From a virus: a stretch of DNA of 64,000 nt. The stretch lies in IMG/VR virus record IMGVR_UViG_3300028837_001398, positions 1-64,000 of that record. One strand, written 5' to 3'. A model generated the notes under the pieces. That model was not told where the DNA came from. It saw nothing but the letters and a program-made list of their open reading frames with translations, and did no database searches. The position numbers were made by a program, and so were the translations under genes. Of the stretch, positions 1-64,000 are shown one piece after another. Each line of letters begins with the position of its first letter. Position 1 is the first letter of the stretch.

Positions 1-728
1 TCGGCAGCCTGGGCCCGGACGGTTGTTTCGCGGTCAGTCGCGAAGTGCTCTATGGCCTCAGAGGCGACTGTACGATCACCCTCCATCTCCGCGATCTGCT
101 TGTTGCCATCAGCGATCTGCTCCTGAATCGTGGGAACGCTCGCGGCGGTAGCCTCGGCAGTCTCTCGGGCGGCATCCTTCGCCTCCCTCGATGCCTGCAG
201 CCGCTTCTGTTCCTCCCGGGCGCCCTGCGCCAGCAACTCATACCATCCGAGGCCGAGGATCTCGCCGAGGTAGCGTTTCCGCTCGGCTGGCTTGGCGCTG
301 GAGAACGCGTCCGCGTCGCCCTGGGCAGATACGGCCGTTGCCCTCAGAAGGTCAGCGGTCAGGCGGGTCGTCTCGATGATCCGCTGCTGTGTCTCCGCGA
401 CGGTCTTGCCGTCAAGGACCTGCCCGTCACACTGGAACGAAAGAGTGGTTGAGCCACCGCCCTTGCGCGATCGCTGGCGAGAGAGGAGGTAGCTCCGTCC
501 ATTCAGCGCGAATGTGAACTCGACCCGCGCCAGCTCCTCGCCGTGCGTCACGACCGAATCGAGGTTGCCACGAGCCTCGCCGAAGAGCGCGAAGAGCATC
601 GCGTCGAGGATGCTGGACTTGCCGGCGCTGTTCGGGCCGCTCAGGACAGCACAGTCGATGCTTGAGAGGTCAAGCACGGTATCGCGATGCGATTGGAAGT
701 TAGTGAGTGCGAGGCGGAGGGGTTTCAC
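1..728 (-). CDS. sbcC: SbcC/Rad50-like ATPase, N-terminal part (3' end outside window)
   Basis: SbcC is the SMC-like ATPase that pairs with the SbcD nuclease to process DNA ends and hairpins. The visible 242 residues start at a GTG that overlaps the TGA of the small upstream ORF (GTGA). A Walker A motif GPNSAGKSS lies at residues 31-39, followed by the typical run into ILDAMLFALFG and, near residue 125, a VSAQGDADAF segment like the Q-loop area of SbcC. The start of a charged, helical stretch (probable coiled coil) reaches the window edge. The Walker B and signature motifs are not in the window. Third gene of the SbcD, small ORF, SbcC unit, and very likely functionally paired with SbcD. Confidence 0.9.
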   Translation of the reverse strand, partial: MKPLRLALTNFQSHRDTVLDLSSIDCAVLSGPNSAGKSSILDAMLFALFGEARGNLDSVVTHGEELARVEFTFALNGRSYLLSRQRSRKGGGSTTLSFQCDGQVLDGKTVAETQQRIIETTRLTADLLRATAVSAQGDADAFSSAKPAERKRYLGEILGLGWYELLAQGAREEQKRLQASREAKDAARETAEATAASVPTIQEQIADGNKQIAEMEGDRTVASEAIEHFATDRETTVRAQAA

Positions 729-919
729 GAGGCACCGCCTTTCCGCGCTGCGCTCTCTCTGTGGCGCCTACGGATGGCGGCGGTCTCGCGCTGAGCGTCC
801 GCCTTGGCCCGATGGTGGCTCCCCGATTGCCAAGCGCCGTTTGCCCCAAAGGAGACGACTAGCCATCCCTGACATCTCTGGCGATCACACAGGCAGGGGC
901 ACACATGAACGTGGGTCAC
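725..919 (-). CDS. Small cysteine-containing ORF between sbcD and sbcC
   Basis: A 64-residue protein of unknown function. Its ATG overlaps the sbcD stop (ATGA) and its own stop overlaps the sbcC GTG (GTGA). This exact fit on both sides is the main argument that it is translated. Four cysteines cluster near the N-terminus (C-P-C-L-C, then C at residue 15 and another soon after), and the C-terminus is rich in Arg and Lys. It could be a small Zn-binding accessory of SbcCD, or only a coupling ORF that carries ribosomes from sbcD to sbcC. No family was recognised. Confidence 0.5.
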   Translation of the reverse strand: MTHVHVCPCLCDRQRCQGWLVVSFGANGAWQSGSHHRAKADAQRETAAIRRRHRESAARKGGAS

Positions 920-2199
920 CCCGCACCCCCTTCCGCTTGCCTGAGCGCCTCCTCGATCCTCAGCGCCTCGGCGATAATCTGCTCGGTCAGCGGCTGGAGG
1001 TCAGGCTTCTGCTCCAGCCATGCCCGGATCTGAGCATCCAGCGGCTGCCCGTGCGTCACCCCGGACTCCCGGCGGCGTTCCGTCTCCGCCCGCGCCTTGC
1101 TCACCCGCGCCTCGAATGCGCCGGCCGCGTCGATGGCCCTCTGCGCCTCGGCGATCGTCAGCGTACTGCCAGCCGGGATCTCGAGGCGGACGATGGCGCC
1201 CTGGACGGATTCTTCGAGTGCCGCGTCGAGGAGCAGTTCCTCGTCGTCCAACTCCCGTATGAAGTCATCCTCTGAGAGGGTCACGAGGCGCCGGTAGGGA
1301 GTCTCGATAGGAACGGGAACAGGCAGGGGGCCATATCCTAAGTCAGGGTTGAGTTCCCACAAGTAGTAGAACTTGTCCTCGGCTTCCTCGTTGAACGAAG
1401 TCGCCTCGGGACTGCCGCAATAAACGATCCAACATCGTTTGTCTCCGAGCGTCTGGGCCTTGTGGATATGCCCAAGCAAAATGCCGTCGAAGCCGAGGCT
1501 CTCGAGTTCGTGGACGTTCAACGTGAACTCGCCGCCGAGCATCATTAGGCGGCTCTGCTGGCCGACCTCGGCCGTGTCTACCGACCAGTGTCCGAGCAGC
1601 AAGCAGGGTACGCCCTCCACGCGCTGGGCCGCCAAGCCCCGCGCGACATCCATCATCTTCTCCCGGATCAGCAGATTCCGATCGCCGGGAGAGAGCTGCC
1701 GCGTCTGTTCGTCGCGGAGCAGAAGGTTAGGCGATGGATATGGCAAGCATCCCAACTGAAGCTCCGCCTCGTCAGCCATCGCCGTGCTGGCCTCGCTCAC
1801 CCGGAGCTTGTCGTCGCGGCCAGTTCGCCATACATCAAGCAGTGTCGGCTTGTCTACAACGGTGAGGCCGGGGAGATCGCGGAGCAAGTCGAGGGCATCG
1901 TATTCAGACGGATTGCGCACCTGATCGTGGTTGCCCTCGAGTACCACCACGGGAACCCCATTCTCCAGTGCCGGACTAAAGGCCCGCTTCGCCAATCGCG
2001 TGATGGTAGGCGTCCAATGCCAGTGATCACCTACATCTCCGCAATGCACGATCAACTCAGCCCCGCGGTTGACGGCATCCTCTACGACAAACTGTGCGCA
2101 TCGGAAGCGATCTATCAGCCGCGCATTCAGATGACTCTCGGCATCGAGACGGGATCCAGATCCCCCAAGATGGAAATCGGCAGTGTGTCCTATCCGCAT
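916..2199 (-). CDS. sbcD: SbcD/Mre11-like metallophosphoesterase nuclease
   Basis: Manganese-dependent exonuclease/endonuclease subunit of SbcCD, 427 residues. The calcineurin-like phosphoesterase motifs are in order: D8-x-H10, G54-D55, GNHD at 89-92, a GHW near 190-200 and GHIH near 240. The C-terminal third (from about residue 320) is helical and charged and probably forms the SbcC-binding region. It overlaps the HNH gene upstream by 10 bp and the small ORF downstream by 4 bp, so the set is probably translated as a coupled unit. Phages use such pairs in recombination-dependent replication or end processing. Family assignment is firm; the role in this phage is inferred. Confidence 0.93.
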   Translation of the reverse strand: MRIGHTADFHLGGSGSRLDAESHLNARLIDRFRCAQFVVEDAVNRGAELIVHCGDVGDHWHWTPTITRLAKRAFSPALENGVPVVVLEGNHDQVRNPSEYDALDLLRDLPGLTVVDKPTLLDVWRTGRDDKLRVSEASTAMADEAELQLGCLPYPSPNLLLRDEQTRQLSPGDRNLLIREKMMDVARGLAAQRVEGVPCLLLGHWSVDTAEVGQQSRLMMLGGEFTLNVHELESLGFDGILLGHIHKAQTLGDKRCWIVYCGSPEATSFNEEAEDKFYYLWELNPDLGYGPLPVPVPIETPYRRLVTLSEDDFIRELDDEELLLDAALEESVQGAIVRLEIPAGSTLTIAEAQRAIDAAGAFEARVSKARAETERRRESGVTHGQPLDAQIRAWLEQKPDLQPLTEQIIAEALRIEEALRQAEGGAG

Positions 2200-2783
2200 G
2201 GCGCGAGACTCCCTTCGCGGTGCCTAAGCGTCGTGGCGCATGACCTGCTGCAACACCGTTGGCTCGTGGTCGCACGAGCACTGAAAGTTCTCTCGCAGAC
2301 GGGACACAATCGGAGTTCGCGCCTCCCTATATCCCTCTCCCTATGGTGCCGTTTGGTGTGGCAAGAGGAACAGAGCAGGACGAGGTTCTCAAGGGCATTA
2401 TTGGGGTCTCCGTGGCCCCCATTCGAAATGCCAGTCCCGTCAGTATGGTGAATGTGAAGGGCATGGCCCTCTCGGTTGCCCTTCTGCGCTCCACAGTCGG
2501 CACAACAGCCGTCGAATCGCGCTTCCACAAGCGGACGCATGTTGTCGTAGTAGCGCGACTCCGACAATCGCTGGCGCCTCTCGTTGACTACATCGCGGTG
2601 CGCACGCGCGTAGGCGAGACTCTTAGCCCGCCGCGCTTCCCTGTGGCTCTCTTCATAGCGTCGCGAGTTGGCCCGGGCACGTTCAGGGTTCTCCCGATAG
2701 CGCTCGCGCTGATAGCAGGCCGAGCAAAGACCCCGGCCGTGAAGCCGCTTCTCCGCTTGGCACACTCGGCATAGCCCGATCAT
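2190..2783 (-). CDS. HNH endonuclease with zinc-binding flanks
   Basis: A 197-residue HNH-type nuclease. Residues 1-25 carry a C-x2-C / C-x2-C pair (CRVC, CSAC). A basic helical stretch follows, then the nuclease core with CADC, the HIHH motif, an N-N-A-L-E-N segment and CSSC-H-x3-H. A second cysteine pair (CPVC ... C) closes the C-terminus. This is the usual layout of phage HNH homing or nicking enzymes. The ATG overlaps the TGA of the upstream gene (ATGA), and the 3' end overlaps sbcD by 10 bp. It could be a free-standing homing endonuclease that settled in the recombination operon, or a functional part of it. Confidence 0.85.
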   Translation of the reverse strand: MIGLCRVCQAEKRLHGRGLCSACYQRERYRENPERARANSRRYEESHREARRAKSLAYARAHRDVVNERRQRLSESRYYDNMRPLVEARFDGCCADCGAQKGNREGHALHIHHTDGTGISNGGHGDPNNALENLVLLCSSCHTKRHHRERDIGRRELRLCPVCERTFSARATTSQRCCSRSCATTLRHREGSLAPCG

Positions 2784-3088
2784 GCCGCGCCGCCCTTCGT
2801 TAGCGGCTGGATTATGAGGCGTTCAGAAGGAGCACCGACATTGCGGAACTCCTCCCAGTTGGCGAGAGTCTGCTTGAGCTTCTTTGAGTTCCATCCGCCC
2901 CCGCCGGTCGTCGGCACCCAGACGAGCTTGACATGCCGGGAAGAAACCGCGACTTCTGTCTCGCCATCGCGGGCCTCATCCAACTTCACGCGGGCCTGCT
3001 TTGCTCTCTCTGCGGCCTCATCCGCGGCCGCCTTGGCGTCCAGATACTCTTGTGCGGCAAATTCGATAGGACTGGCGGTGGCCCTCAT
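2780..3088 (-). CDS. Small coiled-coil protein of the recombination operon
   Basis: A 102-residue protein. The start is placed at the ATG overlapping the upstream TGA (ATGA); the reading frame is open further upstream, but that part lies inside the previous gene. Residues 10-45 are Ala/Glu/Lys/Arg-rich and should form a helix or coiled coil. A short beta-like block with a GGGGW stretch and a basic tail follow. No family recognised. Its position between the possible annealing protein and the HNH/SbcD genes suggests an accessory recombination role, without direct proof. Confidence 0.6.
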   Translation of the reverse strand: MRATASPIEFAAQEYLDAKAAADEAAERAKQARVKLDEARDGETEVAVSSRHVKLVWVPTTGGGGWNSKKLKQTLANWEEFRNVGAPSERLIIQPLTKGGAA

Positions 3089-4152
3089 TCCGCACCACCC
3101 TTCGCCGGCGCCTCCTTCCCGATGAAGGCGCGACACCTCTCGCACCACTCCAGCAGATCCTCAACGCTGGCGTCCTTCGGTGCTTTCGGCGGCATACTCT
3201 CGATGTGGCCCAGCTTCTGTTCGGCGCGGGCCGCCGTCCAGAGTCGGTCGCACTCAGCGCGCGCAGCCTCGATCGTCGGCGGGTTGTCGGCCTCCGGTTC
3301 TGGCTCAGGCGAATCGGGGCCGCCGTCCTCGGCAGCGGCCTCAGCCTCCGACGCGTCGGCACCCTCTTCCGCGAGGACCCCAGTCTCTTCGGCCTCTGGC
3401 TCGACGACCTCTCCCTGAACCGCCTCGGACTGCTCCGTGGACCTGGGCTTCCCGAACAGATCCTCAGCCGCCGACTGGACCTCGGCAGTCTCCAGCTTGC
3501 GTGTCAGAACGTGCTGAGTCAGCTCCACCGTCTTCTCGCCGAATCCCGGCTTGAGTTTCAGCACACCCCCCGCCTGCGCGATGAAGTAGCGGAGCACCAT
3601 GTTCTCGGCCTTCGTGCGGCACAGGGCCTCCCGGTGCGTTTGGACCTCCATCCGCCTCTCCATGACTTTGGCCTTGACGCGCGGAGGCAGGGTATTCGCC
3701 AGTGCCAATGCCGTCTCTTCGGTCGCCGTGCGCGCCAGGGCGGTAGACTGGTCTCCCGACGGAGTAGTGGACTTGACTTCCTTCAGTGCGCCCTTGAACA
3801 GCTCAGCGGCCAGATCATATTCCTTCGACTTCTCGATAACCTCGAGCAGTCCATCGCGGCGCAGGTGGTAGCCGCGGGCGATGACCCTGACGCGGTTCCG
3901 GTCAAGTTCCACGACGGTCGAATGCGCATGGGCACCAATGGCATTGGCCTGAATCAGCAGGCCGGCGGTCCCGGTATGACACATGACCGCCGTGGAAACC
4001 CACTCGTCGCCGACCTTCTTGTTCTTGGACTCGAGCCAGAAATGGTCATCTTCACGCAGAGTTGCCGCTGCCGGGATTTCCTTGATCTCGTCTGACGTCG
4101 CGACCTGGTACAATCCTGGGGCGAGGTTCTGAAAGCCGATGATCCCGTTCAC
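3085..4152 (-). CDS. Phage protein of unknown function, possible DNA-annealing type
   Basis: A 355-residue protein starting at GTG with a strong ribosome site (GGAGGGG about 7 nt upstream). Three parts are visible: an alpha/beta N-terminal region (1-125), a helical region around residues 150-215 that includes R-T-K-A-E-N-x-V-L-R, and an acidic, proline-rich low-complexity stretch at about 245-295 before a short C-terminal domain. The helix vaguely recalls the conserved K-A-x-x-x-A-L-R helix of phage single-strand annealing proteins (RecT/Erf/Sak groups), and SbcCD lies just downstream, so a recombination role is plausible. This is inference; I could not assign a family. Confidence 0.7.
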   Translation of the reverse strand: MNGIIGFQNLAPGLYQVATSDEIKEIPAAATLREDDHFWLESKNKKVGDEWVSTAVMCHTGTAGLLIQANAIGAHAHSTVVELDRNRVRVIARGYHLRRDGLLEVIEKSKEYDLAAELFKGALKEVKSTTPSGDQSTALARTATEETALALANTLPPRVKAKVMERRMEVQTHREALCRTKAENMVLRYFIAQAGGVLKLKPGFGEKTVELTQHVLTRKLETAEVQSAAEDLFGKPRSTEQSEAVQGEVVEPEAEETGVLAEEGADASEAEAAAEDGGPDSPEPEPEADNPPTIEAARAECDRLWTAARAEQKLGHIESMPPKAPKDASVEDLLEWCERCRAFIGKEAPAKGGAE

Positions 4153-4173
4153 AATCCCCTCCTTCCCCCACCT

Positions 4174-4223
4174 GCCCGCCAGCCATTAGGCGGGTTGACA
4201 TTCCGCCGCTGGCGGGATAGAAT
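4174..4223 (+). promoter_or_regulatory. Rightward promoter with flanking dyads, antisense to the early operon
   Basis: TTGACA at 4195-4200, 17 bp, then TAGAAT at 4218-4223, on the strand opposite to all nearby genes. Two inverted repeats flank the -35: cccgcc / ggcggg before it, and ccgcc / ggcgg (3-nt loop) in the spacer. A longer pair, cccgccagc / gctggcggg, spans both. It would produce an RNA antisense to the genes at 4292-4823. The dyads could bind a regulator or fold in the leftward mRNA leader. Confidence 0.5.
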
Positions 4224-4291
4224 GGGGTTGTCTCTTGTTGTCATGGCCGCGTCGGGCGTCCATACGCTCGGCGCGGTTTGCTTCCGGTTCG

Positions 4292-4627
4292 TCATTCCTC
4301 TCCTCCTCGACTGTCGTCTCTGGCTTCTGCGATCTGCTCGCTCACGGGTTCCTTGCCCTCGGCATACAAGCTCGGCAACGCCTGTCCGTTCTGCGGGTCA
4401 ATCCACGCATCGGTGCTGCCGTGCGGGAATCGGATACAGAGTCCAGCCTCTCCCCGCAGATCCTTCCAGTTCGCGCCGATCCGCTTGCTCTGTGCATCCA
4501 GAATCTTGCCGGTCTCCCGGTCGGTGCGGCCCAGGTCGTCGATACTCCGTTGCTGTAGGCCGGACCATACGAGCTCGCAGACGATGGCGAGGCCCATGAT
4601 GAGAATGCAGACGCGCTCAAGCCGCAT
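4292..4627 (-). CDS. Small single-pass membrane protein
   Basis: A 111-residue protein if it starts at the ATG 11 bp inside the upstream gene; a longer start at 4675 would overlap that gene much more. Residues 4-23 form one hydrophobic segment (ILIMGLAIVCELVW), so the N-terminus is anchored in the inner membrane or acts as a signal. The remainder is hydrophilic and ends in acidic and charged residues. No family recognised. A small membrane protein in a leftward early operon could be a superinfection-exclusion or host-takeover factor, but nothing shows this directly. Confidence 0.6.
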   Translation of the reverse strand: MRLERVCILIMGLAIVCELVWSGLQQRSIDDLGRTDRETGKILDAQSKRIGANWKDLRGEAGLCIRFPHGSTDAWIDPQNGQALPSLYAEGKEPVSEQIAEARDDSRGGEE

Positions 4628-4823
4628 GTGCGTTCGGCGCGCCCAGCGTGCGCCCAATGATGGTGCGTGCATCATCGCGAATCACCTCCTCTCTGGACAT
4701 CAGCCTTGCCGCGAACCCGTGGCCCTCGAGGATCGGCTCCAGAGCATCCAACTGCCTCGCCGAGACCCGAGCCATCACCTCGCCTGTCTGAGCGTCAACT
4801 ATGTGGTACTCAGCCATCGTCAC
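4617..4823 (-). CDS. Small conserved-looking early protein
   Basis: A 68-residue soluble protein. It begins with a beta-strand pattern (Y-H-I-V-D-A-Q-T-G-E-V), followed by a helix and a short Arg-rich tail. The composition is balanced and typical of a small folded phage protein; no family is recognised. It is the first protein gene downstream (leftward) of the structured gene-free region and overlaps the membrane-protein gene by 11 bp. Confidence 0.6.
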   Translation of the reverse strand: MTMAEYHIVDAQTGEVMARVSARQLDALEPILEGHGFAARLMSREEVIRDDARTIIGRTLGAPNAHAA

Positions 4824-4829
4824 CTATCA

Positions 4830-5537
4830 CAAGCCCCGGCCAGGGGCGAAGAGGGGGTAGAACGCCCCCAGCCTGGGGCGGACTCGCTGCCGGGCCGCAC
4901 AAGTGCCCCGCCACGGTCGCGCCCCTTGTCGGTGCGATTGCTGGCGATGCGGCCCGGCCCAGCCATTGGTGTCTGTGTGCAGTCCCCGCCCGACGCGGCG
5001 TCGGTGCGCGGCTAGACGGGGAGCCATGATGAGTACCCCCTTTCGTGATGATTGCAGCGCCCCCAGAGCTCTCGCCGCGACATGCACGGCGCGGAGGCGC
5101 TGGGAAGCGGTCCCGGGGGGACCGAATAGGATAGCTGCTGCCGATGATTGCACCCGCGGGGGAGCGAACCGGCGGGCTGTTCGCTGACCGCCCCCATATC
5201 ATCGGCAAGATAGATGGCTGCGTTGGCCTATCTCTCCCGCCGTCCCGCCGTCGTTGGGCACCCCGCGCCCAGGGTCCCGCAGGCACGTCGCCACATCTGC
5301 ACTTCGCCGAACTGGAAGCACGAGCGGGGGAGTCGAATGCCGCAGTCTCCGATCTCCGCGCAACAGGACCCTGTCGGCTGCCTCGGCCGCTGCGGCGCGC
5401 CCCGCCTCCCGGCGGGCCCGCGGGAACATCGTCTCCAGTCACAATGAATGCGGGGACGACGGCCTCAGTTCGAGGTCTCGGTGTGGGCGCCGTCGCCCCC
5501 AGGGGATCCACCCTACCGAGCAGGGAGGGGGTAGGAC
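4830..5537 (-). ncRNA. Candidate large structured RNA beside a tRNA gene
   Basis: About 700 bp with no convincing coding frame (the open frames give low-complexity Pro/Arg/Ala/Gly strings) but many strong helices. Examples: an 11-bp perfect stem pairing 4889-4899 with 4948-4958; cgcccc/ggggcg at 4863-4880; ccgacgc/gcgtcgg at 4990-5004 inside tccccg/cgggga (4983-5022); cggtccc/gggaccg at 5108-5124; a nested hairpin at 5139-5207; cccgcc/ggcggg at 5401-5416; cgacggc/gccgtcg at 5457-5495; cctacc/ggtagg at 5512-5535. It directly follows tRNA-Met in the leftward transcript. Large phage RNAs next to tRNAs are known (GOLLD and ROOL classes); membership is inference, and both strand and exact ends are unproven. 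Confidence 0.45.
5139..5207. repeat. Nested long hairpin within the structured region
   Basis: tgccgatgat at 5139-5148 pairs perfectly with atcatcggca at 5198-5207 (10 bp). Inside it, ggggg (5158-5162) pairs with ccccc (5191-5195), and agcgaa (5163-5168) with ttcgct (5180-5185). There is no U-run on either side, so it is not an ordinary terminator. It fits a multi-helix arm of a structured RNA on either strand. Confidence 0.7.
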
Positions 5538-5612
5538 TGGTTGCGCGGGCAGGAGTCGAACCTGCGGCCTCCGGGCAATGAACCCGGCGCGCTACCACTG
5601 CGCCACCGCGCT
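5538..5612 (-). tRNA. tRNA-Met(CAT), initiator-like
   Basis: A full cloverleaf of 75 nt including an encoded CCA. Acceptor AGCGCGG / CCGCGCA leaves A1 opposite A72 unpaired. The anticodon stem CCGGG/CCCGG has three G-C pairs next to the loop TTCATTG (anticodon CAT). The T-arm is GCAGG-TTCGACT-CCTGC. The missing 1-72 pair and the GGG/CCC stem are bacterial initiator-tRNA hallmarks. Oddities are T at position 37, which is normally a purine, and an elongator-like C11-G24 pair. Confidence 0.92.
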
Positions 5613-5664
5613 GCGGAAAAGCTCGTCTATTCGCCTGTATGAGCCTGGAATCCATCCGATGCCC

Positions 5665-6012
5665 TCAGACCAGGGAAAGGCCATCCCCGGCGCAAACAGG
5701 TGGGGTATGCTCCGCTGGGCGACCATCCGAGAGGGATGGGCAGCCTGTAGGTTCCGGGGTTTTCCGGGATTGGGCCGTCCACAGTCCGTCCGAGGTGTGC
5801 ACCGCGCCCGTAACGGTATGCGTACACTGCCACCAGCCGCAGATCACACACTCGTCCCGGTAGCCGCTCTCACCTGTGTCGGGGTTCTCCCACCACTCAG
5901 TCTGCCAGTCGTTCACACCGCACCGACAGGCGCCGTTCCACTTGTAGCCGGGTTCGTATAGGTCAGCAGGAGCGACGCGGCGTAACGCCGTCATTTGGCT
6001 GGATACTGTCAT
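5665..6012 (-). CDS. Small Cys/Trp-rich protein, probable zinc binder
   Basis: About 115 residues from the chosen ATG; the start is uncertain because the frame overlaps the upstream ORF. The middle holds C-R-C, then C-V-I-C and another Cys after two tryptophans, with many aromatic residues around them (for example TEWWENPDTGESGYRDEC). This looks like a small zinc-ribbon-type fold that ends before a Pro-rich tail. It is the third gene of the leftward early transcript and lies just before tRNA-Met. Function unknown. Confidence 0.55.
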   Translation of the reverse strand: MTVSSQMTALRRVAPADLYEPGYKWNGACRCGVNDWQTEWWENPDTGESGYRDECVICGWWQCTHTVTGAVHTSDGLWTAQSRKTPEPTGCPSLSDGRPAEHTPPVCAGDGLSLV

Positions 6013-6169
6013 CCTCTCGTGTCCTCTCGTCTGGCTCGTCGTCTGCAACTGCCTGGAAGAACCTAGTCGTGGTATTGAACATGCGCTTGAACGCCCGCTC
6101 GAGGGCCTCCGCGATCTGGTGCGCGTTTGGTTGCTTACGCGGCGCTGGTCGGGTCACAGACGTGGTCAC
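5963..6169 (-). CDS. Small early ORF coupled to the Cro-like regulator
   Basis: A 68-residue protein whose GTG overlaps the TGA of the XRE gene (GTGA), so it is probably translated by coupling. A helix rich in Ala/Glu/Arg (residues 15-32) is followed by a Phe/Thr patch and an acidic, polar tail. No family was recognised. It may act with the regulator in the early switch, which is inferred from position only. Confidence 0.5.
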   Translation of the reverse strand: MTTSVTRPAPRKQPNAHQIAEALERAFKRMFNTTTRFFQAVADDEPDERTREDDSIQPNDGVTPRRSC

Positions 6170-6408
6170 TTGGCGTCTCCCGAGAGTTCCTTGATGATAT
6201 CCCGCAGATGCTCAAGCTCGGCCCTGGAGACCTTGCGCCCCCCGGGAAGCAGCCCACGGCTGATTTCACTGATGTAGCTGATGCTGCGACCGGCCCTATC
6301 CGCAACATTCGTGATCGTCACGCCGCGGTGCCGGTTCCGGTCAATCAACCTCCCAAGGCTTCTGAGCTGACTCCGTGTGGCGTTCTGCGCTCTCACAGTG
6401 GTTTCCAT
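6166..6408 (-). CDS. Cro-like XRE-family regulator
   Basis: An 80-residue protein with one helix-turn-helix. The recognition region is around residues 33-55 (V-A-D-R-A-G-R-S-I-S-Y-I-S-E-I-S-R-G), the usual XRE pattern. It lies immediately downstream of the strong leftward promoter at 6447-6475 and is divergent from the CI-like repressor, which is the classical place for Cro. It likely binds the operators in the 6409-6532 interval and turns down the repressor gene during lytic growth. The family is clear from sequence; the Cro role is inferred from position. Confidence 0.85.
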   Translation of the reverse strand: METTVRAQNATRSQLRSLGRLIDRNRHRGVTITNVADRAGRSISYISEISRGLLPGGRKVSRAELEHLRDIIKELSGDAK

Positions 6409-6446
6409 AGCATCGTCCTGTCACCATTCCCTATTCTTCCGTGATG

Positions 6447-6475
6447 ATTCTAGCATAATGCTCCCATGTTGTCAA
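6447..6475 (-). promoter_or_regulatory. Main leftward early promoter
   Basis: On the minus strand, TTGACA (6475-6470), a 17-bp spacer and TAGAAT (6452-6447), with TGC directly before the -10. Expected start is near 6440, giving a leader of about 30 nt before the Cro-like ATG at 6408. It is one of the best promoter matches in the window and probably drives the whole early operon down to SbcC. Confidence 0.85.
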
Positions 6476-6510
6476 GGGGTTTGGACATGAATTTTCATGG
6501 CATAATGGCT
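6452..6510. promoter_or_regulatory. Putative operators of the lysogeny switch
   Basis: Three symmetric sites lie between the divergent promoters: agcataatgct at 6452-6462 (overlapping the leftward -10), catgaa-tt-ttcatg at 6486-6499, and ggcataatggc at 6499-6509. The first and third share the core GCATAATG. These are the natural binding sites for the CI-like and Cro-like proteins, but which protein binds which site is not shown. Confidence 0.6.
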
Positions 6511-6517
6511 TTTTCTG

Positions 6518-6526
6518 TGCTATAAT
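6518..6526 (+). promoter_or_regulatory. Repressor promoter (extended -10), leaderless transcript
   Basis: TGC followed by a perfect TATAAT at 6521-6526, with no good -35 element. The expected start is at or very near 6533, which is the A of the repressor ATG, so the mRNA would be leaderless, as with the lambda cI transcript from PRM. No ribosome site precedes the ATG, which fits. Confidence 0.7.
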
Positions 6527-6532
6527 GGGGCG

Positions 6533-7216
6533 ATGCCAGGGAAGGAACGAGAACCGGAAAGCGACTTTGGGCGTCTGCTTCGAGCCTTACGACGGCAGCA
6601 ACGCCCGAGGCTTGCCCAGGATGGCATGGCGAAGCGCCTCGGCGTCAGCGCGGCAATGTATGGCCGGTATGAGCGGGGCTATATTGATCCGCCACCCGAA
6701 ACCGTTGAGGCTATGGCAACAGCATTCGGGGCAGACCCCGCCGAATGGCTCCGTGCCGCAGGATACGAGCCAGTTGGCCCCGTCGAGGTAAGCGTAGAAT
6801 CTCCGCCCGCCGACTTGCAGTCCGCCGAGTTACCCATTGTTGGAATCCTGCGAGGCGCGGTCGTCTACGCGCCGCGGGCAGGGATGCAGCACATATCAAT
6901 CACCATGCAGGGGGGTTACGTGAGAGGAATCGAAGGCGTGATCCGGGTTGAGGGCGCCGCTTCGATTCCCTTCTTGTTGCCCGGCGACATCCTGCTGGTT
7001 CGGTCGGCGGCGGGGGACGAATCCGAAGGGACGCTCGTCGTGGCACGGAAGGGAAAGAGGCGACTGCTAGGCTATCTCGCAAGGACTGGGAAGGGCATGG
7101 AACTGGAGGGCATCGGATCGCTCGCCGCGAGTGACGCGACTGGCATCGACAGGCTCGAGTATGTGGTGTGTGGACTGTGGCGCGCGGAGGAGGTCATAGG
7201 GAAGGTCCGGCCGTAG
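6533..7216 (+). CDS. CI-like repressor (XRE helix-turn-helix plus S24-like C-terminal domain)
   Basis: A 227-residue phage repressor. The N-terminal helix-turn-helix spans about residues 12-62 (R-L-L-R-A-L-R-R ... M-A-K-R-L-G-V-S-A-A-M-Y-G-R-Y-E-R-G). A linker leads to a C-terminal domain from about 95 that resembles the LexA/S24 fold (LLPGDILLVRS at about 148-158). The Ser and Lys catalytic residues of S24 autoproteases are not obvious at the usual spacing, so self-cleavage is uncertain. It is divergent from the Cro-like gene across an operator-rich interval. It should hold the prophage silent by blocking the leftward promoter. Confidence 0.88.
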   Translation: MPGKEREPESDFGRLLRALRRQQRPRLAQDGMAKRLGVSAAMYGRYERGYIDPPPETVEAMATAFGADPAEWLRAAGYEPVGPVEVSVESPPADLQSAELPIVGILRGAVVYAPRAGMQHISITMQGGYVRGIEGVIRVEGAASIPFLLPGDILLVRSAAGDESEGTLVVARKGKRRLLGYLARTGKGMELEGIGSLAASDATGIDRLEYVVCGLWRAEEVIGKVRP

Positions 7217-7253
7217 CCTCATCGGAGAGTTGGCGACTGATAGGAGCGCTTCG

Positions 7254-7505
7254 ATGGCCGAGATCGGATGTGCCGGCTGTCTCGTCTATATGTTAGTCGC
7301 AATAGCGCTGGCTGTTCCCATAGCCATCATCATTGTTGTGATGCAGGGAGTGGCGCGCAGGCGGGCGTGGGCCATTCTTCGGGGGCGGCAGGCCACGCGC
7401 GCCGAGATCAAACGGACGATATCGGAATTGAGTAGCGCCCAGGATAGCGAATCCAAGGAACTTGTCCGCCGCCTCATGGACCTGCTGCAGGGGGAGGATA
7501 AGTAG
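7254..7505 (+). CDS. Small membrane protein in the lysogeny operon
   Basis: An 83-residue protein; the ATG at 7254 is chosen because AGGAG lies about 8 nt upstream. A long hydrophobic segment (about residues 8-34, LVYMLVAIALAVPIAIIIVV) is followed by a basic, helical cytoplasmic tail. It is co-oriented with the repressor and likely expressed in the lysogen. Such small membrane proteins often block superinfection, but no specific family was recognised. Confidence 0.65.
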   Translation: MAEIGCAGCLVYMLVAIALAVPIAIIIVVMQGVARRRAWAILRGRQATRAEIKRTISELSSAQDSESKELVRRLMDLLQGEDK

Positions 7506-7571
7506 ACGCCCGCGAAGTAGCTTGCTTCGCCGAACAGGACCCGCGCCAAATACTCCGAAGGAGGACGTACG

Positions 7572-9203
7572 ATGTGCCGCCTGCTCACGATTCTGATGGT
7601 GCTGGGTATCCTTGCTGGGTTTCCGCTGAGCGCTGGCGCCGAACCTGTCGCATTGGACCTCGTCAGTTTTTTCGACACGCCATCGGCCACATACAGCATA
7701 GTGTCGGATGGCGACTATGCCTACGCAGTGCGCTATGGGGACGGATGCTCGCCCGGCTTTGAGCCAGGCCTGCTGATCCTCGATATCTCGAATCCGTCGG
7801 CACCCGCGCAGGTGGCCTTCGAGCCCACGCCGGGCTGCCCTGGACGGCTCGCCGTTGACGCGACTCATCTCTACGCGCGCCTCCATGATGCGCCCTGCGT
7901 GCCAGCAGACGGCGGCGATCTGGCAATTTATGACGTATCAACACCCGCGTCGCCCGGGCTCATTTACCTCGATGATCACGGCGTTGACATGCTGGTCACG
8001 GACCCGGAAAGCCCCGGACTGCTCTACGCTACCCGTTATGCCGCCCAGGACCTCCTCATGACGATAGATGTGTCAGATCCCGAGGCGCCGACCGTTCTCG
8101 ATTCACTGACAATACCAAATGGACTCTACCTCGTGGTTATTGCCTACCCCTACGCCTACTTGGCCGGGCCCGACTACACGCCCGGGCCAGTGGCCCCTGG
8201 GAACTCGGTGCTCCAAGTAATCGATGTGTCCGACCCTGCGGCGCTGGAACACCTCTCCACCACGACCTTCGAGGACTTCCGCTCCGCGAGCATCGCCGTC
8301 GCGGGCAGTTGGCTCTACGTCCTCGGACAGGACGAGGCACTCTACGTTCTCGACGTATCCGACCCCGCGAACCCGACCCCGGTTTCCTTCTGCGAGACCG
8401 CTGGCGGGAGCCTAGGCGTGCAGGTCCACCACGGCTACCTGCAGCTCGGCCATGACTACGCGCTCGTGAGCCTCAACTGCGATGGGCTTTGGGTAGTCGA
8501 CATCCTCGACGCATACAATCCCGCGGTCGCGGCCTACTATGAGAGCGCGCCCGCCTGGATCGGCAGCACCGCGCTGGTAGATACATATCTCTGCGCAAGC
8601 GGCGAGGGCGGCGTGTCCGTCTTGCGTGCCATCCCTCTTTTCGACGACATGCGCTGGGGCGACTGGGGCGTGGCGGCTGTCCACGCCTGCGCGGACGCGG
8701 GCATCGTCGCGGGGTACGGTGAACGGACCTATGCACCCTCCATCCCGGTCACCCGCGACCAGATGGCGGTGTACGTCTCCCGGGCTCTGGCGGGCGGCGA
8801 CGGAAATGTCCCCGCGCCCGGGGGTGATCCGACCTTCTCCGATGTGCCAGAGGGGCGGTGGGGATACCGCCACATCGAATATGCGGTTGCTGCGGGCGTG
8901 GTCCAGGGCTACCCGGGTGGCATGTACTTGCCGGAACTGCCGGTGACACGTGACCAGATGGCCGTCTACGTCGCCCGCGCTGTCGTCGATCCGACGGGCG
9001 AGGATGGCCTCGCAAGCTACATCCCCCCGGCCGAGGCGAACTTCTCCGACGTGCCAGAGGGCTCCTGGGCATTCAGCCACGTGGAATACTGCGCCGAACA
9101 TGGGATCGTGCAGGGCTACCTCGACGGGACCTACCAGCCGGGCGCGGTCGTAACGCGCGACCAGATGGCGGTCTACATCGCCAGGGCCTTCGGGTTGCAG
9201 TGA
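7572..9203 (+). CDS. Secreted LVIVD-repeat beta-propeller protein with three S-layer homology repeats
   Basis: A 543-residue exported protein with a clear AAGGAGG ribosome site. Residues 1-23 form a signal peptide. Residues 25-355 contain repeated blades with the pattern L-x-V-x-D-V-S-D-P-x-x-P (LVIVD type). Three SLH-like repeats follow (starting about 360, 420 and 485), each with a FSDVPEG-like opening (weaker in the first), a G-I-V-x-G-Y segment and T-R-D-Q-M-A-V-Y. SLH repeats bind secondary cell-wall polymers or the equivalent layer, so the protein should sit on the lysogen surface. Its place between repressor and integrase marks it as lysogenic-conversion cargo. The exact function of the propeller is unknown. 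Confidence 0.88.
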   Translation: MCRLLTILMVLGILAGFPLSAGAEPVALDLVSFFDTPSATYSIVSDGDYAYAVRYGDGCSPGFEPGLLILDISNPSAPAQVAFEPTPGCPGRLAVDATHLYARLHDAPCVPADGGDLAIYDVSTPASPGLIYLDDHGVDMLVTDPESPGLLYATRYAAQDLLMTIDVSDPEAPTVLDSLTIPNGLYLVVIAYPYAYLAGPDYTPGPVAPGNSVLQVIDVSDPAALEHLSTTTFEDFRSASIAVAGSWLYVLGQDEALYVLDVSDPANPTPVSFCETAGGSLGVQVHHGYLQLGHDYALVSLNCDGLWVVDILDAYNPAVAAYYESAPAWIGSTALVDTYLCASGEGGVSVLRAIPLFDDMRWGDWGVAAVHACADAGIVAGYGERTYAPSIPVTRDQMAVYVSRALAGGDGNVPAPGGDPTFSDVPEGRWGYRHIEYAVAAGVVQGYPGGMYLPELPVTRDQMAVYVARAVVDPTGEDGLASYIPPAEANFSDVPEGSWAFSHVEYCAEHGIVQGYLDGTYQPGAVVTRDQMAVYIARAFGLQ

Positions 9204-9209
9204 CGGCCA

Positions 9210-9419
9210 GTGCCCGTTGGCGACCCGGAGATCAATATCAAGGCGGGCCACGACGGCCTCTGGGCCGAGTTCGAGATCGAGCCGCCTGTCTATGTCAGTT
9301 CCGCGGACATGGATTATCACCGCTCGGAGTGTCCACGCCTGGCAGACGATGCGAAGGCCACCAGTAGGTCGAAAGCGGAGGGCTCCGGTTTCAGCCCGTG
9401 CTCCGAATGCAAGCCGTGA
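9210..9419 (+). CDS. Small zinc-binding protein (Ada-metal-binding-like CxxC end)
   Basis: A 69-residue protein starting at GTG six bases after the SLH gene. The C-terminal half has Y-H-R-S-E-C-P ... F-S-P-C-S-E-C-K-P. This is the common short phage/bacterial module in which a His-Cys pair and a CxxC bind one metal, as in the Ada-type metal-binding repeat. It lies 16 bp before the integrase start and is likely co-transcribed with it. Its role could be in recombination control, which is inferred from position only. Confidence 0.6.
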   Translation: MPVGDPEINIKAGHDGLWAEFEIEPPVYVSSADMDYHRSECPRLADDAKATSRSKAEGSGFSPCSECKP

Positions 9420-9435
9420 GGACGGCCGCGAGTCT

Positions 9436-10908
9436 GTGATTCCCGCCGTCATCTACGCGAGAGTTTCCTCCGAGCTGCAAGCCGTCCAGGGCGGCGGTCT
9501 CGAGGACCAAGTCCGGGCCTGCTGTGATCTATGCGAGCGCGAGGGCTGGGAGGTCAGGGCCACCTACCGGGACGAGGGGATCTCCGGGGCTACCGAGAAC
9601 CGCCCTGCATTTCAGCAGGCCCTGCAAGCTGTTCCGAGCGGCGGTATCCTCGTCGTCGACCGCTATGACCGGCTCAGCCGTGACGCCCGCTATCGGCTCC
9701 AGCTCGCCGACGAACTGGCCCGCCGCGGTATTGCGATTGTCTCCCCCCACGGCCGCGTCGATATCGAGAGTGCGGCAGGATTCCTCGTCTACGGCATCGA
9801 CTCCGTAGTCTCCGAACACTACCGGCGGCTCATCGGCGAACGCACGGCCAGGGCATTCCAGCGCCGGCGCAAGCAGGGCCAGCAGCACGGCGGCACGGCA
9901 CCCTACGGCTACACCTGGGGACCCGAGGGAGAGCTGATTCCACAAATGGAGCACGCCCGGGTGCTACGGCAGATCTTCGCCTGGGCACAGGAGGGCATTG
10001 GAAAATCGGCGATCGCCGGACGATTGAATAAGGCTGGAATCACGCGGCCGGACGGGAAGCAGGGACTGTGGCAGGACGCGACGATCAAAGACATCCTGCT
10101 GAATCCTGTCTACCTTGGTTTCGTCTGCCATCGCTTCCGCAAGCAGGTAAGCCAGACTGGCAAGACTGTGTGGCGCCGGCTCCCGGCGGACAAATGGGAA
10201 ATCTTCGAGGGGAGCCACCAAGCGATCATTGACCGTGACCAGTTTGAGCAGGTACAGTCGATGTTGCGCTCGCGGTCCTGGCGCGTTCCGACCAACTATG
10301 GCCACCAGTTTCTGCTGACTGGTCTGCTCCATTGCCCCCATTGCGGCGGCCGAATGCACGGCAGTCACCAGCGAATGGGATCCCGGCGCTATCCCACCTA
10401 CCGCTGCTCGACCCACATCCACTCCCGCACCTGTCGCTCCACATGTCGTGGGGCCGAGAAGTGGGAACGGGCCTTCATTGACGAACTGGAGGCGATCCTT
10501 GCTGGCGAACGGATTCTCGATCAGAGCTGGCACTATGGAAGCGCCCGGCCGAGCAGTGAGATCGAGGAGACGGAAGCCGAACTGGCCGCACTGAGTAGCC
10601 GACGCGCGGCGATCTTCGAGGCGCTCGAGACGCGGCAGTGGCCCCTGGAGGTGTTACGGCAGCGGCTGGATCGGATCGAGGGCAGGGAGGTTGAACTCAA
10701 GCGGAAGAGGGTGGAGGCGCAGGGCCAGCAGACAAATGGGAAGCCGCCGATACGGCTTCAAGGCTTGCGAGAGGTCCTGATGTCGAGGGATATCCCAGTA
10801 GCCCAGAAGCGCGCAGCATTGGCGGAAGTGGTCGAGCGCATAGACTGGAGGGAAGACGGCGGACTGGAGATCACGTTCCACGCGTTACGTCCAAACGCGA
10901 GAAGATGA
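9436..10908 (+). CDS. int: Large serine recombinase (phage integrase)
   Basis: A 490-residue site-specific recombinase. The GTG at 9436 is chosen because the resolvase domain begins right there (V-I-P-A-V-I-Y-A-R-V-S-S); the catalytic Ser lies in the RVSS motif near residue 11. The resolvase core runs to about 140, with DRYDRLSRDARY and the long helix ending E-R-T-A-R-A-F. The recombinase domain follows (G-G-T-A-P-Y-G-Y ... NPVYLG), then the zinc beta-ribbon near residue 300 (CPHCGG ... YRC ... C) and a coiled coil (about 380-440). It integrates and, with a directionality factor, excises the prophage. Its presence shows a temperate lifestyle. Confidence 0.95.
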   Translation: MIPAVIYARVSSELQAVQGGGLEDQVRACCDLCEREGWEVRATYRDEGISGATENRPAFQQALQAVPSGGILVVDRYDRLSRDARYRLQLADELARRGIAIVSPHGRVDIESAAGFLVYGIDSVVSEHYRRLIGERTARAFQRRRKQGQQHGGTAPYGYTWGPEGELIPQMEHARVLRQIFAWAQEGIGKSAIAGRLNKAGITRPDGKQGLWQDATIKDILLNPVYLGFVCHRFRKQVSQTGKTVWRRLPADKWEIFEGSHQAIIDRDQFEQVQSMLRSRSWRVPTNYGHQFLLTGLLHCPHCGGRMHGSHQRMGSRRYPTYRCSTHIHSRTCRSTCRGAEKWERAFIDELEAILAGERILDQSWHYGSARPSSEIEETEAELAALSSRRAAIFEALETRQWPLEVLRQRLDRIEGREVELKRKRVEAQGQQTNGKPPIRLQGLREVLMSRDIPVAQKRAALAEVVERIDWREDGGLEITFHALRPNARR

Positions 10909-10945
10909 CCTCCTTTCCTTCAATTCACGTAAGCTCAGAGCAAAC

Positions 10946-10956
10946 CCCACAGTGGG
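10946..10956. other. Short palindrome in the gap after the integrase (possible attP area)
   Basis: cccac-a-gtggg is a perfect short palindrome in the 89-bp gap between the integrase stop and the convergent XRE gene. Serine-integrase attP sites usually lie next to the integrase gene and carry imperfect dyads, so this gap is the most likely place. The core dinucleotide cannot be identified without the host junctions. It could instead be a weak bidirectional terminator stem. Confidence 0.25.
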
Positions 10957-10997
10957 ATTCTACCACATTGGCAGATGGAACGCAACATGAATCGGCG

Positions 10998-11192
10998 CTA
11001 TCCTTCGCCCGCTGCATCCAATTCGTCGAGCACCTTCCTGCACCTCCGGTCTGGCCCGTTCTGTCCGCGCTCCCACCGGGAGACGGAGACACCGGATGTA
11101 ACGCCGACCGCGTCGGCGAACTCCTCCTGCGACATGCCGAGGCGCTGGCGCAGTGCGCGGATGCGCTCGGGATTCCAGCGTTTCTCTCTCAT
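10998..11192 (-). CDS. Second small XRE-family regulator
   Basis: A 64-residue helix-turn-helix protein. The ATG at 11192 is chosen because GAGGAG lies about 8 nt upstream. The HTH spans about residues 9-45 (I-R-A-L-R-Q-R-L-G-M-S-Q-E-E-F-A-D-A-V-G ... S-V-S-R-W-E-R-G), and little else remains, so it is a minimal one-domain regulator. It is the last gene of the four-gene leftward operon started at 12.48 kb and is convergent with the integrase. It could control integrase or this operon. A directionality-factor role is possible but speculative. Confidence 0.8.
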   Translation of the reverse strand: MREKRWNPERIRALRQRLGMSQEEFADAVGVTSGVSVSRWERGQNGPDRRCRKVLDELDAAGEG

Positions 11193-11248
11193 TGTGGATT
11201 CTCCTCTAGCATCTGTCTCCCGCCCCAAACCTCACCCCACCACGGGAA

Positions 11249-11602
11249 TCAGTGATCATCATGGTTTGTTACATCATCGAGCCACCGGCGCAAGGTCTGG
11301 ACATCGCTGGCGGGATAAGTACGTGTACTGGCTGGCTTAGGGGTATCCGATGCTCGCTCTATCCATGCTGCCGCTCGCGCACTCGCTTCGCACAGACTCT
11401 CGTATGCCTCGCTTGGGGTAAACCCCACGCCACTGATCGTGGTGTCCTGATCCTGGACAGGCGCCTCTGTCTTTGCGCGGACGAAGTGCATGAGCGAACT
11501 GCCGTTTCGGCCCGGCATCCATCCCCAAGGGCCACGGCCTTCTTCGATGATTTGGTACTCGCCCCACTGCGCTATTCGCTCCGCACATTCCTTGCGTGTC
11601 AT
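11249..11602 (-). CDS. Hypothetical small protein of the integrase-side operon
   Basis: A 117-residue protein; the ATG at 11602 follows a GGGAGGAGCGAGGAAG ribosome site and is preferred to the longer open frame. The N-terminal half reads like a small alpha/beta fold (A-E-R-I-A-Q-W-G-E-Y-Q-I-I) with a W-G-W-M turn. A helical middle (S-E-A-Y-E-S-L-C-E-A-S-A-R-A-A-A-W-I) and a C-terminal W-L-D-D-V follow. No family recognised. Confidence 0.6.
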   Translation of the reverse strand: MTRKECAERIAQWGEYQIIEEGRGPWGWMPGRNGSSLMHFVRAKTEAPVQDQDTTISGVGFTPSEAYESLCEASARAAAWIERASDTPKPASTRTYPASDVQTLRRWLDDVTNHDDH

Positions 11603-11635
11603 CTTCCTCGCTCCTCCCGGGATCTCGCCCATTCG

Positions 11636-11890
11636 TCAGATTCTCCGCGCCCCTGACACCTGGAGGTCGTCTGGCATTCTCTCCCAGCGGTGGGCCACCA
11701 TATTCCACTGCTCGAAATGGCAGTTAGAATCGCAGCCTAGTACCGGTCTCGGCCTCCTGCCATGCCTCACCTGCGTATCCTCCCCGCAGGACCGGCATTC
11801 GTAGCAATCATAGCCATCTACCGTCGCCCACATCGCCCAGTCGTGTTCGCCATCTACTCTGCGAATGCCACCCCTCTCTTCCGTCTTCAC
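11636..11890 (-). CDS. Small Cys/Trp-rich protein, probable zinc ribbon
   Basis: An 84-residue protein starting at GTG with GGAGGAGG about 6 nt upstream. The middle has Y-E-C-R-S-C and, 20 residues later, a C-x4-C pair, spaced as in a treble-clef or ribbon zinc site. Aromatic residues flank them (A-M-W-A-T, E-Q-W-N-M-V). Function unknown. It is the second gene of the leftward operon from the 12.48-kb promoter. Confidence 0.6.
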   Translation of the reverse strand: MKTEERGGIRRVDGEHDWAMWATVDGYDCYECRSCGEDTQVRHGRRPRPVLGCDSNCHFEQWNMVAHRWERMPDDLQVSGARRI

Positions 11891-11920
11891 GGCATTCCTC
11901 CTCCGGGCTCTCGCCCTGTG

Positions 11921-12436
11921 TTATATGACTTCGCGCCAGTCCGTCCCGGTCCACGGGTCTATGCTCACGTCCGCTGGGCCGTATCGCTCATCGCCTGCCA
12001 TGCCGCGCCCCTTGTAGCCGCCCCACTCGGGCTGCCGGTGGTCGCTTACCCGAATCGTCCGTCCGTCGTCGAGGTTGAAGTACACACTCTCGCCGGGGGC
12101 TGGCCGACGATCCGGGCTGCGACGGTAGTTGATGCCTGCCTTGCGGAGGCGATTCTCGACCCAACGCGCAACCCGTCCAGTGCCTGGCCAGCTTCCCTTA
12201 CGCTCCAGATACTCAGCCCAACGTTCCTCCTCTGCGGCCTGCCTCGCCCTCACCGCCAGCCTCTCGGCCTCGCGCTCAGCCTCATATGCCTCTCGCTGCG
12301 CAGGGGTCAAGTTTGCTTCCCACTCGGCCACCGCCTTCTTCCAGCACCGGTGTGCCAACCGCTTACGCTCGATGGTATTGAGCGCCGGGTACTCCTCTTT
12401 GCGGATTGGCCTCCATTCCGGCTTTCGCGGGTACAT
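11921..12436 (-). CDS. Charged hypothetical protein, first gene of the integrase-side operon
   Basis: A 171-residue protein. The ATG at 12436 is chosen because the upstream in-frame GTG sits on the ribosome site (AGGAGAGGAGAGG). Residues 25-80 are a long, highly charged helix (W-E-A-N-L-T-P-A-Q-R-E-A-Y-E-A-E-R-E-A-E). The C-terminal part looks beta-rich (V-Y-F-N-L-D-D-G-R-T-I-R-V-S). It lies directly behind a good promoter and may be expressed early. No family recognised. Confidence 0.65.
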   Translation of the reverse strand: MYPRKPEWRPIRKEEYPALNTIERKRLAHRCWKKAVAEWEANLTPAQREAYEAEREAERLAVRARQAAEEERWAEYLERKGSWPGTGRVARWVENRLRKAGINYRRSPDRRPAPGESVYFNLDDGRTIRVSDHRQPEWGGYKGRGMAGDERYGPADVSIDPWTGTDWREVI

Positions 12437-12464
12437 CGCCTCTCCTCTCCTTAGCCTCACCTAT

Positions 12465-12492
12465 AGTATACCACGTCCTAGCATGTTGTCAA
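12465..12492 (-). promoter_or_regulatory. Leftward promoter of the integrase-side operon
   Basis: TTGACA at 12492-12487, a 16-bp spacer and TATACT at 12470-12465 with TGG directly before the -10. The expected start is near 12458, about 22 nt upstream of the ATG at 12436. The first eleven bases (TTGACAACATG) match those of the main early promoter at 6475. Confidence 0.8.
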
Positions 12493-12528
12493 TAGGCCCG
12501 GGGAAGAAAGTTTGGGGTGTTTTGGGCC

Positions 12529-12560
12529 AAAAAAGAGACCCCCGGCCGACCGGCCAGGGG
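12529..12560 (-). terminator. Rho-independent terminator of the late operon
   Basis: Read leftward, the stem CCCC-T-GGCC / GGCC-GGGG with a 4-nt GGTC loop is followed by TCTCTTTTTT. It lies 37 bp after the holin-like gene and just before the next promoter, so it closes the long late transcript and insulates the integrase-side operon. Confidence 0.85.
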
Positions 12561-12597
12561 CCTCCAGGACTCCAGAGAAGAGCCGAAACTGGCATCT

Positions 12598-12921
12598 CTA
12601 TTCAACCGAGGGCGGTGCCCGTTCCCAGGAGCCCCCAGCCAGGGCGCGCAGTGTCTGGTGCCCGCCGACTGCAAGGACACTGGCCACAAATCCAGCGAGG
12701 AACGCATCGGCCATCACGTCGGCGCCCCAGCCGCGCTCCCGCCAGAATGCCATCTGCGCGAACAACTGGCCTCCCAACAGGGCCACCAAGAGCGTCACCC
12801 GCCCTTTGGCGCCGAGGCGCTTTGCGAACTGGATAACGCCTGTTGCGAGGAGTAGGGCGAGCGTCGGGGGCCATTTCAGCGCCGCCCAGGTCAGGTTCGC
12901 TAGGTCCGTGATGTCTCCCAC
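12598..12921 (-). CDS. Holin-like membrane protein
   Basis: A 107-residue protein with three predicted membrane segments (about 16-36, 42-62 and 68-92), short loops and a charged tail. This size and topology match class I phage holins, and the gene sits at the end of a cluster with a peptidoglycan peptidase (14994-15689), close to the late terminator. Holins form the membrane lesion that releases or activates the endolysin. No sequence family could be named, so the assignment rests on topology and context. The one-pass protein at 15689-15940 is the other holin candidate. Confidence 0.6.
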   Translation of the reverse strand: MGDITDLANLTWAALKWPPTLALLLATGVIQFAKRLGAKGRVTLLVALLGGQLFAQMAFWRERGWGADVMADAFLAGFVASVLAVGGHQTLRALAGGSWERAPPSVE

Positions 12922-12931
12922 GTCATCCTCC

Positions 12932-13849
12932 TCACTCGAATGTGTAGACTCGCCCTGCGTGTTCGTGCGGCACTACGGCCACGGAGTGCCAGAGATCCGA
13001 GGCGAAGAACTCCCGGCCCTGTTGCCGCGCGGCCATGAGCGCGGGCGGAATGGTCTGTCTGGGCCTCATCATGTCCGCGCCGAGCCGCACTGGCAGCAGG
13101 ATGATGGGCACCTTCTCCGCCGAGTACCGCAGCATCTGCTGTATGTGATCATAGACGAGTGTGTCCAGCAGGGCATCGGCATACTCGAACAGGTCCATCT
13201 TCCGCGCCCGGACGTAGGGCGAGTCGTCTCCGCGGTTGCAGGCGACGACGGCGAGCACCACGTCGAGCTCGGGCTCGAGGTCCAGCAGGTCGCTGACCGG
13301 TATCGGGCGCGAGACGCCGCCGTCCACGGCCTTGCACTCGCGGCCGTTGATCGTCATCGTCACTGGCTTGTACGCGCCGGGGATCGCCGTCGTCGCGCGG
13401 ATCGCCGGAAGGAGCGGGCCCGAGGTCAGCGTCACCGTCCGCCGGAGATTCGGGACCGCGACCGGGACCGCGAACGGGTGTGCCAGCGCCTCGAAGGTAT
13501 GGACCGGCAACGTCGCCTGAAGCCATCTCTCCATAGCGTGCCCGTCATCGACCCCGACCTCTCCGAGCGTCGCTCCCGCTTGCCGACGTATCGCGCTGAG
13601 CCAAGCGATTCGCGCGACGCTCCACCAGTTCGGGCGCCAATAGTCGCTCAACTCGACATCCCTGGCAATTGCGCTCACCTCTGCGGGCTCTAGTCCAGTA
13701 GCTAGCAACGCGCACCACGGCGCGCCGCCGCTGGCAGCGGAGAACGCGGCTACGTCACTCCAGATGCCCGCCTCCTCTGCAGCCTCCGCTATCCCGGCTG
13801 CCGCCACCAGCTTGAGCCCGCCAGCGCTCGCGCAGAACCCGATCCGCAT
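12932..13849 (-). CDS. Patatin-like phospholipase
   Basis: A 305-residue hydrolase of the patatin family (Ser-Asp dyad lipid acyl hydrolases). Visible features are the oxyanion-hole loop S-A-G-G-L-K near residues 8-13, the nucleophile elbow S-A-A-S-G-G near 38-43 (a variant of G-x-S-x-G), and the catalytic D-G-G in A-V-D-G-G-V-S-R-P near 172. There is no signal peptide. Being in the lysis cluster, it could cleave membrane phospholipids at lysis, act on the host envelope, or be an effector-like cargo. The family is well supported; the role in lysis is inferred from position. Confidence 0.85.
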   Translation of the reverse strand: MRIGFCASAGGLKLVAAAGIAEAAEEAGIWSDVAAFSAASGGAPWCALLATGLEPAEVSAIARDVELSDYWRPNWWSVARIAWLSAIRRQAGATLGEVGVDDGHAMERWLQATLPVHTFEALAHPFAVPVAVPNLRRTVTLTSGPLLPAIRATTAIPGAYKPVTMTINGRECKAVDGGVSRPIPVSDLLDLEPELDVVLAVVACNRGDDSPYVRARKMDLFEYADALLDTLVYDHIQQMLRYSAEKVPIILLPVRLGADMMRPRQTIPPALMAARQQGREFFASDLWHSVAVVPHEHAGRVYTFE

Positions 13850-13850
13850 G

Positions 13851-14384
13851 TCAGAACTGCCATTTCTGGGTGAGCATCACGCTCCTGTCCGCCACTCCAG
13901 CCCGCGTCGGTGCCAGCCCGAGCGAAAGCGTTGTCTCCGCTTCACCGCCGCCCCAGGCCGCTCCGCCGCTGAATCCCCATGCCAAGTGATTCTCGTCGAT
14001 CTGTCCGTCAACCAGTCCGCCGCCGATCGCCACGAACCCGTCGCCCACGCCCGCGCGCAGGCCCAGACCAGCTTTCCAGTCCGCTTCCCGGTCCCACAGG
14101 ATGGTCGGATCCCAAATGTAGTCCAGGGAAACCTTCAGGCGTTTGCCGAACACTTTGGGTTCCGCCTTGGCCCAGTCGCCGACCGGCGTATGTGCCAGCG
14201 CCATCGTGCGCCGGTCCTGGTCGCCGACGACGCGCCACGCGGCGACGGCCTCGGTGTTCTCGATGCGCTGGGCGATACCCATGACGAGGTCCGCCGCGAA
14301 GTCTGGAACGTCCGCGGCCATCGCTGGCCCGCCCGCCGCTAGCGCGATTGCTCCGACCACAACTGCTACGATCAGTCTCTTCAT
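13851..14384 (-). CDS. Exported protein with outer-membrane-barrel-like features
   Basis: A 177-residue protein with a clear signal peptide (MKRLIVAVVVGAIALAAGG, cleavage likely after A-M-A near 23). The mature part has alternating short strands rich in Gly, Trp and Ala (for example GLGLRAGVGDGFVAIGGGL). It ends in Q-K-W-Q-F, and a terminal Phe is the hallmark used by the BAM complex on outer-membrane proteins. This suggests a small beta-barrel and a diderm host. As a phage gene beside lysis genes it may alter the envelope or block reinfection. No named family. Confidence 0.6.
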   Translation of the reverse strand: MKRLIVAVVVGAIALAAGGPAMAADVPDFAADLVMGIAQRIENTEAVAAWRVVGDQDRRTMALAHTPVGDWAKAEPKVFGKRLKVSLDYIWDPTILWDREADWKAGLGLRAGVGDGFVAIGGGLVDGQIDENHLAWGFSGGAAWGGGEAETTLSLGLAPTRAGVADRSVMLTQKWQF

Positions 14385-14398
14385 CTCTCTGTCTCCTC

Positions 14399-14635
14399 CT
14401 ATTTCTCGCCGGTCTCCACGTTCCCCGGCGCTGTTGCGCTTTCAATGTCGATCTCTTCGTAGGTTCCGAGGAAGATACTCCTCGCGCACGGGTACTGCTC
14501 GCCCTCGATTCCTATGACGAGGAAATCCCCGGCATTGCCCTTCATCGTCCCCTCGAGGGTCTGAACCGAGAACGGCTCTGTCATCTCCTTCGCGTGGATG
14601 ATCTGCGGGCGTTTGCGGTAGTGCTTGAACCCCAT
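14399..14635 (-). CDS. Small phage protein of the GDY(L/G)-type beta family
   Basis: A 78-residue protein; the ATG at 14635 is used. The pattern Y-R-K-R-P, then E-G-T-M-K-G-N-A-G-D-F-L-V-I-G-I and G-E-Q-Y-P-C-x8-T-Y-E-E matches a short protein seen in many tailed phages. In those homologues a G-D-(W/Y)-(L/I) strand is followed by Y-P-C-K-P-x-I-F. Its function is not known in those phages either. It is located among tail-end and lysis genes. Confidence 0.65.
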   Translation of the reverse strand: MGFKHYRKRPQIIHAKEMTEPFSVQTLEGTMKGNAGDFLVIGIEGEQYPCARSIFLGTYEEIDIESATAPGNVETGEK

Positions 14636-14637
14636 GT

Positions 14638-14991
14638 CTACTCCTCTCGTATGCTCACCATCAAACCGCGGTCGTGCATCGCCGAGAGCAGCTCCCGCGC
14701 TTGGCGGCTCGTCTGCTCCGCGTCCCGCAGCGTATTGCTGGCCCGCGTCCCCACGCGCACCATGTGGTCTACCAACCCCAGCCCGGCCTTCACAAGCCGG
14801 CGCCACTCCTCGGGCACATCCTCGGCCACCTCCTGCAACTGCTGTACCAGCTCCGTCGCCTCGCCCATGAACACGCCAGCCGCGTCAAGTTGATTCGTCA
14901 GTTCCGCCAGGGCCTCGCCGGTCTGCGGGATCACCGCCCCAGTCGCCTGCTCGATAATGCCCACGAGTTTTTTGGTGCCGAGAATGTCCAT
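14638..14991 (-). CDS. Helical hypothetical protein next to the endolysin
   Basis: A 117-residue protein starting at the ATG that lies a few bases after the endolysin stop. It is almost entirely helical (E-A-L-A-E-L-T-N-Q-L-D, then L-V-Q-Q-L-Q-E-V-A-E-D-V) with no membrane segment. An earlier in-frame start would lie deep inside the endolysin and is rejected. Function unknown; a role linked to lysis timing is possible only by position. Confidence 0.55.
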   Translation of the reverse strand: MDILGTKKLVGIIEQATGAVIPQTGEALAELTNQLDAAGVFMGEATELVQQLQEVAEDVPEEWRRLVKAGLGLVDHMVRVGTRASNTLRDAEQTSRQARELLSAMHDRGLMVSIREE

Positions 14992-14993
14992 GC

Positions 14994-15689
14994 TCACCGC
15001 CTGCCTCGCCGCGTATAGATATAGACCTTCCCGTTCTCCCCCTGCTCCGGGTGATAGCTGATACTCCCGCCCAGCGCCTCCACCACGGAGCGCAGCGGCC
15101 CCTCTGCCGTCCCGCCCCGGATGCTGCCCTGCCGGGACACCACCTCGTCGTTCACGAGAACCATGAGCCCGAACCGCTCCGCCTCCGTCCACCGCGGGTG
15201 CATCGCCCGCTCGTTCACCACCTCGAAGTGCATCGGGTCCGGCGTTCGCCATCGCCCCCCCCACTCCCAGCCGTGTTTCTCGAACAGCCCGACCAGCCGC
15301 GCGTCCTGCTGCGCGTCGCTGTCATACGGGCAGAGCGCGGCGTTCAGGTCTATAGCGATTCCCCACGTGTGGCGCGACAGGGTGCGGCGCGGGTTCCAAC
15401 CCTTGTGCCGCGGCACCCAACAGCCATCGTAGGTTTCGATGGTGTGGGTGAGCCCGCGCTCGGCAACCTCCTGCAGGACCTCCGTCAGGCTGTCCGCGAC
15501 GAGTGCATGGCAGGGTATCTCCCGGACGCGGTCGCCGGCCTGCGTCTCCATCGGAAACGGCGGCTCAATACGCGCGATGTTGTGGACGACCCAGTCGGCT
15601 GGCACTATCACCCGGCCGTGCTCCTCGGGATCGTCGCGCGACACGAAGTCGCCGAAGTTCTGCTTCACCCAGGCCGTCGTCCGGGCCAT
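14994..15689 (-). CDS. Endolysin, M15-type D-Ala-D-Ala/L-Ala-D-Glu peptidase with C-terminal extra domain
   Basis: A 231-residue cell-wall peptidase. The ATG overlaps the stop of the upstream gene (ATGA). The VanY/M15 zinc motif S-R-H-T-W-G-I-A-I-D is at 105-114 (His107, Asp114), and the second metal His is in D-P-M-H-F at about 151-155. The residues beyond about 185 (Q-G-S-I-R-G-G ... V-V-E-A-L-G-G-S-I-S-Y) resemble the copper-amine-oxidase-type stalk domain that often binds the wall. It has no signal peptide, so it needs a holin for release. It cleaves peptidoglycan cross-links at lysis. Confidence 0.92.
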   Translation of the reverse strand: MARTTAWVKQNFGDFVSRDDPEEHGRVIVPADWVVHNIARIEPPFPMETQAGDRVREIPCHALVADSLTEVLQEVAERGLTHTIETYDGCWVPRHKGWNPRRTLSRHTWGIAIDLNAALCPYDSDAQQDARLVGLFEKHGWEWGGRWRTPDPMHFEVVNERAMHPRWTEAERFGLMVLVNDEVVSRQGSIRGGTAEGPLRSVVEALGGSISYHPEQGENGKVYIYTRRGRR

Positions 15690-15940
15690 CACACCCTCCC
15701 GGCAATCGCAGCGATCGCCGTCGCCAACGCTGCCAGGGCGATCGCTATCGTCACCCAGAACTTGCGCGCGTCCAACGCTCCATTGGCGGGCCTCTTCTCC
15801 AGGGCCTCGATCCGCCGCTCGTTGTCGGGACACCGCTCTTCGAGCCTAGCGCTCAGGCGCGCGAATGCCAGCGTCTGCTCCCCCAGGGCATTCTCCACGC
15901 TGCCAAGCCTATCCAGAACCTCGTCTATGCGGTCACTCAT
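15689..15940 (-). CDS. Coiled-coil protein with a C-terminal membrane anchor (XhlA/holin-like)
   Basis: An 83-residue protein. Residues 1-52 form a heptad-like charged helix (D-E-V-L-D-R-L-G-S-V-E-N-A-L). The end (about 60-81, VTIAIALAALATAIAAIAG) is one membrane span. This layout matches XhlA-type proteins that assist holins or endolysins in Bacillus phages. Its stop overlaps the endolysin start, which supports a lysis function. It may be the holin itself or a partner of the three-span protein at 12598-12921. Confidence 0.65.
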   Translation of the reverse strand: MSDRIDEVLDRLGSVENALGEQTLAFARLSARLEERCPDNERRIEALEKRPANGALDARKFWVTIAIALAALATAIAAIAGRV

Positions 15941-15951
15941 TCGCGGTTCCC

Positions 15952-16317
15952 TCAGTCCACGGCTTTTTCAGCGCCATCCACATACTCGAGGAGCCGCGCC
16001 ACGATCACATCCGGCCACCGAGCCCCATTGCCCTTGACGGCAGCCTCCAGCAGCTTTGCCTCCGCGTCCTCCAGCTCCAGCGGCTCGGTCGCGTCGCGGA
16101 CCTTGAGAGCCAGCGCGAGGGTCGCGGTGGGCTCCTTCGAGCTGTGCGTCTCCAGTTCGCGCAGAAGGGCAGCGCGCAGACTCAGCACATCGAGCCGGTA
16201 CAGTTCCGCCCCGCACTGCGGGCAGTTGGCTGGCGCGAGCTCTGGCAACCGCCGCGGCAGCGCCTCGCCCTCCAGCGTTTTCAGACCGTCATCCAGTCCG
16301 TTCGGAAACGTCTTCAT
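15952..16317 (-). CDS. Small protein with CPQC zinc knuckle
   Basis: A 121-residue protein. One C-P-Q-C pair sits near residue 32, followed by long helices (L-R-A-A-L-L-R-E-L-E, then E-A-K-L-L-E-A-A-V-K). A single CxxC may need a partner for metal binding. Its ATG overlaps the stop of the frameshifted gene upstream. No family recognised; it lies between the tail genes and the lysis genes. Confidence 0.6.
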   Translation of the reverse strand: MKTFPNGLDDGLKTLEGEALPRRLPELAPANCPQCGAELYRLDVLSLRAALLRELETHSSKEPTATLALALKVRDATEPLELEDAEAKLLEAAVKGNGARWPDVIVARLLEYVDGAEKAVD

Positions 16318-16582
16318 GGTGTTGACTCCTCCTCATATTCGCTCGGGTCCGGCTCCCAGTTCACAAGGTCCTCGGGCAGCTCGGGTGCCTGCTCGACGGC
16401 CAGCCTCAGTTCCTGATAGAGTGCCAGCGCCGCGCCCTTCTGTTGTGGGCCGTGAGCTTTACCCGCGGATTCTGCAACAGATCGAGCACGGCTGTCGTCT
16501 CGTCCAGCAGGGCCTGTCCAGCGGCCTGGCGCTCCCGCACTCGCCCAACCAGCGCTATCAGTTTTTGCTCTGGTGTCGCCAT
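16314..16582 (-). pseudogene. Small helical protein gene interrupted by a one-base frameshift
   Basis: Frame 1 starts at ATG 16582 and reads about 48 plausible residues (MATPEQKLIALVGRVRERQ ... NPRVKLTA), then runs to a stop at 16406. A second frame continues sensibly (K-G-A-A-L-A-L-Y-Q-E-L-R-L-A-V-E-Q ... S-E-Y-E-E-E-S-T-P) and stops in an ATGA overlap with the next gene. The 269-bp span is one base short of whole codons. One extra C in the GGCCCAC run near 16450 would restore a single 89-residue protein. It may be a true mutation, an assembly error or, less likely, a -1 recoding site; no good slippery heptamer is present. Confidence 0.65.
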
Positions 16583-16599
16583 TTCCAGCTCCTATTTTG

Positions 16600-16608
16600 T
16601 GCTATACT
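16600..16608 (+). promoter_or_regulatory. Rightward promoter of the sulfatase-like moron gene
   Basis: TGC plus TATACT at 16603-16608 (extended -10, no clear -35), with the expected start near 16615 and GGAGG at 16616-16620 before the ATG at 16627. The sequence around it (TTTTGTGCTATACT) resembles the repressor promoter (TTTCTGTGCTATAAT at 6512-6526), so both could be active in the lysogen. Confidence 0.6.
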
Positions 16609-16626
16609 GTTTGCTGGAGGTGCGTC

Positions 16627-17967
16627 ATGCGCTTCGCCAAGTGGATAATCCTCGTAGTCACCACCGTAGCGATCGGGGCGTTCCTCTGGACGCGGCCCGC
16701 GAAGGCACCCGTGCGACGCCCGCCCCAGTCGGGCCATCCCGACATCTACATCTTCCTGATAGACGCCCTGCGCGCCGACCATGTGGGCTGCTACGGCTAC
16801 CAGCGCCCCACCACCCCCAACATTGACGCCGTCAATGCCCACACCCCCGCCACCTGGACCCGCCCCGCCGTCGCCTCCATATTCACCGGACTCGCACCGC
16901 CGCGCCACGGAGTCACAACCCACCATGATTCCCTGCCGCCCAGGGCGAACACCCTCGCCGAGAGGCTTCGCGGCCAGGGCTATCACACACACATGATTCA
17001 GACGAATGGAAACGCCTCGCACCATTTCGGGTTCGACCAGGGATTCGCTGACTATGACTATGGCAAACGCACCGGGACTGCAGAATGGGCGCTCTCCAGG
17101 GTAAATCTCACAGCCGACAAGCCCCTCTTCCTCTACGTACACATTATCGAACCCCATGCACCCTACGCTCCAAGTGAAGAGGCACTTCGCCTGTTCGATA
17201 CCGGGATTGCCGGTTCTTGCGATGGCAGTCTTGAGGCGCTCAGCGGGGTCGGGTATCTCTGGCCCGACATCTCGCAAGAAGACCTGGCGCATCTGCGCGA
17301 CCTCTACGACGGCGAGGTATGGGACGCAGACCGCGCCTTCGGGAACTTCGTCACGAAACTCAGCGACGCGGCGCGCTACGAGGATTCCCTGATTATCGTC
17401 CTTGCCGACCACGGTGAGGCGTTCGGCGAGCACAACACGCTCGGCCACGGAAACATCCTCAACGTCGAGGAGATGCACATACCCCTGATAGTGAGATTCC
17501 CCGGCGGTGTACACGCTGGCCGGCAGATACAGACGCCCGTTACCCTGGTTGATCTGCTCCCCACGCTGCTTCTCCAAATCGGGGTAGAGCCGGACGAGGG
17601 GCTGTCCGGCTGGGACCTCGGTGCCATTCCCACTGCACGTTGTCCGGGCCGGGCAATCTACGCACATGTTTCGGGCGACGATCCCGAAGTCCGCGAACTC
17701 ATAGGTGTCATAGACGCCCAGGGCTACAAGCGAGTTCTGGATACCTCGCGGGATCACTGGATTCCCAAGGAAGCACAAGGATTGTGGGACACACGCCAGG
17801 ACCCCGGGGAGCGCCACCAGATAGAGGATGAGGAGCGCGCCGCCCAGTGTGCGGTAGTTGCCTCCCAATGGGTATCGTCGCAGCGTGCTGTCTCGCTGGA
17901 ACGCCGTCACGTCACACTTCCCCCCGAGGCCCGCCAGGAACTTCAGGCTCTCGGCTACTTGCAGTAG
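16627..17967 (+). CDS. Membrane-anchored sulfatase/alkaline-phosphatase-superfamily hydrolase (moron)
   Basis: A 446-residue protein starting at ATG 16627 with GGAGG upstream. Residues 4-22 form a membrane anchor or signal, so the enzyme faces outside the inner membrane. Superfamily motifs are visible: I-D-A-L-R-A-D-H-V-G-C-Y-G-Y near 45-58, A-T-W-T-R-P-A-V-A-S-I-F-T-G near 77-90 (a Thr or Ser here could be the nucleophile; no C-x-P-x-R is present), L-A-D-H-G-E near 260 and a closing Q-A-L-G-Y-L. It likely hydrolyses a phosphate or sulfate ester on a surface glycan or lipid. It lies on the strand opposite to the late operon with its own promoter and overlaps the convergent gene by 56 bp. Confidence 0.88.
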   Translation: MRFAKWIILVVTTVAIGAFLWTRPAKAPVRRPPQSGHPDIYIFLIDALRADHVGCYGYQRPTTPNIDAVNAHTPATWTRPAVASIFTGLAPPRHGVTTHHDSLPPRANTLAERLRGQGYHTHMIQTNGNASHHFGFDQGFADYDYGKRTGTAEWALSRVNLTADKPLFLYVHIIEPHAPYAPSEEALRLFDTGIAGSCDGSLEALSGVGYLWPDISQEDLAHLRDLYDGEVWDADRAFGNFVTKLSDAARYEDSLIIVLADHGEAFGEHNTLGHGNILNVEEMHIPLIVRFPGGVHAGRQIQTPVTLVDLLPTLLLQIGVEPDEGLSGWDLGAIPTARCPGRAIYAHVSGDDPEVRELIGVIDAQGYKRVLDTSRDHWIPKEAQGLWDTRQDPGERHQIEDEERAAQCAVVASQWVSSQRAVSLERRHVTLPPEARQELQALGYLQ

Positions 17968-18190
17968 TTTTGCGGAGCAGGTCCCGCAGCACCTGGCACG
18001 TCACCTCGATCTCCTTGAGGCGGATGTCCACCTTCTTCCAGGCGTCGCGGCGCCTGATAATCTCCTCCTGCTCCATCTCACCGCAGAGAGAGAGTTGGCA
18101 GCGCGTCCAGTTGCGATAGGTATCCAGGCTTTCGGCCCACAGTTGCCGCCGCTCTTGTGCGAGGCAGTTGAGAATCTCGGGTATGTTCAT
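17912..18190 (-). CDS. Small helical tail-end protein
   Basis: A 92-residue protein starting at the ATG that overlaps the upstream stop (ATGA). It is mostly helical and charged (E-I-L-N-C-L-A-Q-E-R-R-Q-L-W; R-L-K-E-I-E-V-T-C-Q-V-L-R-D-L-L), with four cysteines. Its last 56 bases overlap the convergent sulfatase gene, suggesting that the moron was inserted right at its 3' end and may have altered its tail. Function unknown. Confidence 0.6.
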   Translation of the reverse strand: MNIPEILNCLAQERRQLWAESLDTYRNWTRCQLSLCGEMEQEEIIRRRDAWKKVDIRLKEIEVTCQVLRDLLRKTTASSREPEVPGGPRGEV

Positions 18191-18654
18191 GGTGCCGGTG
18201 TGTTCCCGAAGCCATACCAATACAGCTTGCCACCCGGCTCAAACCAGATATGGCCCTGATCCTCTAACGGGCTTACACTCCGCCGCCCCATGAAGTCTCC
18301 CGTGTAGAGAATCCGCCCGTTCGGGATCGTGATTCCGCAGTCGGTCTGTGCCTGCGGCGCAGTGGTGCCGTCAACATAGATGTCCTGCGGTATCGAACCG
18401 CGGTCCGTCGTGATCTCCCAGCCGTAGTAACCCACCTCGTCAACATCCTTACACCAGTTGCAGCCAGGGCATTCGTCGGGGTTGTCGAGTCCGGGACAGT
18501 TCGTCGCGACACAGGCATCCTTGGGCACCGACCAGCGACAGCATGAATAGCCCCAGGGTTCTGTGTCTGCATTGCAGTCATCCCGGTTGAGGAAGTCCCC
18601 ACAGTGGTCAACCGTGTTCGTGCCTGTGATCTCACCGTTCTTGCACTCGCTCAT
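18187..18654 (-). CDS. Cysteine-rich protein next to the tail fibre
   Basis: A 155-residue protein; the start is set by ATGA overlap with the fibre gene. The first 80 residues hold about thirteen cysteines (for example C-C-R-W, C-P-G-C-N-W-C), a density unusual for a cytoplasmic phage protein. It points to disulfides or a cluster of metal sites. The second half is beta-like (G-Y-Y-G-W-E-I-T-T-D, then I-W-F-E-P-G-G-K-L-Y-W-Y). Its position suggests a tail-tip or receptor-binding accessory. No family recognised. Confidence 0.65.
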   Translation of the reverse strand: MSECKNGEITGTNTVDHCGDFLNRDDCNADTEPWGYSCCRWSVPKDACVATNCPGLDNPDECPGCNWCKDVDEVGYYGWEITTDRGSIPQDIYVDGTTAPQAQTDCGITIPNGRILYTGDFMGRRSVSPLEDQGHIWFEPGGKLYWYGFGNTPAP

Positions 18655-20618
18655 GCAACCGCCACTATCTCTCCACGGTTTTCCGAGGAGTTCCAACCCA
18701 TCTTGAAGACCTGACCGTCGCCGAAGAATATGTACTTGTCGCTGGCAATGAAGACATCGGCAATCTCCTTGCTTGTGCTGCCGAAGTCCAGGCCGCCCGC
18801 CGTGGCCGGGTAGAGCGCAGTCGCACTCAAAATCAGCTCCGCCACGCCGCCAATCGCCCACCGCAGGCTCGCCGAGGCGTAGTACATGCCGTAGGCCGTG
18901 GCTCCCGAGAAGCTGTACGTGGGCGCTGCCACAGTCCCGTTGGCTGCCCGAATGAGACCTTCAGCCGTGATGTTAGCGTTGTGTTCGATGGTCAGCGCTA
19001 GGCTCGGCGAGGTGCCTGCGTTGGCCGTAGTATAGAACTCCAGGCGCGTACCCTCGTGAGTCGCATCGAAGTTCTCGTTGGCAAGCGCCCTGATATCTGC
19101 GGTGTCCTCAAACCCAGCCCCATCATGGCCACCGAACCGAAGCTGTCCAAGGTAGTCTCCGGACACGACGGCGGCGGGAGACGCCAGTGTTCCCCTCGCA
19201 CGGAGTAGACTCAACGTAGGGCGATGGTAGGAGTATGTGTCGGCATAGTTTGTGAAGAGAAGCTCTTGGTTCCTGTCAGCGTCCTTGATTACGTCAAGCT
19301 CGCCGTACACCGTGGCTTGCCCCGGAGCAAGCCGTGCGCACTCGGTCAGCGCCCCGGCATTCGCCACCCGGAAGGACAGCGCCCCCGTGTTGTCCGCCCC
19401 ATTCCGCACCGCACAGACGCCCCCGAGGGTCTGCGGCCCGCTCGTCGCGTCTTCGACCTGGAACAGCACCCCGGCCCCGAATCCGTCCGCCATTTCGCCG
19501 TCGGTCACATGCTTGGCGATCAGTGGATGTACGACGGTGTCGGTAGCCGCGTCGGAGATGATGGCCTTGAGGTGGTGGCCCCAGTCGCCCGTCTCGTACT
19601 CCGTCTGCGTCAGGTGGTGGAACTCCCTCGGCACCGTGGATTTGCCGCCCTGGATGCCTGGCAGCGCGTTGTGCTCGGTCAGCGTCCCGCTCGTGCCGAG
19701 ACCGCCGCCGCGCCCCCTCGCCACGCCCGTCGCAGAACCCCTGCCTCCCTGCCCTGGAATGATGTGCCGCAGCGGGTGCTGGCCGCCGATCTGGCCCATG
19801 ACGGCCTGCTCGCCCACGCTCGGAGCCGTTACCCCCGGCGCAATCGGGACGGACTTAATCGTGTGCCGCCGCTCATATAGCCGGAACCAGAGCCCCAGAT
19901 CAGTGTGTACGCTGTACTCGCCCTCCGCATAGGGCGGCCGGTGTTTGCCGCCCGCCGAGGTGTCCTTGTGGCAAATGCCAGCCCCGACCTCCTCTAGCTT
20001 GCGGCACCACAGGCCCTGTGTGATCCACTGGTCCTCATCTGGCGGCGTCTCCTGTCCAGGGTCCGCCCCGCCAATGACGAGCCAGTATTGGACGCCCGGC
20101 GTCAGTGATATCTCATCGCCCTCTGCAAGCTGTATCAGCCGCAGACACTCGCTATCGTGCGCAATAAAGCCAGCACCGCAGCCACCAAGTATGCCGACGT
20201 ACACGGTGGGCTTCGGATCGCCCGACCAGATCGAGAACCAGGCTACGCCGGTCCCGGCTGCACCCAGCCCGCCCACGTTCCACTGGTGCAGCAGTAGCTC
20301 AACCGCCCCAACCTCGACGGCCCGCCCGACCGTGAAGGCGTAGGCCGCGCTCCGGGGCGCGGTCCCTATGGCATTGCTCACAGGATTGGTTTCGCCTGGT
20401 TCGCCTAGCGTCCGCGAGCAATCGTTTTGCGCGGCCACCGCGAGTTCGTCCTCATAGCGGACCACGTCCACCTCGCCAGCGCCGGCCGCGACGACCCTGA
20501 CCGGTTCCGAATCCTGGACGTGCTCATCCTCGGCCACCGCCCGCGTCCGCACCGCCGCCGCGAACTCCTCGGCCGCGGCGTCCAGCAGCACCCGCGCTAT
20601 GGTCTGCCTAGCACTCAT
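18651..20618 (-). CDS. Tail fibre / receptor-binding protein candidate
   Basis: A 655-residue protein. Residues 85-260 form a beta-rich domain (V-G-A-V-E-L-L-L-H-Q-W-N ... A-W-F-S-I-W-S-G-D) like carbohydrate-binding or jelly-roll folds in tail fibres. A Gly-rich collagen-like linker (G-R-G-S-A-T-G-V-A-R-G-R-G-G-G-L) spans about 290-320. The rest (about 400-640) is Ala/Gly/Thr-rich with repeated strand motifs as in trimeric fibres, and the last 50 residues resemble a fibre tip. Order after the hub protein and before the lysis genes supports a host-recognition role. No named family. Confidence 0.75.
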   Translation of the reverse strand: MSARQTIARVLLDAAAEEFAAAVRTRAVAEDEHVQDSEPVRVVAAGAGEVDVVRYEDELAVAAQNDCSRTLGEPGETNPVSNAIGTAPRSAAYAFTVGRAVEVGAVELLLHQWNVGGLGAAGTGVAWFSIWSGDPKPTVYVGILGGCGAGFIAHDSECLRLIQLAEGDEISLTPGVQYWLVIGGADPGQETPPDEDQWITQGLWCRKLEEVGAGICHKDTSAGGKHRPPYAEGEYSVHTDLGLWFRLYERRHTIKSVPIAPGVTAPSVGEQAVMGQIGGQHPLRHIIPGQGGRGSATGVARGRGGGLGTSGTLTEHNALPGIQGGKSTVPREFHHLTQTEYETGDWGHHLKAIISDAATDTVVHPLIAKHVTDGEMADGFGAGVLFQVEDATSGPQTLGGVCAVRNGADNTGALSFRVANAGALTECARLAPGQATVYGELDVIKDADRNQELLFTNYADTYSYHRPTLSLLRARGTLASPAAVVSGDYLGQLRFGGHDGAGFEDTADIRALANENFDATHEGTRLEFYTTANAGTSPSLALTIEHNANITAEGLIRAANGTVAAPTYSFSGATAYGMYYASASLRWAIGGVAELILSATALYPATAGGLDFGSTSKEIADVFIASDKYIFFGDGQVFKMGWNSSENRGEIVAVA

Positions 20619-22123
20619 GCCACCATCCCCGTCAACGAGCAGAGGCCGTTCTGTCGATCATAGGCGAGCGTGACCTCGTGTACCCAAAGATCAAAGGCGT
20701 CTCCCCGGGCACGGTTCACCGTCACCACGTCGCCCGGCTCAATCCGCAGGTCGGCCCGCGGCAGCTCGACGCGCGGCTTGCTCACGCTCTTCTGCACAAA
20801 CGCCAGCTCCATCGCCGCGACCGCCTCCGCGTCCTCGTATCGGCAGGCGCACGGGGCCTGCACGGTCCTGCCCTTCTCGCCGTATGCGGCTATCAGCGAA
20901 TCGTCCCAGGCCTGCACGTCGATGGTGGGGTGCGCGCTCGAGTGCGGATGGCCCATGACGTCCACCGCGAAATCCACCCGCACATCCCCAGCCGGTAGCC
21001 CGCACATCTCGGTACCTGCTCTGATCTGCACGTAGACGACACATTCCATCCGTTCGGCCCCCGCGTTCCAGCCCCCGGAATCGCCGACGATGTGGATGTC
21101 CTGTATCTCCCCGCATTCGACAGCCCACCGGATGTTCTCGGTGTCCAGGCCAGTGTAGCCGACCCGGTAGAGTTGCTTCGTCGGCCCTGCAGCGTATATG
21201 TAGGCGAGGTACCCTGGGTAGGAGAACCAGTGTCTGCTGTAGTCGCCCCGAAAGAGTCGGTATGGCTCTCCATCGCCCTCCAACCCCTTCGAGTAGAACG
21301 CGTACTCGATGGTCGCCCACGGCTCCGGGTCTCCCAGAATCGGACGTTCCTCGCCGGAGGGTCCGCCGCTGACGAATATGCGCGTGGCGTCCGGCGCTCC
21401 GCGCCGCGGGTAGCCCAGGGAGGGAATAGCCGCGCTCGGCAGCGCCAGCACCGGGTCCCAGGTAGCGGGCAGCAGGTCGCCGTGCTTGAGCCTGCCGTCG
21501 TACCCGAAATAGACCCGCTTCGCGAGAGGCTGCACGCAGGCATTGGCGGCCGCCAGCAAGCTCTCGTTCTCGAATTGGATGTGGTCGAGGAAGAAGGCGA
21601 GTGGGCTGAGGTCGAAGTCAGCATCAGCGAACCCCGCGAATCGCTTGAACAACTCCTTGACGACATGATCTGCTTGCGCCGGAGCAGGATCGCCGTACAA
21701 GGCACTCGTCATCTTTATCCCCGCGAGGTCCCGTCCCCGATTCCCCACCTGCACCCGCAACGGCCCGTCCGGCACCTGCTCCATCCCCCCGCAACTGAGT
21801 ACACCCCCAGTGAGTACCGCATACAGGTAGCTCGTGCCATTCACCACCTCTCCAGCCTTGATCTCAATGGTGGCGGTGTTCGGTGCCAGCACCTCCTCCC
21901 ATGCGCCGCCGGGATCGAATGCGCCGTCCGCGTTGTCCACGACGAGCGTCGCCTTGTCCACCGCACCCCGCAGGGAGCGCGTGAGCGACCAGCCGATGAC
22001 GCGGTCGGTGATGTCCAGCGGATCCGGCGCGCCGCCCCAATCGCTCACCCGCACTTGATAGATAGACTGGTAACTCGTAGTCGCCAATGCCGCCGTGTAG
22101 GCCGCGTCAAGATCGCGCATCAT
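20615..22123 (-). CDS. Tail hub/baseplate protein
   Basis: A 502-residue protein. The N-terminus (V-R-V-S-D-W, D-I-T-D-R-V-I-G-W-S-L-T-R-S-L-R-G-A-V-D-K-A-T-L-V-V-D-N) is typical of phage tail-hub proteins of the gpD/gp44 type. The C-terminal part has a hub-like G-D-V-V-T-V-N motif. Position after the tape measure and the distal-tail candidate matches the tail-tip order of siphophages (tape measure, Dit, Tal/hub, fibre). It should close the tail tube and carry fibres. It is linked by 4-bp overlaps on both sides. Confidence 0.75.
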   Translation of the reverse strand: MMRDLDAAYTAALATTSYQSIYQVRVSDWGGAPDPLDITDRVIGWSLTRSLRGAVDKATLVVDNADGAFDPGGAWEEVLAPNTATIEIKAGEVVNGTSYLYAVLTGGVLSCGGMEQVPDGPLRVQVGNRGRDLAGIKMTSALYGDPAPAQADHVVKELFKRFAGFADADFDLSPLAFFLDHIQFENESLLAAANACVQPLAKRVYFGYDGRLKHGDLLPATWDPVLALPSAAIPSLGYPRRGAPDATRIFVSGGPSGEERPILGDPEPWATIEYAFYSKGLEGDGEPYRLFRGDYSRHWFSYPGYLAYIYAAGPTKQLYRVGYTGLDTENIRWAVECGEIQDIHIVGDSGGWNAGAERMECVVYVQIRAGTEMCGLPAGDVRVDFAVDVMGHPHSSAHPTIDVQAWDDSLIAAYGEKGRTVQAPCACRYEDAEAVAAMELAFVQKSVSKPRVELPRADLRIEPGDVVTVNRARGDAFDLWVHEVTLAYDRQNGLCSLTGMVA

Positions 22124-22962
22124 CGCTCCCCAGTCAGCACGAGGTCGAGCCGCGCACCAGTAGCGTAGGCCTCATCGCTCAACGTTAGGGGCGGGAAGTC
22201 CCATTGCAGCCCGAACGCGACGGGCACCGCGTCGTAAAGTTGCCCATCATCCAGGTCCGCCTCCAGGCTGAGGCCCCTGGACCCATATGCGCCGACCAGC
22301 CCCCGGAGCACGAGGCACTGCCCGCCCTGCCACACCGTCCCGCTCAGTTCCCCGTTGGCGAGCCCCCATGCCCAGGTCCCGTTCAGTTCGTACTTCGCGT
22401 GTGCGTTCGGCGCCACCACCTCTCCCGCGCACGAAATCGTGCCCCCCGTGACCGCCGCTCCGTTCAGCACCAGCCATCCTTCCGTCGCCCCGATGGGCCA
22501 GGCGCAATCGGCGAAGATGTCTACGTCAGCGAAGGCCGCGCCAATGTCATTCGCGGTCAGTACCCCAAGCAGCCCCACGCGCTCATTCGGCAGGCCGCCA
22601 TCCGTGTCCCATACCTCTACCCTCAACTCGCCCGCCATCCCCGTCTGCTTGAGCGTAAGCCGGGCCGCGGAAATCGCGGCGAAGCTGCCAGCCTCGACTG
22701 GGATCTTGTATGCCAGCATCTCGCCCGCGGTGATCGTATCCGCTACATCATCAGTCGCCGCGTACGTCCGTATCTGCGTTTTCCCCGGCGTGGCGTTGAG
22801 ATCACTGAACGGCAGGACTACCACTTCGTCGGCGATGTCGCCGCCCAGGACCGCCACTCTGCTCCCGCCGAGCGTCGGCGTCGTCCGCACGCGCGGCCGC
22901 CGAACGACTGGCCCCCAACCCTTCCTCGGCCTCTGCTCGAATGTATAGTAACCTAGCCTCAT
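22120..22962 (-). CDS. Distal tail (Dit-like position) protein
   Basis: A 280-residue protein starting at an ATG overlapping the tape-measure stop (ATGA). It is predicted all-beta, with repeated strand patterns (A-A-I-S-A-A-R-L-T-L-K-Q-T-G; L-R-V-E-V-W-D-T-D-G-G-L-P; E-G-W-L-V-L-N-G). These look like a jelly-roll/carbohydrate-binding fold. In siphophages the gene after the tape measure encodes the distal tail hexamer. The identity is inferred from order; sequence alone does not name it. Confidence 0.65.
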   Translation of the reverse strand: MRLGYYTFEQRPRKGWGPVVRRPRVRTTPTLGGSRVAVLGGDIADEVVVLPFSDLNATPGKTQIRTYAATDDVADTITAGEMLAYKIPVEAGSFAAISAARLTLKQTGMAGELRVEVWDTDGGLPNERVGLLGVLTANDIGAAFADVDIFADCAWPIGATEGWLVLNGAAVTGGTISCAGEVVAPNAHAKYELNGTWAWGLANGELSGTVWQGGQCLVLRGLVGAYGSRGLSLEADLDDGQLYDAVPVAFGLQWDFPPLTLSDEAYATGARLDLVLTGER

Positions 22963-25900
22963 GTCGTCACCCAGTAGCGCGAGAGCGCGCCCTCCAGAGC
23001 GCGGCCCAGCGGCCCTACGAGTCGGTCCCCAAGGCGCTCCACACCCACCGCGTCGAGCGCGTCCGCGGAGAGTTCCACTGTCAGGTTCTCGATCATCACT
23101 CCGCCAAGGCCTGGACCGGCAGCGGCCCCCGCGAATGCCAGGGCCGGTGATGCTAACGGCGAGACGCTGGCGGCCATAGTCTGTGTCAGAGGAATCACCG
23201 CCTCCGGCCCGCTCTCGCCGATCATGGCCATCGTCGGTTGCGTTACTATCCCGCCGTGCTGGAGGAAGGGCAGGCTGAACCCCAAGGACATGGCCGCTTT
23301 GAGCATCACCCACTTGGCTATCATCGTAGCTACCATCTCGGCAAAGGCAGTCTTGATCGCGTCCCAGATTCCGCTTAGAAAGCCCGACAGCTTCCCACCT
23401 TCCAGCATCACCCTCTTGATCGCGCTCGCGAACGCGTCCTGGATTTTCTCGGCTGTGTGTTGCCAGAGCAAGAGGATCTGGTTCCCGCTGTTGTCCCATG
23501 CTGCCTCGAGCAACGCCAACTGCCGTTCGATCTCCGCTCGCTCCTGGACGATGGTTTCTCTGCGTGCCAGGGACGCGCCATCCCATTCTGCCTGAAGCTC
23601 AGCGAGGCGGCCGACGAGTGCAGCGCGTACCTGCTCCGTGGTCTCTGGCATGGGAGGAAGTCCCGGCATAACCGGTGACACCACGGGCTCTCGCCGCAAT
23701 GTCCCGAGCTCCGCCTGCAACCGTATCTGCTCGTCCAGCAGGGCGTTCAACTCTCGTACCGCGTCCTGCCAGGGGAGCGTGTCCTTGTAACCGAGGCTGG
23801 CGAGCTCCTCCATCTTCGTGCGCGCCTCGGTGATGGCTTCCGTCAGATCATCGAGCCGCGTATCGAATCCTGCGGCCAGCATCGGGGCATCGCTTGCGGT
23901 CCGCTTTATGCTCGTGTCGAGCTTGAACAACTCTTCGTTCGCCCCGACCAGCCGACTTTTCACTTCCGTCGCCCAGTTCCACACAGCCGGGTCTTTGGAC
24001 TGCTGCGCGAGGCTGCCCCACTTCTCCGCTGCCCTCCTGAGCCACCCCACGTATTCCCTCAGCACCTGTATCCGCTGCTCGTCGTCTGCATCGGCGGCCG
24101 CGTAATCCAGCTTGGCCTTCAGCAACGCGCCGTAGGCCTGCACTGCCTCCAGAGCTGTCCGCCCCTCCCCGCCAGCCTCTGCACCGCCGCCGCCCTCTCC
24201 CCCGCGGCCGCTAGGTTCCTCCGCGGCACCACCGCTCGCCGCAGTCCGCCGCGCTTTCTCGGCCTTCTCTAGTTCCTCGACGAGGCCTATCCGTCTTCTG
24301 AGCTCCGCGCTGGTCTCTGCGAACTCTCGCCTGTAGTCAGCCTCTATTTTGACATCCCCCATCCTCGTGACGTAGCCGAATGAATACTTGTGGGCCGCTT
24401 CTTGCTCTGCCTTTAGCTCTGACAATAGCTGCTTCTGGTCTGCTACTGCCTGGCGGGCCGCCACCAAATCCGCGACCGCCGTCAAGCGCTCCAGGTTCGC
24501 CTCCACCCTAAGCGCATGGACGTAGTCCTCGTGCGCCTGCCGAGCCTTCTTGACCAGTTCGGTCAGGTTGAACGTGGCCCGCCCCTGCTCGTCATAGGAC
24601 TTGACAACCTCTGGATAGATGGCGGCCAGGTCCTGTAGGGCGGCATGGTATTTCTTGTGCTCCTCCGTAGCCAAGTGGGCCTTCTTGCCCAGGCGCTCGA
24701 CGATCTCGTACGCGTCACTAGCCTCCTTGTTGATGGCCCGCTGCTCCGCCGTGATGGGCTTAGCCACGCCAATGTACGCGTCCCATGCCTTCTTCGCCCC
24801 CCATATTGCCGCCGCCAACGCGCCGATGGCGATCACGACCAGGGCTATCGGCCCACCCGCGGCTGCCAATGATGCAGCGGATGCCCCTACTGCTCCCAGC
24901 CCTCCCGCGCCAGCGATGGTCGCGAGCATCGTCATAACGCTCGGCAAAGCGATCAGAAGCGGACCGAGCGCAAGCATGAGGGCGCCGAACCCAGCCGCCG
25001 CGAGCGTGAGCCCTTTCGTCAACTGTGGATGCAGACGCATCTGCGCCTCGATCCAGTTCAGGATCGGTTCGCCCGCGCTCAACAAGTCCCCCAGTACTGG
25101 AACCAGGCCGTCACCAATCCGAGTGATCGTGGTCTCTACGCGTCGTCGGAACTGAGCCAGGGCAAACCCGGTCGCGTTGATTCCCTCCGTCTGCTCCGAG
25201 AAGGCAGCATCGGCCTCACCCGTGGCCTTGGTCATGCCGCCGAGCTTCTCGACATACACATCGGTCTGCGCACCGGTGAGCGCCAGGACAATAGGGAGGG
25301 CTTCCACCTGACTGATATAGTCGATCATCTGGTGGCCGCCCGCCTTCGCCTCCTTTGCGATTAGCTGAAGCGTTCCGATCAGTCCGAGGTCGGCGAGCAT
25401 GGCCTTGCCCGACGCATAGTCATGCTTCTCGAGCAATACTATCATCTCTTTTTGCGGGTTCATCAGAGCATTTAGGACGCCTCTGAATTGCGTGACGACG
25501 AGATTGGCAGTGCCCGTTACCCCCGTACCCGTCGCCATCACCGCGAAGAGTTCTTCCTGGCTGATCCCCATATCGTTGGCCATAGAGATTACTAGGCCCA
25601 TGCTCGACGCCAGTTCGGGGAAAGTGGTCTGTCCCATGCGAACAGTCGCGAATGCCAGATCGGCGACGTGGCGTAACGCAGCGGCAGACGTGTCACCGTA
25701 GCCCTTTGTGACTGCCGACAGCAGATTCAACGCCTCGACGGTCTGCGCCCGTCCCGCAACGCCCGCCCTGGTAACGATGTTCAGCTTCTCCTCGGTGTCG
25801 GCCGCATCGCCGAAGGCAGAGATAACCTGATACAGACCCTCGGTCAGGTCGCTCATGGCTTTACCCGTCTCGACGGAAAGCCGCATGATCTCCGTCCGGA

Positions 25901-26210
25901 ATTCTAGGACGCGCTCGGTGGCCCTCGGAATGAGGGTTGCGACATTCGCCATGCCTTCATTCAGGTCCACCGAGAACTTGACGGCGCCAACACTGAATGC
26001 GGCGATGCTGGCGCCTACTGCCGTCATCGCCATGCCTACAGCGCGGATCGCTCCGGCGTTCTTCTGGATCGCCGCGTTCGCTTTCGCGAACCCGAGTGAC
26101 ATACTCGCGCCCGTCTTTGCCGCCGCGGCGTCCACCTTGCCGAGGTCCCCGGTGGTCTGCTTAGCGTTCGTGACGATTCGCCCGAAGAGCGTGAATATCT
26201 CAGCGCCCAC
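22959..26210 (-). CDS. Tail tape measure protein
   Basis: About 1,083 residues from the GTG at 26210, chosen because GAGGAG lies just upstream; the open frame continues a few codons further. Residues 1-180 carry the TP901-type tape-measure signature (helical start, then A-V-K-F-S-V-D-L-N-E-G-M-A-N-V-A). Hydrophobic segments lie at about 390-480 (ALGPLLIALPSVMTMLATIAG and ALVVIAIGALAAAIWG). A long coiled-coil and Ala/Glu-rich middle is followed by a Gly/Ala-rich end. At about 1.5 angstrom per residue this predicts a tail near 160 nm. It sits directly after the frameshifted chaperone genes, as usual. Confidence 0.93.
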   Translation of the reverse strand: MGAEIFTLFGRIVTNAKQTTGDLGKVDAAAAKTGASMSLGFAKANAAIQKNAGAIRAVGMAMTAVGASIAAFSVGAVKFSVDLNEGMANVATLIPRATERVLEFRTEIMRLSVETGKAMSDLTEGLYQVISAFGDAADTEEKLNIVTRAGVAGRAQTVEALNLLSAVTKGYGDTSAAALRHVADLAFATVRMGQTTFPELASSMGLVISMANDMGISQEELFAVMATGTGVTGTANLVVTQFRGVLNALMNPQKEMIVLLEKHDYASGKAMLADLGLIGTLQLIAKEAKAGGHQMIDYISQVEALPIVLALTGAQTDVYVEKLGGMTKATGEADAAFSEQTEGINATGFALAQFRRRVETTITRIGDGLVPVLGDLLSAGEPILNWIEAQMRLHPQLTKGLTLAAAGFGALMLALGPLLIALPSVMTMLATIAGAGGLGAVGASAASLAAAGGPIALVVIAIGALAAAIWGAKKAWDAYIGVAKPITAEQRAINKEASDAYEIVERLGKKAHLATEEHKKYHAALQDLAAIYPEVVKSYDEQGRATFNLTELVKKARQAHEDYVHALRVEANLERLTAVADLVAARQAVADQKQLLSELKAEQEAAHKYSFGYVTRMGDVKIEADYRREFAETSAELRRRIGLVEELEKAEKARRTAASGGAAEEPSGRGGEGGGGAEAGGEGRTALEAVQAYGALLKAKLDYAAADADDEQRIQVLREYVGWLRRAAEKWGSLAQQSKDPAVWNWATEVKSRLVGANEELFKLDTSIKRTASDAPMLAAGFDTRLDDLTEAITEARTKMEELASLGYKDTLPWQDAVRELNALLDEQIRLQAELGTLRREPVVSPVMPGLPPMPETTEQVRAALVGRLAELQAEWDGASLARRETIVQERAEIERQLALLEAAWDNSGNQILLLWQHTAEKIQDAFASAIKRVMLEGGKLSGFLSGIWDAIKTAFAEMVATMIAKWVMLKAAMSLGFSLPFLQHGGIVTQPTMAMIGESGPEAVIPLTQTMAASVSPLASPALAFAGAAAGPGLGGVMIENLTVELSADALDAVGVERLGDRLVGPLGRALEGALSRYWVTT

Positions 26211-27092
26211 GTTCTCTCCTCTCACGCCTCATCGCCTTGCGCTTTGCCCGCGCCGCTCTCTGCTGACCTCTGCCGAGGACCTCCCGCCTGTGCGTCCTGA
26301 AGTATTCCAACGTCCGCTCTGCGCTCTGCATCGCCTCATCCTTGCTCGCAAGCCCCATCCGTTTGGCCTGCTCCCGCGGCCTTTGAGGCCCATCCAGTCC
26401 GAGCGCCTTCGCATAGGCCCCGAAGTCTCCGACCTTGTTGCCGCCGACCATCACGGCCGCAAATTGCCAGCCCACGAAGGCCGCCCTCCTCAGCTTGTCC
26501 CGTTCCTCGTCATCCCGCGCCTCTGCCAACGCATCAAGCACCTCGTACCACCGGGCCAGCCGGAGCCGCCGCGGGTCCGTCAGGACGTCGTCGGACCACC
26601 CGTACCGGTGTTGGACGAGATCGAGGACCCGTCGGAAGGAGAGGTATGCCCCGCTCTTTTCTGGTTCGAGTTGTCTGCGACCCCATCGGCTAAAAAAGCC
26701 GTGAAGTCGATACTCGACGCCAGAGCCGCGATTGCCGCTGGCATCGCCGTGAGAGGAAACCGCTTCGGGTCCCGAAGGTCGGTTTCGTTAACGCCGAGGA
26801 GTTGCGAGAGGAGCGCGAAGACCTCTGCCTCGCAATAGCCGAGCGCGACCAGCAGGAACTTGCCGATCCCCTCCCCGTTCAACTGTACATTTCCAGCCGC
26901 GTCCTCGGCCAGACTTCCGTCATCCGCGGTGACGAGAAGGTCGGACACCTTGAGCTTGCCGCGCTCCGTCGCAATCATCAACATGCGCGCCAGAGGCGCC
27001 TGCGCGAGTAGTCCGAGGGGCTGAACCTCATAGTCCTGCCCCGCGATCATCACCCGCTTCGGCTCTTCCAACAACGCTGTCGCTTCCGTCAT
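26200..27092 (-). CDS. Tail assembly chaperone, frameshift product (gpGT type)
   Basis: Product of a -1 ribosomal frameshift at T_TTT_TTA (26697-26691) after residue 134 of the upstream frame. The fusion has about 297 residues. The frame after the slip is open for about 163 codons and reads a sensible basic, helical protein (for example V-L-D-L-V-Q-H-R-Y-G-W-S, then a very Arg-rich tail) up to a stop that overlaps the tape-measure start. This G/GT pair between tail tube and tape measure is conserved in many siphophages; both forms coat the tape measure during tail assembly. No other gene fills this frame. Confidence 0.88.
26580..27092 (-). CDS. Tail assembly chaperone, short form (gpG type)
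   Basis: The 170-residue zero-frame product. The folded helical part ends near residue 140, and the last 30 residues are Ser/Thr/Gly-rich, as expected for the termination product of a frameshift pair. Location between the tail tube and the tape measure fits gpG. Translation without slipping should give most of the protein. A strong GC hairpin (27125-27171) lies just upstream. Confidence 0.85.
   Translation of the reverse strand: MTEATALLEEPKRVMIAGQDYEVQPLGLLAQAPLARMLMIATERGKLKVSDLLVTADDGSLAEDAAGNVQLNGEGIGKFLLVALGYCEAEVFALLSQLLGVNETDLRDPKRFPLTAMPAAIAALASSIDFTAFLADGVADNSNQKRAGHTSPSDGSSISSNTGTGGPTTS
26691..26697 (-). other. Programmed -1 frameshift slippery heptamer
   Basis: On the coding strand the codons are GCT TTT TTA, giving T_TTT_TTA, the canonical X_XXY_YYZ heptamer identical to the retroviral U_UUU_UUA site. 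Slipping back one base joins gpG to the downstream frame. It is the only place in the overlap with such a run. Confidence 0.9.
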
Positions 27093-27124
27093 GTCACACT
27101 CTCCCGAGATATGGTTTGCGCGGC

Positions 27125-27171
27125 CCGGGGCGGGTCCAGCATCAGCTCGGGTCTGCGAGGACCCGCCCCGG
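27125..27171 (-). repeat. Strong GC hairpin between tail tube and chaperone genes
   Basis: ccggggcgggtcc (27125-27137) pairs perfectly with ggacccgccccgg (27159-27171), 13 bp, 21-nt loop. It has no U-run after it, so it is not a standard terminator. Being at the 3' side of the tail tube gene, it may protect that mRNA end from 3' exonucleases or limit read-through into the chaperone gene. Confidence 0.75.
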
Positions 27172-27183
27172 TGCCGCTATTGC

Positions 27184-27777
27184 TCACGACCCAGAAAGAT
27201 CGCTCGGCAGCCACAATTCCCACGGCTCGTCGTATGGCGAAGCCAGGGATGCGTGGCCGGTCCACTTGGCGGCGATGACCGCCTCATCGTTCGGCCCCAA
27301 CGGAATCGCCAGCGGCGACTCTGGCAGCGCGTTCGAGATGATCGCGACGAAGGGCAGATCGTTGCCGTGGATCGTCCCGACCAAGGCGAGGTTGTCGAGG
27401 TAGTCGCCAGCCTCCACCGGTCCCCCCGTGATGACGGTGTAGTCTGGATCGCTGTCATCCGAATCCGCTCCCGCGATCAGGCGTGCCATGTTGTTCGGGA
27501 ACAGTTCCAGCGCGTTCGTCTCGATGGTCGCGACGACACGGCTGCGCCGCCGCAGTCCCTTGGTGGGGCCGATGGCCCCGTCCACGGTGATCTCCCGGAT
27601 CTCCCGCTCCACCGTGAACGTGCTTCCGCCCCGCGTCGCCCCGATGCAGATTCCGGGGTTGTCTGCATCGATGAAGTTGGCATAGATGGCCCCGGCGTCG
27701 ATGAGAATGCGACTGGGGGTGTCGCCCGAGAGGCCGTTGAGCCCCAGGTCGCCCGGCATCGTCGGCAGGCTTGCCAT
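27184..27777 (-). CDS. Major tail tube protein
   Basis: A 197-residue beta-rich protein without Cys-rich or enzymatic motifs. The N-terminus (D-A-G-A-I-Y-A-N-F) and the central T-V-D-G-A-I-G-P-T-K-G-L-R-R-R-S-R-V-V-A-T-I pattern fit phage tail-tube proteins, with a C-terminal S-P-Y-D-E-P-W-E-L-W. Place between the tail terminator block and the G/GT chaperones is canonical. It must be made in high copy, and strong hairpins bracket the gene on both sides. Confidence 0.85.
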   Translation of the reverse strand: MASLPTMPGDLGLNGLSGDTPSRILIDAGAIYANFIDADNPGICIGATRGGSTFTVEREIREITVDGAIGPTKGLRRRSRVVATIETNALELFPNNMARLIAGADSDDSDPDYTVITGGPVEAGDYLDNLALVGTIHGNDLPFVAIISNALPESPLAIPLGPNDEAVIAAKWTGHASLASPYDEPWELWLPSDLSGS

Positions 27778-27840
27778 GTTCGTCTCCTCCGCGGCTCTCT
27801 CGCCGCTATTGATCTCGGGCAGTGCCCGGAACGTCCTGGC

Positions 27841-27888
27841 CCCAAAAGCAAAGGCCCTGACTCCCCCTACCGGTAGGAATCAGGGCCT
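27841..27888 (-). terminator. Terminator-like hairpin upstream of the tail tube gene
   Basis: Read leftward, AGGCCCTGA ... TCAGGGCCT (9 bp, containing a smaller CCTACC/GGTAGG stem) is followed by TTGCTTTTGG. It precedes the tail tube gene by about 65 bp and lies downstream of the Ntn-hydrolase gene. No promoter was seen between it and the tail tube gene, so read-through or antitermination must feed that gene. Confidence 0.65.
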
Positions 27889-27934
27889 CTGTCCCTTCGG
27901 ACAACCGCCCGTCGGCGGCTGCTTTCAGGGCATC

Positions 27935-28555
27935 CTATGCGATTGTCAATGCGGTCCTATCAGCGTCCGCGGTTTTGTCCCTGTCCGCGTCCGCCGCCGC
28001 CTCCTCGGCCGGGGCCGCCAGCAGGACAGGGTGATGTGTTTCGTCCGCCCCCCTGCCCGCCCGGCACCCCGCGGCCGCCGCCGCGTCCGTCCTGCGGCCT
28101 TGCGCGCAGTCGATAGCCTCTTCAATGGAGCGTCCAAGGTGAAGGGCCGCCAACGCATAGTCCATACCTGCTCCTATTGCGAAAAAGTCCAGCACTTCTC
28201 GCACGTAGTAGTTGTGGCTGTAGAATGCTTTCTCGCCGAAGACTATAAGGAAGCTGTTTTGCCCCCCCGTGATCTTCGGTTTGTCATACTCGTTCTGCTG
28301 GTGCAACCATCCAGCGCATTCATGGAGCCAGCTAAGGACCGCCTCTTCATCTGTCGCTCTCGGTATGTGAGTTGCGGCATAGGTGCGAAGCAGAAAGCCA
28401 CCTTGACTTTCCCCCACGTTGCCGATGATGAAGCCAGGGCGCACCTCGGCCAGCTTCGCGAACTGGTCCTTCTCCTGTGTTGTCCCGCGGACACGAATGC
28501 TGTCTGCCCCGATCACGATCTCCGTGTCTGTTACCTTGATAGCGACGACGCTCAT
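27935..28555 (-). CDS. HslV/proteasome-like Ntn hydrolase in the tail operon
   Basis: A 206-residue protein with the proteasome-beta/HslV pattern. It opens M-S-V-V-A-I-K-V-T-D-T-E-I-V-I-G-A-D-S, has a Lys in Q-F-A-K-L near 35, a G-F-I-I-G-N-V-G-E-S-Q-G strand-turn, and F-A-I-G-A-G-M-D-Y-A-L-A-A-L-H-L-G near 125-140, like the GSG-x2-A-x2-A helix of HslV. After removal of Met1 the candidate nucleophile is Ser2, in place of the usual Thr. The last 50 residues are Ala/Asp-rich and disordered. It may process virion proteins or be a catalytically changed structural subunit. Confidence 0.75.
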   Translation of the reverse strand: MSVVAIKVTDTEIVIGADSIRVRGTTQEKDQFAKLAEVRPGFIIGNVGESQGGFLLRTYAATHIPRATDEEAVLSWLHECAGWLHQQNEYDKPKITGGQNSFLIVFGEKAFYSHNYYVREVLDFFAIGAGMDYALAALHLGRSIEEAIDCAQGRRTDAAAAAGCRAGRGADETHHPVLLAAPAEEAAADADRDKTADADRTALTIA

Positions 28556-28564
28556 CTTGTTTCC

Positions 28565-29023
28565 CTATGCTCGCGTCTGCATGTCCGCCACTTCCGCGGT
28601 CGGGTACAGACGCATCGTCCAACTTGTAGATCTCCGCCACACCTCCGACTCGGGCTGGCTGAGGTTGAAGTCGCCTGCGAACATCAGCCTCCCCCTGAAC
28701 TCGTCGCATTCGATCACGCGCCTGTTGAGCAAGGCCTGCACCCGCTTCCTCATCTCGAACAGCCGACTGCTGGATGGATCGCAGTCCCAGAGGTCAAGCC
28801 GCAATTCGGCGGTCTGGTAGCCGTCCTCCGTCCCGAGCGGGCGCACCGTCGCGTCCACCGTCATGTAGGGAAACTCGCAGTTCTTTGGGGCCCAGACGTG
28901 GTGATAGCGGAGTTCGCCTTCGTCCTCACCCTCATCAGCGAGAATGGTGAGTAGTTCGCTGTCCTCTGCGAGGATCGCCCGTACCTCCTCTATCATCGCC
29001 ACTACTGTGTCCCTATCGCTCAT
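28565..29023 (-). CDS. Tail terminator/completion protein (DUF3168-like position)
   Basis: A 152-residue alpha/beta protein (helical start, then Y-M-T-V-D-A-T-V-R-P and L-R-L-D-L-W-D-C-D, then a helix R-M-R-K-like and M-R-L-Y-P-T). Size, secondary structure and location (after the gp10-like gene, before the tail tube) match siphophage tail-terminator proteins. It should cap the tail at the head end. It overlaps the upstream gene by 4 bp. Confidence 0.7.
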   Translation of the reverse strand: MSDRDTVVAMIEEVRAILAEDSELLTILADEGEDEGELRYHHVWAPKNCEFPYMTVDATVRPLGTEDGYQTAELRLDLWDCDPSSSRLFEMRKRVQALLNRRVIECDEFRGRLMFAGDFNLSQPESEVWRRSTSWTMRLYPTAEVADMQTRA

Positions 29024-29526
29024 AGCATCCGTCTCCCGAGAACCCCGTGTACCTCGTCGCGCGTGTGCTCCAGTGCCGGCCGCAGCGAAGGCCGCGGTGC
29101 CATCCCCGCGCTCGATCCGTGCGAGTACCCGGGCGGTAGGTCACTCTGTCCAGCGGCCGCACCGCGCCTGCCAGTCCCGAACTCAAGCCACGGCGCTTTC
29201 TCCATGTCGGAACCGACCAGGGCCTCCCACTCACCCGTCAACGGGCTTCGCCGAGAAATCGCCTTCACCGAACGCCGCAAGTCCCCCAGCGCCACCGCTG
29301 GCGGCTCGCCTGGTGCCGACGCGATGTAGCTCCCCTTCCCGCCCGGGATATTGTACACACGCCCGCTCCTCTGACCGCTCAGGGTATGGAGCCAGTCCCG
29401 CTTCACGATGTTGGCGGCGGCGTAGGTGCGCTTCCGCGCCTCCCCGTTGAGCCGCTTCGCCACCTCGTCGAGGAAACTTGTGAGCTTGATATTGCCGCCC
29501 GGCCCGAATGCCCTGATCATCGCCAC
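29020..29526 (-). CDS. HK97 gp10-like neck/minor tail protein
   Basis: A 168-residue protein. The GTG at 29526 is chosen because AGGAGGT lies 9 nt upstream and the start overlaps the previous stop (TAGTG). The sequence shows the gp10 pattern: an N-terminal helix (F-L-D-E-V-A-K-R-L-N-G-E-A), S-G-x5-Y-N-I-P ... S-A-P-G-E-P-P, then W-L-E-F-G-T-G and a C-terminal R-P-x-L-R-P-A-L. It is a head-tail joining protein in HK97-type siphophages. Confidence 0.85.
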   Translation of the reverse strand: MAMIRAFGPGGNIKLTSFLDEVAKRLNGEARKRTYAAANIVKRDWLHTLSGQRSGRVYNIPGGKGSYIASAPGEPPAVALGDLRRSVKAISRRSPLTGEWEALVGSDMEKAPWLEFGTGRRGAAAGQSDLPPGYSHGSSAGMAPRPSLRPALEHTRDEVHGVLGRRML

Positions 29527-29858
29527 TACCGCTGTACCTCCTGCGCAATCAACACCGTGCATTCATTGTGTCGGTGGTTGTACTCGGGCGGCTCAATTGC
29601 CCGGTAGTAGCGGCCGTCGAGCACGAACCGCGTGTTCGCAATGTCGATCTTAAGCTCGCCCCGCAACATCAGCCGTTCCGTTCTCTCCTCGTGCCCGCGC
29701 TGCGCGAGCACCATTGCATAGTGCGTCGAGACCGCTGCCCGCCGGCACCAGCGCGTCGCTGATGTCTCCCACTCCGTGGCAACTTGTCCGAATGTCCCGT
29801 CAGTGGACGTGCGGGTCTGTATCTCCACGCGACTTCGGTACGCACCAGCCTCCAGCAT
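29526..29858 (-). CDS. Head closure / head-tail adaptor protein
   Basis: A 110-residue protein (Y-R-S-R-V-E-I-Q-T-R-T-S-T-D-G-T-F-G-Q ... W-E-T ... R-F-V-L-D-G-R-Y-Y-R-A-I). This matches the SPP1 gp16/HK97 gp9-like family of small beta proteins that close the head-tail connector. Order (connector, closure, gp10, terminator, tube) is canonical. Confidence 0.85.
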   Translation of the reverse strand: MLEAGAYRSRVEIQTRTSTDGTFGQVATEWETSATRWCRRAAVSTHYAMVLAQRGHEERTERLMLRGELKIDIANTRFVLDGRYYRAIEPPEYNHRHNECTVLIAQEVQR

Positions 29859-29916
29859 ATCGCCTTATCCCATGCTGCCTATTCGGGTGCGATCACTAGC
29901 CCGCTCATGCATCATC

Positions 29917-30585
29917 TTAAGTCCCAGGCATCTTCCGGTGCGGCGCCCACAACTCTTCCGCCAACGACGGCGCGCCATAGTTGGTGGCACCCCGCCCGCT
30001 GACAGCCTCCGTCGCGATTCCGTCCTGCCGCTGGTCGTACATCCAGGCTATCGTCCGCAGGACACCCGTCCGCACCGCCTCCGGAATGTCCGTCTGCGTC
30101 CGCCGCGCCCGACACGACAGTGTGCTCACAACCTGGCTCAACGTCACCGGTTCCTTGCGCCCGGTCCGCCAGGTCAAGGAGATCTCGATCCCGTCCTGTG
30201 CCGCCAACACGTTCAGAGCGCCGTACATCTGGTCGTTTATGATCTCCGCCAGGTTCTCCGCGGTCTCCATGTCGGTCCCTCCGATGGCGAAGTCCTGTAG
30301 CACCACGTCCTGGGTGCGTGAGGCTGGTTCCTCCGCGGCCACCCGGAACGTCATGCCGTCCACGCCAACCGAGTCGCCGACCGCTGCCGAAATGACGAAG
30401 ATAACGGCGCGCAACACCTCGAATGGATTGTTCAGAAAGCCGTCGGCATGCTGCTTCGCCGCGTCGATCAGCGTCGTGATGAGATCATCATCGGCCTCGT
30501 GCTCGACGCGCAGGTAGAGTTTCACCGATGCCAGTTCGGTCAACTCTCCAACGCTCAGATCCAGTCTGTCAACGCACGCGCCCAT
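29917..30585 (-). CDS. Head-tail connector (HK97 gp6-like), with an insertion
   Basis: A 222-residue protein. The first 75 residues match the gp6-like connector (V-K-L-Y-L-R-V-E-H-E-A-D-D-D-L-I-T-T-L-I-D-A-A), and the final segment (V-R-T-G-V-L-R-T-I-A-W-M-Y-D-Q-R-Q) matches the second half. The part between (about 75-160) is longer than in typical 100-residue connectors and contains a beta-rich stretch. The protein sits on the portal ring. Start and stop overlap neighbours directly. Confidence 0.8.
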   Translation of the reverse strand: MGACVDRLDLSVGELTELASVKLYLRVEHEADDDLITTLIDAAKQHADGFLNNPFEVLRAVIFVISAAVGDSVGVDGMTFRVAAEEPASRTQDVVLQDFAIGGTDMETAENLAEIINDQMYGALNVLAAQDGIEISLTWRTGRKEPVTLSQVVSTLSCRARRTQTDIPEAVRTGVLRTIAWMYDQRQDGIATEAVSGRGATNYGAPSLAEELWAPHRKMPGT

Positions 30586-31952
30586 CAGTTCTCCTTGTCA
30601 GCGGCGGCCTGCCGATGATGAGCGATAGCCTCTTCGCGGGTCGGAAAGGACGGTCCGTTGTCGATGCTGTATCCCACCGTCACGCTCTCTTTGATCTCGG
30701 TAGGCCCAGGACGTTCCTGTGTCTCCTCTGGCTCGATCACGTCAGGGGCCTCATCGTCCTCCACTACCTCGACCAGCCGTCGGCGCACCAGTTCGTGGGC
30801 GCTCGATGCTGAAAGTTCCAGCACATCGCCCCGCTTCGCCCTGCCCGCCAGCCTCCGCAATGCCCGCACTTTCACTGTGCCATCCTCCTCCATGTTAGTT
30901 ACTGGCGCGTCGCTGGCTCGGGCTCCACTCATCGCCCTTTCCCGCCACTCGTCAGTTATTCTGATGAGTTCACCCTCGAGACGGTCCAACTGCGGTGTCG
31001 GCCCAAGTTCCGCTGATCGTTTCAGCGCGGCCGCCGACGCTTCGGCATACGCACGCTCATCATCCAACATCGTGATGGCATCAACCCACTGCTCGGGCTT
31101 GTACCGATCACAGAAGGTTCCCGCCTCCCCGAGCGACTCCACCAGCCCCGGCGTCGGATGGGCGATTGTAGGGATGCCGCTTGCTGCCGCTTCTATGCCG
31201 ATCCTCCCGTAGCTCTCGGTCCACCAGCGCATTCCGGGTGTGCCCAGGTCCTGGCTTGGCATAAGGACGATGCGCGCCCTCTGGTAAAACTCCCGCGGGT
31301 CAAGGCAGTGCTCCATGATCTCGGCGTTCGGGGGAACACGCTTCGGCACAGCCTGCGCGCCCCAGCCGCCCTTCACGGCGAGGAACTTGTGGTCCGGCAT
31401 TCTCCTCGCCAGCTCCCAGAACAGAGCGCCCCCCTTCTCGGCGCAGAAGTTGACCAGGACCATGCGGTCGCCCGTCTTCTCGACCCGATAGTCATCCGGG
31501 TAGATCAGGGGATACAGGACCATCGCGTTGTCGTCGCGCCCATTCTTTCGGGCCTCATCCATGACCCACTCGGCGTTGTAGATCGCGAGCTGGACCTGCC
31601 TCGGCTTGCACTTGTACAGGGCTAGCTGCCCCTCGTCGTGCACCAGGTGGGCCAGGGGTTTCCTGTAGGCCTTGCACAACGCGAGCGCCTCCGTCGTGGC
31701 TTCCCCCTGGGTGATGATGATATCCGCCTCCAAGTACCGCCTTCGCTTGGCCACTGGTAAGGGCGCGGAATAGACATCCTCGATCCCGAACTGGCAACCA
31801 CCGTGCGAGCGCGTGGGCTCCAAAGAGCCGCGCTGGAGCATCAGCCCAACGCTGTGCCCGCGCCGGCGCAAGGCATCTAGCGTCAGACACATCGTCACCA
31901 CGCCGCCGCCCCAGCCCCAGCCCAGGTGATACATATGCCCGAGAATCCTCAC
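30585..31952 (-). CDS. Glycosyltransferase (GT4-like) fused to a small phage head-region domain
   Basis: A 455-residue protein. Residues 1-340 form a GT-B glycosyltransferase: a G-W-G-W-G-G-G-V nucleotide-binding start, then L-V-H-D-E-G, R-I-V-L-M-P-S-Q-D-L near 210, and G-R-I-G-I-E-A-A-A-S-G-I-P-T near 235-248, the family 4 donor-sugar motif. From about 355 a short domain begins with V-K-V-R-A-L-R-R-L-A and G-D-V-L-E-L-S. In many phages this is a separate small protein next to the capsid genes. The tail ends T-V-G-Y-S-I-D-N-G-P-S-F-P-T. It likely transfers sugar to a virion or host target. Confidence 0.85.
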   Translation of the reverse strand: MRILGHMYHLGWGWGGGVVTMCLTLDALRRRGHSVGLMLQRGSLEPTRSHGGCQFGIEDVYSAPLPVAKRRRYLEADIIITQGEATTEALALCKAYRKPLAHLVHDEGQLALYKCKPRQVQLAIYNAEWVMDEARKNGRDDNAMVLYPLIYPDDYRVEKTGDRMVLVNFCAEKGGALFWELARRMPDHKFLAVKGGWGAQAVPKRVPPNAEIMEHCLDPREFYQRARIVLMPSQDLGTPGMRWWTESYGRIGIEAAASGIPTIAHPTPGLVESLGEAGTFCDRYKPEQWVDAITMLDDERAYAEASAAALKRSAELGPTPQLDRLEGELIRITDEWRERAMSGARASDAPVTNMEEDGTVKVRALRRLAGRAKRGDVLELSASSAHELVRRRLVEVVEDDEAPDVIEPEETQERPGPTEIKESVTVGYSIDNGPSFPTREEAIAHHRQAAADKEN

Positions 31953-32530
31953 CCTGACTGCCTCCTCAGAATCGCCATCCCGTATCGAATCTCATAGGTG
32001 TACCGTTTCGTCGCCAACAGCTTCTCCCGAATTGCCCGCGCCACGCCCCACTCCTCCGTCGCCGCGTCGTGGAAAGCCATGACGCCGTCAGGGGCAATCC
32101 GCGGGCTCCACACGTGGATGTCGCGGCATACCCCCTCGTAGCTGTGGTCCGAATCCACGAAGAGCAGCCCCACCTCGCCGTCCAGTTCACGCGCCGCCTG
32201 CTCTGTGTCGACCTGCAACGGGAGAACTTGGCTGCTTAGGCCCAGGGACCCAATGTTGTCGACCCAGGCGATCTTCACCGCGGGGTCAGCATACTGGGGC
32301 CACGGTGCCTGCTCCCACAGGTCAACCGAGTAGACCAGGGCCATCCCGCCCACCCGCGCTCCAGCGCCCAGGTAGCAACTTGACTTGCCCTTGTAGGCGC
32401 CGATCTCGACGATGATCTGTTCATTGCTGACCGCGCCCGCCAGTTCGGCGAGGATTAGACCCTCTTCGGCCAATATCTCCCCGTGGACCTCGGCAAGTCG
32501 TTGCTCCATCTCGGGGGTGAGTCGGCTCAC
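31949..32530 (-). CDS. SAM-dependent methyltransferase (class I, Methyltransf_24-like)
   Basis: A 193-residue enzyme. It starts at the GTG overlapping the upstream TGA (GTGA). Motif I is V-E-I-G-A-Y-K-G-K-S-S near 48-58. The acidic loop S-V-D-L-W is near 79, D-S-D-H-S-Y-E-G-V near 130, and V-M-A-F-H-D-A near 153. This pattern is typical of O-methyltransferase-like enzymes in surface-glycan loci. It lies between the glycosyltransferase and two more methyltransferases, suggesting sugar methylation. The substrate is unknown. Confidence 0.85.
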   Translation of the reverse strand: MSRLTPEMEQRLAEVHGEILAEEGLILAELAGAVSNEQIIVEIGAYKGKSSCYLGAGARVGGMALVYSVDLWEQAPWPQYADPAVKIAWVDNIGSLGLSSQVLPLQVDTEQAARELDGEVGLLFVDSDHSYEGVCRDIHVWSPRIAPDGVMAFHDAATEEWGVARAIREKLLATKRYTYEIRYGMAILRRQSG

Positions 32531-33132
32531 TTCCGTCTCCTGAACCACGCCGAGAACGGCGGGACGAACTCGATCTCGTCCCAGTCGCCACTCGCCATGA
32601 TCTCCTCCCCGATAACCCGGTCCACGCCGGGCCACGCCGGACTCCTCGCATCGTGCATGAGCAGGATGCCGCCCCGCACGACATGCGGGAGCCACGCCTT
32701 CGTATCCGCCAACACGTCCTCGTACTCGTGTCCAGCGTCGATTGCGAGCAACCCGATAGACTGTTCCCAGTCCTTCGCCGCTGCCAGGCTCTCGGAACGT
32801 ATCAGGGTGACCAAGTGGCCCACACCGAACCGCTCGGCAAAGCCGCGTGCCACCTTCTCGTTCCGCGGGTCATCGTAGGTCGGCCCCTGACCGCTCGGCC
32901 GAAGGCCGAACAGGTCGATGCCGTAGACATCGACGCCATGCCCGAAATTGGAGCCGGACGCAAGGCTGCAGATGCCCTGCCCTCGCAACACCCCGATTTC
33001 GACGATGACGTTCGGGGGTTCGACCTCCATCGCGTACCGGAGTTTCGATTCGCATTCCGCCCGCGGCCCGCCTCCGATGATCTCCAGAAAATCGAGTGCG
33101 TCCTGCACCTCGTCAGTTTCTATCGCTGTCAT
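32527..33132 (-). CDS. SAM-dependent methyltransferase (class I), second of three
   Basis: A 201-residue enzyme starting at the ATGA overlap. Motif I is V-E-I-G-V-L-R-G-Q-G-I near 45-55, with Y-G-I-D-L-F near 71. A-I-D-A-G-H-E-Y-E-D-V lies near 128 and I-L-L-M-H-D-A near 150. It is clearly related in layout to the neighbour at 31949-32530 (same D-x-H-x-Y-E motif), so the two may be old duplicates acting on different hydroxyls. The substrate is unknown. Likely part of the glycan-decoration set. Confidence 0.85.
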   Translation of the reverse strand: MTAIETDEVQDALDFLEIIGGGPRAECESKLRYAMEVEPPNVIVEIGVLRGQGICSLASGSNFGHGVDVYGIDLFGLRPSGQGPTYDDPRNEKVARGFAERFGVGHLVTLIRSESLAAAKDWEQSIGLLAIDAGHEYEDVLADTKAWLPHVVRGGILLMHDARSPAWPGVDRVIGEEIMASGDWDEIEFVPPFSAWFRRRK

Positions 33133-33860
33133 TGCCGCCTCACAAAATAGGAGTAGCCATCCCATCCGATGGCCGTCGCGTCTGACAACGTCTCGACGAC
33201 GCGCCCGCCTGCCTTCTCCAGCAGGCCAACAACCTTGCTGCGCTCAATCCCATACATGTCCATGCGGGGGTAGTCGTCCTCATCGACTGCTGTTCCGACC
33301 GGACCCCACTGTTCGCTGTCCTTGCCACTGGCCTTCCGCGTGCTCGGGAGCTGGAAACACAGGAGCCCTCCCGGCGAGAGCACACGCAGGAACTCCACTA
33401 CATAGGGCTCAATCAGCCCTGGTGCCATGTGCTGAAGCGTATTGCGGCTCAGCACGAAGTCGAAGCGCCCGCTCGAACACACGGCAAGTCCGCTGGACAG
33501 GTTCACCACGTAGGCGACATGCGGTTCGACCGTGTGGCTCCTGGCTATCCCGATCATCGTCGGAGAGATGTCCACACCCACGACGCTCTCGAACCGCCGC
33601 GCCAGCGGCCGCGTCAGCCTCCCCACACCACAGCCAAAGTCGAGCGCCGTGCCGCGGGGAAATGCCATCCCCCGCTTCCCCAACTGCCGCATGAGCCGCG
33701 TTATCTCGCGTTCGCCGATAGTGTAGATCGCCTTCAGCGTCCACCGACGCCCCTTGTGGGCCGGGTCGGTCCATACCGCCCACAATGGGTCGCGGTCGGC
33801 GAGGCGTTCCCACTTTGCCTGCAGATCGCGCAGGTAGGTTGTCGAGTCGTCTGCGGTCAT
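33129..33860 (-). CDS. SAM-dependent methyltransferase (class I, type 11/25-like)
   Basis: A 243-residue enzyme. Motif I is A-L-D-F-G-C-G-V-G-R-L-T-R near 71-83. V-V-G-V-D-I-S near 92 and F-D-F-V-L-S-R-N-T-L-Q-H near 132-143 complete the Methyltransf_11/25 pattern. It differs in type from the two methyltransferases that follow. It is the first gene downstream of the major capsid gene, separated by a strong GC hairpin. Probably a small-molecule or sugar methyltransferase; target unknown. Confidence 0.88.
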   Translation of the reverse strand: MTADDSTTYLRDLQAKWERLADRDPLWAVWTDPAHKGRRWTLKAIYTIGEREITRLMRQLGKRGMAFPRGTALDFGCGVGRLTRPLARRFESVVGVDISPTMIGIARSHTVEPHVAYVVNLSSGLAVCSSGRFDFVLSRNTLQHMAPGLIEPYVVEFLRVLSPGGLLCFQLPSTRKASGKDSEQWGPVGTAVDEDDYPRMDMYGIERSKVVGLLEKAGGRVVETLSDATAIGWDGYSYFVRRQ

Positions 33861-33875
33861 TCCCTATGGTTTCCC

Positions 33876-33917
33876 GGGAGCCGGCCGGTGAAAGGATGGA
33901 AAGCCCGGCCGGCTCCC
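33876..33917 (-). repeat. GC hairpin after the major capsid gene
   Basis: gggagccggccgg (33876-33888) pairs perfectly with ccggccggctccc (33905-33917), 13 bp, 16-nt loop, without a U-run. It lies 30 bp beyond the capsid gene stop and may stabilise the capsid mRNA 3' end or reduce read-through to the methyltransferases. Confidence 0.75.
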
Positions 33918-33946
33918 ATTCCCCCTCACAGGAGGCGGAGCAGTCG

Positions 33947-35248
33947 CTAGCTCCCAGAACCGGAGAAGGTTCCGAGCACGATCGCCTCCGGGCGGTAGAC
34001 AGTCAGCGCCAGCCGTTCCTCCGCCAGGATGGCGAGCAGGTTCTTGATGAAGAAGTCGCTGTGCTGGTCGGAGACCCGCACCATGGCTTCCTCGCGGTCC
34101 CAGATGGCAGCCGCGAGATTGAAACCACCACAGGCAAAGCTGAGTTCGTCGATGGCCTGCGAGACCACGACGGGCATACCCCAGAGTCGGCGCTGTCCGG
34201 TTTCCTGGACACGCGCCCAGATGTACCGCCCGTACTCGTCCTTGAGCAGTTCGATGTCCTCCCAGTCGTTCGGATGCAGAACCACGCCAGATGCCGGGTA
34301 GCCGGCAATCTCGGCAAGCGTCACCGCGCGCCGAATCACGTCGGCCTTCGTGTCATCCTCGTCCGCGTCGCCCTGCGCGATGGTCTGGATATCCTCATCG
34401 GTGAGCAGGCCCGTGAGATGCGCACCGGTCCCGTCCCCGTTCAGGAGTTCGTCATCCTCTGTCAGTGCCAAGCCGTACACCAGACGGGTGTCGATGTAGG
34501 CCTGGAGCTGAGCTGCATCGGCGAGGATCTGCCGAGTGACAGGCAGCCAGTGGGCGATAGTCCGCACCGATACCGACTTGATCTCGAATGTCAGCGCGGA
34601 CTGCGCCTTCTCCGCGTTCTCGGCCGCCGCTGCCGCCGCGTTGGTGAAGCCGCTCTCACGCACGAACTCCACCGCTCCGACGGAAACCGGGTTCACCGGG
34701 AACAAATCGCGAACCCGGGGCTGGAGCTCTGGCGCTACCACGATCCCCGGTACGCGCTGCGCCGGGTACAGGTAGCCGCCCACGTTGCCCAGGGAGGTGC
34801 CGGTCAACTCACCAGCCTTGCGGGCACGCGGGAAGAACGACTTGACCTCGACCGCCTCGGACACCTTGCCGGTGTTAACGTTGAAGCCCGTGTAAGCCTC
34901 GGACCCCACGAACTGCTCGCCGATGCTCTTCTCTTCCTCGCCCAGCGCCTGCGGGAGCCGCTTTGCCGCGGCCTCCGCCTCGTCCAGTCGCTTGCTGGTA
35001 GCGGCCATCTGCTCGACGACCTCGTCCAGCTTGGCGCCCTTCTCTTCCACTAGGCGCCGCTGCTCCTTGAGCTCCTCCTTCGCTTCGGTCAATGCCTCGA
35101 TGGAGGCACCCGAAGTCTTGAGTTCCTCGACGGCCCCCTCAAGCGTCTCGACGCGCTCCAGCGCGGCCGTCACCTCGCCGACGCTCTTGTCGAAGTGGCC
35201 CTTGAGCTCCTCAATGCTCTCACCGATGTTCTTCAGTTCGTCTCCCAT
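33947..35248 (-). CDS. Major capsid protein (HK97 fold) with N-terminal scaffold domain
   Basis: A 433-residue protein. Residues 1-120 are a long charged coiled coil (E-S-I-E-E-L-K-G-H-F, then A-T-S-K-R-L-D-E-A-E-A), the delta/scaffold domain that the prohead protease removes. The HK97 fold follows: P-A-Q-R-V-P-G-I-V-V near 155, R-D-L-F-P-V near 175, the E-loop region, then the P-domain helix and G-V-V-L-H-P-N-D-W-E near 310, and L-W-G-M-P-V-V-V-S near 340, a strong capsid hallmark. The mature protein would be about 310 residues. The gene is bracketed by hairpins. Confidence 0.95.
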   Translation of the reverse strand: MGDELKNIGESIEELKGHFDKSVGEVTAALERVETLEGAVEELKTSGASIEALTEAKEELKEQRRLVEEKGAKLDEVVEQMAATSKRLDEAEAAAKRLPQALGEEEKSIGEQFVGSEAYTGFNVNTGKVSEAVEVKSFFPRARKAGELTGTSLGNVGGYLYPAQRVPGIVVAPELQPRVRDLFPVNPVSVGAVEFVRESGFTNAAAAAAENAEKAQSALTFEIKSVSVRTIAHWLPVTRQILADAAQLQAYIDTRLVYGLALTEDDELLNGDGTGAHLTGLLTDEDIQTIAQGDADEDDTKADVIRRAVTLAEIAGYPASGVVLHPNDWEDIELLKDEYGRYIWARVQETGQRRLWGMPVVVSQAIDELSFACGGFNLAAAIWDREEAMVRVSDQHSDFFIKNLLAILAEERLALTVYRPEAIVLGTFSGSGS

Positions 35249-35287
35249 CGTTTTCTCTTTCTCCCGCTCACTGGCGGGGTAGTCTGT

Positions 35288-35387
35288 GGCCCGGCCCCGG
35301 CCAAAGAGAAAGCCGATTCCTGCCTGTGCACAGGAACCGGCTTGGTTCTCTCTCGGCTCCGCCGATGATCAGTCGGGGGGCCGGGCC
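35288..35387 (-). terminator. Structured leader/terminator-like element before the capsid gene
   Basis: An 11-bp outer stem (ggcccggcccc 35288-35298 with ggggccgggcc 35377-35387) encloses a second hairpin (aagccg ... cggctt, 35310-35343, extended by ttcctg/caggaa and flanking gagaa/ttctc). The inner hairpin, read leftward, is followed by TTCTCTTT. It fills most of the 166-bp gap between the protease and capsid genes, where no other gene or promoter was seen. It could act as a partial terminator, a processing site or an antitermination target. Confidence 0.65.
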
Positions 35388-35414
35388 TGTTCTTTCGTTC
35401 TCATCCTATGCGGG

Positions 35415-36755
35415 CTAGCGTAGGGAGCGAGCGAATTCCTCCAGGTCATCCCTGACCCGGACTCCCTGCACGAACCTGGATAGGTCCGCCCCGATCTGCT
35501 TGAGCGCAGGACTGAGGGCCTCTCCGCCTCCGTTCGGCGAGGGCGGACCGTCATGGCCCGGCGTCGCGTCCCGGAGAGCCTTGAGGGCGTCAATCAGTTG
35601 CGTCAGATAGTCGGGGTTCGACAGGCGGCCACCGGTGATGTCATCGCGCATGGCCGCGAAGCGCCTCACGGCAAGGGCATAATCGTTGCCCTTCACTCCC
35701 GTCACTCGTGCGAGTCTGTTCATCCCCCAGGTGACGGGGGAATAATCCATCAGATGCACCTCGATGAGATCGCGGATCCCCGTCTCCTCATCCGTCAAGG
35801 CCTTCACGGTGTTGTAGCCGATGCTCATCTCCTTGACCGCACCATCGTGGAGAAGGACGAGCGCATCATTGCCCCTGCTCGTCCTGGAGATGTAGCTACG
35901 CGTGAAAAGACCAGACGAGTCCTCCTCGACCACCCGGGGTACACCTATCGGCCAGAACCAGTCATGCTGCCAGCAGAAGCGGATGTCCTCGAACGACTCC
36001 GCAAGGGTCTTCTCGAACATCCCGCGGTTCGCCCGGTCCTGGCCCTCGTCGACGTTGCCGAAGATAGAGACGTATGCCTCAACGATCCGGCCTTCCTCAT
36101 CCACCTTGAACTCACTGGGGTATGACTTGAACTCCATGCCGCCTTCGATGCTGGTGGCCTTGCTCTTCCAGGGTGCTTGCACTGTCTCGTCCTCCCACTC
36201 CCGCCGCATCTTCGCGTAGTAGCGGCCGATGTGCGCCTTGACCTTCGACGCGTCCGACTCCGGTATGTCCACGCCGCCGCGGGCCCCCTGTATTGCGGCT
36301 GCCGCCGCGAACACACCGCGCGGCACTGCCACCAGCGAGCCCTCGATCACGTCCGCAAACTGGAGCTTGTAGGCCCCGAATGTATCCGCGGCCCCACCAT
36401 CGAACCAGAAGAAGGCGCGGCGGTACTTGGCGTTCGGCTTCTCATCTGCCTCCGACCACTTGCGCACCCGCTTGTCGGCCGCGGTCTTATCCCAACGCCG
36501 GCCGCGGGGTCCCAGCGGCAGATCGCCAAAGGACGTAGCACCCTTGACCGTCACGGTGGCGCGGGCAGAGGCGCTTTCCAGTTCATCTTTCCCAACCATT
36601 GGCGTACCGCAGTCGGGACACTCCATCTCCGAGCACGCCACACCCCGCTCGTGCTCGGCTTCTGTCCCACATTCCGGGCAGACACACGTATCGGTCCCGC
36701 CGTCCCCCTGCCGCGGGCCGCCAACGCCGCGCCCGTCACCACGTCCCTTATCCAT
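35415..36755 (-). CDS. HK97-type prohead protease with N-terminal zinc-ribbon extension
   Basis: A 446-residue protein. The first 60 residues carry two C-x2-C pairs (C-V-C-P-E-C and C-P-D-C), a zinc ribbon not found in most prohead proteases. A middle insert (60-195) precedes the protease core from about 205 (E-F-K-S-Y-P-S-E-F-K-V-D-E-E-G-R-I-V-E-A-Y-V-S-I-F-G-N-V-D). It includes the catalytic His in C-W-Q-H-D near 262 and the Ser in K-E-M-S-I-G-Y near 312. The C-terminal tail is probably removed. It cleaves the capsid scaffold domain. It overlaps the upstream gene by 8 bp. Confidence 0.9.
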   Translation of the reverse strand: MDKGRGDGRGVGGPRQGDGGTDTCVCPECGTEAEHERGVACSEMECPDCGTPMVGKDELESASARATVTVKGATSFGDLPLGPRGRRWDKTAADKRVRKWSEADEKPNAKYRRAFFWFDGGAADTFGAYKLQFADVIEGSLVAVPRGVFAAAAAIQGARGGVDIPESDASKVKAHIGRYYAKMRREWEDETVQAPWKSKATSIEGGMEFKSYPSEFKVDEEGRIVEAYVSIFGNVDEGQDRANRGMFEKTLAESFEDIRFCWQHDWFWPIGVPRVVEEDSSGLFTRSYISRTSRGNDALVLLHDGAVKEMSIGYNTVKALTDEETGIRDLIEVHLMDYSPVTWGMNRLARVTGVKGNDYALAVRRFAAMRDDITGGRLSNPDYLTQLIDALKALRDATPGHDGPPSPNGGGEALSPALKQIGADLSRFVQGVRVRDDLEEFARSLR

Positions 36756-37683
36756 GCTTCTTCTCCTCTGCTGGCACCGACCTGTCGATTCCGCTCAGGT
36801 TGTGGCCGATGCCGCAACGCTTCAACACCATCGGGGCGAGGTCTATCTGTGCCGCCTCCTCTGATCGCAGGGAGTATGTGGATTGTTTCAGCGCCAGGAC
36901 ACCGCGCAAGCTCTCAGGCAAATCACTCCCGTGTCCCCGACCCCGTCCGTCTGGTTGCGCCGCTGCCGAGCAATCCAGCCCGTGATCCGAGAACACGATG
37001 GTGGCCTCCGGCTCAAGCGCATCGACGACATTCTCGACCGAATCCAGGATCCCAGCGATGATAGCGGCTCGCGCTCCCCCGTCCTGCATTGCCGAATATG
37101 CGTAGTGGCAGAGCCGGTCCAAGTCCATGATGCCGAGGAACGCCAGCATAGGCTCATGCCGGCGGACCCCCGCGATGAAGGTGCGTACAAGCCGCTCGCG
37201 CCGGTCCGCACATCCCTCAACGTGTTCTTTCGCCGCGGTCTGGAGCAGCTTCTTTCGCACGTCATTCCCTGCCACAGCCAGTTCGTGCTCGTTCGAGAAG
37301 TCCAGATCCTCGTAGCTCCACTGCTCCTGCGGCGGCTGCACGAAATGCTGACGGCCAGCAGGGTAGCCGCTGACCAGCACTCCCGCCGTGGGCCCGGGCC
37401 GTATCAGGAAGGGCCAGTTAACGATGACCAGCCGCCCGCCCGCAGCCTGCAGCCGTTCCCACAAATAGAGCGGCCGTTGCTTGCCTCTCCGCCCGAACTC
37501 GACATAGCTGTTCGGGTTTTCCGTCAGGCCCCACGTAGAAGCGTCCACCCCCGTCCCGAGGGTGTTCCATGCGAGCCAGCTGACCGGCTTCGGCGCGAGT
37601 AACGGGGCGACATCGAATCCGCGGTGCCTCAGCGCGCCGGACCATGCCCAGCTATAGCCGTCTATGCCAATCAGCAGAATCAT
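36748..37683 (-). CDS. Alkaline-phosphatase-superfamily phosphodiesterase-like enzyme in the head operon
   Basis: A 311-residue protein starting at the ATGA overlap. Superfamily motifs: I-G-I-D-G-Y-S-W at residues 5-12 (metal Asp), a candidate Ser/Thr nucleophile in W-N-T-L-G-T-G-V near 39-46, G-I-M-D-L-D-R-L-C-H near 182-191, and V-F-S-D-H-G-L-D near 229-236. There is no signal peptide, so it acts in the cytoplasm, unlike the anchored sulfatase at 16627. Related enzymes cleave or transfer phospho-groups on nucleotides, lipids or glycans. Its place between portal and protease genes ties it to virion assembly. Confidence 0.8.
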   Translation of the reverse strand: MILLIGIDGYSWAWSGALRHRGFDVAPLLAPKPVSWLAWNTLGTGVDASTWGLTENPNSYVEFGRRGKQRPLYLWERLQAAGGRLVIVNWPFLIRPGPTAGVLVSGYPAGRQHFVQPPQEQWSYEDLDFSNEHELAVAGNDVRKKLLQTAAKEHVEGCADRRERLVRTFIAGVRRHEPMLAFLGIMDLDRLCHYAYSAMQDGGARAAIIAGILDSVENVVDALEPEATIVFSDHGLDCSAAAQPDGRGRGHGSDLPESLRGVLALKQSTYSLRSEEAAQIDLAPMVLKRCGIGHNLSGIDRSVPAEEKKHG

Positions 37684-38867
37684 CGTTCGCCCCATGCCAG
37701 AATTGCTTCCCAGCGCTGGATCAGGGCCGCCTGCGCGTGTCCCCAGTACGGGTAGCCCCAGAAAGACTCAGGGGACCAGTCGGGCAACCACGCCCCCTCT
37801 GGCACCAAATATGCCTCCATGCGCGCAACATGCTCGCAGACGGCCTGCCACTGCCCTGGTGTCTGATCACCCACCTGCCAAGTGTCCCCAGCCCTCATAT
37901 CCACGGTGAAGCCCCGCCCCGAATGGGGACCGTGACCGAACGAGAACGCGGCCCTCCTGGACATCGCCGCCTCCAGCAGAACATTGCTGTTGATCGCGGC
38001 GACTGCCGAGCTCATGCGGAGCAGATCATGGATGCTCTCGTTGGCGGACAGCCACATCCCGCCCTTAGCCTCCACCTCCATCTTGCAGAGCCGCCGTTGC
38101 TCCGCGAACTCTGGCTCCCACTCGATTCCCTCAGATGCTGGATGCTGTTTCACGAGTACGGGCCCGGGCCAGGTTAGGCACTTGCAGATGAAGTCGCGCT
38201 GGCAAGCGAACTCGGTGTGCTGGTAGACAGCCGCCCCATCTGCTTCGAGCTGCATCGCTACCAACAGCGCCGGGCCTGCCTTGCAGAACTCCTGCACGCG
38301 TTCCGATGGCTTACCGCCCTGGTGATGCTTGCTCAGCCGCGCGTCGCGCCATAGATCGATGATCGCCTTGCCCCGCCAGCCCCCAACACGAACATGCCGC
38401 AGGCCATCCCATCCGCACGGGCCGGTCACGTAGCCGCCGAGCATATCGAAGATGCGCGTCTGCGGCAGCCACCCATGTTCACAGTGTATGACTGGAATCC
38501 CGCGCTCGCGCGCCAGTAGCGTCCACACAGCCTGATCGGCATTCCCACAGTTCCACAGCAGGATAGCTGCCGTTCGCTCCCGGTCCAGATACTCCCCGGC
38601 GGCGAACCAGAAGCGGGCCACGACATCCAGGATCTCGTCCTGGTCGGCCCCCGATACCTCGGATCGCCGCATTTCCTTCGGCGCTAGCCGGCGCAGGATG
38701 TCGTCTTCAACCTGCTTCCGCGGGCCGCCGCGCCACTCCCCGAGAAATGCCATTTGCACCACATGCTCGGCCGCGATCTCGGGCGGTATCTGCGCCATCC
38801 AATCCGCAGGCATGGGCGCTGGCGGTGGCCCCTCGGCGTGCCAGTCTATCGGGATAATGATCCTCAC
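37680..38867 (-). CDS. Capsular-polysaccharide-type glycosyltransferase-like protein
   Basis: A 395-residue protein; the GTG that overlaps the portal stop (GTGA) is used. The sequence resembles the KpsC/KpsS-like family that adds sugars such as Kdo to lipid acceptors: I-P-V-I-H-C-E-H-G-W-L-P near 125-136, V-L-V-K-Q-H-P near 235, and S-S-A-V-A-A-I-N-S-N-V-L-L-E-A-A near 285-300, where this family has its S-S-x-G-x-E-A-like motif. It has no membrane segment. Together with the downstream phosphodiesterase-like gene it forms a two-gene insert in the head operon. The exact donor is unknown. Confidence 0.65.
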   Translation of the reverse strand: MRIIIPIDWHAEGPPPAPMPADWMAQIPPEIAAEHVVQMAFLGEWRGGPRKQVEDDILRRLAPKEMRRSEVSGADQDEILDVVARFWFAAGEYLDRERTAAILLWNCGNADQAVWTLLARERGIPVIHCEHGWLPQTRIFDMLGGYVTGPCGWDGLRHVRVGGWRGKAIIDLWRDARLSKHHQGGKPSERVQEFCKAGPALLVAMQLEADGAAVYQHTEFACQRDFICKCLTWPGPVLVKQHPASEGIEWEPEFAEQRRLCKMEVEAKGGMWLSANESIHDLLRMSSAVAAINSNVLLEAAMSRRAAFSFGHGPHSGRGFTVDMRAGDTWQVGDQTPGQWQAVCEHVARMEAYLVPEGAWLPDWSPESFWGYPYWGHAQAALIQRWEAILAWGER

Positions 38868-41038
38868 GCGCTCAGCCCCTCCACGATATGCCCGACTGTG
38901 CATCGGCACGCGATGACCTCAGCCGCCGGTGCGCCTGCCTCATTTGGATACAGCAACCCGTTGGAAAATGCCTCCTCCATCCCTACGATCTCCCCATTCA
39001 CCGCAGCGTGCGAATCCCGCACCCGAGAGTCCCCGGAACTGATCCACTCCTTGAGCACGACGGCATCCGTCTCTTTGACGACCTGCCGGGCCCCCTCGTG
39101 GTGCCCGAAGTTCACCGCCGCACCCGCCTCCGTCCGGGCGATCATGAAGCTCCGGCTCCGGTCCAACGGCGAGTCCCCTTTGCCTGCCCAGTTCGCGTAG
39201 GCCTCGCGGATCCGCCGCGCGATATCCGCCGCGCCCTCATTCTGCGACACCCCCGCGGCCACGGCCTCGGCAATGGCATCCTTCGTCGTTTCTGACATAA
39301 TGGATATGTGTTCGGCAGTCGTGGTCCGAATGAAGTGGTCCACTTCCGGGTCATCGAAGTTGAACGCCCAGGAACGTTCCTTGCCCTCCCACTCCTTCCG
39401 TTCGAGGTCTCCCATATTCGGGGCCGCCTTGGGCAACGCCCGAATGATTCGCCTGCCCTCAAGCGTCCCGAAGTGCTTCACCATAGCCCCATAGACAGTG
39501 AGCCAGTAGCCCGTCCACGATGTTGCTGCCAGGTTGATCGCTCCAGTGATCGCGCCCTGGCCACCATCCTCGTACGCGGCCGCGACCTGCTCACCCTCGG
39601 CCCCGAATATCTCCGCCACCCCCTCAGCTACCCGCTGCTCCCACCGGGCCCGGTCGTTGTCGAAGGCTTTGTAGTAGGCCGCCTTCTCCTGCTCAGGCAT
39701 CCCCGCTTTCGTCTCGATCGCCGGGACCGCCCTCTTCCCCACGACACCCGTTCCCATACCTGGCGCCCCGGGCTCCTTGCCCCCCCACGCTAGATCGCCC
39801 CCGGGAACCAGGTGGAAGCCTAACTCCATGCGCTGGTTCAGTTCATTGAACGGCACACCCATCTCCCAAGCCTCGCGTGCAGACTTGAGGGCCTCTCTCC
39901 AGATCTCTTGCATCGCCGGCACGCCGGACACGTCATATCTAACGCGAATGACCTTCTTCGTCGGATCGCTCAGGCCCTCAGGATTCCAGTACGGAGTGAA
40001 CTTGAGGTCCAACGCGTCGGCAATGTCATCGAGAAGCGGAATGATCGTATCCTGCCAGAACATACGGCGGCCTGTCGCCATGTTGTTGAACGTTGTCCGC
40101 TCCTGCGTGACTAACACGACGGGGACGCCGAACACGTTGCAGATGCTGGCAACGTTGAAGTAGCGGCTCTTCAGAAAATCCATCTCGACCGGGCTGAGAG
40201 ACATCTGCGTATAGCTAGCATCTGCCCCCAGCACCCAGGGCATATGAGCGTTGGCGGCTCCCGTGTGCTGCTCCCGCACGTGTTCGCGTGCAGTCTCCCA
40301 TTGCTCGTCGGTCAGCGGATACTTGAATGCGAAGAGTCCATCGGTCACGGCCCGGTTTTGCAGGCTGATCTTGTTCCAGCGCACCGCCTCCACGTCGGTA
40401 TCCACCGTCTGCATGGCAGCCCGAAGCGGGGCCAGTCCCCAGAACGGATTCGCCGGGTCGATGAATTGGAGGTGACATATCTCAGCCGCGTCCAGCCGGA
40501 TCTTCTTGCTGCCAAGATGGTATTGATACCCAGCGAGTTCGAGCCCCCGCCCGCTCGGCAGCGGCTTGATCTGATCAGCGGGAAGCGGCACCAATTGGAG
40601 CGGAATCCCCTTGCTGTTCCGCTCAATATGCCAGAAGGCGTTCCCGCCGAGGTACAAATGGTGTGCCGTCCGCTCGAACAGATCCTGACGGCTCATCTGC
40701 GGATTCGGCTGCGCGAGTAAGTTGCCGAGTGGGTGCGTGTCGTCGCGCTCCCACTCGTCCTCACTCACCCGCTGCTCCACAAACCAGGGAACCGAAGACA
40801 TGGCAGATGCCAGCTTCCTCACGCACGAGTAGACCCACTCCGAGGCCTTCAGGCCGTTGCGGATCGCGCTCTCCGTGCTCCACTCGGTCCACACGGGTCG
40901 GGCGACCTGCTGGGGCGGTATGAGTGCCAGCGACTCCCGTGCCGCCCGCGCCGCGGCCTTGGCGGCCGCGGTACGCTGCGAGGGCGTCAGCGGCGGTGAC
41001 TTGCCGAGTATCCCCGCCAATCTCTCTCTCAGGCCCAC
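38864..41038 (-). CDS. Portal protein fused to a Mu F/SPP1 gp7-like minor head protein
   Basis: A 724-residue fusion starting at GTG. Residues 1-400 form the HK97/lambda-type portal (W-V-Y-S-C-V-R-K-L-A near 68, N-P-Q-M-S-R-Q-D-L-F-E near 111, G-N-A-F-W near 131, V-A-S-I-C-N-V-F-G-V-P near 300). Residues 480-720 form the minor head domain, ending in W-I-S-S-G-D-S-R-V-R-D-S-H, Y-P-N-E and I-A-C-R-C-T-V, the diagnostic Mu F C-terminus. The portal is the DNA gate; the minor head protein enters the head in low copy. Such fusions exist but are uncommon. Confidence 0.93.
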   Translation of the reverse strand: MGLRERLAGILGKSPPLTPSQRTAAAKAAARAARESLALIPPQQVARPVWTEWSTESAIRNGLKASEWVYSCVRKLASAMSSVPWFVEQRVSEDEWERDDTHPLGNLLAQPNPQMSRQDLFERTAHHLYLGGNAFWHIERNSKGIPLQLVPLPADQIKPLPSGRGLELAGYQYHLGSKKIRLDAAEICHLQFIDPANPFWGLAPLRAAMQTVDTDVEAVRWNKISLQNRAVTDGLFAFKYPLTDEQWETAREHVREQHTGAANAHMPWVLGADASYTQMSLSPVEMDFLKSRYFNVASICNVFGVPVVLVTQERTTFNNMATGRRMFWQDTIIPLLDDIADALDLKFTPYWNPEGLSDPTKKVIRVRYDVSGVPAMQEIWREALKSAREAWEMGVPFNELNQRMELGFHLVPGGDLAWGGKEPGAPGMGTGVVGKRAVPAIETKAGMPEQEKAAYYKAFDNDRARWEQRVAEGVAEIFGAEGEQVAAAYEDGGQGAITGAINLAATSWTGYWLTVYGAMVKHFGTLEGRRIIRALPKAAPNMGDLERKEWEGKERSWAFNFDDPEVDHFIRTTTAEHISIMSETTKDAIAEAVAAGVSQNEGAADIARRIREAYANWAGKGDSPLDRSRSFMIARTEAGAAVNFGHHEGARQVVKETDAVVLKEWISSGDSRVRDSHAAVNGEIVGMEEAFSNGLLYPNEAGAPAAEVIACRCTVGHIVEGLSA

Positions 41039-41085
41039 AATCCCTCACCCGTCATCGTCCGCGATCCTCATGCCTCACCTGCTGG

Positions 41086-41125
41086 CCAAAAGAAAAGCGC
41101 CCAGGGATACCATTCCCTGAGCGCG
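41086..41125 (-). terminator. Terminator hairpin upstream of the portal gene (copy A of a repeat)
   Basis: Read leftward, GCGC-TCAGGGA ... TCCCTGG-GCGC is followed by TTTTCTTTTGG. It lies between the promoter at 41.25 kb and the portal gene, not after a gene, so the new transcript must cross it. It is nearly identical to 48115-48155. Confidence 0.85.
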
Positions 41126-41238
41126 TTAGCGGTCTGCCCGTCGACCCGCCCTAGTCAGAACCCCAAATTGTCTGCCGCTCGGCGCCGCCCTCCGGTCTGC
41201 CCAGTCAGGCAGCCACCTCAGCGCGGACCATCACGGCC

Positions 41239-41269
41239 ATTATACCACGCCACGCGGCGATTCTGTCAA
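41239..41269 (-). promoter_or_regulatory. Promoter before the portal operon, 19-bp spacer
   Basis: TTGACA at 41269-41264, a 19-bp spacer, TATAAT at 41244-41239 with TGG just before it. Expected start is near 41232. A leader of about 105 nt follows, then the terminator hairpin and then the portal GTG at 41038. Confidence 0.75.
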
Positions 41270-41574
41270 GCGACCTGCGCGGGCTTCAGCCCCCGGCCGA
41301 ACCTGACGCGCCTCGTGATGCCCTCACGGTGCGTCTCGTCAGCGAGGATGGGTTCGCCCCGCTCGACCTGCACAAGAGTCAACTTCGCATCCCCGAGTTG
41401 CGTGCACAGGTCGAGAAACTCCGCCTGCGCGCCCGTCACGACGCGCAGCTCCGAACCCGCGGGCAGTTTGACGCCAGCCGCGTCGAGCAGTTCCGCCAAT
41501 GCCTTCGCCGCCCTCTGCGCCCTGTCAGCTATGATCCGTACCTCCCCCATGCGGCAACTGAATCTGTGATCCAT
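41266..41574 (-). CDS. Small paralogue A (similar to the protein at 52692-52970)
   Basis: A 102-residue protein of unknown function, with a helical first half (A-L-A-E-L-L-D-A-A-G-V-K-L) and a beta-like second half (L-V-Q-V-E-R-G-E-P-I-L). It aligns along most of its length with the protein at 52692-52970 (L-M-D-A-L-G-I-D-L; G-E-L-R; A-Q-A-x-x-L-D; E-N-G-E-P-I-I). The two are paralogues placed in different operons, 11 kb apart. Its stop overlaps the -35 element of the next promoter. The start at 41574 is uncertain; 41550 is also possible. Confidence 0.65.
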   Translation of the reverse strand: MDHRFSCRMGEVRIIADRAQRAAKALAELLDAAGVKLPAGSELRVVTGAQAEFLDLCTQLGDAKLTLVQVERGEPILADETHREGITRRVRFGRGLKPAQVA

Positions 41575-41614
41575 GGATCCACGTAGGCGTCATAGAACCA
41601 CGTCTGCCAGCGGC

Positions 41615-42331
41615 TCATCGCGCCTGTGCCTTCGTCGCCACAAAGAACATGTATGCCCCCCTCAAGTCTGCCGCCCTGTCCAGCGGCGAGAATCGACCTG
41701 TTGCCGGGTGCTGCCGCTCCAAGCTCAGGACCCCGAACCCTTGTGCTGCCAAGGCATCCTCGACCTCCGCAAGCGTATACTCCCGCGCATGGTACGGGTT
41801 GCCCTGGGGCTTGTGTGGCGTCGAGAGCACGAGCAGTCCCTCCGGACGCAGGACCCGAGCGGCATCGGCCAGGAGCGGTGCCGGATCAGTGAAGCGCTCC
41901 AGCGTCTCGAGGCAGACGAAGGCGTCCACCGATCCGGGCTCCGGGATGATCGGCCACGGCCTTGCCGTGAGATCAGCCCGTACCCAGAGGATCCGCGAGT
42001 GGGCGTAGTGGAGCATGGCATAGCCACATAGCACAGGGTTGCGCTCCAGTGCCCAGACGTTGGCACCCACTATCGCCTCCGCCAGCACGTAGGCGCCATA
42101 CCCGACGCCAGAACCAGCGTCGATGATCAGGCTCGCTCCATGCGTGCCATCGGATATCCTATCGGCAGCGTGCTCGTAGCGCGCGACGTGCGCGGGGTAC
42201 CGTCGTCTCACCGCCTCCACCGTCGGGCAGCTCGCCGCAAACCGCGCCGCTACAACTTGCTCCGGCTCCGCCTTGAAGCCACCGCGGCGTTCAATTTCAG
42301 CCACCATCCCATCTGGTATCTTTCCTGCCAT
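41615..42331 (-). CDS. SAM-dependent methyltransferase (class I)
   Basis: A 238-residue enzyme; the ATG at 42331 follows AAGGAGAGGGCA, and the longer GTG start lies on that ribosome site. Motif I is I-I-D-A-G-S-G-V-G-Y-G-A-Y near 68-80. C-L-E-T-L-E-R near 140 and V-L-R-P-E-G-L-L-V-L-S-T-P near 160 complete the Methyltransf_11/23 pattern. H-A-R-E-Y-T near 182 is often seen in glycan and lipid methyltransferases. It is next to the CmoA-like gene and may use its product or share its pathway; that is inference. Confidence 0.85.
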   Translation of the reverse strand: MAGKIPDGMVAEIERRGGFKAEPEQVVAARFAASCPTVEAVRRRYPAHVARYEHAADRISDGTHGASLIIDAGSGVGYGAYVLAEAIVGANVWALERNPVLCGYAMLHYAHSRILWVRADLTARPWPIIPEPGSVDAFVCLETLERFTDPAPLLADAARVLRPEGLLVLSTPHKPQGNPYHAREYTLAEVEDALAAQGFGVLSLERQHPATGRFSPLDRAADLRGAYMFFVATKAQAR

Positions 42332-42356
42332 TGCCCTCTCCTTCACCAAGCCCAGC

Positions 42357-43070
42357 TTATTCGGCCACGGCTATCCATCCAGCGAAGTTCATCCAACGCC
42401 AGAAGCAGTCAACGGTCTGGAATCCCGCCATCCGAAGCAGTTCCTCGTTCCATGCCGCCGTAACCGGAACCAGTACCCCCTCCAGCGACAGACGCTTGCG
42501 CTTGATCTGATCTTCCGTGTACCCCTGGCGCCGTTTCATGTCGAGATACTCTGCGACGAAGGCCTTGTCGAGTCGAGCATTGGCACCGAGCACCTTCTCC
42601 ACAACGATAAAGGCACCACCAGGCACCAGGCAGTCGTGCGCGTCCTGGACGATGCGTTGCCGGTATTCGATTGGGACGAACTGGAGCGTCAGGATCCCCA
42701 TGACGACGCTCGCCCTCTCTGGAGGAAAGGTCTCCCGCAGATCGAGTTCCCTGATGTCCACAATCCCAGAACTCATATAGCCATTGAACCGTTCCCGCGC
42801 GGCAGCCAGCATTGGCTCTGACACGTCGACCCCGACGAATCGACACTGCGCACCGAACTTGTCCACGAACGGCTGCAGCGCTTCTCCCCTGGAACACCCA
42901 AGGTCGACGATGCTCGTGCCGGGCTCTACATGCCGACAGCCGAGACGGAAGACTGTCTCGCGCATGACTTCGTACTGAGGTATGCTCCGCCTCAGCATGT
43001 CATCGAAGACGGCCGTCACATCGCCGTCGAACGTCCAGTGCTTGCCGGGTAGTACAGAGTCGTGTCCCAT
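42357..43070 (-). CDS. CmoA-like enzyme (carboxy-SAM synthase family)
   Basis: A 237-residue protein aligned along its whole length with CmoA, the enzyme that makes carboxy-SAM from SAM and prephenate. Shared blocks: W-T-F-D ... V-F-D-D-M-L-R-R-S-I-P-Q-Y (Tyr33), V-D-L-G-C-S near 55-60, T-L-Q-F near 128, L-V-P-G-G-A near 148, K-R-x-x-G-Y near 179-184, K-R-x5-G-V-L with Arg193, and W-x-x-x-N-F near 225. Arg193 lines up with Arg199 of E. coli CmoA, which contacts the carboxyl group. In hosts CmoB then modifies tRNA; no CmoB was seen here. The family is well supported; the phage role is unknown. Confidence 0.8.
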   Translation of the reverse strand: MGHDSVLPGKHWTFDGDVTAVFDDMLRRSIPQYEVMRETVFRLGCRHVEPGTSIVDLGCSRGEALQPFVDKFGAQCRFVGVDVSEPMLAAARERFNGYMSSGIVDIRELDLRETFPPERASVVMGILTLQFVPIEYRQRIVQDAHDCLVPGGAFIVVEKVLGANARLDKAFVAEYLDMKRRQGYTEDQIKRKRLSLEGVLVPVTAAWNEELLRMAGFQTVDCFWRWMNFAGWIAVAE

Positions 43071-43143
43071 TCAAGTTCTCTCCAATCGCTGGTAGGGCAT
43101 AGCGACGTAGCCGCCCCCAGGTTTGATCTCGTGGAGCAGATCC

Positions 43144-43407
43144 TCAGTCGGTAGGAGCTTCACCGTCGCCCTGCCATTCTGGTTCTGGTTTCGCGTCTGG
43201 CGGCAGTTGCCGCGGGCCGCCCCTCTCCTCTACTGGCCGAGCGCGCTTCCTCATCGCTCTTCCCCCTATCGTTGAGGTCAAGTCCTGGACATAATGCCAG
43301 ACGGAGATGAGTAGCACAGCAGCGTACAGCAGGAACCCGATAGCGCACAGTACAAAGCCGGCCTTGACCACAAGGAGCAACTCCCCTAGCATCTCTCTAC
43401 CCATCAT
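43144..43407 (-). CDS. Small membrane protein
   Basis: An 87-residue protein with two closely spaced hydrophobic stretches (about residues 8-38, LLLVVKAGFVLCAIGFLLYAA and on) and a basic, then proline-rich tail. Its start overlaps the upstream gene by about 11 bp. No family recognised; located between modification and head genes. Confidence 0.6.
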   Translation of the reverse strand: MMGREMLGELLLVVKAGFVLCAIGFLLYAAVLLISVWHYVQDLTSTIGGRAMRKRARPVEERGGPRQLPPDAKPEPEWQGDGEAPTD

Positions 43408-43714
43408 CGTTCGGCCTCAATTGCCTCTGGCACTCTGCCTCCTTGAGCAAGGCCTCGAACGTGTCGTCGTCCAGGTGGATGGGCAGTAGCGGCTTACTCG
43501 TCACCACGACCTTGCCCTTCTGCAACCTCGCGAGGTCTACCACCGTCCCGCTTGGCAATCCCTTGAGCTCGTCGCTCAATCTGTCAGCGGCAGAACTACG
43601 AACTGAGCCGACCCGCATCCAGCCAGCCCGTAACGTCGGAGGGTTGCCCACCCACAGCGACACGTAGACGCGCGGCCCCTCACCAAACTGTCTCACCTCG
43701 CCGATTTCAGGCAT
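43397..43714 (-). CDS. Small hypothetical protein
   Basis: A 105-residue protein; the ATG at 43714 overlaps the upstream stop region by 8 bp and is preferred to the longer frame. Beta-like start (E-I-G-E-V-R-Q-F-G-E-G-P-R-V-Y-V-S-L-W-V-G), helical end. No family recognised. Confidence 0.55.
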   Translation of the reverse strand: MPEIGEVRQFGEGPRVYVSLWVGNPPTLRAGWMRVGSVRSSAADRLSDELKGLPSGTVVDLARLQKGKVVVTSKPLLPIHLDDDTFEALLKEAECQRQLRPNDDG

Positions 43715-44411
43715 CCTGCGCCACCCTTCCGTTTCTCGTGTCGTTGGCGCCCGGAGTACTTCGGTCACGCGGCCGTTCCCGAAGCACTGCCTCAGCCATC
43801 TCCGCGAAGTGCAATCGGCCATCCGTCACCCCGCCGAACAGCCTCTCCACCGCATTCATCACGGGCAGCGACACAGCGGCGTCCTTGCGTGCTACCTCCC
43901 ACCCCTTCGCTGTCAGCGGCCGCGTTGCTACGAGGAACCACTGCCCCCCGATCTTCTGATACCGCCAGCCTCGCCACACAATAAACAACCACTGCCAAAG
44001 GCGTCGCATATAGGCTCCTCTCAGAACTCGACAGCGCTCTCTACGTTCCCATCTTGCTCGATCACCGACTTGCACGGCACATACGCTGTTCTTCCGCAAA
44101 GCCGTTGCGGGAATCTCCAGCATGAAGTCCTCGCTTGGAAGCCGCGCCTCAGTCCATTGCCTCGCGAGACCTGGGCGTCCTGGCATTGCGACCTTCAGCT
44201 TGACATGGAGAGCAGAGAATAGGATGCAGGCCGGTTGCTCACCATGTCCGCAGCAACTGGCTTCCGTGCGAAAGCCAGTCCGATTCAGTTCCAGGATCAG
44301 CGGGGCCAAACACCTGTCGGCACAAGCCAACCTCTTGAAACCCGGCAGGCGCAGGGCTACAGACGAACGAGGATCGCCCAATGGGACGCATCTATCGCTG
44401 TGCTCATTCAC
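43707..44411 (-). CDS. Protein with CCGHG motif, possibly two genes joined
   Basis: A 234-residue frame starting at GTG overlapping the methyltransferase stop (GTGA). Residues 40-60 hold L-A-P-L-I-L-E-L-N-R-T-G-F-R-T-E-A-S-C-C-G-H-G, a motif known from short phage proteins that end soon after it. The frame then runs without a stop into a second part (M-R-R-L-W-Q-W-L-F from an ATG at 44009) that has its own ribosome site, AGAGGAG. Either a stop was lost and the two were fused, or the internal ATG also starts a 100-residue protein. Functions unknown. Confidence 0.6.
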   Translation of the reverse strand: MNEHSDRCVPLGDPRSSVALRLPGFKRLACADRCLAPLILELNRTGFRTEASCCGHGEQPACILFSALHVKLKVAMPGRPGLARQWTEARLPSEDFMLEIPATALRKNSVCAVQVGDRARWERRERCRVLRGAYMRRLWQWLFIVWRGWRYQKIGGQWFLVATRPLTAKGWEVARKDAAVSLPVMNAVERLFGGVTDGRLHFAEMAEAVLRERPRDRSTPGANDTRNGRVAQDA

Positions 44412-46081
44412 GCCGCGCCTCCCATTGCCAATACCGGCTGCTCCAACCAGTGCGCCAACCTCGCCTCGGCTATGCGGACGTACTCCTCTTCCCTCTCGCA
44501 CCCCAGGAATCGGAACCCCTCCTGCCCCGCCGCTATCAGCGTGGAACCAGAGCCGGCGAACGGGTCAAGAACAACCCCGCCGGGAGGCGTCACCAACCGG
44601 CAGAGCCAGCGCATGAGGGCGAGGGGCTTGACGGTGGGGTGGTGGTTCTCCTCACACCCCGCCTCCCTCTCCTTCCTGCTCGCCTTGGCGCAGTAGAAGA
44701 AGCGGGAGGGGCCGCCGGTGTCCAGATTCCGTTCAGGGGCCACCTTCCCAGACCATCCGTTGCCATAGATCGTATAGCCACCTGGTTCTATGTTTTGCCG
44801 ATCAGGGAACCGCCCGCGATGCCGCTCCCCCACAACCTCATCCATCTGCCGCCCCGCCTCCTCGTCCAGCACGAGGTTCGCAGGCCAGCGGCCGGAGGGG
44901 TGTGGCGAAGTACGGTACTCCTCACCGCCTGGTGATGCGTTGAAGGTTCGCCCGCTCTGGCAGTCCTTATTGCTAGTCCCCCAAACCCCACTACCCTTCG
45001 TTCCTTCCACCCGGCATCCATCCACGTTCACCGCACCCGTCCCCCACCGCAGCACGTTCGCCGCTACAGTCTTCTCCGAGAGCGGCTTGCGGGCGACGCA
45101 GATCAGTTCCATCGCTGGCTTGAGGGCGGTCCCCCAGCCGGACCATTGGGCGGCTTCGGGGGTGGCGGGGACGGTGATGGGAAGTTCTGACGGGCCATCG
45201 CTTGTAAACGCGACGCCGCGCTGCGCTTTGCGATAGCCAATGACCTCGCGCTCATATTCAAGGAACTTAGCTGGGTGTTCTATGTCCTCAGATACACCGA
45301 GCAACTGCTTGAGGATTGCCCAGTCTGCAGGCGTAGGTATCTGTGGCTGACTGTTATCGAGGTAGTGCGATGCCTTATGACTGTTGACATTCCCCAATGC
45401 AGCATCTATGTCCCGATACCGTAGCTTGCATTGCTTGACTCGCTCGCGAAGCCAGGCGCGCACCTCATCAAACCGCGCATTCGGTCCGCCCTGTTTGTCT
45501 ATCGCCTTGCTCACGTCTAGGCTCTTGGGAAATCCTGAGCCGTACACCCACGCTATCGTGTCCCTGATCTCGAAGCCCGCGTCCTCGATGGCGCAGACGA
45601 GGCGGTGGTAGGTGCGAGTGCCGCCGAATGCGAGGAGGTGGGCACCAGGCTTGAGGACGCGGTAGACCTCGGCTGCCCACCGGTGGTGCCAAGATTGCAT
45701 CGCCGAAAGTTGGCGGTGATAGCCCGCACCAGTCATGTCATTCGGCAGGCCTTCATTCTCGGGATTGCGCCGCTTACCTATCGCCTTCCAGTGGTCGTGC
45801 GGTTGTGGGCAAGTACACTTCTTAGCACCCCGGAGCCGACCGCCGCACTCAGCGCAGGTAGGATTTGCCGCACCGAATCGGGAGGTAGACGAGAAAGAAA
45901 CCCATTCAGTTTGCCGTTCACCGATCCCCGGCTTCGAGAACCCGCCCCCAGCGTGCCAACCGAGCTTGTCCCAATCCTTGCCCATGAACTCCAAGCCATA
46001 GGGCGGATCGGTGACGCAGGACTCGCAGGAGTCAGCCTCCAGCGTCGGCAGCCACTCTAGGCAGTCGGCGTGTGCTATCAC
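44408..46081 (-). CDS. DNA N4/N6 methyltransferase (DPPY type)
   Basis: A 557-residue enzyme starting at GTG. Motif IV D-P-P-Y lies at about 25-28 (V-T-D-P-P-Y-G-L). Motif I is D-P-F-A-G-S-G-S-T near 505-513, followed by A-G-Q-E-G-F-R-F-L-G-C-E. The order of catalytic motif first and SAM motif last is the beta group. A long target-recognition region sits between, with a small zinc-like C-x2-C / C-x-C insert near 78-95. No partner nuclease is next to it, so it probably protects phage DNA from host restriction. It overlaps the CCGHG gene downstream. Confidence 0.92.
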   Translation of the reverse strand: MIAHADCLEWLPTLEADSCESCVTDPPYGLEFMGKDWDKLGWHAGGGFSKPGIGERQTEWVSFSSTSRFGAANPTCAECGGRLRGAKKCTCPQPHDHWKAIGKRRNPENEGLPNDMTGAGYHRQLSAMQSWHHRWAAEVYRVLKPGAHLLAFGGTRTYHRLVCAIEDAGFEIRDTIAWVYGSGFPKSLDVSKAIDKQGGPNARFDEVRAWLRERVKQCKLRYRDIDAALGNVNSHKASHYLDNSQPQIPTPADWAILKQLLGVSEDIEHPAKFLEYEREVIGYRKAQRGVAFTSDGPSELPITVPATPEAAQWSGWGTALKPAMELICVARKPLSEKTVAANVLRWGTGAVNVDGCRVEGTKGSGVWGTSNKDCQSGRTFNASPGGEEYRTSPHPSGRWPANLVLDEEAGRQMDEVVGERHRGRFPDRQNIEPGGYTIYGNGWSGKVAPERNLDTGGPSRFFYCAKASRKEREAGCEENHHPTVKPLALMRWLCRLVTPPGGVVLDPFAGSGSTLIAAGQEGFRFLGCEREEEYVRIAEARLAHWLEQPVLAMGGAA

Positions 46082-46085
46082 GGGG

Positions 46086-47537
46086 TCAACCCCACCCGAT
46101 CCGGAACGGAGGTGCCTCTTCGTCCTGAAGCATCAGGGCCCACAATGCCCAGACCAGAGCGTCTAACCGATCTGGGCTGTGTGCTCCCTCGTAGCCGTTC
46201 GCGGTCATGTGCATGAGCTGATACTCAAGATCCTCGAACCTGCCCACATGGTGCACACGGCCTTGCTCGTACAGGGAAGCCACAGGCTCAGCCCGCCGCT
46301 CTTTGCCCCGACTTGCATTCACCTTCTTGTACCGCACGTTCCTGTCAACTGTGCGAATATTGACCTCGACGAGATCCCCCCCGTTGTTGGCCTCGCCAAC
46401 GATGCAGTCCCCTCCGTACCGACCCATCGCATCGACCGCGCGTTGCGCCCACGTATTCGGAGAGAAGACCCCACTGCGGTCGGACAGAACATAGCCGTGT
46501 CCGTCCACACCGAGCCCTGCAACTGCAATACCCGTCTCGTCCGACTCCGCATTGCTCGTCACCGCTGGGTCAATGGCCACCACGACTCGCTTCATCTCTG
46601 GCGCCGTCGATACGCGCAAATCATCCAGCATCGCCTGTGTCCACATGGCCCCCCGGACCTCTGCCTGCGGGTTCTGCTGATAGACTGCATCCCAGACGTG
46701 CCCGCGGGTTCCCGCCTTGATCGCGGCCAACGCTTCACTGCCGATCCGTTCGGGCCACAACGGCGCGCCAACCTCCCGGCCGAGAAGATCGTTCTCTTCC
46801 GCCTCTGCTGGCAGCCGCAACACCTCCCAATGCTCACCCCCGTTTGCCTCATCCGCCATAAGCCAACCTGGGAAGTCCCACACGTCATACCGCGTACAAA
46901 CCACCACAATGGGCCCGTTCGGCACACGTGGACGGAAGATCGGTTGGTACCAATGCTCGAAGAGCTGGCGCGTGTGCTTGCGGTTCCGGGCATCTATCTC
47001 TGTCTTGTGCGGGTCGTCGATGATTGCGATCTCTGCACCGTGTCCCGGCAACGGTCCCCCGACACCCGAAGCGTGCAGACGCCCCCGGTGGCCTGCGATC
47101 TCCCAATGACTGACGGCATACGATTCCTGCGATACCTTGATGCCGAAGAGCTCTTCGCCCACATCCTCCATGGTGCGGCGAGCATCCCGAGAGAGCGAAT
47201 GGGCCAGGTCGGCGGTGTGGCACGTCAGAATCATGCGACGGTCTGGATTCCGGCCCATGGCATAGCAGGGGAAGTTCCGGCTCACAATGTCGCTCTTCCC
47301 GTGCTGTGAGGGGATGCACACGATCAACCGCAGGATCTCGCCTCGCTCTACGGCTTCGAGGTATTCACACAGGAGCAGATGGACCTTCGAGGGTTGCCAG
47401 GCGCCAGCGCTGGAATACGTGATAAAGTCCGCGAGTCCCCGGCGCGCCCCTCGCCGGTTCAACTCGAGTCGGGCCGCTGCTCGGGCCTCCAGTTCAGCGC
47501 GGCTTAGCTCCTTCGGCAATCGCTTTGAGTTCGTCAT
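46086..47537 (-). CDS. terL: Terminase large subunit
   Basis: A 483-residue packaging motor from the ATG at 47537 (the frame is open further up but inside the small subunit). The ATPase half shows a C-I-P-S-Q-H-G-K-S motif (deviant Walker A) near 72-80 and I-A-I-I-D-D-P-H-K (Walker B) near 162-170. The C-motif is in V-V-V-C-T-R-Y near 205. The nuclease half starts with V-V-V-A-I-D-P-A near 330 and has S-P-D-R-L-D-A-L near 460. It translocates DNA into the prohead and cuts the concatemer. It overlaps the small-subunit gene by 44 bp. Confidence 0.95.
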   Translation of the reverse strand: MTNSKRLPKELSRAELEARAAARLELNRRGARRGLADFITYSSAGAWQPSKVHLLLCEYLEAVERGEILRLIVCIPSQHGKSDIVSRNFPCYAMGRNPDRRMILTCHTADLAHSLSRDARRTMEDVGEELFGIKVSQESYAVSHWEIAGHRGRLHASGVGGPLPGHGAEIAIIDDPHKTEIDARNRKHTRQLFEHWYQPIFRPRVPNGPIVVVCTRYDVWDFPGWLMADEANGGEHWEVLRLPAEAEENDLLGREVGAPLWPERIGSEALAAIKAGTRGHVWDAVYQQNPQAEVRGAMWTQAMLDDLRVSTAPEMKRVVVAIDPAVTSNAESDETGIAVAGLGVDGHGYVLSDRSGVFSPNTWAQRAVDAMGRYGGDCIVGEANNGGDLVEVNIRTVDRNVRYKKVNASRGKERRAEPVASLYEQGRVHHVGRFEDLEYQLMHMTANGYEGAHSPDRLDALVWALWALMLQDEEAPPFRIGWG

Positions 47538-48081
47538 CGCTGTATCCGCTAAGCTCGCGGTGCTCAATGGGACCTCCATCCTTGCCCGTGTGCTCGTAAC
47601 GGCTAGAGTCCCGCCATCGATCTGGAAGCCTGTTCTTCAGGTAGAAAATCTGCGCAGTTGTGTCCGGGAGAACGGTCTTCGTGACCTTCTCCCGCCGCAC
47701 CACACGGGGCACGTTCTTCTTGACATCCAGTTCGACGACCTCCCTAGTCTCCTCGTAGGTGTAACCCAGCGCTCGACGGTATAGGGCGCCCTCTACCCGT
47801 AGATCCACCTCCTGCTTGCTCTCCTTTAGGGCTTCGGCCAACTCGGGGTGAAGGCGGATTACCTCGTAGAAGTAGGTCGCGGAGTAGCCCAGAGCCTCGG
47901 CTATCTGGGCATTGGTGCATCCTTGCCGAGCAAGTTGGCGCGCTATCTCGACCGAACGCTCCCCCTGCCATTTGCTACGGTTCCCCCTCCGCTTCCCCTT
48001 AGCCTCGGCTTTCGGCTTCTCCCCATCGCCTGCCGGGGGATTCTCGGCCGCAGTCTGTTCAGCTTTGTCCTCGTCTGCCAT
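47494..48081 (-). CDS. terS: Terminase small subunit
   Basis: A 195-residue protein. An acidic and basic disordered N-terminus (1-40) is followed by a helix-turn-helix (G-C-T-N-A-Q-I-A-E-A-L-G-Y-S-A-T-Y-F-Y-E-V-I near 55-76). Next come V-E-G-A-L-Y-R-R-A-L-G-Y-T-Y and T-A-Q-I-F-Y-L-K-N-R-L-P-D-R-W-R near 140-155, typical of small terminase or phBC6A51-type proteins. It recognises the packaging start and loads the large subunit. It is the first gene behind the 48.1-kb terminator element. Confidence 0.9.
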   Translation of the reverse strand: MADEDKAEQTAAENPPAGDGEKPKAEAKGKRRGNRSKWQGERSVEIARQLARQGCTNAQIAEALGYSATYFYEVIRLHPELAEALKESKQEVDLRVEGALYRRALGYTYEETREVVELDVKKNVPRVVRREKVTKTVLPDTTAQIFYLKNRLPDRWRDSSRYEHTGKDGGPIEHRELSGYSDDELKAIAEGAKPR

Positions 48082-48114
48082 AGCGCCTTTCGCTCACTAT
48101 CCCGGCCTCGCCCA

Positions 48115-48155
48115 ACCAAAAGCCAAGCGCCCAGGGACACTATTCCCTGAGCGCG
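48115..48155 (-). terminator. Terminator hairpin upstream of the terminase genes (copy B of a repeat)
   Basis: Read leftward, GCGC-TCAGGGA ... TCCCTGG-GCGC is followed by TTGGCTTTTGG. Of about 31 stem positions only two differ from copy A at 41086-41125. It lies between a promoter and the small terminase gene. Confidence 0.85.
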
Positions 48156-48278
48156 TCTGCGGTTGTTCCGCTTCGCCCGCCTGGTTATGTCGGCTGGCCT
48201 CCCAACTCAACCTCGGCCCTGGGTTTTTCCTTTCAGCCTCGGCATCAACGCTGGTCCGCCATGCTGATTGTCAGTCTG

Positions 48279-48309
48279 ACTATACCATTTTAGGGTACGA
48301 CGTTGTCAA
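48279..48309 (-). promoter_or_regulatory. Promoter before the terminase operon, 19-bp spacer
   Basis: TTGACA at 48309-48304, a 19-bp spacer, TATAGT at 48284-48279 with TGG before it. The start is expected near 48272. A leader of about 115 nt leads into the terminator hairpin and then to the small terminase gene at 48081, the same layout as at 41.2 kb. Confidence 0.7.
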
Positions 48310-48325
48310 GGGCGTTGAAAGGGGA

Positions 48326-48401
48326 TGGAGCGGGGCACGGGACTCGAACCCGGGGCCTTCAGTCTGGAAGACTGATGCTCTACCATCTGAGCTATCCCCG
48401 C
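48326..48401 (-). tRNA. tRNA-Gly(TCC)
   Basis: A complete cloverleaf of 76 nt including CCA: acceptor GCGGGGA/GCCCCGC, D-stem GCTC/GAGC, anticodon stem TCAGT/ACTGA with loop CTTCCAG (anticodon TCC), T-loop TTCGAGT, discriminator T73. Small flaws are an A7-G66 and a C49-T65 mismatch. T73 agrees with bacterial glycine tRNA. Confidence 0.93.
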
Positions 48402-48412
48402 TCAGCCACAGA

Positions 48413-48443
48413 ACCCTACCATGCCACAGGGGTATTGTGTCAA
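48413..48443 (-). promoter_or_regulatory. Probable tRNA-Gly promoter, 19-bp spacer
   Basis: TTGACA at 48443-48438, a 19-bp spacer and TAGGGT at 48418-48413 with TGG before it. The expected start is about 5 nt upstream of the tRNA 5' end. The -10 is weak, but spacing and TGG match two other promoters in the window. Confidence 0.55.
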
Positions 48444-49390
48444 GGTTTCGGCACCGCCAGGTAGCTCTGGGCCCATTGGGCCAGAGCGGATGCCCTGTCG
48501 CCACCATCAAGTTCGCCCCGGGCCTGCATCACATCCAGGGCCTTGGCGATCACTGCGGCATCTTTGGGTTTGAGTCGATCCTTCCCGAGGACGCTAGCCA
48601 GCGGTACAGGGTGCCCGTGTTTGGGCTCACCCGTCTCTGTATCCCGCCACCCCTCCTCAAGGTCTCCCCGATGCTGCTCGAAGACATCCAGCAGAATCAT
48701 CAGCGCCGTCGCGCCATTGGTGAGGTCATTTGCCGCCCTCACCTCATCCAGATCATCCAGGAAGCGATCATACTCTGATACCCGGGCCAGAATGGTATGA
48801 TCAGGTTTCGGCAACGCAGACAGCCCCTTGAGAACATCTTTCAGCCTCTCTATCTCTTCTGGCAGAAAAGCGAAGGTCACCACGAGCAGATCCAGGTTGG
48901 CTTCGCTCAGACCGGCCAAGGCCACCTTCTCCATCTCGTCCAGAACCTTCGAGTCCAGGCCGGCATATTGCTTGAGCTCCATTGCCTCGATCTCCTCGTA
49001 CAGGCTCCGCAGGATGGCCATGTCATCCTCACCCGCCAAGGCATTGTGCGATAGCTGTACAGCAACTTGCTCCTCTCGCGTCAGGTCCGCCTCGGTGTAA
49101 AGAACCAGCACCTCTGCCAGGCCGGCTTCCCGCGCCGCCATGACCCGATGATTGCCAGACATCGCTCGAAACGTCCCTTCCGGTGTGCGACAGCAGAAGG
49201 GGACTGAGGTCAGGGCGCCATCGCGGCGGATGTTGTCCACGAGGTTGCGGAAGGTCTCGTTCCGCATGAACCGAGCATTCTTCTCGAGTAGCTCGATGCT
49301 CCCAACCGGCACTATGGCCAGCTTGAGCCCCTTGGGCAGCCGCTTGTTGATCTCCCCTACGTCATCTTCCCGTGCTTCTCCATCCACCAT
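48440..49390 (-). CDS. ParB-like (ParB/Srx-fold) protein, downstream of the modification enzyme
   Basis: About 316 residues from ATG 49390; the start is uncertain because the frame overlaps the upstream gene. The ParB nuclease-like domain is near the N-terminus: I-V-P-V-G-S-I-E-L-L-E-K-N-A-R near 25-40, then M-S-G-N-H-R-V-M-A-A near 76-85, the counterpart of the G-E-R-R/G-x-H-R box. No centromere-binding HTH is evident in the helical C-terminal part. In phages such proteins often accompany DNA-modification genes and may act as CTP/ATP-dependent nucleases or DNA sensors. Here it is paired with the fusion enzyme at 49357-50667. Confidence 0.8.
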   Translation of the reverse strand: MVDGEAREDDVGEINKRLPKGLKLAIVPVGSIELLEKNARFMRNETFRNLVDNIRRDGALTSVPFCCRTPEGTFRAMSGNHRVMAAREAGLAEVLVLYTEADLTREEQVAVQLSHNALAGEDDMAILRSLYEEIEAMELKQYAGLDSKVLDEMEKVALAGLSEANLDLLVVTFAFLPEEIERLKDVLKGLSALPKPDHTILARVSEYDRFLDDLDEVRAANDLTNGATALMILLDVFEQHRGDLEEGWRDTETGEPKHGHPVPLASVLGKDRLKPKDAAVIAKALDVMQARGELDGGDRASALAQWAQSYLAVPKP

Positions 49391-50667
49391 GACAGAGCTT
49401 CCTCCAGTGACCACCGGCCCGCCCCTGCTTGATAGTTCAGGCGCGGCGGATTCTTCTTTCGGCTCAGGAGTTGAAACAGACCCCGATACTTTGAGGATAC
49501 GGGCCTTTCCGTGAATGCCGTTGTGCCTATTCTGCTCACCCGTCCAGAGAAGTGTTGCTGCAAGTAAATCTGCACCTCTGTGCTCAAGGCGACCGCCAGA
49601 ATCAGCTTCGCTAGCCGCGGGTAGATCGTGGGGCGCACCGGGAAGTCCGAAAGCATGTAGATTCGGCCGACCTCACGCCGGACGAAGTGGCCGATGAACC
49701 CCATAGAGCCGATGATCTTCCCGTTTGCCAGCACCGCCAACGAGGCGGTTGGCTTCACCGGGACTATCCCGGGATTCAGATAAAGACTCCGCAACTCATT
49801 GAACTGTGCCGCGCTCAGACCGGCAATAGACAGCCTTGTGTGTTCTGCGATCCGCAACGCTTCATCCGCTATCAGCGTCCCCGCCCCCTCCGTCTTCTGC
49901 ACCGGGGATGCCAGCCAACGCCGGCCCGACGAGTTCCCGTATACCCACAGTGGCTTGGAACGCGCCGAACTCTGCATGATCGCCACGGCCTCGCCCAGGT
50001 CCGGCTGAGGTTCATCTCGAGCGATCAGCCAGTAGGGCCGCTTCACCAACTGCGCCCGCACCAAAGCCATGCGCTGTTCGTCGAAGATCTCATAGCTCGG
50101 CTCGTCCCAGTCGAACACGGCCTCCATCGACCTGTAGATGCGCTCATATCCGCCGCGATATGTGGGAGGGAATGTGATGAATCCTGCGTCAACAGGAGCC
50201 TGCTCGAGCCAGTCCAAAACATCCCCGGCCCAGAACCGCTTCAAATGCACGGTGCCCGCGGTCAGTTCTATCTTCTGCAACGTTTCAGCGTGCAGCCGCT
50301 TCCACTGCGCCTTGTATGCCTGCCGCTGCCTCTGGTAGTAGGGGGCAGTCTTCCCGTAGCCCCCGAGCAGTTGGGTTGAGAGCAGGATAGTGGCAACCGC
50401 GGATGCTGGATAGCCCAGCCACGGAGAGAGCCACTCATACTCTGGATCCCGCACCTCAATGCGGAAAGGCTGTCCAGCGAGGTAACTGCCCACGCAGCAG
50501 CTATACAGGCTAACATCGTTGCCGCTCAACTCATACCCGAGCGGCGCCAAGGACCGCTCTACCGTGAAGTTCCCCGAACACCCCACGTACACTGAAGGGA
50601 CAGACCACCCTTTCACCGATGTGACGATGACCGACCGCAGGTCTGCCCCTACCGATCCAATGAACAT
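49357..50667 (-). CDS. DNA-modification fusion: methylase-like domain plus Mom-like acetyltransferase-fold domain
   Basis: A 436-residue protein from the ATG at 50667, with GAGGGTGAA upstream. Residues 24-60 resemble a DNA-methylase SAM site (V-Y-V-G-C-S-G-N-F-T-V-E-R-S-L, then G-N-D-V-S-L-Y-S). At 166-170, where an adenine methylase has D-P-P-Y, this protein has F-P-P-T-Y. Residues from about 290 form a GNAT-like domain ending in T-A-F-T-E-R-P-V-S-S-K-Y-R-G near 390-403, like the P-V-S-x-K-Y-R-G box of Mom-type enzymes. It probably alters adenines to block restriction. Substrate and chemistry are unproven. Confidence 0.72.
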   Translation of the reverse strand: MFIGSVGADLRSVIVTSVKGWSVPSVYVGCSGNFTVERSLAPLGYELSGNDVSLYSCCVGSYLAGQPFRIEVRDPEYEWLSPWLGYPASAVATILLSTQLLGGYGKTAPYYQRQRQAYKAQWKRLHAETLQKIELTAGTVHLKRFWAGDVLDWLEQAPVDAGFITFPPTYRGGYERIYRSMEAVFDWDEPSYEIFDEQRMALVRAQLVKRPYWLIARDEPQPDLGEAVAIMQSSARSKPLWVYGNSSGRRWLASPVQKTEGAGTLIADEALRIAEHTRLSIAGLSAAQFNELRSLYLNPGIVPVKPTASLAVLANGKIIGSMGFIGHFVRREVGRIYMLSDFPVRPTIYPRLAKLILAVALSTEVQIYLQQHFSGRVSRIGTTAFTERPVSSKYRGLFQLLSRKKNPPRLNYQAGAGRWSLEEALSWWMEKHGKMT

Positions 50668-50680
50668 TTCACCCTCGCGG

Positions 50681-51100
50681 TTATCCTGCCCAGGGGAGCT
50701 CCTGATATGCCGGCACCGCACTCCGCTCGCACCCCCACTCCGGGACCGTGATGCCCAACTCCGTCTCGAGCCACTCCGCTACGAGTCGGCGATGGCACGC
50801 AACGCCCCGCTTCTCCCAGCACAGCAATACCACGTCCCCCTTCGGCAGTCTCTTCACGATATCCGATGCTTCCAGCGCCGCCAGCTTCTTCGCCATGTGT
50901 TGGTCGTACACCCCTTGATCAGACTGCTTGACCATGTTCGGGTCTGGAGCCAGCGCAATCATTCTGCCGAGTCGCCACCCACGGGGAGGCCACCTGGCGA
51001 TCGACACCTGTGCAAGCCCTTCAGGAAACCGCCGACACATTCCGAAGTAACTGGTCCAGATGCGCCTAACTTTACGGCTACGCTTCCCTGAATCCACCAT
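50681..51100 (-). CDS. DUF488-like small protein
   Basis: A 139-residue protein. The second half shows G-D-V-V-L-L-C-W-E-K-R-G-V-A-C-H-R-R-L-V-A-E-W-L, the diagnostic end of the DUF488 family, with its conserved Cys and C-H-R. The biochemical role of the family is unknown, and it is often found in phage and defence-related neighbourhoods. It lies between the ParB protein and the modification fusion, so it may belong to the same module. Confidence 0.8.
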   Translation of the reverse strand: MVDSGKRSRKVRRIWTSYFGMCRRFPEGLAQVSIARWPPRGWRLGRMIALAPDPNMVKQSDQGVYDQHMAKKLAALEASDIVKRLPKGDVVLLCWEKRGVACHRRLVAEWLETELGITVPEWGCERSAVPAYQELPWAG

Positions 51101-52004
51101 CCCCTCCTCGTCCCGACACCAACGATGTTAGCCGGCGCCGTTCTAGTTCCTTCGCCAATGCCTGCTCGACCTGCCCGAACCATTGCTTCAGATTCCGAAC
51201 CTTCCCCAGGTCCAATTCGACTGCGTTCGTAAGGAGTTTCGCGCTCACCCTCTGCAGTCTCTCGTCCCATGTCGTGGCGAGCAGATCCGATACCTTGTCT
51301 AGCGCGGCCAGGAACCGCACCCGTGACTTCTGCTCCTCCTCGCTCAGAACCCGGACCGTGAACAGAGCATCTTGGTCCTGTGATCCCCCAACCATGCCAG
51401 GATTCCTCATGATCCTTACCAAGTGTCCCACTTCATGCTGCGTCAGCCCATTCCGAACAGCGTGCAGAGCCACCTTCATCTGTTCCTCGGGATCCTCCAC
51501 CTGCGCGATGAACCACGCTGCCCCCGGCCCCAGAGAACCCGAGATCACCAGCGCCCGCACCCCCTTCCCAAGCGAGCAGAGCTGGAGCTTGTCCCTCACA
51601 TACTGCACGCTCTTCCCCGTCGTCTCTGCGATGCTTTCCACTGTCATATCATAGGTGCCCCGCATGGTCGCGTACGCATCCGCTTCTTCGATCACGTTGA
51701 TGTCCTGTCGCTGGACATTCCCGACCACTGCCATCCGGTAGGCTTCTGCGTCCGTCGCCAATACAACGCGGCACGGAACCGTTGCTACCTTTGCCAGCTT
51801 CGCCGCTCGGAACCGCCGCTCGCCAGCGATGATCTCGAACCGGTGCCGCTGCCGCGGATGCGGGCGCACCACGAGATTCTGGAGAACCCCCTGCTCCAGG
51901 ATAGATGCGGCCAGCTTGCCCAAAGACTCCTCATCGAAGTTATGCCGGTGCTGGGTCGCGTTGGCATCGATGTCGCTCGTCGGGATCTGCTGGATACCTA
52001 CCAT
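51078..52004 (-). CDS. ParB/RepB/Spo0J-family protein
   Basis: A 308-residue protein with a full ParB layout. Box I is Q-H-R-H-N-F near 18-23, the CTP-binding G-E-R-R-F-R-A-A is at about 61-68, and a helix-turn-helix follows (S-I-A-E-T-T-G-K-S-V-Q-Y-V-R-D-K-L near 123-140). The C-terminal half is helical and lacks a clear dimer domain. It may partition the replicon or, like several phage ParB proteins, serve the neighbouring DNA-modification genes. No ParA was seen. It has a good ribosome site (GAGGAAGG). Confidence 0.88.
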   Translation of the reverse strand: MVGIQQIPTSDIDANATQHRHNFDEESLGKLAASILEQGVLQNLVVRPHPRQRHRFEIIAGERRFRAAKLAKVATVPCRVVLATDAEAYRMAVVGNVQRQDINVIEEADAYATMRGTYDMTVESIAETTGKSVQYVRDKLQLCSLGKGVRALVISGSLGPGAAWFIAQVEDPEEQMKVALHAVRNGLTQHEVGHLVRIMRNPGMVGGSQDQDALFTVRVLSEEEQKSRVRFLAALDKVSDLLATTWDERLQRVSAKLLTNAVELDLGKVRNLKQWFGQVEQALAKELERRRLTSLVSGRGGDGGFREA

Positions 52005-52209
52005 GTCCCACCTTCCTCGCTCCAGGTCATCTGGTAGCGGGTCTGTGCCCTGTCCGCCCAGGCGTCCAGCCTGGGAATTGGCACTAGCGGCCTCCCATAA
52101 GGACAGTTGATTCGACGCCGGTCTGCCAGGGCTACCCTCATATCGTGGCGGAATCTCCTCACATCCTCGTGGTTCCCGAAGTTGTAAGGGGCTTTGCCGC
52201 GCCTAGCCA
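51998..52209 (-). CDS. Small basic protein of the ParB operon
   Basis: A 70-residue protein starting at GTG 52209, chosen because CGAGGAGG lies just upstream. It is Arg-rich (E-D-V-R-R-F-R-H-D-M-R, then D-R-R-R) with a Pro/Gly segment C-P-Y-G-R-P-L-V-P-I-P. Overlaps neighbours by 7 bp on each side. No family recognised; a nucleic-acid-binding role is possible from its charge. Confidence 0.55.
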
Positions 52210-52412
52210 CGGTGCCCTCCTCGATCAACCATCGCCTGGGTGAGGGCCTCTTCCCTGCGGATCCGCCGCACCAGCGGAGGGCTCATGTCTATGTCGGAGC
52301 CGCCGCATTCCGGGCAGCCCTCGTCTCCGAACGCCGCCCGCTCAGCAGCCGCCACATTGGGGAAGGGATGTCCGCATTCCTGACAACGCCACCACCAATC
52401 CGAGTGTCTCAT
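52203..52412 (-). CDS. Small zinc-ribbon protein, first gene after the 52.4-kb promoter
   Basis: A 69-residue protein from ATG 52412; the longer GTG start overlaps the ribosome site GAGGAG. Two knuckles C-Q-E-C and C-P-E-C are 22 residues apart, the pattern of a zinc ribbon, followed by an Arg/Glu-rich helix. As the first gene of an operon with an operator-like palindrome, it may be a regulator. Confidence 0.65.
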   Translation of the reverse strand: MRHSDWWWRCQECGHPFPNVAAAERAAFGDEGCPECGGSDIDMSPPLVRRIRREEALTQAMVDRGGHRG

Positions 52413-52448
52413 CTCGCTCCTCACTTCTGGGGTGTGCGGCCCCTTTCT

Positions 52449-52486
52449 TATGATAGTATCATACCAAACAAGCCGTCTGTTGTCAA
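52449..52486 (-). promoter_or_regulatory. Leftward promoter with a 15-bp operator-like palindrome
   Basis: TTGACA at 52486-52481, a 17-bp spacer, TATGAT at 52463-52458, with TGG before the -10. The perfect palindrome tatgata-g-tatcata (52449-52463) covers the -10 and reaches the expected start near 52451. A protein bound there would block the promoter directly. Confidence 0.8.
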
Positions 52487-52579
52487 GGGTTTTTTACGGG
52501 GCTTGTGGTGCAGTTTAGGGGTGTTGGCGGGACGGGGTACTCCAGGGCATCGCGGAAACTGACGGGAATTGACGCGGGT

Positions 52580-52620
52580 CCAAAAGGTGGGTGCCCCTCC
52601 CCGCACGGAAAGGGCACCCG
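52580..52620 (-). terminator. Terminator of the right-arm operon
   Basis: Read leftward, GGGTGCCC ... GGGCACCC (8 bp, 15-nt loop) is followed by ACCTTTTGG. It lies about 70 bp after the paralogue-B gene and 95 bp before the next promoter. The interval 52487-52691 holds no gene; a second stem (ctctcg/cgagag) lies near 52623-52662. Confidence 0.75.
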
Positions 52621-52691
52621 GTTCTCTCGTTGCGGAGGCTAGCGCCCCCGCGAGGAGCGAGAGACTTATGCTTTCGCCGAAGGAGCGCGGC

Positions 52692-52970
52692 CTACCTCCT
52701 CGGGTCCTTGCTCTTCCCGACCCCCAATCGAAACTTCTCCGTCGTCGCAACGCTGAGTTCGTGCTCGCCGATGATAGGTTCACCGTTCTCGATCTTCAGA
52801 TTGCGCACCGTGGCGAATGGATGCCCAGCGAACCAGTCCAGCAATGCCGCCTGGGCCGGGCTGACCCACCGGAGTTCGCCCGGCCCCAGGTCAATCCCCA
52901 GCGCGTCCATGAGATCCCGCAGCTTACGTTCCGCGATCTCTGTCACCGGCTTCGTCGCTCGCGTACTCAT
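52692..52970 (-). CDS. Small paralogue B (similar to the protein at 41266-41574)
   Basis: A 92-residue protein; the ATG at 52970 is chosen because it overlaps the upstream stop (ATGA). It matches paralogue A in the helix (L-M-D-A-L-G-I-D-L-G-P-G-E-L-R), in A-Q-A-A-L-L-D and in the strand E-N-G-E-P-I-I-G. Function unknown. Both copies are the last gene before a promoter, which is curious but may be chance. Confidence 0.65.
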   Translation of the reverse strand: MSTRATKPVTEIAERKLRDLMDALGIDLGPGELRWVSPAQAALLDWFAGHPFATVRNLKIENGEPIIGEHELSVATTEKFRLGVGKSKDPRR

Positions 52971-53668
52971 CTGGCTGCATTCCCCGTCCTTGCCTGCGCC
53001 CTCTCCCTCGCCCACCGGCCCTTCTGCCCCTCACTCATTCTCTTCCGTTGCTCCGGGGTGAACTTGTAGGTCCGTTGCTTCTCCACTGGCCTTTCGTCGG
53101 CAGGCTCCTCTTCCCCCTTCCGAGGATGGTGCAGCCCGATTGTCGCGCACCTGTTCCAGTGCCGGCGCTGCCTCACGACTTCGTCGGCCACCCGCCCTGC
53201 GCGAATCACAGTTACCCGCTGCGCCAGGTCCTCGATCTCTGCGCTGGCATCGCCCACGATCTCGAGCAGTTCCTCCTGCCGCCGCAGCAGCGCGGGAACC
53301 GCGTACCTGGCACGCTTGAACGCCTCTTTCTTCTGCCCGAGCCGCCTGAGCAGGCTCTCCACCTGCTTGCGGGACATCTGCTCTATGTCAATTCTCTGGT
53401 CCAGTTCCGGCCACTTGTCCTCGACTGCCTCTGCCGTTGCCATGATCGCTGGTGCCTCCTTCGTGCTGTGGTCCGTCAACTCAAGCATCCCGAGCAAGTA
53501 GCGCAGTGCCATCCGCGGCATACACGGCTCCTGGGGAATCGCGCCGCAGTCAGCCGCCACGCTGACGCCGGTCAAGCCGCAGATGTGCTCGTAGCTCGTG
53601 GTCTCTTCGATGTAGGGGCAGCGCATGTCACGGGTCTCCGCTCGGATTGCTGTCTCAGTACTCGTCAT
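52967..53668 (-). CDS. Hypothetical protein with NUMOD-like basic C-terminus
   Basis: A 233-residue protein. Early residues hold scattered cysteines (R-C-P-Y, H-I-C-G, D-C-G, E-P-C-M) that may bind metal. The middle is a long helix (residues 95-150, E-S-L-L-R-R-L-G-Q-K-K). The end, Y-K-F-T-P-E-Q-R-K-R-M-S-E-G-Q-K-G-R-W, looks like the DNA-binding NUMOD3 motif found in homing nucleases and some regulators. A DNA-binding function is likely; nothing more specific can be said. Confidence 0.65.
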   Translation of the reverse strand: MTSTETAIRAETRDMRCPYIEETTSYEHICGLTGVSVAADCGAIPQEPCMPRMALRYLLGMLELTDHSTKEAPAIMATAEAVEDKWPELDQRIDIEQMSRKQVESLLRRLGQKKEAFKRARYAVPALLRRQEELLEIVGDASAEIEDLAQRVTVIRAGRVADEVVRQRRHWNRCATIGLHHPRKGEEEPADERPVEKQRTYKFTPEQRKRMSEGQKGRWARERAQARTGNAAR

Positions 53669-53918
53669 CTGGTTTCATCTCTCGTCCCGCCTGACCTAAG
53701 ACTCTCGCGATATCCTCCATGCTCGGCAGCACCGCGTTCAGGGCCCGCATCGCCTTTATCAACGGCTCAGGATCATCATAGGCGCTGACGAGTAAGGTAT
53801 CGAAGATGTCGCCGCGCCCTAGCCGGAGCCGAGAGCGTGATTGCTCCACATGGCAACGTAAGCGCCACTCCCGCCAGCACTGATGCAACTGTCCCAGCCA
53901 ATTTCTCATGGTACGCAT
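53655..53918 (-). CDS. Small hypothetical protein
   Basis: An 87-residue basic protein with a Trp/Arg-rich N-terminal helix (N-W-L-G-Q-L-H-Q-C-W-R-E-W-R) and an ordinary helical second half. GGAGCGAG lies upstream of the chosen ATG. It overlaps the next gene by 14 bp. No family recognised. Confidence 0.55.
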   Translation of the reverse strand: MRTMRNWLGQLHQCWREWRLRCHVEQSRSRLRLGRGDIFDTLLVSAYDDPEPLIKAMRALNAVLPSMEDIARVLGQAGREMKPDDEY

Positions 53919-53946
53919 CTATTCTCGCTCCTCTCAGGGGTCTCCC

Positions 53947-54489
53947 TCATTCCACCACCACCGCGCAGTCTTCGACGTACAGCCCTGCCCTCACCGGCTC
54001 CCCCCACCACTCTGGCGCCGGATGCCGGCGGCTCCACCGCCAGTCTACGAACAGCCCCTCCGCCACCACGAATGCACCGCCTTCCCACGCGACTATGGTC
54101 GCCGCAGTCCACTCCCCTACCCGATATCGCGGACTCTCCCCCGAGCTGAGGAACGTCTGTCTCGGGGTGAGCTCCCTGTCGAAGCACTCCAGGTGCCAGC
54201 CGTTTTCCTTGGGGACGAAGGCCAGAAAGGCCGTCGGTGTCCCGATGATGAGCCACGCGACCTCCCAGGGGTTCGGCTGCTCCCGCCGCTGAGAAGATAC
54301 CCGCCACCGCGCCGTCACCGCCTGTGGGAACCGGGGCTGCTCCTCGATCCAGTAGAAGGCCGAGCGTGTGTCCCCGTCCCACCGCAGAGGCAGACTCGCT
54401 ATCGCCTTCGGCCGCGCATCTACAAACCCGATACCCACCACGAGCGTGATTCCGAGCAGTCCGCAGGCAAGGGCGAATCCTCGTGTCAT
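53947..54489 (-). CDS. Exported or membrane-anchored protein, possibly lectin-like
   Basis: A 180-residue protein; the ATG overlaps the methyltransferase stop (TGATG). Residues 5-22 form a signal or anchor (FALACGLLGITLVVGIGF). The rest is beta-rich with many Trp (F-Y-W-I-E-E-Q-P-R-F-P-Q-A-V-T-A-R-W-R-V, ending G-L-Y-V-E-D-C-A-V-V-V), which recalls LamG/concanavalin-type folds such as DUF1080. It may bind a surface glycan. A second long open frame on the same DNA (53906-54499) is rejected as a shadow. Confidence 0.6.
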   Translation of the reverse strand: MTRGFALACGLLGITLVVGIGFVDARPKAIASLPLRWDGDTRSAFYWIEEQPRFPQAVTARWRVSSQRREQPNPWEVAWLIIGTPTAFLAFVPKENGWHLECFDRELTPRQTFLSSGESPRYRVGEWTAATIVAWEGGAFVVAEGLFVDWRWSRRHPAPEWWGEPVRAGLYVEDCAVVVE

Positions 54490-56024
54490 CACGCCTCAAT
54501 CCCTAGTCTCTGCTGCGCCGTCGCCCGCCGGATTCGCTCCTCGCCAAGGGTCACATAATCTGGATTCAGCTCGCACCCCGCCCAGCGCCGGCCGAACTTG
54601 TGCGCGGCGAGAGCTACGGTCCCGCTACCCATGAAGGGGTCTATCACGAGGCCCGGCTCGGCACCACGGCCGCCGCAGTCGCAGGTGGGGAGGAAGCCGA
54701 GAGTGCGCGTGTGGGCTGGTCTTACCATTGTGCCAGAGCTGGCGGTTCTATTGCCTGCCCGCTCGCCCCAATCGGTCCGCTTGATAACCATGCTTTCCCG
54801 CTCCACCTCCCTCACCCACGGAGTCCCGCACTCAGCGCAGACCTTATGCGGACAGCCAGCCTGAATCATGGGGGCGACTAACCGTTCGGGGAAGGTCGCG
54901 AAGTGTGAGAGCCAGGAGTCAGACGCGCCACACCCAGCGCAGACACGCTTGCCCGTTGCCTTTGGTGGAACGCCATTGGACCCCTCTAGCTCCTTCCCCA
55001 CGAAGAATGCCTGGATTTCGAAGTCTGTCAGTGGCAGCCGCCTGAACTCCGAGGGCGAGTACACCCGCTTGCAGGCAGAACACATCTCCCACGCCATCGG
55101 CTGCGGGCTTATCGTCCACACGTTGCGGAGGTTGCGGCCGGCACCATGGAATGAATGGTCGTTTCCTTGAGTTGCTTGTGTACCTTTGCCGTCCCTATTC
55201 GCATTCGGGCCGAATGCGTGTGCCGACTTATCACCCAGCGTCGCGTGCGCCTCCCTCACCGCATCCCCGTCGTAGAAGTAGGTCGAGTTCTTCGTCAGCA
55301 GGTACACCATCTCATACGCGCTCGTCGGTCGGTCACGACACGATTCCGGCATGAGGCTGCCCGAGTAGGTGTCGCAGAAGGAGACGCCCTTGGCCCAGAC
55401 GATTGCAGAACGCAGATACCAGCCGTCCAGGTACTGCGAGGTCATGGCCCACTTTCGCAGCATGAACTCAGCCATCTCGACCATCTGCCAATCCTGCTTC
55501 TCGCGCGCCTCCTTCAGCAGGTCTGCCGCGTCCATGATGGCGCTGCCGGGTACCACCGCGAAACCCTGGAGGCCGAATGCGAGTCGCCAGGGCATTCCGC
55601 ACAGGTCCTTGGGCTTGAGGCTCTCGACCGCGCCATGTCGCCCCCTGCCATTTCGATTCTGCCGCTGATAGCCGTCGGTGCCGATGGTGTCGCCCGCACC
55701 GCCAAAGCGATGGTGTGACTGCGATATGCCGGGGTTCACTTCGTTACTGTGCGGCCCCCCGCTCCCCGCATACGAGTCCCCGATATTCAGCCAGAGCGTG
55801 CCGTCCTCCCGCAACACGCGCCGCAGATCACGGAACACCTCGACCATGTGCTCGATGTACAACTCCGGCGTGGGTTCGAGGCCGAGCTGACCATCCATGC
55901 CATAATCCCTGAGCGACCAGTACGGCGGCGAGGTTATCGCACAGTGAACGGACTCGTCGGGCAGACCCGCAAGCCACTCTCGCACGTCGCCCTGGTAGAT
56001 TCGGTCAACCGCCAACTGTGCCAC
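54489..56024 (-). CDS. DNA N4/N6 methyltransferase (SPPY type)
   Basis: A 511-residue enzyme. Motif IV S-P-P-Y lies at about 32-35 (A-I-T-S-P-P-Y-W-S-L). Motif I is D-P-F-M-G-S-G-T-V near 466-474, followed by R-R-W-A-G-C-E-L-N. S-P-P-Y favours an N4-cytosine product, though N6-adenine cannot be excluded. Two zinc-like cysteine sets lie in the recognition part (C-S-A-C near 315, then C-A-G-C, and C-A-E-C near 400). No nuclease partner is adjacent. It differs from the DPPY enzyme at 44.4 kb, so the phage carries two targets. Confidence 0.92.
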   Translation of the reverse strand: MAQLAVDRIYQGDVREWLAGLPDESVHCAITSPPYWSLRDYGMDGQLGLEPTPELYIEHMVEVFRDLRRVLREDGTLWLNIGDSYAGSGGPHSNEVNPGISQSHHRFGGAGDTIGTDGYQRQNRNGRGRHGAVESLKPKDLCGMPWRLAFGLQGFAVVPGSAIMDAADLLKEAREKQDWQMVEMAEFMLRKWAMTSQYLDGWYLRSAIVWAKGVSFCDTYSGSLMPESCRDRPTSAYEMVYLLTKNSTYFYDGDAVREAHATLGDKSAHAFGPNANRDGKGTQATQGNDHSFHGAGRNLRNVWTISPQPMAWEMCSACKRVYSPSEFRRLPLTDFEIQAFFVGKELEGSNGVPPKATGKRVCAGCGASDSWLSHFATFPERLVAPMIQAGCPHKVCAECGTPWVREVERESMVIKRTDWGERAGNRTASSGTMVRPAHTRTLGFLPTCDCGGRGAEPGLVIDPFMGSGTVALAAHKFGRRWAGCELNPDYVTLGEERIRRATAQQRLGIEA

Positions 56025-56446
56025 TACTGCCCCTCCCCTTCCTCGCCCAAGCCCGGAGTTCCTGAGCGGCCAGCGCCCTCCTCCTTCACCACACCCACCG
56101 CATCATCTTCCCCTTTCGCCTCCTTCACCGCCGCGTCATGTACCCGCAGGGCCTGACAGCAGGTACAACTACAGTATTGACCGTGGAGCTTCCCTCTTGC
56201 CCCCGGTCCCCCCCAAGCACCCGCGCTCAGATACCGCTGTGAGAGGCGCAAGGGAAGGGCTAGACCCTCAGCATCCCGCCGCCACTTGTCCCGCTCCGCC
56301 TCCGCAGCCCCCTTTGCGGCGCACTGGTAGCGCCAGCACCTGTCAGGCGGCCAGTCCTCACACCGTGCCCCATTCTGCAGAGCGCAGAGTATTGGCCGTG
56401 TCCCGTACTCGCCCTTTATTTGCGTACCATACCGACACTTACTCAT
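56024..56446 (-). CDS. Cysteine-rich small protein
   Basis: About 140 residues from the ATG at 56446; an ATG three codons upstream is also possible. It has about nine cysteines, including C-R-Y-G, C-E-D-W-P-P-D-R-C-W-R-Y-Q-C and Y-C-S-C-T-C-C, so metal binding is likely. The tail is acidic and Gly/Glu-rich. Function unknown. Confidence 0.55.
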   Translation of the reverse strand: MSKCRYGTQIKGEYGTRPILCALQNGARCEDWPPDRCWRYQCAAKGAAEAERDKWRRDAEGLALPLRLSQRYLSAGAWGGPGARGKLHGQYCSCTCCQALRVHDAAVKEAKGEDDAVGVVKEEGAGRSGTPGLGEEGEGQ

Positions 56447-56798
56447 CGCTCTCATCCTCCGGCCGTGCGGCATCGCGTGGCTTCAGTACCACGACGACCA
56501 CCTGAGAACCCTCGCTGTCGTATCCGAGGGTCCCCCTGATAACATCCACGAGCAGGTCGCCAAGTGGCTCTGGTTGGCCTGCGCGGTCGGGCGACCGTCG
56601 CTTATTCCAACGACCACCCTCGCCATAGAATTCCGTGCCGGCTCGCCGGTTGCCCCACCCAAGGACGCCCCAGAACACGGACTCGCCCCCCTCGATCTTA
56701 CCATGCAGGGCGGCCATGATCTCTCTAGTCCGGCGGTTCGGCTCATGCAGCGGGTAGCCCGAGTCCTTTACTTCCTCACGATAGTCACGACTTGGCAT
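56439..56798 (-). CDS. Hypothetical protein
   Basis: A 119-residue soluble protein with an N-terminal charged helix, a W-G-V-L-G-W-G-N-R-R middle and a beta strand (Q-V-V-V-V-V-L-K-P) before an acidic tail. No family recognised. It is one of a run of small co-oriented accessory genes with short overlaps. Confidence 0.55.
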   Translation of the reverse strand: MPSRDYREEVKDSGYPLHEPNRRTREIMAALHGKIEGGESVFWGVLGWGNRRAGTEFYGEGGRWNKRRSPDRAGQPEPLGDLLVDVIRGTLGYDSEGSQVVVVVLKPRDAARPEDESDE

Positions 56799-57084
56799 CG
56801 CTCTCTCCCTTGGGCAGCCCCGCCAGGGCGTCGGCGCAGCTTCGATTAATTCTCAGAACCCTATCTATGGCTACCTTGGCTATGTCTTCCGCACTGAATA
56901 CCCTCTCCATTGCGCTTGTGACGCTGTAGGTCAACATCACCGCCTCCACCAACGCGGGGACCGGGCAGGAGGCGCAGTGAATTGGCGCAACCCACATACC
57001 TGGGCCCACCCCACAGTATCGAAGTTCATGCTTTGTCGGTTCGCTCCCGAACACACACGGCCGCCACTCTGTCTTCTCAGCCAT
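56785..57084 (-). CDS. Small Cys-containing hypothetical protein
   Basis: A 99-residue protein from ATG 57084. Cysteines at R-P-C-V-F, R-Y-C-G and I-H-C-A-S-C could bind a metal. A helix follows (E-D-I-A-K-V-A-I-D-R-V-L-R-I). Overlaps both neighbours slightly. No family recognised. Confidence 0.5.
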   Translation of the reverse strand: MAEKTEWRPCVFGSEPTKHELRYCGVGPGMWVAPIHCASCPVPALVEAVMLTYSVTSAMERVFSAEDIAKVAIDRVLRINRSCADALAGLPKGESDAKS

Positions 57085-57337
57085 GTTTCTCCTCTCCCTT
57101 CGGCAGCATCGCGAAGGCTGCCTTGAGTAACGCTCGCACAGGATCGCCAATGCCATCACCGTCCAGCCCGCGCCACTCATCTGCCGCCTTCACCGCCTCG
57201 ACGAACGCGGCCACCGTCTCCTGCGGCAATATGAAGTCCTCGCCGTGGACACGGCAGCCCCTTGCGGGATGATCCCGCCCCGCGCCCTTGACATAGCCTT
57301 CCACCAGTTTCTTCCGGCACCAACATGTCTTAATCAT
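57077..57337 (-). CDS. Small hypothetical protein
   Basis: An 86-residue protein from ATG 57337, two bases after the upstream stop. The start M-I-K-T-C-W-C-R-K-K and C-R-V-H-G may form a small metal site; a long helix follows (V-A-A-F-V-E-A-V-K-A-A-D). Its end L-P-K-G-E resembles the end of the next gene product (L-P-K-G-E-S), hinting at partial duplication. Confidence 0.5.
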   Translation of the reverse strand: MIKTCWCRKKLVEGYVKGAGRDHPARGCRVHGEDFILPQETVAAFVEAVKAADEWRGLDGDGIGDPVRALLKAAFAMLPKGEEKHG

Positions 57338-57339
57338 CC

Positions 57340-57666
57340 TCAACCTCCCTCGGCAGGACTGACATACCGATTGCCAGCCCAATCCCGTCCAGAGCGCCAT
57401 CCCGGATTCGGTGAACCATCCGGCATTCGGAAACGCACCTCAGCAAAGCGGTGCCAGTCGTGCCAATGGAACGCAATGTCCCAGCTATCAGGGTTCCCTG
57501 CCCACTCACAGAGGACAGTCCAGAGCCGCGGCAGGTCCTCGGCGTTGCAGTCGATCTGAATCAGCATCTCGTGTTCGCACGAACAGGTGGTATTGAACCC
57601 CTCGTTACGGAGATACCTTACCGCCTCACGCACCCACGGCTCTATGTTGTCATACCAGTCAGCCAT
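57340..57666 (-). CDS. Small acidic/aromatic hypothetical protein
   Basis: A 108-residue protein. It begins with an amphipathic helix (P-W-V-R-E-A-V-R-Y-L-R-N-E-G-F), then short strands with C-S-C-E-H and a Trp/His-rich middle (F-H-W-H-D-W-H). It resembles small alpha/beta phage accessory proteins, but no family was recognised. Confidence 0.5.
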   Translation of the reverse strand: MADWYDNIEPWVREAVRYLRNEGFNTTCSCEHEMLIQIDCNAEDLPRLWTVLCEWAGNPDSWDIAFHWHDWHRFAEVRFRMPDGSPNPGWRSGRDWAGNRYVSPAEGG

Positions 57667-57678
57667 CCTCAGCCTCCT

Positions 57679-57855
57679 TCACTTGGTCGCACGCGCATAC
57701 ATCCGCAACGCCCGCCGAATCGCCGCCTCAAGCTCTCGCCTCGTCATGGGTAGGGTCCCGTGATTGCACACACAATCGATCCATTGCAGGGCCTGCTCGG
57801 CAACAGCCTCCAGTTCCTCCGCAGCCTCTTTGAGCGTCGGCTTCCTACGTGCCAT
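57679..57855 (-). CDS. Small helical protein
   Basis: A 58-residue protein from ATG 57855. Almost entirely helical (E-A-A-E-E-L-E-A-V-A-E-Q-A-L, then R-R-E-L-E-A-A-I-R-R-A-L), with one C-V-C. Overlaps the upstream membrane-protein gene by 11 bp. No family recognised. Confidence 0.45.
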   Translation of the reverse strand: MARRKPTLKEAAEELEAVAEQALQWIDCVCNHGTLPMTRRELEAAIRRALRMYARATK

Positions 57856-58027
57856 CGTCAGCCTCCTCGCGCCTCCGCCTACGCGCACCCGCTACCTGGA
57901 CTAAGCACCAGATACAACATCCACAGCAGAACAATACAAGGCCGATGAAAAATACCTTGGCGACTTCCTCCTCTACGCTCTGCACGCCCCACAACCAAGA
58001 GAACGTCTCACCCAAAGTCACTATCAC
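57845..58027 (-). CDS. Small Cys-rich membrane protein
   Basis: A 60-residue protein with one hydrophobic segment (about residues 24-46) containing C-C-G-C-C-I-W-C, followed by a basic R-R-R-R-R tail. The cluster of cysteines inside a membrane span is unusual. Function unknown. Confidence 0.5.
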   Translation of the reverse strand: MIVTLGETFSWLWGVQSVEEEVAKVFFIGLVLFCCGCCIWCLVQVAGARRRRREEADDGT

Positions 58028-58092
58028 CCTCCACCCTTGAGCGGGATTGGCCTGTCTTCTAGGCTTTCTTCTTCATCCGGTGTCACCGGCAT
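58024..58092 (-). CDS. Very short ORF (22 residues)
   Basis: MPVTPDEEESLEDRP and on; its ATG lies 5 nt after the Gp37/Gp68-like gene stop, and its own stop overlaps the next ATG (ATGA). It may be a translated micro-ORF that keeps ribosomes coupled. Weak support. Confidence 0.35.
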   Translation of the reverse strand: MPVTPDEEESLEDRPIPLKGGG

Positions 58093-58096
58093 CGTT

Positions 58097-58933
58097 TCAT
58101 CCCATCCACGGCAGCGACGCCCGCCGTTCGCCCAGCCACGGCAGCACCGGGCAACCCTTGCGTAGCTCGCCACTACCGTCTTCGTCCGTGGCCATCTGCT
58201 TGACCATGACCGGCACGCCCGCAACGTCGCATTGCTGCACGAGCTCCCGAATCCAGGCGTGAGGCGTCGGCCGGCGCTGGGAACCGGACTCGCAGCCGAT
58301 GATGACGGCATCTATGGCAGGCGGTCCAGACCACAAGTAATCGGCGTATAATCCTTCGCCCTGCCGTAGGTCTACCGCCTCCAGCATCGGCTCTACGCTC
58401 AGGAACCTATGCGCGGCAGGCGTGTCGAGCACAATCGGTGCCTTCTCGTCGGCCTCTGCTTGATTCGAGACGGAGACGCCGAGCCAAAGATTGCCCCAGG
58501 CATTCGCGTTGCCCGTTGCATCCAGGCCTCCGTAGTGCTGAAAGAACTCGCGCTGCCTTTCTGGTCGCTTTGTCAGCAGTAGATAGGTGTGTTGTGGGGT
58601 TCTTCGCACTGTCGTGAGAACATCTGCGATGAAGTCTGTCGGGACCCCTTCGTGGAACAGATCCCCCATGCTCGGCACGAAGACAACCCGTGGCTTCCGC
58701 CAGTGTAGGGGCTGGTCGAGCCGGTCCTCGTGGCAGATCACGCGGGAGAAGGGGACGGGTAGTGTGGTGTAGCAGTCCGGTGTGCCCACGTGTTCCGTCC
58801 CCCCATGCGACTGCGGGAACCGCCGCGCCATGTCCGCGGCATAGCAGTGCAGGCACCCAGGACTGCACGGGGTACAGCCCGAGACGGGGTTCCAGGTTGA
58901 TTCCGTCCACTCGATTGTGGTCTTACTCGCCAT
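58097..58933 (-). CDS. Phage Gp37/Gp68 family protein (radical-SAM-like, DUF5131)
   Basis: A 278-residue protein. The start I-E-W-T-E-S-T-W-N-P-V-S-G-C-T-P-C-S-P-G-C-L-H-C-Y-A is the family signature, with three or four cysteines that probably hold an iron-sulfur cluster. P-S-M-G-D-L-F-H and L-L-L-T-K-R-P in the middle, L-S-V-E-P-M-L and G-C-E-S-G at about 170-215 are further family blocks. The family is widespread in phages and is thought to be a radical-SAM-type enzyme with an unknown substrate. Confidence 0.92.
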   Translation of the reverse strand: MASKTTIEWTESTWNPVSGCTPCSPGCLHCYAADMARRFPQSHGGTEHVGTPDCYTTLPVPFSRVICHEDRLDQPLHWRKPRVVFVPSMGDLFHEGVPTDFIADVLTTVRRTPQHTYLLLTKRPERQREFFQHYGGLDATGNANAWGNLWLGVSVSNQAEADEKAPIVLDTPAAHRFLSVEPMLEAVDLRQGEGLYADYLWSGPPAIDAVIIGCESGSQRRPTPHAWIRELVQQCDVAGVPVMVKQMATDEDGSGELRKGCPVLPWLGERRASLPWMG

Positions 58934-59156
58934 CGCTCACCTCGCTCAAGTCTAACCTACCGTCGCTCGCCATCTCACTCAGGGAATCCCCGACCCGGCC
59001 CGCGGCAACGCAGAGCTGGCGGTTTGCCCCATATGACGAGACCCGGTATCTCCCATCCTCGATCTCCAGCACTATAACGGCCTTCGAGCCGAACCGTTTG
59101 CACAGTTCGCGGGCCGCCATGATATGCGGATCGCGCCGCCAGTTCGGGTCAGCCAT
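58923..59156 (-). CDS. Small hypothetical protein
   Basis: A 77-residue protein with an N-terminal helix (I-M-A-A-R-E-L-C-K-R-F), strands (K-A-V-I-V-L-E-I-E-D-G-R-Y-R-V-S-S-Y) and an acidic tail (L-D-L-S-E-V-S-D-G-E). Overlaps the next gene by 11 bp. No family recognised. Confidence 0.5.
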   Translation of the reverse strand: MADPNWRRDPHIMAARELCKRFGSKAVIVLEIEDGRYRVSSYGANRQLCVAAGRVGDSLSEMASDGRLDLSEVSDGE

Positions 59157-59179
59157 GTCGCCTCACGCCCTCACCCTCC

Positions 59180-60028
59180 TCACGAGCTCACACCATGCGC
59201 GCGCATGGCCGGCAGCCGCTTCGTCGCTAGCATCGCGGCCGGCCGCGTCCACTTTCTCTGCAATGCCCGCCAATCCGGGCTATAGTCTATGTGCCTGTCC
59301 GCAGGCTGGTAGAGCATCGCGAATGGCAACGCGCCAGTGTCCAGTACCATCTGCAAGCGCGCTCCAGCAGCCTCGACACTATCGCGTCCGAATCCGCAGA
59401 GCACGAAGCACCTCACCTGCCGCAGGCCCAAGCCTGCCGCCCGCAGTCGCACGATCGCCGACTCAGTGTCCGCCCACTGGGTCTCTGCATCATAGGCAAC
59501 GAACAAATCCTCAATGGGCAGAGACCGAAGCTCCTCAATGCGAGTATCCGTCAGGCGTTCCGCCTCAATCCCTCCCGCGAACTTCACCCGCCTGCCCTGC
59601 GCCACGAGCATCGCGAAGACGGCCTCGATATGCCTATCAGAACATGCCAGCAGGTTGTTGTCCTGCACATCGTAACCGTCACGAATCGGCAGCTCTCGAA
59701 TGCCGCCCTCTCGCCGCCACGCCAGACACCACGGGCAGCGGTTCGGGCAGCCGCGGGAAGTGATTGTGTAGCCTGGTCGGAGGTAGCGGCCGGGTTCGAA
59801 CTCCTCGCCAATGTCGTCAAAAGCAGGCCCGCCTATGCGTACCTTCCCAGGATAGTACGCACCCCATGCCCGCTCCAGCCGTTTCGCCTCCGGTATGTCC
59901 CAAGTGAAGGTGACGCTTACATGCACTTCATCCGCCTCAGGCCGGAAGAGAGAAGGGTCTCCGACGAAGGCTAGCGCGTCTATTGGGGTTGCCTTCGTTC
60001 GGCGCGGGAATACCCGGAGAATCCTCAT
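59180..60028 (-). CDS. Radical SAM-like protein
   Basis: A 282-residue protein starting at the ATGA overlap. The motif S-R-G-C-P-N-R-C-P-W-C near 89-99 is a C-x3-C-x2-C iron-sulfur binding site. The rest follows a TIM-barrel-like alternation, with K-F-A-G-G-I-E-A-E-R-L near 155 and V-R-C-F-V-L-C-G-F near 210, typical of B12-type or phage radical-SAM enzymes. It has no recognised substrate partner. It may act with the Gp37/Gp68-like gene 1 kb downstream, both using iron-sulfur chemistry. Confidence 0.85.
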   Translation of the reverse strand: MRILRVFPRRTKATPIDALAFVGDPSLFRPEADEVHVSVTFTWDIPEAKRLERAWGAYYPGKVRIGGPAFDDIGEEFEPGRYLRPGYTITSRGCPNRCPWCLAWRREGGIRELPIRDGYDVQDNNLLACSDRHIEAVFAMLVAQGRRVKFAGGIEAERLTDTRIEELRSLPIEDLFVAYDAETQWADTESAIVRLRAAGLGLRQVRCFVLCGFGRDSVEAAGARLQMVLDTGALPFAMLYQPADRHIDYSPDWRALQRKWTRPAAMLATKRLPAMRAHGVSS

Positions 60029-60408
60029 GCCCTCGCCCTCATCTCCCGCTGCATCTCCTCCCACCGCGGAACCGCCGCGAGGAAGATCGCGCAGGCATCT
60101 CTCACATGCTCACCCTTCTCCCCGTCGAGCTCCCGCAGTTCCTCCCGGCTCAGAATCTCCGCGAAGCTGGATCGCAGCACCGCCCACGCTAACGCCGGTG
60201 CTTGCCCGTGCTGGCCGGGTACCTGGATCGTCACCTCCGGCGGGTGAGGACAGCTACCCGCCACCATACAAATCCCCCCCCCCATCCAGGACTGCGAGAC
60301 GCCGACATGGCGCCGCCCTATCACGCTGATCGGCATAGCCACGCGCGTCGCGCCCATCACCGCCTTACAGACTTGCGCTCGGGCCTCGTCTCGTGTCATC
60401 TCACTCAT
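60025..60408 (-). CDS. Hypothetical protein
   Basis: A 127-residue protein. The N-terminal helix (E-A-R-A-Q-V-C-K-A-V-M) is followed by G-I-C-M-V-A-G-S-C-P-H-P and a helical second half (W-A-V-L-R-S-S-F-A-E-I-L). Coupled to the radical-SAM gene by an ATGA overlap. No family recognised. Confidence 0.5.
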   Translation of the reverse strand: MSEMTRDEARAQVCKAVMGATRVAMPISVIGRRHVGVSQSWMGGGICMVAGSCPHPPEVTIQVPGQHGQAPALAWAVLRSSFAEILSREELRELDGEKGEHVRDACAIFLAAVPRWEEMQREMRARA

Positions 60409-60411
60409 CGC

Positions 60412-60711
60412 TCACCTCTCCGCCGCCCGCGCAGAGTCCCACATCAACTCCGTCTCATCTGCTAGGCACCCAAACTCATCCAACCACTCTTCAGCAACTA
60501 TCGCCTCGGCTTCCGCGGCATCTGTCGCCGATACCTCGAAGACCTTGTAGCCGCTCACCGGCACCCTGACCACAAAGACGCGTTCCTTGGCCTGTTCCTC
60601 TTCGTAGAGTTCACACTCCTTCTCATATCTCCGCAGCGCCAGGAACTGCTTCCGACTGTTGCCGTCTAGCCTGCCGCGCAGAATCTCTGGAATCGGTGGC
60701 CGACCGCTCAT
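60412..60711 (-). CDS. Small acidic protein
   Basis: A 99-residue protein from the ATG overlapping the upstream stop (ATGA). Charged helix (K-E-C-E-L-Y-E-E-E-Q-A-K-E), then a strand-helix unit V-F-V-V-R-V-P-V-S-G-Y-K-V-F-E-V-S-A-T-D-A-A-E-A-E-A. The V-x-V-x-A-x-x-x-x-E-A pattern occurs in small phage proteins of unknown role. Confidence 0.5.
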   Translation of the reverse strand: MSGRPPIPEILRGRLDGNSRKQFLALRRYEKECELYEEEQAKERVFVVRVPVSGYKVFEVSATDAAEAEAIVAEEWLDEFGCLADETELMWDSARAAER

Positions 60712-61325
60712 GTCGCCCCCCTGATTTTCTCCGCCGCATATCGCCAAAGCACAATGTCTACGACGGGTACTGGGTCACCGGTCAGGTTGCTTATACGTTC
60801 ACAGAACTCTTGCACATCCAAGTATCCGTGTTCAAATGCCATGCCTACTAGATGTCGATCTGGCTTCGCGATGGGGGCGCCGAGGTTCTTAGCGAGATGA
60901 AACATCGTTACTTCCCCAATCATGGGAAAGGATAGCAGGCGCCGCGGCATTTTATCTCTGAGCGATATCTTCAGTTGCGCCCAGCCAAGCATGTCAACCA
61001 TCGCCGCGCCAGCGATGATAGCATCCACCTTTCGGCGATTCCCGAAGACCTCAAGTGCTTTCTGCCGACACTCGGCCGCGTGTTCTGTGATCTGTCGCGC
61101 CGAGTCCCACCCACAGAATGCCGCAGAGATAGCGGGGAACTTCCCCCGAATCACCTTCTCCCGGAAGCCAGAACAGAGTATCACCCATGCAAGTTCCCGA
61201 AGGAAGTCGCTCTCGGTAATCGCCGCAAAATCCCGCGTCGCCTGCCATTGGGCCTCCCAGCCGTAACCGGCCGCGACGACGCGTTGCTTCGCCTCCAAGT
61301 AGAATGCCCGTAGATCAGCACTCAC
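60708..61325 (-). CDS. HhH-GPD-like DNA glycosylase superfamily protein
   Basis: A 205-residue protein starting at GTG in a GTGA overlap. The helical core fits base-excision glycosylases: F-L-R-E-L-A-W-V-I-L-C-S-G-F near 41-54, then the helix-hairpin-helix L-L-S-F-P-M-I-G-E-V-T-M-F-H-L-A-K near 135-150 and the catalytic-type Asp in I-A-K-P-D-R-H-L near 156-163. Such enzymes excise damaged or odd bases. In a phage with its own DNA modification genes it may remove an undesired base or be aimed at host DNA. Substrate unknown. Confidence 0.7.
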   Translation of the reverse strand: MSADLRAFYLEAKQRVVAAGYGWEAQWQATRDFAAITESDFLRELAWVILCSGFREKVIRGKFPAISAAFCGWDSARQITEHAAECRQKALEVFGNRRKVDAIIAGAAMVDMLGWAQLKISLRDKMPRRLLSFPMIGEVTMFHLAKNLGAPIAKPDRHLVGMAFEHGYLDVQEFCERISNLTGDPVPVVDIVLWRYAAEKIRGAT

Positions 61326-61552
61326 TTCGCCCCCCGAATCCTCGCCACCGCACGGCAGAGGGCGCGCCACAGCCGCCCCCACCAGGACGGTCGTTTATAG
61401 AACTCATCGCTTATGACGCATACCCTTGGACCCTTCCCCAGCACCCACTCGGTGTGAGAAACCCACCAGCCGGTTCGCGCCATGCGTTCTGCCAGCGCGT
61501 CGAGTCTTTTCTCGGTGTTAATCTCAAGCTCACGCCAGCTCAGCCATGTCAT
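61322..61552 (-). CDS. Small Trp/Arg-rich protein
   Basis: A 76-residue protein with ATGA overlap to the DUF4326 gene. Two helices (E-K-R-L-D-A-L-A-E-R-M, and W-G-R-L-W-R-A-L-C-R-A-V-A-R) flank a short strand. The C-terminal helix is basic and amphipathic and could touch a membrane or nucleic acid. No family recognised. Confidence 0.5.
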   Translation of the reverse strand: MTWLSWRELEINTEKRLDALAERMARTGWWVSHTEWVLGKGPRVCVISDEFYKRPSWWGRLWRALCRAVARIRGAK

Positions 61553-61956
61553 GTCGCTGCCTCCAGTACTGCTTTGATAACGTCACCGTGGCAGGGCTTC
61601 GGGGCGCACCAGCACACGAGAGTTAGCTTGCCGTGCTTCTCGTGAAGGGCACGGAGGCGGGCGAGTTCTATCCTCATTCCGGGGATAGCGCCGTCCGTCT
61701 TATAGCCAGAGACCGCCAGTTCCAGATCACCCCTATATGCAGCCAGCACCTCATCTCGGGATGCCTTCTCGACCTCTCGGAGATACCGCGCACCGTTCCT
61801 GAGTTCTGGTACGAAACAGTGCCGGCCAACGCGGTGCGGATTCGCCAACCGACTCGCCTTCAGTCCCTTGCGTGGAGCCGCCCGCCCCACGTAGACATAC
61901 CACTCCGGCCACTCGCTCGGAGGTCCAAGGTCGCGGGCGTTGGCTATTTCGATCAC
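61549..61956 (-). CDS. DUF4326 family protein
   Basis: A 135-residue protein with the family blocks Y-V-G-R, S-R-L-A-N-P-H, then L-A-A-Y-R-G-D-L and, near the end, G-K-L-T-L-V-C-W-C-A-P-K-P-C-H-G-D-V-I. The C-W-C-x3-P-C-H-G signature is diagnostic. The family is common in phages and has no settled function; the Cys/His end suggests metal binding or nuclease-like chemistry. It overlaps its neighbours by 4 bp. Confidence 0.9.
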   Translation of the reverse strand: MIEIANARDLGPPSEWPEWYVYVGRAAPRKGLKASRLANPHRVGRHCFVPELRNGARYLREVEKASRDEVLAAYRGDLELAVSGYKTDGAIPGMRIELARLRALHEKHGKLTLVCWCAPKPCHGDVIKAVLEAAT

Positions 61957-62315
61957 TGCTGCGCCTCCAGTTCCTTGAACTTGGCGAGGGCGGCATCCAG
62001 CATCTCGCTAGCCTGTTGTGATACCATCCACGGACCGCCATCCTCGAACAGACATATATCGTCCTTGATTTCCTTGAGCGCATCCCCCAACGCCCTGACA
62101 TCCTTCCAGTCCACCACTCGCTCCGGCGGGTTCTCGGGATTGAGGTGGAGGGCGACGAGGGCGGCGCGGGCTAGCTCTTTCCATCTTCGCTGGGACTGAT
62201 CTCCAGTCTGATCCCACGCGCTATGCGATTCAGTGACTGTCTGTACATTGCCGGGTTGGGCTTGGGAATTGACTACAAACATCGCCTCCGCCAGCGCATC
62301 TACCCTGTCACTCAC
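61953..62315 (-). CDS. Small protein, tandem paralogue 1
   Basis: A 120-residue protein. The opening M-S-D-R-V-D-A-L-A-E-A, the middle V-V-D-W-K-D-V-R-A-L-G-D-A-L-K and the end A-L-A-K-F-K-E-L-E-A-Q match the neighbour at 62308-62709. It lacks that neighbour's zinc insert. Function unknown; the pair looks like a tandem duplication. Confidence 0.65.
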   Translation of the reverse strand: MSDRVDALAEAMFVVNSQAQPGNVQTVTESHSAWDQTGDQSQRRWKELARAALVALHLNPENPPERVVDWKDVRALGDALKEIKDDICLFEDGGPWMVSQQASEMLDAALAKFKELEAQQ

Positions 62316-62709
62316 GCTGCGCCTCCAGTTCCTTGAACCGAGCGAGGGCGGCTATACCCTTTCCAACTGGGCAATCTGTTTTGTGCTTGATGTCATGCCC
62401 CTCGCCATTGGCGCTTTGCTGTTCACACCACGGGCAATGCCAATTCCGATTCGAGGCGCTTGAGCAAAGCCAGTCCTTGGGATCGCATAATGCCTTCACC
62501 GCCCCCACCAGCGGCTTCACATCCTCCCAGTCCACGGCGTGTGTGGGCGGGTCCTTGAGGCCGAGGGCGTCGAGGGCGGCGCGGGCCTGCTCATAAGCCA
62601 AGGACTTTACATCATGTGGTGCGATAGCCCACTCTTCCTCGGATGGCCTATATTCCCCGTAGGGTGCATCGGCAATCGCCTTCGCCAGCCGATCCAGGTT
62701 GTCACTCAT
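62308..62709 (-). CDS. Small zinc-knuckle protein, tandem paralogue 2
   Basis: A 133-residue protein sharing M-S-D-x-L-D-x-L-A-K-A, V-D-W-E-D-V-K-P-L and A-L-A-R-F-K-E-L-E-A-Q with the gene just downstream. It also has a C-P-W-C ... H ... C insert (near 92-114) that could bind zinc, missing from the partner. Function unknown. Confidence 0.65.
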   Translation of the reverse strand: MSDNLDRLAKAIADAPYGEYRPSEEEWAIAPHDVKSLAYEQARAALDALGLKDPPTHAVDWEDVKPLVGAVKALCDPKDWLCSSASNRNWHCPWCEQQSANGEGHDIKHKTDCPVGKGIAALARFKELEAQRE

Positions 62710-63349
62710 CGTCAGCCTCCCCCGGCAGGTCGCGGGGCTCGCCGAAGAGTCGCCCGCATGTCTGGCATTCCGCGGTATGATCTACGGCTTGCGAGTCATG
62801 GCAGAGAGGACAGAACAACAGACCGTTTGGTGCATCTGGTGGCCGGATGAGATATGGCCGCACCTTCTCCGGCTCCAGCTTGTCGGGGAGGCCGCGGATG
62901 GCGTAGGTGCCCTCTGGACCTTCTCCATCGAGGAGGCCAACCACCATCTTCCCTATCACGCCGCAATCCCGAATACGCATTTCCCCAAATGTGTCCACCT
63001 CCACCACCCGCTCCCCCTCACGCTCGGTGCGACGCTGATCCGCGAGGCGGCCCATATCGCCGATGTGTTCTCGTAACTGCTTGAGTTCCTCACGCATCTG
63101 CGCGAGTTCGGCGCGGGCGGCGACGAGAGTTTCACACGTAGCGAGTAGGCCCAGGGCATCATCCAACGCCCCCTTGAACTTCTCGCTGTCGGAGAGCGCT
63201 ATCACCGTGATAGGACCCTCCATGTCGTAGACGCCGAGGGCACGTAAAATCTGGAATGCCTGGTTCGTGGTCCCGTCCGCTAGCTTGCCGTCAATGAGCC
63301 AACCGCGTTCGGTCTGCCCGGTCCTGCGCTCGATCTTCACGCTCTTCAT
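62702..63349 (-). CDS. Coiled-coil protein with C-terminal zinc ribbon
   Basis: A 215-residue protein. A beta-like start is followed by a coiled coil (about 75-105, A-A-R-A-E-L-A-Q-M-R-E-E-L-K-Q-L). The end carries C-P-L-C ... H-T-A-E-C-Q-T-C-G-R-L, a zinc ribbon. It may bind DNA or a partner protein. First complete gene left of the HerA-like gene. No family recognised. Confidence 0.6.
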   Translation of the reverse strand: MKSVKIERRTGQTERGWLIDGKLADGTTNQAFQILRALGVYDMEGPITVIALSDSEKFKGALDDALGLLATCETLVAARAELAQMREELKQLREHIGDMGRLADQRRTEREGERVVEVDTFGEMRIRDCGVIGKMVVGLLDGEGPEGTYAIRGLPDKLEPEKVRPYLIRPPDAPNGLLFCPLCHDSQAVDHTAECQTCGRLFGEPRDLPGEADDE

Positions 63350-63350
63350 C

Positions 63351-64000
63351 TCACGCCTCCAGTAGGAACTCCGCCAGCCTCACCAGCCCGTCGCTCTCCA
63401 CCGCCAAGCCGTTGCGTTTGAGCTGGCCGAGGTATGTGCTGAACGTCCCGCTCTTCTTCAACCCCGCCGTCTGCCCGAGCTGCTCCCTCGTCATCCCCCG
63501 GCCCCGGTCCTCAACTAGGCTATCGAGCATCCGGCGCGCCCCGGCCCTGAAAACCTGCCGCCACTCTTCGAGGGTCTCGCCCGCCGTCATGGGATCTCTG
63601 GCAGCATCCCCTACCATCGCCAGCCCGGCATCCGTGATTCGCACCTCATTGCCCTCGCGGCTGATCAACCCGTGTCGCACCAGTTCGCTGAGGTAAGTAT
63701 CTGAGGTTCCTGACTTCCGCAGCCGCGCCATCGTCCGAAGCTGGCTCACAGTCATCGAGCCCAGGTGGTAGCGGGCCAGCGCCTCGACCATCCGGCGGGC
63801 GCCGGCGCGGGGGCGGTAGTCACCGTCAACTGCTGGCACGGATTGGGGAGGATTGGCACTTCGTGGAGCAGGAATGGAGGGGGGCCGTTCCCGTCGCGCT
63901 GCCGCAACCGTGCGCTTTTGGACCTCCCACGGCTCAGGCGGCTCGATCTTCGGAGGCTCGGCTGGCAGTTCTCCGACAGCCCTGGAAATCGAGAGCGCAT
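63351..64000 (-). CDS. C-terminal part of a HerA-like (DUF87) ATP-binding protein (5' end outside window)
   Basis: The frame is open to the window edge, giving at least 216 visible residues. After a Pro-rich linker come two winged-helix-like repeats, each with G-A-R-R-M near its start and a L-R/G-x-x-A-x-L-x-K-S-G-T-x-x-T-Y-L-x-x-L-x-R-x-G-L pattern. This pair is typical of the end of HerA/VirB4-like DUF87 ATPases, which pump or process DNA. The ATPase domain itself is not in view, so the call depends on the tail alone. Confidence 0.6.
   Translation of the reverse strand, partial: ALSISRAVGELPAEPPKIEPPEPWEVQKRTVAAARRERPPSIPAPRSANPPQSVPAVDGDYRPRAGARRMVEALARYHLGSMTVSQLRTMARLRKSGTSDTYLSELVRHGLISREGNEVRITDAGLAMVGDAARDPMTAGETLEEWRQVFRAGARRMLDSLVEDRGRGMTREQLGQTAGLKKSGTFSTYLGQLKRNGLAVESDGLVRLAEFLLEA

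Follow-up and report, generated by a model that had tools for sequence, protein, structure and literature searches.

A 714-bp G+C-rich stretch lacking a recognizable protein-coding gene, downstream of an initiator-type tRNA-Met gene in the early region of a temperate phage

The DNA analyzed here, which we call the window, covers 64,000 nt of an IMG/VR virus record that totals 72,435 bases. Nearly the whole window reads leftward except for 6.5-10.9 kb, and the genes for the portal, the major head protein, the terminase, and the tape measure protein all lie on the minus strand. With its CI/Cro-like repressor pair and a serine integrase, the virus is, judging by its gene matches, a temperate tailed phage. 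The leftward early region (Table 1) runs from the Cro-like gene through small genes, tRNA-Met, the G+C-rich stretch at 4824-5537 that is the subject of this work, and the genes at 4617-4823, 4292-4675, and 3085-4152 to the HNH endonuclease gene and SbcD. A protein family search assigned no family to the small gene at 4617-4823. On the plus strand, 4195-4223 also matches the promoter consensus closely (TTGACA-17-TAGAAT, 11/12); this second match is oriented rightward and antisense with respect to the early genes and the stretch.

Table 1. Features of the early region and of the stretch at 4824-5537
Feature	Position	Strand	Remarks
SbcC-like N-terminal frame	3-728	leftward	early region; read from sequence
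SbcD gene	916-2199	leftward	early region
HNH endonuclease gene	2190-2783	leftward	codon score -16.7 despite being a genuine gene
355-aa early gene	3085-4152	leftward	early region
Small gene	4292-4675	leftward	early region
Small gene downstream of stretch	4617-4823	-	68 aa; GTG start, internal ATG at 4817; codon score +9.5
Noncoding G+C-rich stretch (candidate RNA)	4824-5537	-	714 bp; between tRNA-Met and small gene 4617-4823
66-aa ATG frame, Arg-rich, probably not a gene	4827-5027	-	codon score -8.9; GC1/2/3 0.78/0.69/0.75
Exact 11-bp inverted repeat GCCGGGCCGCA/TGCGGCCCGGC	4889-4899/4948-4958	-	48-nt interior
Exact 10-bp inverted repeat TGCCGATGAT/ATCATCGGCA	5139-5148/5198-5207	-	49-nt interior
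tRNA-Met(CAT), initiator-type	5538-5612	-	ARAGORN; Rfam tRNA 59.7 bits (cmscan); initiator features read from sequence
Cro-like repressor	6166-6408	-	first gene of leftward transcript; phrog_6223 transcriptional repressor, E 3e-5
Predicted leftward early promoter	6447-6475	-	TTGACA-17-TAGAAT, extended -10; 11/12 consensus matches
CI-like repressor	6533-7216	+	divergent from leftward transcript; HTH_31 and PHROG repressor matches
Serine integrase	9217-10908	+	gene match

The preliminary description of this DNA had placed the region directly behind tRNA-Met, and this is correct, the stretch lying immediately downstream of the tRNA gene on the minus strand. Residues 1 and 72 of the tRNA are mismatched (A1xA72), and its anticodon stem ends, next to the loop, in a run of three G:C pairs (29-31:39-41), both initiator features; the CCA end is encoded. 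Position 37 is a T, which is unusual, and similar tRNA-Met genes occur in several other phages (L089-L094). Relaxed ARAGORN detected no tRNA relics within the stretch, although GGAGTCGAA at 5329 resembles a tRNA T-arm. An attachment site at this tRNA is unlikely, the integrase being a serine recombinase encoded at 9217-10908.

The stretch had also been described as about 700 bp without a believable protein, an assessment that the codon model, G+C content by codon position, Pfam, and PHROGs all support. With a codon model trained on this phage, every open reading frame of at least 25 aa within the stretch scores 0 or below, and the second-position G+C content of these frames is 0.61 to 0.78 compared to 0.39 to 0.57 in called genes. 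Because this model misses some genuine genes, the HNH gene at -16.7 among them, we also checked composition by phase. The 3-base amplitude is 0.10 to 0.18 in the stretch versus a window mean of 0.27, which makes the stretch neither a coding sequence nor a gene that decayed recently. The longest low-coding run of the window extends from 4701 to 5850, and the stretch is its core. Ten frames of the stretch gave no Pfam matches at an E value of ≤0.1, and the only two PHROGs matches to its frames were at chance level (E values of 0.03 and 0.08). Neither codon usage nor 3-base periodicity nor a family match thus marks a protein-coding gene here. The G+C content of the stretch is 69 to 70%, compared to 68% for the gap 4824-5962, 63% for coding DNA, and 57 to 67% for other gaps. 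No copies of the stretch were present elsewhere in the window, and no terminator-like site was found within it.

The 11-bp stem reported earlier (4889-4899 with 4948-4958) is exact, and so is a 10-bp one, the interior of which (5139-5207) can form further 5- and 7-bp helices, as read from the sequence. The broader claim that the region is full of long perfect stems holds for these two, but counts of stems of at least 8 bp are ordinary compared to shuffled sequence. At least two perfect stems of at least 10 bp occurred in ∼1% of 300 dinucleotide shuffles, while as many stems as in the stretch were reached in 10% of them at 9 bp and in 48% at 8 bp. The two long stems are a mild excess, judged after stems had been noticed.

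Folding of the whole stretch gave a z of -1.08 for the transcribed (minus) strand, with 11 of 100 shuffles as stable, and a z of -0.13 for the plus strand. The best 60-nt and 80-nt windows of the stretch were matched by 36% and 31% of shuffles, respectively, sliding 100-nt windows showed a mean z of -0.34 in the stretch versus -0.10 elsewhere, and the folding energy of its 240-nt blocks was ordinary. The stretch folds no better than its composition predicts, and control segments of the same phage ranged from +1.6 to -2.5, the latter being part of the capsid gene. As a positive control we used the ROOL RNA that the Rfam model locates on plasmid pMP118 of Ligilactobacillus salivarius; it scored a z of -1.54 on the RNA strand in the same test. 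Because this proven ROOL RNA barely beats shuffled sequence, folding energy is insufficient for calling an ornate RNA and the unremarkable z of the stretch does not exclude one; taken alone, folding energy can do neither. What the ordinary z does is remove the stems as evidence for an ornate RNA. They are largely what DNA of 69 to 70% G+C yields by chance, and caution is needed in general at 70% G+C, where 10- to 11-bp stems and impressive folds lie near chance level. Enrichment of A in loops was seen neither in the stretch nor in the ROOL control and is therefore uninformative as an RNA signature. The 8-mer AGGGGGTA at 5034-5041, before the ATG of the 66-aa frame, is complementary to UACCCCCU, which occurs once at each end of the stretch (5526-5533 and 4852-4859), so that it could pair with only one of them at a time; 8-bp matches are expected by chance at such a G+C content.

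The situation beside a tRNA had been likened to that of GOLLD and ROOL RNAs, and as to place the analogy is fair. GOLLD env-38 was originally identified downstream of a Met-tRNA, and RNAs of both classes are often near tRNA islands (PMC12286853). Like env-38, the stretch is large protein-free phage DNA directly downstream of tRNA-Met (PMC12286853), and it shares the GOLLD setting of a phage or prophage near tRNA genes, here a serine-integrase temperate phage with tRNA-Met adjacent; many GOLLD RNAs exceed 800 nt, whereas this gap has 714. Further hallmarks of the GOLLD class are an ornate secondary structure backed by covariation and a discrete transcript whose level increases during lytic growth. 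ROOL RNAs are phage- or plasmid-borne, often near tRNA genes, and of comparable length (the model has 574 positions), and the stretch has the same phage-borne location, but its G+C content is 70% compared to 40% for the pMP118 ROOL RNA. The covariance-model search proposed with the analogy was run, and GOLLD, ROOL, and the other Rfam families all remained unmatched in the stretch. At gathering thresholds, cmscan of the window returned only two tRNAs, and none of the 4227 families of Rfam 15 fell within 4824-5537. A permissive scan of 4500-6600 (E≤10) added to the tRNA only sub-threshold matches, the best in the stretch being the Caulobacter sRNA CC3552 (5407-5500, minus strand) at 26.4 bits versus a cut-off of 50 (E value of 0.1). 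The GOLLD model (RF02032), which covers the conserved 3' region, had no match at an E value of ≤10 in the whole record or in the scan of 4500-6600. The ROOL model (RF03087) likewise had none at an E value of ≤10 in the whole record, while the same search recovered the known ROOL RNA of pMP118 with an E value of 1e-29. At the level of the Rfam models, membership of the stretch in GOLLD or ROOL is excluded. Unclassified long noncoding transcripts have been reported for phages ICP1 and K (PMC7567579, PMC9241854). These also come from long gaps without open reading frames, which in phage K adjoin tRNA genes, but they were seen as abundant transcripts, whereas the stretch is known from sequence alone.

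No relative of the stretch was found among viral contigs, bacterial genomes, phages, and plasmids. Searches by blastn against phages and plasmids gave chance-level matches or none, those with the stretch plus its flanks against phages gave only tRNA matches, and with exact patterns taken from the stretch and from the tRNA the outcome was either no match or a single one, in a Bacillus genome, as expected by chance. A 21-base match in one genome (G447) lies inside a gene and was discarded. The early genes fared similarly. The gene 3085-4152 had no relatives in viral contigs, bacterial genomes, or phages, SbcD had none in viral contigs and only distant ones in Bacillus-type phages, and a protein search with the small gene 4617-4823 found none. 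Two matches to 5665-6048 were rejected as chance, being in another reading frame. For the capsid protein, four near relatives (66 to 100%) were present in viral contigs, all of them 23- to 33-kb fragments without the early region, and a Bacillota genome (G127) encodes one at 53% identity but does not contain the early region. The latter match is a hint to the host phylum. Since the early gene 3085-4152 has no relatives either, the absence of relatives of the stretch reflects poor sampling of this phage group.

We consider that the stretch is probably transcribed but not translated, as part of the phage's leftward early transcript, between the initiator-type tRNA and the next gene. Transcription would start at the predicted promoter (6475-6447, minus strand) and proceed through the Cro-like gene, one or two small genes, the tRNA, the stretch, and 4617-4823, and further on through the HNH and SbcD/SbcC genes, with read-through across the stretch into the downstream genes. 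The tRNA would be excised by host RNases, and the 714 nt would then act both as trailer of the tRNA and as 5' leader for the mRNA that follows. The hairpins, strong mainly from the ∼70% G+C content, would at most shield the 5' end created in this way or act as a spacer between the two parts. This reading is supported by the consistent minus-strand gene order below a strong promoter match beside the CI/Cro pair, by the lack of a terminator-like site, of coding signal, and of 3-base periodicity, and by the ordinary folding energy. The Rfam scans, in which nothing at E≤10 came near any family cut-off, and the lack of detectable conservation in the collections searched are also in its favor. Against it, the stretch is richer in G+C than the genes and other gaps, which a neutral spacer need not be, and the pair of long exact stems (10 and 11 bp) is mildly in excess, such a pair being found in ∼1% of shuffles. 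The folding test, in addition, has little power for ornate RNAs, and the lack of relatives is due to poor sampling of the phage group.

It is unlikely, in our view, that the early transcript instead releases a discrete molecule from beside the initiator tRNA, a large structured phage RNA of a new class that has no sequence relationship to GOLLD, ROOL, or other Rfam families. A protein-free stretch of the right size lies directly behind tRNA-Met, in line with the env-38 precedent downstream of a Met-tRNA and with the vicinity of GOLLD and ROOL RNAs to tRNA islands (PMC12286853), its G+C content is raised, it contains two long exact stems, and the transcribed strand is slightly more stable than the other. 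However, no Rfam family matches, the fold is not better than that of shuffled sequence, and there are no relatives and so no conservation or covariation. Such an RNA, if it is a discrete molecule, would add one more class to the few large phage RNAs of still unknown function, in this case within the early operon of a temperate phage.

We find it quite improbable that one or more unrecognized small proteins account for the stretch, the most plausible being that of the Arg-rich 66-aa frame (5027-4827). Its ATG follows a G-rich Shine-Dalgarno-like AAAGGGGG at normal spacing, its stop codon lies three bases before the GTG of the next gene, a tight packing, and low codon scores occur even among real genes of the phage, the HNH gene at 2190-2783 (-16.7) being an example. 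The frame has, however, a second-position G+C content of 0.69 versus 0.39 to 0.57 in called genes and a codon score of -8.9, no match in Pfam or PHROGs, and no tblastn match in phages, and it would account for just 200 of the 714 bases. Least probable, to a degree that makes it very unlikely, is that the stretch acts as DNA rather than RNA, as a replication origin, a regulator-binding region, or recently inserted foreign DNA. A base composition unlike that of the rest of the genome and the 10-base sequence GATGATTGCA, repeated directly at 5047 and 5143, would fit such an element, but repeats were limited to two-copy chance matches, with no iteron array or larger repeat family, the stretch has no plasmid or phage matches, and the attachment site would normally be expected at the serine integrase (9217-10908), not at the tRNA.

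Some other parts of the window deserve mention. The most structured 100-nt background windows are 27101-27200 and 27851-27950 on the minus strand, with z values of -6.1 and -7.3; they coincide for the most part with the short gaps on either side of the gene 27184-27777 and may be terminators or hairpins for processing. On the plus strand, 7572-9203 encodes a 543-aa protein that has three S-layer homology domains as well as LVIVD repeats; it is located between the genes for the repressor and the serine integrase, a typical place for lysogenic conversion genes. A DUF5131 protein is encoded near a protein matching a radical SAM phage family, at 58097-60064 on the minus strand.
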